Shown here piece after piece: positions 1 through 13,828 of a stretch of DNA of 13,828 nt. Position 1 is the first letter of the stretch. Each line of letters starts with the position of its first letter. A model generated the notes under the pieces. The model was not told the origin of the DNA. It did not search any database and saw only the letters and a program-made list of their open reading frames with translations. Source of the DNA: DASVDK01 sp036381125 [NCBI: Thermodesulfobacteriota bacterium] (GTDB taxonomy: Bacteria > DASVDK01); the NCBI GenBank assembly GCA_036381125.1, contig DASVDK010000139.1:1-13828 (forward strand), read 5' to 3'. The translations under genes were made by a program, and so were the position numbers.

Positions 1-819
1 TGCGGGAAGACGACGACCGGGCGCTGCATCCTCCAGCTCGAGTCGCCGACGGCCGGCCAGGTGATCTTCGAGGGGCGGGACCTCGCCGGCGCGTCGCCGG
101 CCGAGCTGCGGGCGATCCGCCGGCGGCTGCAGGTGATCTTCCAGGACCCCTTCAGCTCGCTCAACCCGCGGATGACCGTGGGCCAGATCATCGCCGAGCC
201 GATGCGGGTGCACCGGCTGGTCGCCTCGAAGGCCGAGGCCGAGGCGCGCGTCGCCGAGCTGCTCGGCGAGGTGGGGCTGCCGGCCTCCATGGCGCGCCGC
301 TACCCGCACGAGATGTCGGGCGGACAGCGCCAGCGCGTCGGCATCGCGCGCGCGCTGGCCTTGAGGCCGGCGTTCATCGTCTGCGACGAGCCGGTGTCGG
401 CGCTCGACGTCTCCATCCAGGCCCAGATCGTCAACCTGCTCGAGGACCTGCAGACGAAGTACGGGCTCGCCTACCTGTTCATCGCGCACGACCTGGCCGT
501 CGTACGGCACCTCTCGCACCGCGTGGCGGTCATGTACCTCGGGCGGATCGTGGAGACGGCGCCCGCCGGCAGCCTCTACGACCGACCCCTTCACCCGTAC
601 ACGCAGGCGCTCCTCGACGCGGCGCCGGTGCCCGACCCCAGGGTCGAGGCGGCGCGCGCCCACACGGTCCTCGCCGGCGAGGTGCCGAGCCCGCTCAACC
701 CGCCGTCGGGTTGCGTGTTCCACCCGCGGTGCCCCATCGCGGTCGCCGAGTGCCGCACGGTCGTCCCCGAGCTTCGCGAGGTCCGCCCGGGGCACCGGGT
801 GGCCTGCATCCGGGTCTGA
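1..819 (+). CDS. Oligopeptide/dipeptide-type ABC transporter ATP-binding protein (OppF/DppF-like), 5' truncated
   Basis: The reading frame is open from the first base, so the gene starts upstream; 272 residues are visible. It is the cytoplasmic ATPase of a peptide/opine/nickel-type importer. The fragment begins inside Walker A (CGKTTTGR). It then shows the Q-loop ([12 protein letters not shown], about residue 48), the signature EMSGGQRQR (about 104-112), Walker B ([14 protein letters not shown] about 129-130) and the H-loop (FIAHDL). The C-terminal oligopeptide-transporter domain follows (HPYTQALL, then GCVFHPRCP with further Cys residues). That cysteine pattern is the one linked to an Fe-S cluster in OppD/DppD-type ATPases. 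The binding protein and both permeases lie directly downstream, so this is the second ATPase of one operon; an OppD-like partner probably lies upstream. The substrate cannot be read from the sequence. Confidence 0.95.
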
Positions 820-830
820 ACGGAGCCCCC

Positions 831-1006
831 GTGGCCGCTCGCGACCGGGCCGACGCCCTCACCTTCGACCGCTACGGCACCATCGCCGACATCCGGTGGC
901 CGCGATCGAGCGGCTGCGGCCGTTCGACGAGGCGCCGGTCCGCGGCGCCGGCGCCCGCCCGGCGCGGCGGGACCGCGCGGCCGGTCGTTTGACGGCCCAG
1001 GTCTAG
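831..1006 (+). pseudogene. Decayed N-terminal fragment of a haloacid dehalogenase (HAD)-like hydrolase
   Basis: A possible GTG start at 831 gives ADALTFDRYGTIADIRWP. This closely resembles the start of type II haloacid dehalogenases (ALTFDCYGTLIDW), including the nucleophile Asp in FDxYGT. After about 22 codons the similarity leaves this frame and seems to continue in the next one from about 896 (VAAIERLRPFDEAP), which runs to a TAG at 1004-1006. Together about 55 residues remain, against about 220-240 for the family, so the gene would be frameshifted and heavily deleted. A 7-bp-stem hairpin (945-965) lies in the tail and might act as a weak terminator before the binding-protein gene. The call rests on one motif and may be chance. 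Confidence 0.4.
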
Positions 1007-1038
1007 AACGCTATTTTTGAACGGTTACGTCCATTTGC

Positions 1039-1045
1039 GGGGGAG
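1039..1045 (+). promoter_or_regulatory. Ribosome binding site of the solute-binding protein gene
   Basis: GGGGGAG lies 6 nt before the ATG at 1052 and sets that start. A short A/T-richer patch (about 1003-1036) precedes it and stands out from the GC-rich surroundings. A promoter could sit there, but I cannot define -35/-10 boxes. Confidence 0.65.
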
Positions 1046-1051
1046 ACCACC

Positions 1052-2653
1052 ATGCGCGCACCCTCGATCCATCGCTGGCTCGCCGCCCTGGCGGCCCTGC
1101 TCCTCGTCTCCGCGACCACGCTACCCACCGAGGCCCTGGCGCAACAGCCGCGCAGGGGCGGCGAGCTGACCTTCGTGGTCAGCGCGGAGCCGCCCTCGTA
1201 CGACGGGCACCGGGAGACGAGCTTCGCGCACATCCACCCGGTGGCGCCGCACTACTCGACGCTGCTCCGGATCGACGTCGCCAACAACTACAAGATCGTC
1301 GGCGACCTGGCGGAGAGCTGGACGATCTCGCCGGACGGCAAGACCTACACCTTCAAGCTGCACGACGGCGTCAAGTTCCACAACGGCGACACGCTCACCT
1401 CGGCCGACGTGAAGGCCAGCCTCGAGCGCATCGTCAACCCGCCGCCGGGCGTCGTGAGCGCCCGCAAGGCGTCGTACCAGGCGATCGACCGGATCGAGGC
1501 GCCCGATCCCCTCACGGTGGTCGTGCGGCTGAAGTGGCCCGAGGCCTCGATGCTCGCGAACCTCGCCTCGCCCTGGAACTACATCTACAACGCCAAGAAG
1601 CTCGCCGAGGACCCGCGCTTCCCGGAGAAGAACATCCTCGGCACCGGCCCCTTCGTCTTCGTCGAGCACGTCCCCGGCTCCCACTGGGTGGCCAAGAGGA
1701 ACCCGAACTACTTCGTGAAGGGGCTCCCCTACCTCGACGGGTACCGGGCGGTCTTCATCCGCAGCGCCTCCGCCGCCGTCGCCGCCGTGCGGAGCGGTCA
1801 GGCGCAGATCGAGTTCCGCGGCTTCTCGCCGGCGCAGCGCGACGACCTGGTCAGGGCGCTCGGCGACAAGATCCGGGTGCAGGAGAGCCCCTGGACCTGC
1901 GTCCTGACGGTCGTCTTCAACAACGAGAAGCCGCCGTTCAACGACGCCCGGGTGCGTCGCGCGCTCTCCATGGCGATCGACCGGTGGCAGGGGTCGCAGG
2001 TCCTCTCGAAGATCGCCATCGTCAAGGAGGTCGGCGGCGTCCTTCGGCCCGGCTCCGAGTACGCGGCCAGCGAGTCGGAGCTGGTCGAGTACCCCGGCTA
2101 CGGCAAGGACATCGAGAAGGCGCGGGCCGAGGCGCGGCGCCTCCTCAAGGAGGCCGGCCAGGAGAACCTCAAGTTCGTCTTCAAGAACCGTGACACGCAG
2201 ATGCCCTACGAGCCGGTCGGCATCTTCCTCATCGACCAGTGGCGGCGCATCGGCGTGACGGCCGAGCACCGCCCGTCCGAGACGGCCACGTGGCAGGGGG
2301 ACCTGCGCAACGGCAACTACGAGGTCTCCATGGACTACGCCTGCGACTTCATGGACGAGCCCGACCTGCAGCTCTTCAAGTACCTCTCGGCCGACAAGAG
2401 CCCGGCCAACTACGGGCGTTACAAGGACCCGGTCCTCGACGACCTCTACGTGAAGCAGGCCCGGGCGACCAACGAGGCCGAGCGCCGCAAGATCGTCCGC
2501 CAGTTCGAGAAGCGGGTCCTCGAGCAGGCCTACCAGGTGCCGACCATCTGGTGGCAGCGGATCGTCCCGCACTGGGACAAGGTCAAGGGCTGGGAGGTCT
2601 CGGCCAGCCACTACCTCAACCAGGACCTGCGCGACGTCTGGTTGAGCGAGTAG
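1052..2653 (+). CDS. ABC transporter substrate-binding protein, family 5 (DppA/OppA-like)
   Basis: This is the 533-residue periplasmic ligand-binding subunit of the importer encoded around it. Residues 1-30 form a clear Sec signal peptide (basic start, core LAALAALLLVSATTL, then EALA before QQ), with cleavage likely after A30. There is no lipobox cysteine, so the protein should be soluble in the periplasm. The mature part carries typical family features: RRGGELTFVV at the mature N-terminus, LLRID, LAESWTISPDGKTYTFKL, GVKFHNGDTLTSADV, and later NNEKPPFNDARVRRALSMAID. The length is normal for the family. Ligands of the family include oligopeptides, opines, nickel chelates and glutathione; nothing here decides between them. 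A GTG-started permease gene follows after 19 nt. Confidence 0.95.
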   Translation: MRAPSIHRWLAALAALLLVSATTLPTEALAQQPRRGGELTFVVSAEPPSYDGHRETSFAHIHPVAPHYSTLLRIDVANNYKIVGDLAESWTISPDGKTYTFKLHDGVKFHNGDTLTSADVKASLERIVNPPPGVVSARKASYQAIDRIEAPDPLTVVVRLKWPEASMLANLASPWNYIYNAKKLAEDPRFPEKNILGTGPFVFVEHVPGSHWVAKRNPNYFVKGLPYLDGYRAVFIRSASAAVAAVRSGQAQIEFRGFSPAQRDDLVRALGDKIRVQESPWTCVLTVVFNNEKPPFNDARVRRALSMAIDRWQGSQVLSKIAIVKEVGGVLRPGSEYAASESELVEYPGYGKDIEKARAEARRLLKEAGQENLKFVFKNRDTQMPYEPVGIFLIDQWRRIGVTAEHRPSETATWQGDLRNGNYEVSMDYACDFMDEPDLQLFKYLSADKSPANYGRYKDPVLDDLYVKQARATNEAERRKIVRQFEKRVLEQAYQVPTIWWQRIVPHWDKVKGWEVSASHYLNQDLRDVWLSE

Positions 2654-2672
2654 CGGCCGGAGGCCGGCAGAC

Positions 2673-3626
2673 GTGCACCGCTACATCATCCGGCGCCTGC
2701 TCCTCATGATCCCGACGCTGTTCGGGGTGGCGGTGCTGATCTTCCTCCTCATGCGGGTCGTGCCGGGGGACATCGTGGCCCTCCGGTACACCGCCGACGG
2801 CGGGTCCGTATCGGCCGAGACGCTCGCGGCCGAGCGGGCCCGCCTCGGGCTCGACAAGTCGATCCCCGCACAGTTCGTCGACTGGATGGGCGGGCTCCTC
2901 ACCGGCGACCTCGGCCAGTCCATGTGGACCGGGCGGCCCATCAGCTACGAGATCGGCATCCGGTTCCAGGTGAGCCTGCAGGTGGCCATCATGGCCACGA
3001 TCTTCGCGATCCTCCTCTCGATCCCGCTCGGGACCCTGGCGGCGCTCAAGCAGGACACCTGGGTCGACTACGCCATCCGGATCTTCTCCATCGCGGGGCT
3101 CGCGACACCCTCCTTCTGGCTCGGCATCATCATGATCCTGGGGCTGCTCATCGTCTTCCGGTGGCTGCCCCCCATGGCCACGGTGTCGTTCTTCCGCGAC
3201 CCGTGGACGAACCTCTCCCAGCTCATCTGGCCCGCCCTCGCCGTCGGCTACCGCTACTCGGCCGTGGCAACCCGCATGACGCGGGCGACCGTGCTCGAGG
3301 TGCTGCGCGAGGACTACGTCCGCACGGCGCGCGCCAAGGGGCTCTGGGAGCGCGTGATCGTCGTCCGGCACGCCATGCGCAACGCCCTCCTGCCGGTCGT
3401 CACGATCATCGGCCTCGAGTTCGCCTTCCTGATCGGCGGGCTCGTGGTCACCGAGCAGGTCTTCAACCTGAACGGCATCGGCCGCCTCATGGTCGAGTCG
3501 ATCATCCGTCGCGACTACACCATGACCCAGGCCCTCGTGCTCCTCACGGCGGCCGTGTTCATCGTCGTCAACTTCGCCGTGGATCTGCTGTACGCCTGGC
3601 TCGATCCGCGGATCCGGTACCGGTGA
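2673..3626 (+). CDS. ABC transporter permease, DppB/OppB-like
   Basis: This 317-residue inner-membrane permease is the first of the heterodimer. It uses a GTG start, chosen because GGAGG at 2659-2663 sits 9 nt upstream and the N-terminus HRYIIRRLLLMIPTLFGVAVLIFLLMRVVPGD is the classic first segment of DppB-type subunits. About six membrane segments are visible. The cytoplasmic coupling helix (EAA-like loop) reads REDYVRTARAKGLWERVIVVRHAMRNALLP, near residues 210-240. The C-terminus (AVDLLYAWLDPRIRYR) is also typical. The stop codon TGA overlaps the ATG of the next permease by one base, so the two are probably translationally coupled. Confidence 0.95.
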   Translation: MHRYIIRRLLLMIPTLFGVAVLIFLLMRVVPGDIVALRYTADGGSVSAETLAAERARLGLDKSIPAQFVDWMGGLLTGDLGQSMWTGRPISYEIGIRFQVSLQVAIMATIFAILLSIPLGTLAALKQDTWVDYAIRIFSIAGLATPSFWLGIIMILGLLIVFRWLPPMATVSFFRDPWTNLSQLIWPALAVGYRYSAVATRMTRATVLEVLREDYVRTARAKGLWERVIVVRHAMRNALLPVVTIIGLEFAFLIGGLVVTEQVFNLNGIGRLMVESIIRRDYTMTQALVLLTAAVFIVVNFAVDLLYAWLDPRIRYR

Positions 3627-4525
3627 TGGCGGTCGCGGCCGACACCGGCGTCGCCGTCCTCGACGAGCGCGGCCGCGCCTCCCGCGCGCTTCGGGCCGTC
3701 CTCCGCTTCTGCCGGACCAAGCCGCTCGGCGCGGCGGGCGGGGCGCTCATCCTCGCCATGGTCGTGGCGGCGCTGCTGGCGCCCTGGATCGCCCCCTACG
3801 ACCCGCTCGAGACCGACTACGCCGCCATGCTGGCCGCGCCGTCGGCCGACCACTGGCTCGGCACCGACGCCTTCGGCCGGGACGTGCTCTCGCGGATCGT
3901 CTACGGGGCCCGAACGGCGCTCCTCGTCGGCTTCGGCGCGTCGGTGATCGGGACCACCGTCGGCTCCGTCGTGGGCGTGGCGTCGACCTACTTCGGCGGG
4001 AAGATCGACCTCCTGGTCCAGCGCCTCATGGACGTCATCCTCTCCTTCCCCATCATCGTCCTCGCCATGGCGGTGGTGGCGGTGCTCGGCACCGGCGCGA
4101 CGAACGTCATCCTCGCCATCGCGATCCCGATGATCCCCCGCGCGGCGCGCGTCATCCGGTCGAGCGCGCTCGCCATCCGGGAGATGCCCTACGTGGACGC
4201 GGCCCGCGCCTGCGGCTTCGGGCCGACCCGGATCATCTTCCGCCACATGCTGCCGAACGTCGTCGCCCCCATCCTGATCCTCCTCACCGCCTTCCTCGGA
4301 CAGGCGATCCTCCTCGAGGCGTCGCTGTCGTTCCTCGGCCTCGGCGTCGCCGAACCGACGCCCGCCTGGGGCCTCATGCTCAAGGGCGCGGCCGTGGAGT
4401 TCGCGGAGCGGGCGCCGTGGATGGGCGTCTTCCCCGGTCTCGCCATCAGCGCGGCGGTTTTCGGCTTCAACCTGCTCGGCGACTCGCTGCGCGACGTGCT
4501 CGACCCCAGGCTCCGGCTGCAGTAG
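3626..4525 (+). CDS. ABC transporter permease, DppC/OppC-like
   Basis: This is the 299-residue second permease. The ATG at 3626 overlaps the upstream stop (TGATG). The open frame extends farther upstream, but that part only shadows the preceding gene. The N-terminus has the OppC-type cytoplasmic lead (RFCRTKPLGAAGGALILAMV) and first membrane segment, then the family-typical periplasmic stretch with HWLGTDAFGRDVLSRIVYGAR. The coupling loop reads REMPYVDAARACGFGPTRIIFRHMLPN, and the end LRDVLDPRLRLQ is canonical. It should pair with the upstream DppB-like subunit. It is the last gene of the operon; two stable hairpins follow. Confidence 0.95.
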   Translation: MAVAADTGVAVLDERGRASRALRAVLRFCRTKPLGAAGGALILAMVVAALLAPWIAPYDPLETDYAAMLAAPSADHWLGTDAFGRDVLSRIVYGARTALLVGFGASVIGTTVGSVVGVASTYFGGKIDLLVQRLMDVILSFPIIVLAMAVVAVLGTGATNVILAIAIPMIPRAARVIRSSALAIREMPYVDAARACGFGPTRIIFRHMLPNVVAPILILLTAFLGQAILLEASLSFLGLGVAEPTPAWGLMLKGAAVEFAERAPWMGVFPGLAISAAVFGFNLLGDSLRDVLDPRLRLQ

Positions 4526-4556
4526 GACGCCGCGCCCCGCCCGGCGCGGCACGCGG

Positions 4557-4576
4557 GCGCGCTCCCGTGAGCGCGC
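4557..4576 (+). terminator. Hairpin after the ABC operon
   Basis: A perfect 8-bp inverted repeat, GCGCGCTC / GAGCGCGC with a CCGT loop, starts 31 nt after the last permease stop. There is no T-run, so intrinsic termination is uncertain. It could instead protect the 3' end of the mRNA. Confidence 0.45.
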
Positions 4577-4624
4577 GGCCACGGTGCCACCGACGGGCGG
4601 TCTCGAGGCGACCTGACGAGACGG

Positions 4625-4645
4625 GTCCGGGGCGCCGCCCCGGAC
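4625..4645. terminator. Strong hairpin between converging genes
   Basis: A perfect 9-bp stem, GTCCGGGGC / GCCCCGGAC with loop GCC, lies between the + strand ABC operon and the stop (4657) of a small - strand gene. Being symmetrical, it could terminate transcription from both sides. There is no clear T-tract on either strand. Confidence 0.5.
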
Positions 4646-4656
4646 GAGGGCGCGGG

Positions 4657-4800
4657 CTAGATCCGGCCGAGCAGCCTCAGCAGCGCCGAGCCGGCAACGT
4701 AGAGGACGACCAGGAAGGCGAAGAGGACGACGAGGTGCTCCGGCTTCACGCGGTCGCCCCCGCCGTCTCGGATGTACATGTCGTCGCGATGGTCCAGCAC
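4657..4800 (-). CDS. Small single-pass membrane protein of unknown function (47 aa)
   Basis: I do not recognise a family. From the GTG at 4800 it reads VLDHRDDMYIRDGGGDRV, then a hydrophobic helix at about residues 23-41 (LVVLFAFLVVLYVAGSALL), ending in a basic tail LRLLGRI. The start is chosen because AAAGGGAGGT (complement of 4805-4814) lies just upstream, with 5 nt between GGAGG and GTG, one of the best ribosome sites in the window. The same frame is open farther upstream but has no such site. Third codon positions are mostly G/C. It lies about 340 nt after the glycosyltransferase on the same strand and converges with the ABC operon. It may be a small envelope peptide. Confidence 0.65.
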   Translation of the reverse strand: MLDHRDDMYIRDGGGDRVKPEHLVVLFAFLVVLYVAGSALLRLLGRI

Positions 4801-4804
4801 GGGT

Positions 4805-4814
4805 ACCTCCCTTT
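4805..4814 (-). promoter_or_regulatory. Ribosome binding site of the 47-aa membrane protein
   Basis: On the - strand this reads AAAGGGAGGT, a near-complete match to the 16S anti-Shine-Dalgarno, with 5 nt between GGAGG and the GTG start at 4800. It is the main argument that the short frame is translated and that GTG, not a farther upstream codon, is the start. Confidence 0.7.
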
Positions 4815-5140
4815 CCAGCGCGCCGGGCGCTCGGGACCGGGCCCTCGCCACCCGACTCGTCCTTCCCCTGGCCGGCCAGGCTGCAAGGGCCGGGCCGTGA
4901 TCCGCGTTTCACCCTCCAGGTCCGCGGAATCAGGCACGCGCGCCGATCCGGCGCGGTCGTGGATCGGGCGGCCACCCCCGTGACGGGGGCCTCAGGTTGC
5001 CGCCGCGGGGCACCTCGGCGGCCTCGTGCGTCCGGGAACCGGCGTCGCCGATGCGGCGTACGGGCCACGATGTGTCGCTCCGGACACGCGCCCGCACGCC
5101 CGGGCGAAGCCCCGGCGGTCCGCAGCCGGCCGTCCCGAGG
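4815..5140. other. Non-coding stretch between glycosyltransferase and small membrane gene
   Basis: I see no convincing gene here; frames that cross it have no recognisable domains. The only clear structure is a palindrome at 4975-4989 (CCCCCGT-G-ACGGGGG). It lies about 150 nt past the glycosyltransferase stop on the - strand and could end that transcript. The promoter of the 47-aa gene should also lie here, but I cannot point to it. Confidence 0.5.
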
Positions 5141-6235
5141 TCATCCCCCGGCGCGCGCGGGACCGGTGTTGCGCGCGGCGGCCGCGACGACGCGCCGCTG
5201 CCGCCTGAACTGCGACACCCGCCGCCGCACGAGCGTGAACCGTGCGAAGCCGCGCGCCCAGCGACGGGGCAACGCGGGCAGGAGCGCGAGCCACGCGGTC
5301 ACGGCGAGCCGCCCGGCGAGGTCCCGGACGCCGCCGCGCGGCGGCTGCCACGCCGCGCGAATGCTCCGGGAGACGAGCCAGAGGGGGCTCTCGCCGGGTC
5401 GGGGGTAGCGCTCCGGGTAGGCCACCCGGAGCGCGACGCGGAGCTTGGCGTGGAAGACGCTCCGAAGGGCGAGGTGCTCCTCGACCGGAAGCCCGAGCGT
5501 ACGCGCCAGCGCCACCATGGCCGCCTCGCGCTCGAGGGCGCAGCGGACCTCGTGGACGAGGCGCTCCTCGAAGCTCGGCCGGAAGTTGACCCAGGCGTTC
5601 TCCCCGTGCACCCGGTAGAAGCCGAGCGGCTCGTCGAGCGAGACGACCTCGCCCAGGAGCGCCGCGAGGCCGCTGATGTACGCGTCCGCCGAGTAGCGCC
5701 AGGACCGCTCGGGGACCGGGAAGAACCGCGTCAGCGCCTCGCGGCTGTAGCAGCACCCGCTCATGGGGGGCCTCGTGTACTCGAAGCGCGAGAGGAGCAG
5801 GCGCCGCAGGTCTCCGTTCGGCATCGGGGAGCGCGCCGTGGGGTTGAAGGCCGGCTCCGGCACCCCCTCGCCGTTCAGGATCTGGAGGCGGTACTGGACC
5901 ACCGCCACGCCCGGACGCCACGCCCGGGCGACGCGCGACGCCACCTCGGGCGACAGGCAGTCGTCCGCGTCGAGGAAGATCACCAGGTCCCCCCGGCCCG
6001 CCGCCAGGCCGGCGTTGCAGGCGGACGCCTGCCCGCCGTTGGCCTTGAGCACCGGGACGATCCGATCCCCGTAGCCGGCGATCACGTCGCGGGACTCGTC
6101 GGTGGAGCCGTCGTCGACCACGATGACCGTGGTGTGCGGGTAGGTCTGGCCGAGCGCGCCGTCGATGGCGGCGCGGAGGAACCGGCCGTAGTTGTAGTTG
6201 TTGACGACGATGTCGACCGAGGGCGCTTCGGTCAT
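5141..6235 (-). CDS. Family 2 glycosyltransferase (GT-A fold)
   Basis: This 364-residue cytoplasmic or membrane-associated enzyme should transfer a sugar from a nucleotide-sugar donor during surface glycan synthesis. The N-terminal GT-A domain is clear: VDIVVNNYNYGRFL (about residues 7-20), VVDDGSTDES (39-48), NGGQASACNAGLAAGRGDLVIFLDADD (66-92) with the metal-binding DxD at D89-D91. SADAYISGLAAL and YRVHGENAW follow farther on. The C-terminal ~100 residues are basic with a hydrophobic patch (AVTAWLALLPALP) that may touch the membrane. The ATG lies 3 nt after the stop of the flippase-like gene (TGA TCG ATG), so the two are coupled. Donor and acceptor are unknown. Confidence 0.9.
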   Translation of the reverse strand: MTEAPSVDIVVNNYNYGRFLRAAIDGALGQTYPHTTVIVVDDGSTDESRDVIAGYGDRIVPVLKANGGQASACNAGLAAGRGDLVIFLDADDCLSPEVASRVARAWRPGVAVVQYRLQILNGEGVPEPAFNPTARSPMPNGDLRRLLLSRFEYTRPPMSGCCYSREALTRFFPVPERSWRYSADAYISGLAALLGEVVSLDEPLGFYRVHGENAWVNFRPSFEERLVHEVRCALEREAAMVALARTLGLPVEEHLALRSVFHAKLRVALRVAYPERYPRPGESPLWLVSRSIRAAWQPPRGGVRDLAGRLAVTAWLALLPALPRRWARGFARFTLVRRRVSQFRRQRRVVAAAARNTGPARAGG

Positions 6236-6238
6236 CGA

Positions 6239-7612
6239 TCACCCGCGCACGCTCCGGGCGAGCCGCGCAAGCTCCCGCCACGTCGCCGGCAGCAGGGCCG
6301 GCACGGCCAGACCGCCGAGCGCCCACCACCCCAGGTACGGCTCGAAGAGCGCGAGCGCGAAGCCGGCCCACCAGACCGCGGCGAGCCCGTACTCCGGGCG
6401 GCCCACCTGCCGCACGACCGACCCGTGGACGACACTGTAGCTCGCGATCGCCGCCACCTCGGCCCACCCGTAGCCGACGGCGCCGAGGTCCGGGACCAGG
6501 AGCCAGGCCGCCGCCACCAGGAGCCCCGTGTGCACCGCGTGGAAGACGACGACGTCCCAGTTGCGGCCGAGCGTGTAGAGTGCCGACGAGTGCAGGCTGA
6601 AGAAGGCGTTGGTGAGGAGGCCGAACGCGAGGAACGGGTAGATCCGCGCGACGGCGTCCCAGCTCCGCCCGAGCGCGAGCGGGATCGCCCAGGGCGCCGC
6701 CAGGCCGAAGCCGACGAGGAGCGGTCCGATGGCCAGCACCTGCAGCCGCATCCCCTCGCCGATCGCCCGGCTCAGCCGGCTCCTGTCGCCGTGCAGCCGG
6801 GCGAGCGCCGGCAAGGAGATGCGCCACGCGGCGTTCTTGATGAAGCTCAGCGCCTCGGCAAAGCGGCCCGCCAGGGCCACGGCCCCCACCGCCTCCGCCC
6901 CGGCGTAGCGTCCGACGATGAAGGGGCTCACGAGGCCCCGCGCGTCCCAGACCCAGCCGGACACCGAGAAGCCGACGCCGTAGGCGAGCATGCGCCTCAC
7001 CACGGCGCGGTCCCAGTGCAGGCGCGGCCGGAACCGGGCGCCGCGAAGCTGGAGCACCAGCGCGAGCAGGTTCTGCGCCCACCATCCGCCGACGGCGGCC
7101 CAGACGCCCGCCCCCACGGCCGCGAGCGGCAGCGAGGCGGCGAAGTACATCAGGCGGGTGCCGACCTCGATCATCGCCACCCGCTTGAAGTCGAGCCGCC
7201 GCTCCAGGCGCGCGAGCGCGACGTCGCCGGCGAGCCAGAGCGGCAGCCAGGGAAGCATGACCCCCGCGACGCGGCCGAACCCCTCGATGCGGATCCAGCG
7301 CTCGAGCAGGGGGAGGCCGGCGAGGCCGATCAGCGCGCCCGCGACGCCGAGCGCGAGCAGCAGGGTGAACCCCTGCGCGTACTCCTCCTCGCGCTCCTCG
7401 CCCTCGCGGCGTACCAGGTAGGTCGCCACGCCCCACTCGCAGAGCCCGCGCAGGTACTCGAAGACCCCCGCGGCTGCCACGTAGAGCCCGTAGTCGGCCG
7501 GACCGATCGCTCGGCTGAGCACGAGGAGGCCGACGAGACCGATCGGCATGACGATCCCATGCCGGATCGCCAGATAGAGCCCGCCTCGCAGCACCTGAGC
7601 GCGCAACTGCAC
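6239..7612 (-). CDS. Oligosaccharide flippase-like membrane protein (Wzx/polysaccharide export family)
   Basis: This 457-residue protein has about 12 hydrophobic segments. The start MQLRAQVLRGGLYLAIRHGIVMP and then VLSRAIGPADYGLYVAAAGVFEYL is the hallmark N-terminal pattern of the polysaccharide-synthesis/flippase family (MOP superfamily). Members flip lipid-linked sugar units across the inner membrane. The glycosyltransferase directly downstream supports a joint role in surface polysaccharide assembly. The GTG start at 7612 has only a distant GGGAG (12 nt spacing), so the start is less certain than the family. No polymerase or chain-length regulator is visible, so the locus is either partial or relies on genes outside the window. 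Confidence 0.85.
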   Translation of the reverse strand: MQLRAQVLRGGLYLAIRHGIVMPIGLVGLLVLSRAIGPADYGLYVAAAGVFEYLRGLCEWGVATYLVRREGEEREEEYAQGFTLLLALGVAGALIGLAGLPLLERWIRIEGFGRVAGVMLPWLPLWLAGDVALARLERRLDFKRVAMIEVGTRLMYFAASLPLAAVGAGVWAAVGGWWAQNLLALVLQLRGARFRPRLHWDRAVVRRMLAYGVGFSVSGWVWDARGLVSPFIVGRYAGAEAVGAVALAGRFAEALSFIKNAAWRISLPALARLHGDRSRLSRAIGEGMRLQVLAIGPLLVGFGLAAPWAIPLALGRSWDAVARIYPFLAFGLLTNAFFSLHSSALYTLGRNWDVVVFHAVHTGLLVAAAWLLVPDLGAVGYGWAEVAAIASYSVVHGSVVRQVGRPEYGLAAVWWAGFALALFEPYLGWWALGGLAVPALLPATWRELARLARSVRG

Positions 7613-7626
7613 CGGCCCAATCTACT

Positions 7627-7636
7627 CCCGATCGGG
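7627..7636. promoter_or_regulatory. Short palindrome in the divergent promoter region
   Basis: CCCGATCGGG is a perfect 10-bp palindrome in the 91 bp between the divergent GTG starts at 7612 and 7704. It overlaps the weak ribosome site of the flippase-like gene. It could be an operator half or full site, but such a GC-rich palindrome may also arise by chance. Confidence 0.2.
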
Positions 7637-7692
7637 CACGGTCTGCTTGCGCGGCGCGGCCGGCCGTGCGACGCTGGGCGCGAAGGCAACCC

Positions 7693-7697
7693 GGGAG
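7693..7697 (+). promoter_or_regulatory. Ribosome binding site of the ATP-grasp-like gene
   Basis: GGGAG lies 6 nt before the GTG at 7704. This favours that codon over the TTG 57 nt upstream in the same frame, which has no such site and would reach into the short divergent spacer. Confidence 0.6.
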
Positions 7698-7703
7698 CGC
7701 GCG

Positions 7704-8762
7704 GTGACGGGGCGGCAGCTTCGGCGCAGCCTGAGGATCGGCATCGAGGACGCGCTGCACAACCTCCGATACCGGGGGGCGAGCCGTCGGATCCTCGTGG
7801 TCCGGCACGCCGCCCGGTACAAGCGCATCTACAACTCGCACTTCCTCGCGTGGGTGCGCGCCCGCGTGCCGGCCGCGGCGCCGCTCTTCGAGCTCCGCCG
7901 GCTCCCGTGCCGCGTCGGCGACTGGCGGCGCTACGCGCTCTTCCTCCCCTGGCTCCAGGATCCCCTGAACCGGTTCGACCCCCGGCTCTATCGCTACGCG
8001 AGGGAGATGGAGCGCCGGTGCGAGGCGCTCGGGATCCCCGTGGTGAACCCGGTCGACGCGCTGTCGCGCTCGGTCAAGTCGGTCGCCTCGGAGATCATGA
8101 GGGCCGCGGGCGTGCGCACGCCGCGCATGGTGCCCATCGCGGACGTCGAGGTGTTCCGGAAGACGCTCGGCGGCCTGGCGCCGCCCGTCATCGTCCGCGA
8201 GGACGACCGCCATCGCGGCGCGTCGTTCCTCGTCGAGCGCCCGGCCGACCTCGATCGCGTGCCGTTCGAGCGGCTCTCCGCCCCGGTCGCCGTCGAGTTC
8301 GTCGACGTCCGCAGCCCCGACGGGCTCTACCGCGCCTATCGCTACCTCGCGATCGGCGACCGCGGCTTCCCCTGCTTCCTCGCCGTGTCACCGTCGTGGG
8401 AGGCGCGCGGCGAGGACGAACCGACGGACACGGCGGTCGAGGAGGAACTCGCGTTCCTGAACGGGGACGACCCGAACCACGACGCCTTGCAGCACGCGCG
8501 ACGCGCGCTCGGCTTCGACATCGTCGCCTTCGACTACAGCTACGACGCGGAGGGGCGGCTCGTCGTCTGGGAGGCGAACCCGTTCCCGACGATCTGGGGA
8601 CAGGACAACTACCTGGCCTACATGCGCTACGCCGACCCGTTCATCGAGCGGATCTACGTCGGCCTGCTCACCTACTACCTCGAGCGCGCCGGCATGGCGG
8701 CGTCGATCCCGATGCCCGTCCGGGGCGCCGGGGCCGCCCTCGACACCCTCTTCGGCGTCTAG
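7704..8762 (+). CDS. ATP-grasp-like protein of unknown substrate, next to polysaccharide genes
   Basis: This 352-residue soluble protein is read from the GTG at 7704. ATP-grasp enzymes join a carboxylate to an amine or thiol through an acyl-phosphate. Seen here: a central stretch SVKSVASEIMRAAGVRTPRMVPIADVE resembling the lead into the ATP-grasp domain, a strand PPVIVREDDRHRGASFLVE in the position of the nucleotide-binding loop, and a C-terminal DIVAFDYSYDAEGRLVVWEANP (about 272-293) that matches the metal-binding DxxxxDGxLxVxExNxxP pattern, with E290 and N292 as likely ligands. The N-terminal third is unassigned. It diverges from the flippase/glycosyltransferase pair across 91 bp. It may modify the glycan or make a building block; the substrate cannot be inferred. 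Confidence 0.65.
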   Translation: MTGRQLRRSLRIGIEDALHNLRYRGASRRILVVRHAARYKRIYNSHFLAWVRARVPAAAPLFELRRLPCRVGDWRRYALFLPWLQDPLNRFDPRLYRYAREMERRCEALGIPVVNPVDALSRSVKSVASEIMRAAGVRTPRMVPIADVEVFRKTLGGLAPPVIVREDDRHRGASFLVERPADLDRVPFERLSAPVAVEFVDVRSPDGLYRAYRYLAIGDRGFPCFLAVSPSWEARGEDEPTDTAVEEELAFLNGDDPNHDALQHARRALGFDIVAFDYSYDAEGRLVVWEANPFPTIWGQDNYLAYMRYADPFIERIYVGLLTYYLERAGMAASIPMPVRGAGAALDTLFGV

Positions 8763-8874
8763 TGCCCGGCTGCACGGGCCGGTGGCGAGACCAACCGGCG
8801 CGCGCCGACCGCCGGCAGACGGTCACGGCGACGCGGTGGACCGGGCAGAGCCGCTCGAGGCGGCAAACGACGCG
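8763..8874. other. Spacer between converging ATP-grasp and mgtE genes
   Basis: I see no gene in it. A weak 5-bp hairpin (GCCCG/CGGGC) follows the ATP-grasp stop directly. The right end runs into a tandem repeat. Confidence 0.4.
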
Positions 8875-8929
8875 TGGAAAATGGAAAGACCTGACCCCAT
8901 GGAAAATGGAAAGACCTGACCCCGTGGAA
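8875..8929. repeat. Two tandem 25-bp repeats plus a partial third (REP/RAYT-like motif)
   Basis: A 24-nt sequence at 8875-8898 recurs without change at 8900-8923, one base apart (period 25). A third start, TGGAA at 8925-8929, ends exactly at the stop codon of mgtE. On the - strand each copy begins GGGGTCAGGTCTTTCC and continues into ATTTTCCA. It is clearly A/T-richer than its surroundings. From memory, GGGGTCAGGTCTT-type motifs flank IS200-like/REP-associated tyrosine transposases in many uncultured bacteria; that link is not shown here, as no transposase is in the window. Confidence 0.85.
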
Positions 8930-10261
8930 CTAGAGGAGCACGCCGCCGAGTATCAGCATCGCCACGGTGAAGTAGATGACGAGGCCGGTCACGTCGACGA
9001 CCGTGGCCACGAAGGGGGCCGAGGCGCTCGCGGGGTCGAAGCCGAGCCGGCGCAGGACGAAGGGGAGCATGGCGCCGGTCATGGTGCCGAAGAGGACGAC
9101 GCCGACGAGGCTCGCCGCCACGGTGAGACCGATCAGGACGTAGTGCTCGCCGTACGCGCGGAAGAGCCACTCCCACGCGAGCACCCGGGCGAGGCCGCCC
9201 AGGCCGAGGATCAGGCCGAGGGCGAGGCCGGAGAACGCCTCGCGCCGGAGCACCCGCCACCAGTTCCGCAGCCGGACCTCTCCCAGCGCCATGGCCCGGA
9301 TCACGAGGGTGGACGCCTGCGACCCGGAGTTGCCGCCGCTGCTGATGATGAGCGGCACGAAGAGGGCGAGCACGACCGCCCGAGCGATCTCGTCCTCGAA
9401 GCCGGCCATGGCGGACGCGGTGAGCATCTCGCCGAGGAAGAGGACCGAGAGCCACCCGGCCCGCTTCCGGAGCAGCTCGGCGAAGCCGACCTCGAGGTAG
9501 GGCGCCTCGAGCGCCTCGGTGCCGCCGATCTTCTGGATGTCCTCGGTCGCCTCCTCCTGCACCACGTCGACGATGTCGTCGACGGTGACGATCCCCTTCA
9601 TGCGGCCGTCGGCGTCGACGACCGGGATGGCGATGAGGTCGTGCTGCGCGAAGAGGCGGCTCACGGCCTCCTGGTCCATCTGCTCGGGGACGGTCACGAC
9701 GTCGGTCCGCATGATGTCGCGGACCTTGCGCTCGGGAGGCGCCGCGAAGAGCTGGTGGAGCGAGGCGACGCCGAGGAGGCGCCGGTCGGCGTCGATGACG
9801 TAGAGGTAGTAGATCGTGCCGAGCTGCTCGCGGACCTGGCGACGGAGGTAGCGGATCGCCTCGTCCACGGTCATCTCGGGGCGCAGGCGGGCGTACCGGG
9901 GGTTCATGAGGCCGCCGGCGGCGTCCTCGGCGTAGGCCAGGAGGGCGGTGACCTCCACGCGGGTGGTCCAGTCGAGCAGGGCCAGGAGCCCGTCCCGATG
10001 CTCGGGGGGGGACGCCTGGATCACGTCGGCCGCATCGTCCGGGGGGACGAGGCGGATCCACGACCGCCGGTCCGACGCCGGAAGGGCGAGCAGCAGCTCG
10101 GCCTGATCGCGCGCGGGCAGGCTCAGGAAGAAGTCCTCGGCCTCGGGGCGCGGCAGGAGCCTGAAGCCCTCGAGCCGCTCCTCGAGGGAGAGGACCGGCC
10201 AGGCGTCGGCCAGCTCGGACGGCCCGATCGGCGCGGCGTCGGGCGAGAGGTCGATCGTCAT
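8930..10261 (-). CDS. mgtE: MgtE-type magnesium transporter
   Basis: This 443-residue inner-membrane Mg2+ channel/transporter is of normal family length. It shows the N-terminal helical MgtE domain (about 1-125; LLALPASDRRSWIRLVPPDDAADVIQ), then paired CBS domains (about 126-250; GGLMNPRYARLRPEMTVDEAI and VRDIMRTDVVTVPEQ, ending GIVTVDDIVDVVQEEATEDIQ). A linker helix and a five-helix membrane domain follow, with the signature IISSGGNSGSQASTLVIRAMALGE (near residue 310) and ATVVDVTG, holding the pore Asp of the family. In known MgtE the N and CBS domains close the pore at high cytosolic Mg2+. The ATG at 10261 is chosen because homologous sequence begins there; upstream codons in frame look non-coding. 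No good ribosome site is visible. It seems to be a single-gene unit. Confidence 0.93.
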   Translation of the reverse strand: MTIDLSPDAAPIGPSELADAWPVLSLEERLEGFRLLPRPEAEDFFLSLPARDQAELLLALPASDRRSWIRLVPPDDAADVIQASPPEHRDGLLALLDWTTRVEVTALLAYAEDAAGGLMNPRYARLRPEMTVDEAIRYLRRQVREQLGTIYYLYVIDADRRLLGVASLHQLFAAPPERKVRDIMRTDVVTVPEQMDQEAVSRLFAQHDLIAIPVVDADGRMKGIVTVDDIVDVVQEEATEDIQKIGGTEALEAPYLEVGFAELLRKRAGWLSVLFLGEMLTASAMAGFEDEIARAVVLALFVPLIISSGGNSGSQASTLVIRAMALGEVRLRNWWRVLRREAFSGLALGLILGLGGLARVLAWEWLFRAYGEHYVLIGLTVAASLVGVVLFGTMTGAMLPFVLRRLGFDPASASAPFVATVVDVTGLVIYFTVAMLILGGVLL

Positions 10262-10331
10262 CGGCGCCCGCCGAACGTGTGACGCCCTGCCATCGCGATC
10301 CCCACCGAACGGCGCGCGCGCGCCTCGTCCC

Positions 10332-10358
10332 GCCGGGGACCGTGGCACGGTCCCCGGC
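10332..10358. terminator. Perfect 12-bp-stem palindrome between aldo/keto reductase end and mgtE start
   Basis: GCCGGGGACCGT and ACGGTCCCCGGC flank the loop GGC. It starts 26 nt after the aldo/keto reductase stop on the - strand, a fitting place for a terminator, but no T-run follows. Its exact symmetry also fits an intergenic palindromic repeat. The 120-nt gap around it (10262-10383) holds nothing else I can name. Confidence 0.55.
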
Positions 10359-10383
10359 AGGTGTCAAGGGCAGATCGGCGGGT

Positions 10384-11382
10384 CTACTGCGCGTGGACGC
10401 GGCGGGGGACGTGGAACCACGCGGCGTCGCACGCGGCGAGCGTCTCGTCGTCGAACGTGAAGCTCGTCGCCGCCAGGGTGGCGTCGAGCTGCTCGGGCCG
10501 GGAGGCGCCGACGATGGCCGACGTGATGCCGGGCTGGCGCAGCACCCAGGCCACGGCTGCCGTCGCCAGGGACTGGCCCCGCCGCTCGAAGAGCGGCCTG
10601 AGGGTCTCCACCACCTCGAACTGCGCGGCCTCCCAGTAGCGCTCCCGGTAGGTCTCCCCCGCCTTGCCGAGCGTGAAGCGGGTGCCCTCCACCGGCGCCT
10701 GTCCCTTCCGGTACTTGCCGGACAGGAAGCCGCCGGCGAGCGGGTTGTAGGCGATCACCCCGATCCCCTCGGCGCGGCAGAGCGGCAGGAGCTCGGCGTC
10801 GGCCTCCCGGTAGAGCAGGTTGTAGCGGGGCTGGAGGCAGTCGAACCGGGCGATGCCGAGGCGGTCGCTCACCCAGAGGGACTTCGCGAGCTGCCAGGCC
10901 TTGAAGTTCGAGCAGCCGGCGTATCGCACCTTTCCGGCCCGGATGAAGTCGTCCATCGCGCGCAGCGTCTCGTCGATGGGCGTCTCGGGGTCCCAGCGGT
11001 GGACCTGGTAGAGGTCCACGTAGTCGGTCCCGAGGCGACGCAGGCTCGCGTCGAGGGCGGCCGTCAGGTGCTTGCGGGAGCTGCCCCGGTCGGTGGGGCG
11101 CGGGCTCATCGGGTCGTGCCCCTTGGTCGCCAGGACGATGTCGTCGCGCCGGCGGCGCTCCCGCAGCCAGCGGCCGACGATCTCCTCCGTCCGGCCGACG
11201 GTCGCGAAGCTGTGGGGCAGCGGGTAGACGTCGGCCGTGTCGAAGAACGTCACGCCGCCGTCGAACGCACGGTCCATGATGCGGAACGAGGTCGCCTCGT
11301 CGCACTGCACGCCGAAGGTCATCGTCCCGAGGCAGATCTCCGATACCTTGAGGCCCGTCCGGCCCATCCTCACCGTCTTCAT
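10384..11382 (-). CDS. Aldo/keto reductase
   Basis: This 332-residue NADPH-dependent oxidoreductase with a TIM-barrel fold should be cytoplasmic. MKTVRMGRTGLKVSEICLGTMTFG is the standard N-terminus of the subgroup that includes YajO/Gpr/Tas-type enzymes. The catalytic tetrad is complete: D48 and Y53 in FFDTADVY, K87 in IVLATK, H128 in YQVH. The C-terminal NADP-binding part includes NPLAGGFLSGKY and SAIVGASRPEQLD. The ATG is supported by AAGGAG (complement of 11387-11392) 4 nt upstream. The open frame extends upstream but only shadows other genes. It is the last gene of a - strand run with livF and the cyclodeaminase-family gene; the physiological substrate is unknown. Confidence 0.93.
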   Translation of the reverse strand: MKTVRMGRTGLKVSEICLGTMTFGVQCDEATSFRIMDRAFDGGVTFFDTADVYPLPHSFATVGRTEEIVGRWLRERRRRDDIVLATKGHDPMSPRPTDRGSSRKHLTAALDASLRRLGTDYVDLYQVHRWDPETPIDETLRAMDDFIRAGKVRYAGCSNFKAWQLAKSLWVSDRLGIARFDCLQPRYNLLYREADAELLPLCRAEGIGVIAYNPLAGGFLSGKYRKGQAPVEGTRFTLGKAGETYRERYWEAAQFEVVETLRPLFERRGQSLATAAVAWVLRQPGITSAIVGASRPEQLDATLAATSFTFDDETLAACDAAWFHVPRRVHAQ

Positions 11383-11386
11383 CAGG

Positions 11387-11392
11387 CTCCTT
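11387..11392 (-). promoter_or_regulatory. Ribosome binding site of the aldo/keto reductase
   Basis: AAGGAG on the - strand with 4 nt to the ATG at 11382. It fixes the start within a much longer open frame. Confidence 0.75.
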
Positions 11393-11408
11393 CGACAGCT
11401 CGCGGTGG

Positions 11409-11687
11409 TCAGTCGAGGTCGGCCGGCGAGAGGCGGCCGGCCGCCGTGAAACGGCCCTCCCGCCGCGGGGTCGGGACGACCGCCTCCCCCGACGCAGGGT
11501 AGACGCCGGTGAGGGCCGAGAGGCTCGACCGGTGCGTCACCGGCACCGGGTCGCCCCCCTCGGGCGGCTCGCCGACGAGACGCCGGACCGCGGCCGCCTG
11601 CTCGGGCTCCCGGTCCAGGTTGCCGAAGCGGGAGTCGAGCGGCGGCCAGGACCCGGCCTGCCCGAAGGCGAGGCGTCGTGCCCGCAC
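11409..11687 (-). pseudogene. C-terminal fragment of a histidine phosphatase-family protein
   Basis: Ninety-two codons from a GTG at 11687, 2 nt past the stop of the cyclodeaminase-family gene, with nearly all third positions G or C as in real genes here. The sequence (LAFGQAGSWPPLDSRFGN, then AAAVRRLVGEPP, then VPVTHRSSLSALTGVYPASGEAVV) matches the C-terminal half of small histidine phosphatases (branch 1), where LVTHQVNITALTGVFPASGE is common. H52 would be the second catalytic His. The N-terminal half with the LRHG nucleophile motif is absent; the space is taken by the upstream gene. There is no good ribosome site. I read it as a remnant left by a deletion or insertion ending at about 11690; a translated short protein is possible but would lack the phosphatase nucleophile. 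Confidence 0.6.
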
Positions 11688-11689
11688 GG

Positions 11690-12694
11690 TCAGAGGGGGA
11701 CCTCGCGACCGACCCCCCGCGCCTCGGCCAGGCGGACGGCGAGCGTGGCGACGGCCAGGTCCTCGATGGCCGCGCCGACCGACTTGAAGAGCAGCACCTC
11801 GTCCGGCCCGCGGCGGCCTTCGGCTCGCCCCGAGACCAGATCGGCGAGGTCGCCGGCGATGTCCTCGCGGCCGAACGCCCCCTCCCCGATGGGGATGAGG
11901 AGGTCGCCCGCCTCCGCCAGCGCACCCTCGTACGTGTCCACGTACACGCGGGCGCGCCGGATCGCCTCCGTGTCGGCCTCCCGCGTCGTGGGCGTGAAGG
12001 CCCCCACCAGGGCGACGAAGGCGCCCGGCTTGAGGGCCACACCGTGCACGACCGGGGTCGGGCTCGTGGTGGCGCCGACGACGATGTCGGCCTCCGCCAC
12101 GGCCGCGTCCGCGTCGGTCGTCGCCTCGACGACGAGCCCCGGGTGCCTGGCGCGCGCCGCGGCGGCGAAGCGCTCCGCGCTGGCAATCGAGCGGGCGACG
12201 ACGACGACGCGGGTAATCGCCCTGATGCCGAGCATCGCCTCGAGGTGGGACGACGCCTGGACGCCGGCTCCGAGGAGCGCCAGGGTCGAGGCGTCGGCGC
12301 GAGCCAGCCGGGTGGCGGCGAGCGCCGAGGCGGCGGCCGTCCGCAGGCCGGTGAGCCACCCCGCCTCCAGGAGCGCGACGGGGCGCCCGGTTGCCGCGTC
12401 CTGAAGCAGGAAGACGGCGTGGATGAGCGGCAGCCCGCGCGCCGGGTTGCCGGGGAAGACCGAGACGACCTTGGCCCCCGAGGCGCCGCCCCCGGCGCCG
12501 CCCGGTCGCTGCACCGCCGGCATGTACAGGATGACGCCGCCGGCCGCCGCGCCGTCGCCCGGCACCGCCACCGGCAGCCGGACCGGCGCGTCCATCCGCC
12601 CCTCGGCCGAGGCGAGGAACGCCGCCTCGAGCGCGTCGAGCGCGGCGCGGGGGGTCAGCAGGCTCTCGAGATCGGCGCGGGAGAGGACCCTCAC
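11690..12694 (-). CDS. Ornithine cyclodeaminase / mu-crystallin family protein
   Basis: This 334-residue cytoplasmic NAD(P)-dependent enzyme uses a GTG start at 12694, giving VRVLSRADLESLLTPRAALDALEAAF, the usual N-terminus. Upstream codons in frame overlap livF and look non-coding. Family marks: AKVVSVFPGN with the substrate-binding Lys (about 75), LEAGWLTGLRTAAASALA with R118/T119, the dinucleotide site LLGAGVQASSHLEAML (about 140-155) and VDTYEGALAEAGDL. Members include ornithine cyclodeaminase, alanine dehydrogenase, ketimine reductases and opine-type synthases; function cannot be fixed from sequence alone. It follows livF by 85 nt with a hairpin in the gap and may act on an amino acid imported by that system. 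Confidence 0.9.
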   Translation of the reverse strand: MRVLSRADLESLLTPRAALDALEAAFLASAEGRMDAPVRLPVAVPGDGAAAGGVILYMPAVQRPGGAGGGASGAKVVSVFPGNPARGLPLIHAVFLLQDAATGRPVALLEAGWLTGLRTAAASALAATRLARADASTLALLGAGVQASSHLEAMLGIRAITRVVVVARSIASAERFAAAARARHPGLVVEATTDADAAVAEADIVVGATTSPTPVVHGVALKPGAFVALVGAFTPTTREADTEAIRRARVYVDTYEGALAEAGDLLIPIGEGAFGREDIAGDLADLVSGRAEGRRGPDEVLLFKSVGAAIEDLAVATLAVRLAEARGVGREVPL

Positions 12695-12721
12695 GACCCG
12701 GCCCTCGCGTCTGCCCGGACC

Positions 12722-12740
12722 GCGCCGGCAACGCCGGCGC
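12722..12740. terminator. Hairpin between livF and the cyclodeaminase-family gene
   Basis: A perfect 8-bp stem, GCGCCGGC / GCCGGCGC with loop AAC, begins 40 nt after the livF stop on the - strand. It may end or attenuate the liv transcript before the next gene. There is no T-tract. Confidence 0.4.
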
Positions 12741-12779
12741 TCCGGCCGGCTCGGGCGAGGAGAGCGGCCGTCGCCACGA

Positions 12780-13487
<708 letters not shown>

Positions 13488-13496
13488 CGGCAGTTT

Positions 13497-13501
13497 CCTC
13501 C
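13497..13501 (-). promoter_or_regulatory. livF: livF Shine-Dalgarno at the end of the tandem repeat array
   Basis: GGAGG on the - strand lies 9 nt before the GTG at 13487. Its first G (13501) is the terminal base of the 125-bp repeat. The 8 nt after CCGTTG read GAGGAAAC here, ACGGAAGC at 13625-13618 and AGGGAGGC at 13750-13743, so the site aligns with repeat sequence. Confidence 0.65.
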
Positions 13502-13828
13502 AACGGCTCGCGGCCGGCGTCCGCTCCGGCCGGGGTGAACCCGGCCTCCGCTCGTCGGCGCGCCTGCGGCGCACCAACCGCCTGAGGCCGCTCGCCTCTG
13601 CGGCGCCTCACGGCGCCGCTTCCGTCAACGGCTCGCGGCCGGCCTCCGCTCCGGCCGGGGTGAACCCGGCCTCCGCTCCTCGGCGGCCCTGCGGGCCGCC
13701 AACCGCCTGAGGCCGCTCGCCTCGGCGGCGCCTCACGGCGCCGCCTCCCTCAACGGCTCGCGGCCGGCCTCCGCTCCGGCCGGGGTGAACCCGGCCTCCG
13801 CTCGTCGGCGCGCCTGCGGCGCGCCAAC
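13501..13828. repeat. Tandem array of a 125-bp hairpin-rich repeat (at least 2.6 copies)
   Basis: Units start at 13501, 13626 and 13751 (each CAACGGCTCGCGG); the third is cut by the window end after 78 nt. Units 1 and 2 differ at 10 of 125 positions with no indels; units 1 and 3 differ at 2 of 78. Each full unit has three hairpins. The first is a 7-bp stem (13528-13546, loop GTGAA) identical in all copies. The second is an 8-bp stem with loop TGC (13557-13575, 13682-13700, 13807-13825). The third is an 8- or 9-bp stem with loop TCAC (13600-13619, 13724-13745). Seven of the 10 differences between units 1 and 2 fall in stem arms or at the stem closing pair. Short open frames through it have no recognisable domain. 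It fills the gap upstream of livF. Confidence 0.92.

What the first reader, a model, noticed from the sequence alone, without database searches (positions are those of the whole stretch)
13501..13828. Unusual 125-bp tandem, multi-hairpin array directly upstream of livF
At least 2.6 units of exactly 125 bp, about 92-97% identical and without indels, each with three stable stems, fill the space where livF would normally sit close to livG. The constant period, the conserved loops (GTGAA, TGC, TCAC) and the lack of unique spacers fit neither CRISPR nor a coding repeat. It may be an amplified REP/BIME-like element, a structured leader or processing region in the liv mRNA, or a small-RNA cassette.
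Basis: partly seen in the sequence, partly recalled or inferred. Interest (0 to 1): 0.7.

Follow-up and report, generated by a model that had tools for sequence, protein, structure and literature searches.

The report
Tandem hairpin repeat beside livF gene
A non-coding stretch of GC-rich DNA, made of near-identical 125-letter blocks that each fold into several hairpins, sits just in front of a transporter gene in an unidentified bacterium; it looks like the palindromic spacer repeats known from many bacteria, though no relative of this particular sequence was found where we looked.

Summary
Positions 13501-13828 hold 2.6 head-to-tail units of exactly 125 bp, without indels and 92-97% identical. 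The array touches the Shine-Dalgarno sequence of livF and runs off the end of the window, so 2.6 is a minimum. It is non-coding: the period is not a multiple of three. In one hairpin two adjacent base pairs are swapped on both arms, and one further change is unpaired on the + strand but G-U on the livF-sense strand; with three copies this is only suggestive. No relative was found: exact 22-mer in 84,980 genomes and IMG/VR, blastn in plasmids and phages, several searches of 95 genomes of the likely phylum. No whole genome is held for the window, so copy number, upstream gene and transcription could not be tested. Best reading: a tandemly amplified, BIME-like intergenic palindromic repeat. REP/BIME membership is not shown: the GTAG tag is absent; a CGTC tag occurs in 2 of 3 units (CCTC in the third), but other CGTC-family features fail. 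A livF leader RNA is less likely: most relatives keep livG tight against livF, and their larger gaps lack such hairpins. Interest is modest.

The parts
13501..13625 (.). unit 1 of the 125-bp array (next to livF)
   Evidence: TRF and alignment
13626..13750 (.). unit 2; carries the swapped stem GGCGGCCC-TGC-GGGCCGCC
13751..13828 (.). unit 3, first 78 bp; cut by the end of the window
13528..13546 (.). hairpin A of unit 1, GGCCGGG-GTGAA-CCCGGCC (7 bp), repeated at 13653-13671 and 13778-13796
13557..13575 (.). hairpin B of unit 1, 8 pairs, loop TGC; one C.A on + = G.U on -; repeated at 13682-13700 and 13807-13825, two pairs changed on both sides in unit 2; preceded by CGTC (units 1, 3) or CCTC (unit 2)
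13584..13598 (.). hairpin C of unit 1, GAGGC-CGCTC-GCCTC (5 bp), repeated at 13709-13723
13600..13619 (.). hairpin D of unit 1, 8-bp stem, loop TCAC; 9-bp stem in unit 2 at 13724-13745
13497..13501 (-). likely Shine-Dalgarno GGAGG of livF, overlapping the first base of the array
   Evidence: read
12780..13487 (-). livF-like branched-chain amino acid ABC ATPase, GTG start at 13485-13487
   Evidence: Pfam ABC_tran; LivF relatives up to 71% identity

Best explanation
The array is a tandemly amplified intergenic palindromic repeat of the BIME kind. A 125-bp module of four GC-rich hairpins was multiplied head to tail in the spacer just upstream of livF. Shown: exact period, no indels, non-coding, some stem-preserving differences, position against the livF ribosome-binding site. 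Inferred: copies arose by slippage or unequal recombination; hairpins are kept by templated correction between arms or by selection on pairing; if the spacer lies inside a liv transcript, the stack of hairpins forms a self-contained structured segment that separates livF from upstream genes and may slow exonucleases or favour Rho or RNase action, as proposed for REPs in other bacteria. No trans-acting factor is shown.
For: Period, copy number and identity; hairpins beyond shuffles and local enrichment; two pairs changed on both sides in hairpin B plus a change tolerated as G-U on the livF strand; 7 of the 10 differences between units 1 and 2 fall in stems (58 of 125 columns), and six of these seven are swaps or a gain of pairing; slid pairings give 33-49% paired cells against 98.7%; the array folds within itself and leaves the livF start mostly open, 0.71-0.87 unpaired when one or more whole units are included. 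BIMEs are described as tandem modules of palindromes whose pairing is preserved by complementary changes (passages of PMC2817692). Y1 transposases, the Pfam family that includes RAYTs (recalled), occur in 33 of 95 genomes of the phylum, among them G007, G008 and G010, which hold the closest solute-binding proteins; some have other hairpins on both sides.
Against: Only one site is known and its genomic copy number is unknown; no further copy in the window. No GTAG tag; the CGTC tag has about a 9% chance of falling beside one of four hairpins. The covariation rests on 3 sequences; 64 of 500 shuffles reach it, and the two changed pairs are adjacent and could be one event. Hairpins near the phylum's Y1 genes are unrelated in sequence. 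No relative found in 95 genomes of the phylum, so dispersal is not shown. Uni-directional REPs are reported close to the 3' end of the upstream gene (PMC3733652 section 15); here the array touches the 5' side of livF and the upstream gene is not seen.
Confidence: 0.6

Rival explanations
1. A structured leader or processing segment specific to the liv mRNA, acting on livF expression.
For: It abuts the livF Shine-Dalgarno; unit 1 folds better on the livF-sense strand (z -4.3 against -3.0); one change is G-U only on that strand.
Against: In 89 of 110 loci a livG-like ORF ends within 160 nt of livF, and none of the 7 gaps of 40 nt or more holds a perfect stem of 7 bp; 9 of 106 loci have such a stem anywhere in the 350 nt upstream. 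With whole units included the livF start is 0.71-0.87 unpaired, at or above five other starts of the window. No Rfam match.
Confidence: 0.15
2. A neutral local satellite: a chance GC-rich palindromic spacer that was duplicated by slippage, with no function and no dispersal.
For: Single known site; no relative found; another unrelated tandem hairpin spacer repeat (44 bp, 4.3 copies) exists in a genome of the phylum (L169).
Against: Two-sided changes in hairpin B and the extra pair of hairpin D in unit 2 keep or improve pairing.
Confidence: 0.17
3. Assembly artefact at a contig end.
For: The array runs to the last base of the window; contigs often end in repeats (general knowledge).
Against: Units 1 and 2 differ at 10 of 125 places, four of them forming two swapped pairs, which sequencing or assembly errors would hardly make.
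Confidence: 0.05
4. A small-RNA cassette or other trans-acting RNA array.
For: Stable repeated hairpins.
Against: No promoter-like or terminator-like site in 12500-13828 by simple consensus of the sigma-70 type, which says little for this organism; no Rfam match.
Confidence: 0.03

Closest known systems
BIME-2 / atypical BIMEs (tandem REP modules)
   Same: Head-to-tail modules holding several palindromes in a spacer; complementary changes between copies (passages of PMC2817692).
   Different: No GTAG tag, no known genome-wide copies, no transposase in the window; the module has four different stems rather than one REP in alternating orientation.
CGTC-tagged REP superfamily
   Same: Hairpin B: CGTC directly before an 8-bp stem in units 1 and 3, and CCTC, a variant named by the authors, in unit 2.
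   Different: First two stem pairs are G-C not A-T, loop is 3 not 4-5 nt, tail AAC not CCA; genomic abundance unknown.
Hairpins beside Y1 transposase genes of the same phylum (L218, L219, L224)
   Same: Perfect GC-rich hairpins outside the transposase gene, in related genomes.
   Different: Other sequences and loops, arranged around a transposase gene, not tandem.
44-bp tandem hairpin array in L169 (5171-5358)
   Same: Tandem palindromic repeat without an open frame through it, in a genome of the phylum.
   Different: Period 44, 4.3 copies, unrelated sequence.

Membership tests
REP/BIME (GTAG superfamily) | GTAG motif at one end of the palindrome | tested here: not met
   No GTAG or CTAC in any unit; degenerate forms listed by the authors were not all tested
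REP/BIME (GTAG superfamily) | high copy number across the genome | not testable with these tools
   No genome held for the window; no further copy in 13.5 kb
REP/BIME (GTAG superfamily) | cognate RAYT transposase | not testable with these tools
   Own genome absent; Y1_Tnp in 33 of 95 genomes of the phylum, with other hairpins nearby in the 12 loci looked at
REP/BIME (GTAG superfamily) | tandem modules with several palindromes in a spacer | tested here: met
CGTC REP superfamily | unpaired CGTC (or TGTC/CCTC) next to the stem | tested here: met
   Hairpin B: CGTC in units 1 and 3, CCTC in unit 2; about 9% chance of one CGTC beside four hairpins
CGTC REP superfamily | A-T pairs at first and second stem position, loop 4-5 nt, CCA tail | tested here: not met
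   GG/CC, loop TGC, tail AAC (criteria from section 6)
CRISPR | short repeats separated by unique spacers | tested here: not met
   No unique spacer; the whole 125-bp unit is repeated
coding repeat | period a multiple of three and one open frame through the array | tested here: not met
   125 = 3x41+2; the + ORF 13462-13710 ends inside the array
known structured RNA | match to an Rfam model | tested here: not met
   0 matches at gathering score

The most novel reading that the evidence does not exclude
The four-hairpin 125-nt unit is a new mobile or regulatory repeat family of a deep Methylomirabilota-like lineage, multiplied inside an amino-acid transporter operon and kept foldable by selection in the mRNA, so that array length tunes livF output.
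Probability: 0.1. Interest if true: 0.5.

Novelty: new member of a known kind. Interest (0 to 1): 0.27.

Why it matters
If the unit is dispersed, it would be a new palindromic repeat family in a poorly known lineage (the related Rokubacteria are called as-yet uncultivated in the abstract of PMC8780371, seen), and its array length could serve as a strain marker. If confined to livF, array length could act as an expression dial for one transporter subunit. Either way the kind of element is familiar.

Tried and rejected
Exact 22-mer of the unit in 84,980 genomes and in IMG/VR: 0 matches. blastn of the array in plasmids and phages: none at E 1e-5. blastn in six genomes first: 1 weak match. blastn in 95 genomes of the phylum of G002: 25 listed weak matches (27-113 nt) in 19 genomes; the six I printed look by eye like chance hits in GC-rich protein-coding DNA, the other 19 were not looked at one by one; at most the 7 best candidates per genome were scored. 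In the phylum of G121, 0 of 188 genomes (drawn from a larger group) at E 1e-6, with 3 candidates scored in each of the 20 rows shown; the tool warns that an empty answer without a positive control shows nothing. 0 of 1 genome in the phylum of G003.

A covariance model of the unit (3 sequences, so nearly a sequence model) gave matches in 5 of 95 genomes at E 0.002-0.01 per genome. That is more than the one or so expected at this threshold, but the model's E-values are rough by a factor of about five and the unit is 81% GC; four of the five overlap long open frames that look like real genes (two of these at the same place of one gene), the fifth is an unrelated hairpin-rich stretch beside a tRNA-Pro. 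A 30-base core with up to 3 mismatches: 0 of 95.

Ideas rejected: CRISPR, coding repeat, tRNA array, intrinsic terminator (none found), RBS-masking hairpin (start 0.01 unpaired only if the array is cut to about 20 nt, 0.41 at 30 nt). My first livG screen was faulty because its motif excluded livG; redone.

Literature: five searches; one search held no paper, and only the 10, 8 and 8 listed were seen, of 2,360, 66 and 34. None listed describes this repeat. PMC3733652 was read in abstract and sections 5, 6 and 15, PMC2817692 in 12 of 29 passages; other papers only as search listings.

Full report
What is there. Positions 13501-13828 carry a tandem array with a period of exactly 125 bp, 2.6 copies and no indels. 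The three copies are 92.0%, 97.4% and 93.6% identical in pairs; units 1 and 3 are the closest pair although unit 2 lies between them. GC is 81%. The array ends at the last base of the window, so the number of units is a minimum. At the other end it touches the likely Shine-Dalgarno sequence GGAGG (13497-13501, - strand) of a livF-like gene whose GTG start is at 13485-13487. Upstream genes, livG among them, are outside the window.

Structure. The consensus of the three copies has four hairpins per unit: GGCCGGG-GTGAA-CCCGGCC, GGCGCGCC-TGC-GGCGCGCC, GAGGC-CGCTC-GCCTC and GCGGCGCC-TCAC-GGCGCCGC. Perfect stems of 7 or more exceed dinucleotide shuffles (9, 1 and 6 of 2000 shuffles reach the counts in units 1, 2 and the part of 3); for stems of 8 or more the figures are 120, 0 and 58. 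Unit 1 folds with z -4.3 on the livF-sense strand and -3.0 on the other. The z of -6.2 for the whole array is inflated, because repeated palindromes also pair between copies. Perfect stems of 8 or more number 4 in 328 nt here, 11 in the remaining 13.5 kb, and 129 in 400 kb sampled from six genomes of the phylum. Raw folding energy is not exceptional for this GC-rich contig: 1 of 535 other windows of 125 nt folds as low.

Differences between copies. In hairpin B unit 2 has two neighbouring pairs swapped on both arms, so the stem stays perfect, and unit 1 has one change that breaks a pair on the + strand but leaves G-U on the livF-sense strand. In hairpin D a T.T mismatch of unit 1 (+ strand) is a G-C pair in unit 2. 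Of the 10 differences between units 1 and 2, 7 lie in stem columns, which are 58 of 125. With three sequences this is suggestive only: 64 of 500 shuffles reach the covariation seen, while sliding the partners drops paired cells from 98.7% to 33-49%. The neighbouring swap could be a single templated event inside the hairpin.

Not coding, not a known RNA. The period is 3x41+2, so no protein could repeat in register. Rfam has no match at gathering scores in the window, ARAGORN no tRNA, and simple scans no promoter or terminator of the sigma-70 type near it.

Whose DNA. No whole genome is held for the window. The peptide-transporter genes point to the phylum of L033 (record titled Candidatus Rokuibacteriota): solute-binding protein 69% to G007, 70% to a part held in G008, 67% to G010; among the loci fetched around such hits DppB reaches 75%, DppC 70% and OppF 70%. 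LivF reaches 71%. MgtE is less telling: 70% in G083 of that phylum but 68% also in G121 of another. Other window proteins were not placed. The lineage is thus probably related to, but not represented in, the held genomes. The phylum is inferred from record titles; the search tool names no groups.

Search for relatives. No relative of the unit was found: exact 22-mer in genome contigs and IMG/VR, 0; plasmids and phages, 0; 95 genomes of the phylum by blastn, 19 with weak matches at E 1e-3, of which the six I printed look like chance matches in coding DNA; by covariance model weak matches in 5 of 95, against about one expected, of which four overlap long open frames and one lies beside a tRNA-Pro; by 30-base core with 3 mismatches 0 of 95; 188 genomes of the phylum of G121, 0 at E 1e-6. 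Among 187 loci (1.61 Mb) 18 tandem-repeat rows of period 35-300 with two or more copies were found, some describing one array twice; none folds as strongly per base on the strand given (best -0.55 kcal/mol per nt, inside an open frame; units 1 and 2: -0.58 and -0.64). The nearest in kind is a 44-bp hairpin array without an open frame in L169.

Position. In 89 of 110 loci with a LivF relative the nearest upstream ORF is a livG-like ATPase whose stop lies -20 to +160 nt from livF; in 17 the nearest ORF did not pass my motif and in 4 there was none. None of the 7 gaps of 40 nt or more has a perfect stem of 7 bp, and 9 of 106 loci have one anywhere in the 350 nt upstream. A hairpin leader at livF is therefore not a general feature. 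With one or more whole units included, the start codon of livF is predicted 0.71-0.87 unpaired and the Shine-Dalgarno 0.30-0.50; five other genes of the window give 0.11-0.70 for the start and 0.11-0.67 for the bases 6-14 before it, though one of these starts (mgtE) is doubtful. Masking of the start appears only when the array is cut to 20-30 nt.

Comparison. BIMEs are tandem modules of palindromes with inter-palindrome segments, and preserved pairing through complementary changes is reported for them (passages of PMC2817692). REPs fall into GTAG- and CGTC-tagged superfamilies (PMC3733652, abstract and sections 5, 6, 15). The array has no GTAG. Hairpin B is preceded by CGTC in units 1 and 3 and by CCTC, a variant named by those authors, in unit 2, but its stem ends, loop length and tail do not fit the CGTC families; one such tag beside four hairpins has about a 9% chance. 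Y1 transposases are in 33 of 95 genomes of the phylum; of the 12 loci looked at, several have GC-rich hairpins of other sequence beside the gene. So the array resembles a BIME in anatomy, but membership in a REP family is not established.

Verdict. A real, non-coding, tandem multi-hairpin spacer repeat, best read as a BIME-like element of unknown spread; a liv-specific leader, a neutral satellite and an assembly artefact are less likely. The decisive facts, copy number in its own genome and the sequence beyond the window's end, were out of reach.

Noticed in passing
window 8875-8924: Two tandem copies of a 25-bp A-rich sequence (TGGAAAATGGAAAGACCTGACCCC) just downstream of mgtE in an otherwise about 72% GC contig; reminds me (from memory) of ends of mobile elements. 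A 10-base core matched 14 of 225 loci, by eye none with the full 25-bp form; 0 in IMG/VR.
   Followed up: partly
window 10332-10358: Perfect 12-bp hairpin GCCGGGGACCGTGGCACGGTCCCCGGC overlapping the first GTG of the mgtE ORF; a likelier start, MTIDLSP, lies 87 nt further in, so the hairpin may be in the mgtE leader.
   Followed up: no
window 7647-8762: 371-aa protein next to glycosyltransferase and flippase genes with no Pfam match at E 0.001.
   Followed up: no
L169 5171-5358: 44-bp tandem hairpin array without an open frame through it, 4.3 copies, 94% alike, in a genome of the phylum.
   Followed up: no
L218, L219, L224 (both sides); L220, L223 (one side): Y1 transposase genes with short perfect GC-rich hairpins beside them (for example CCACGGGCTTACGCCCGTGG), possibly a REP/RAYT system in this phylum.
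   Followed up: partly
L048 6710-7075: Tandem array with palindromic parts (period about 54 and 106), no open frame through it, shortly after livF in Streptococcus sp. Marseille-Q0941.
   Followed up: no
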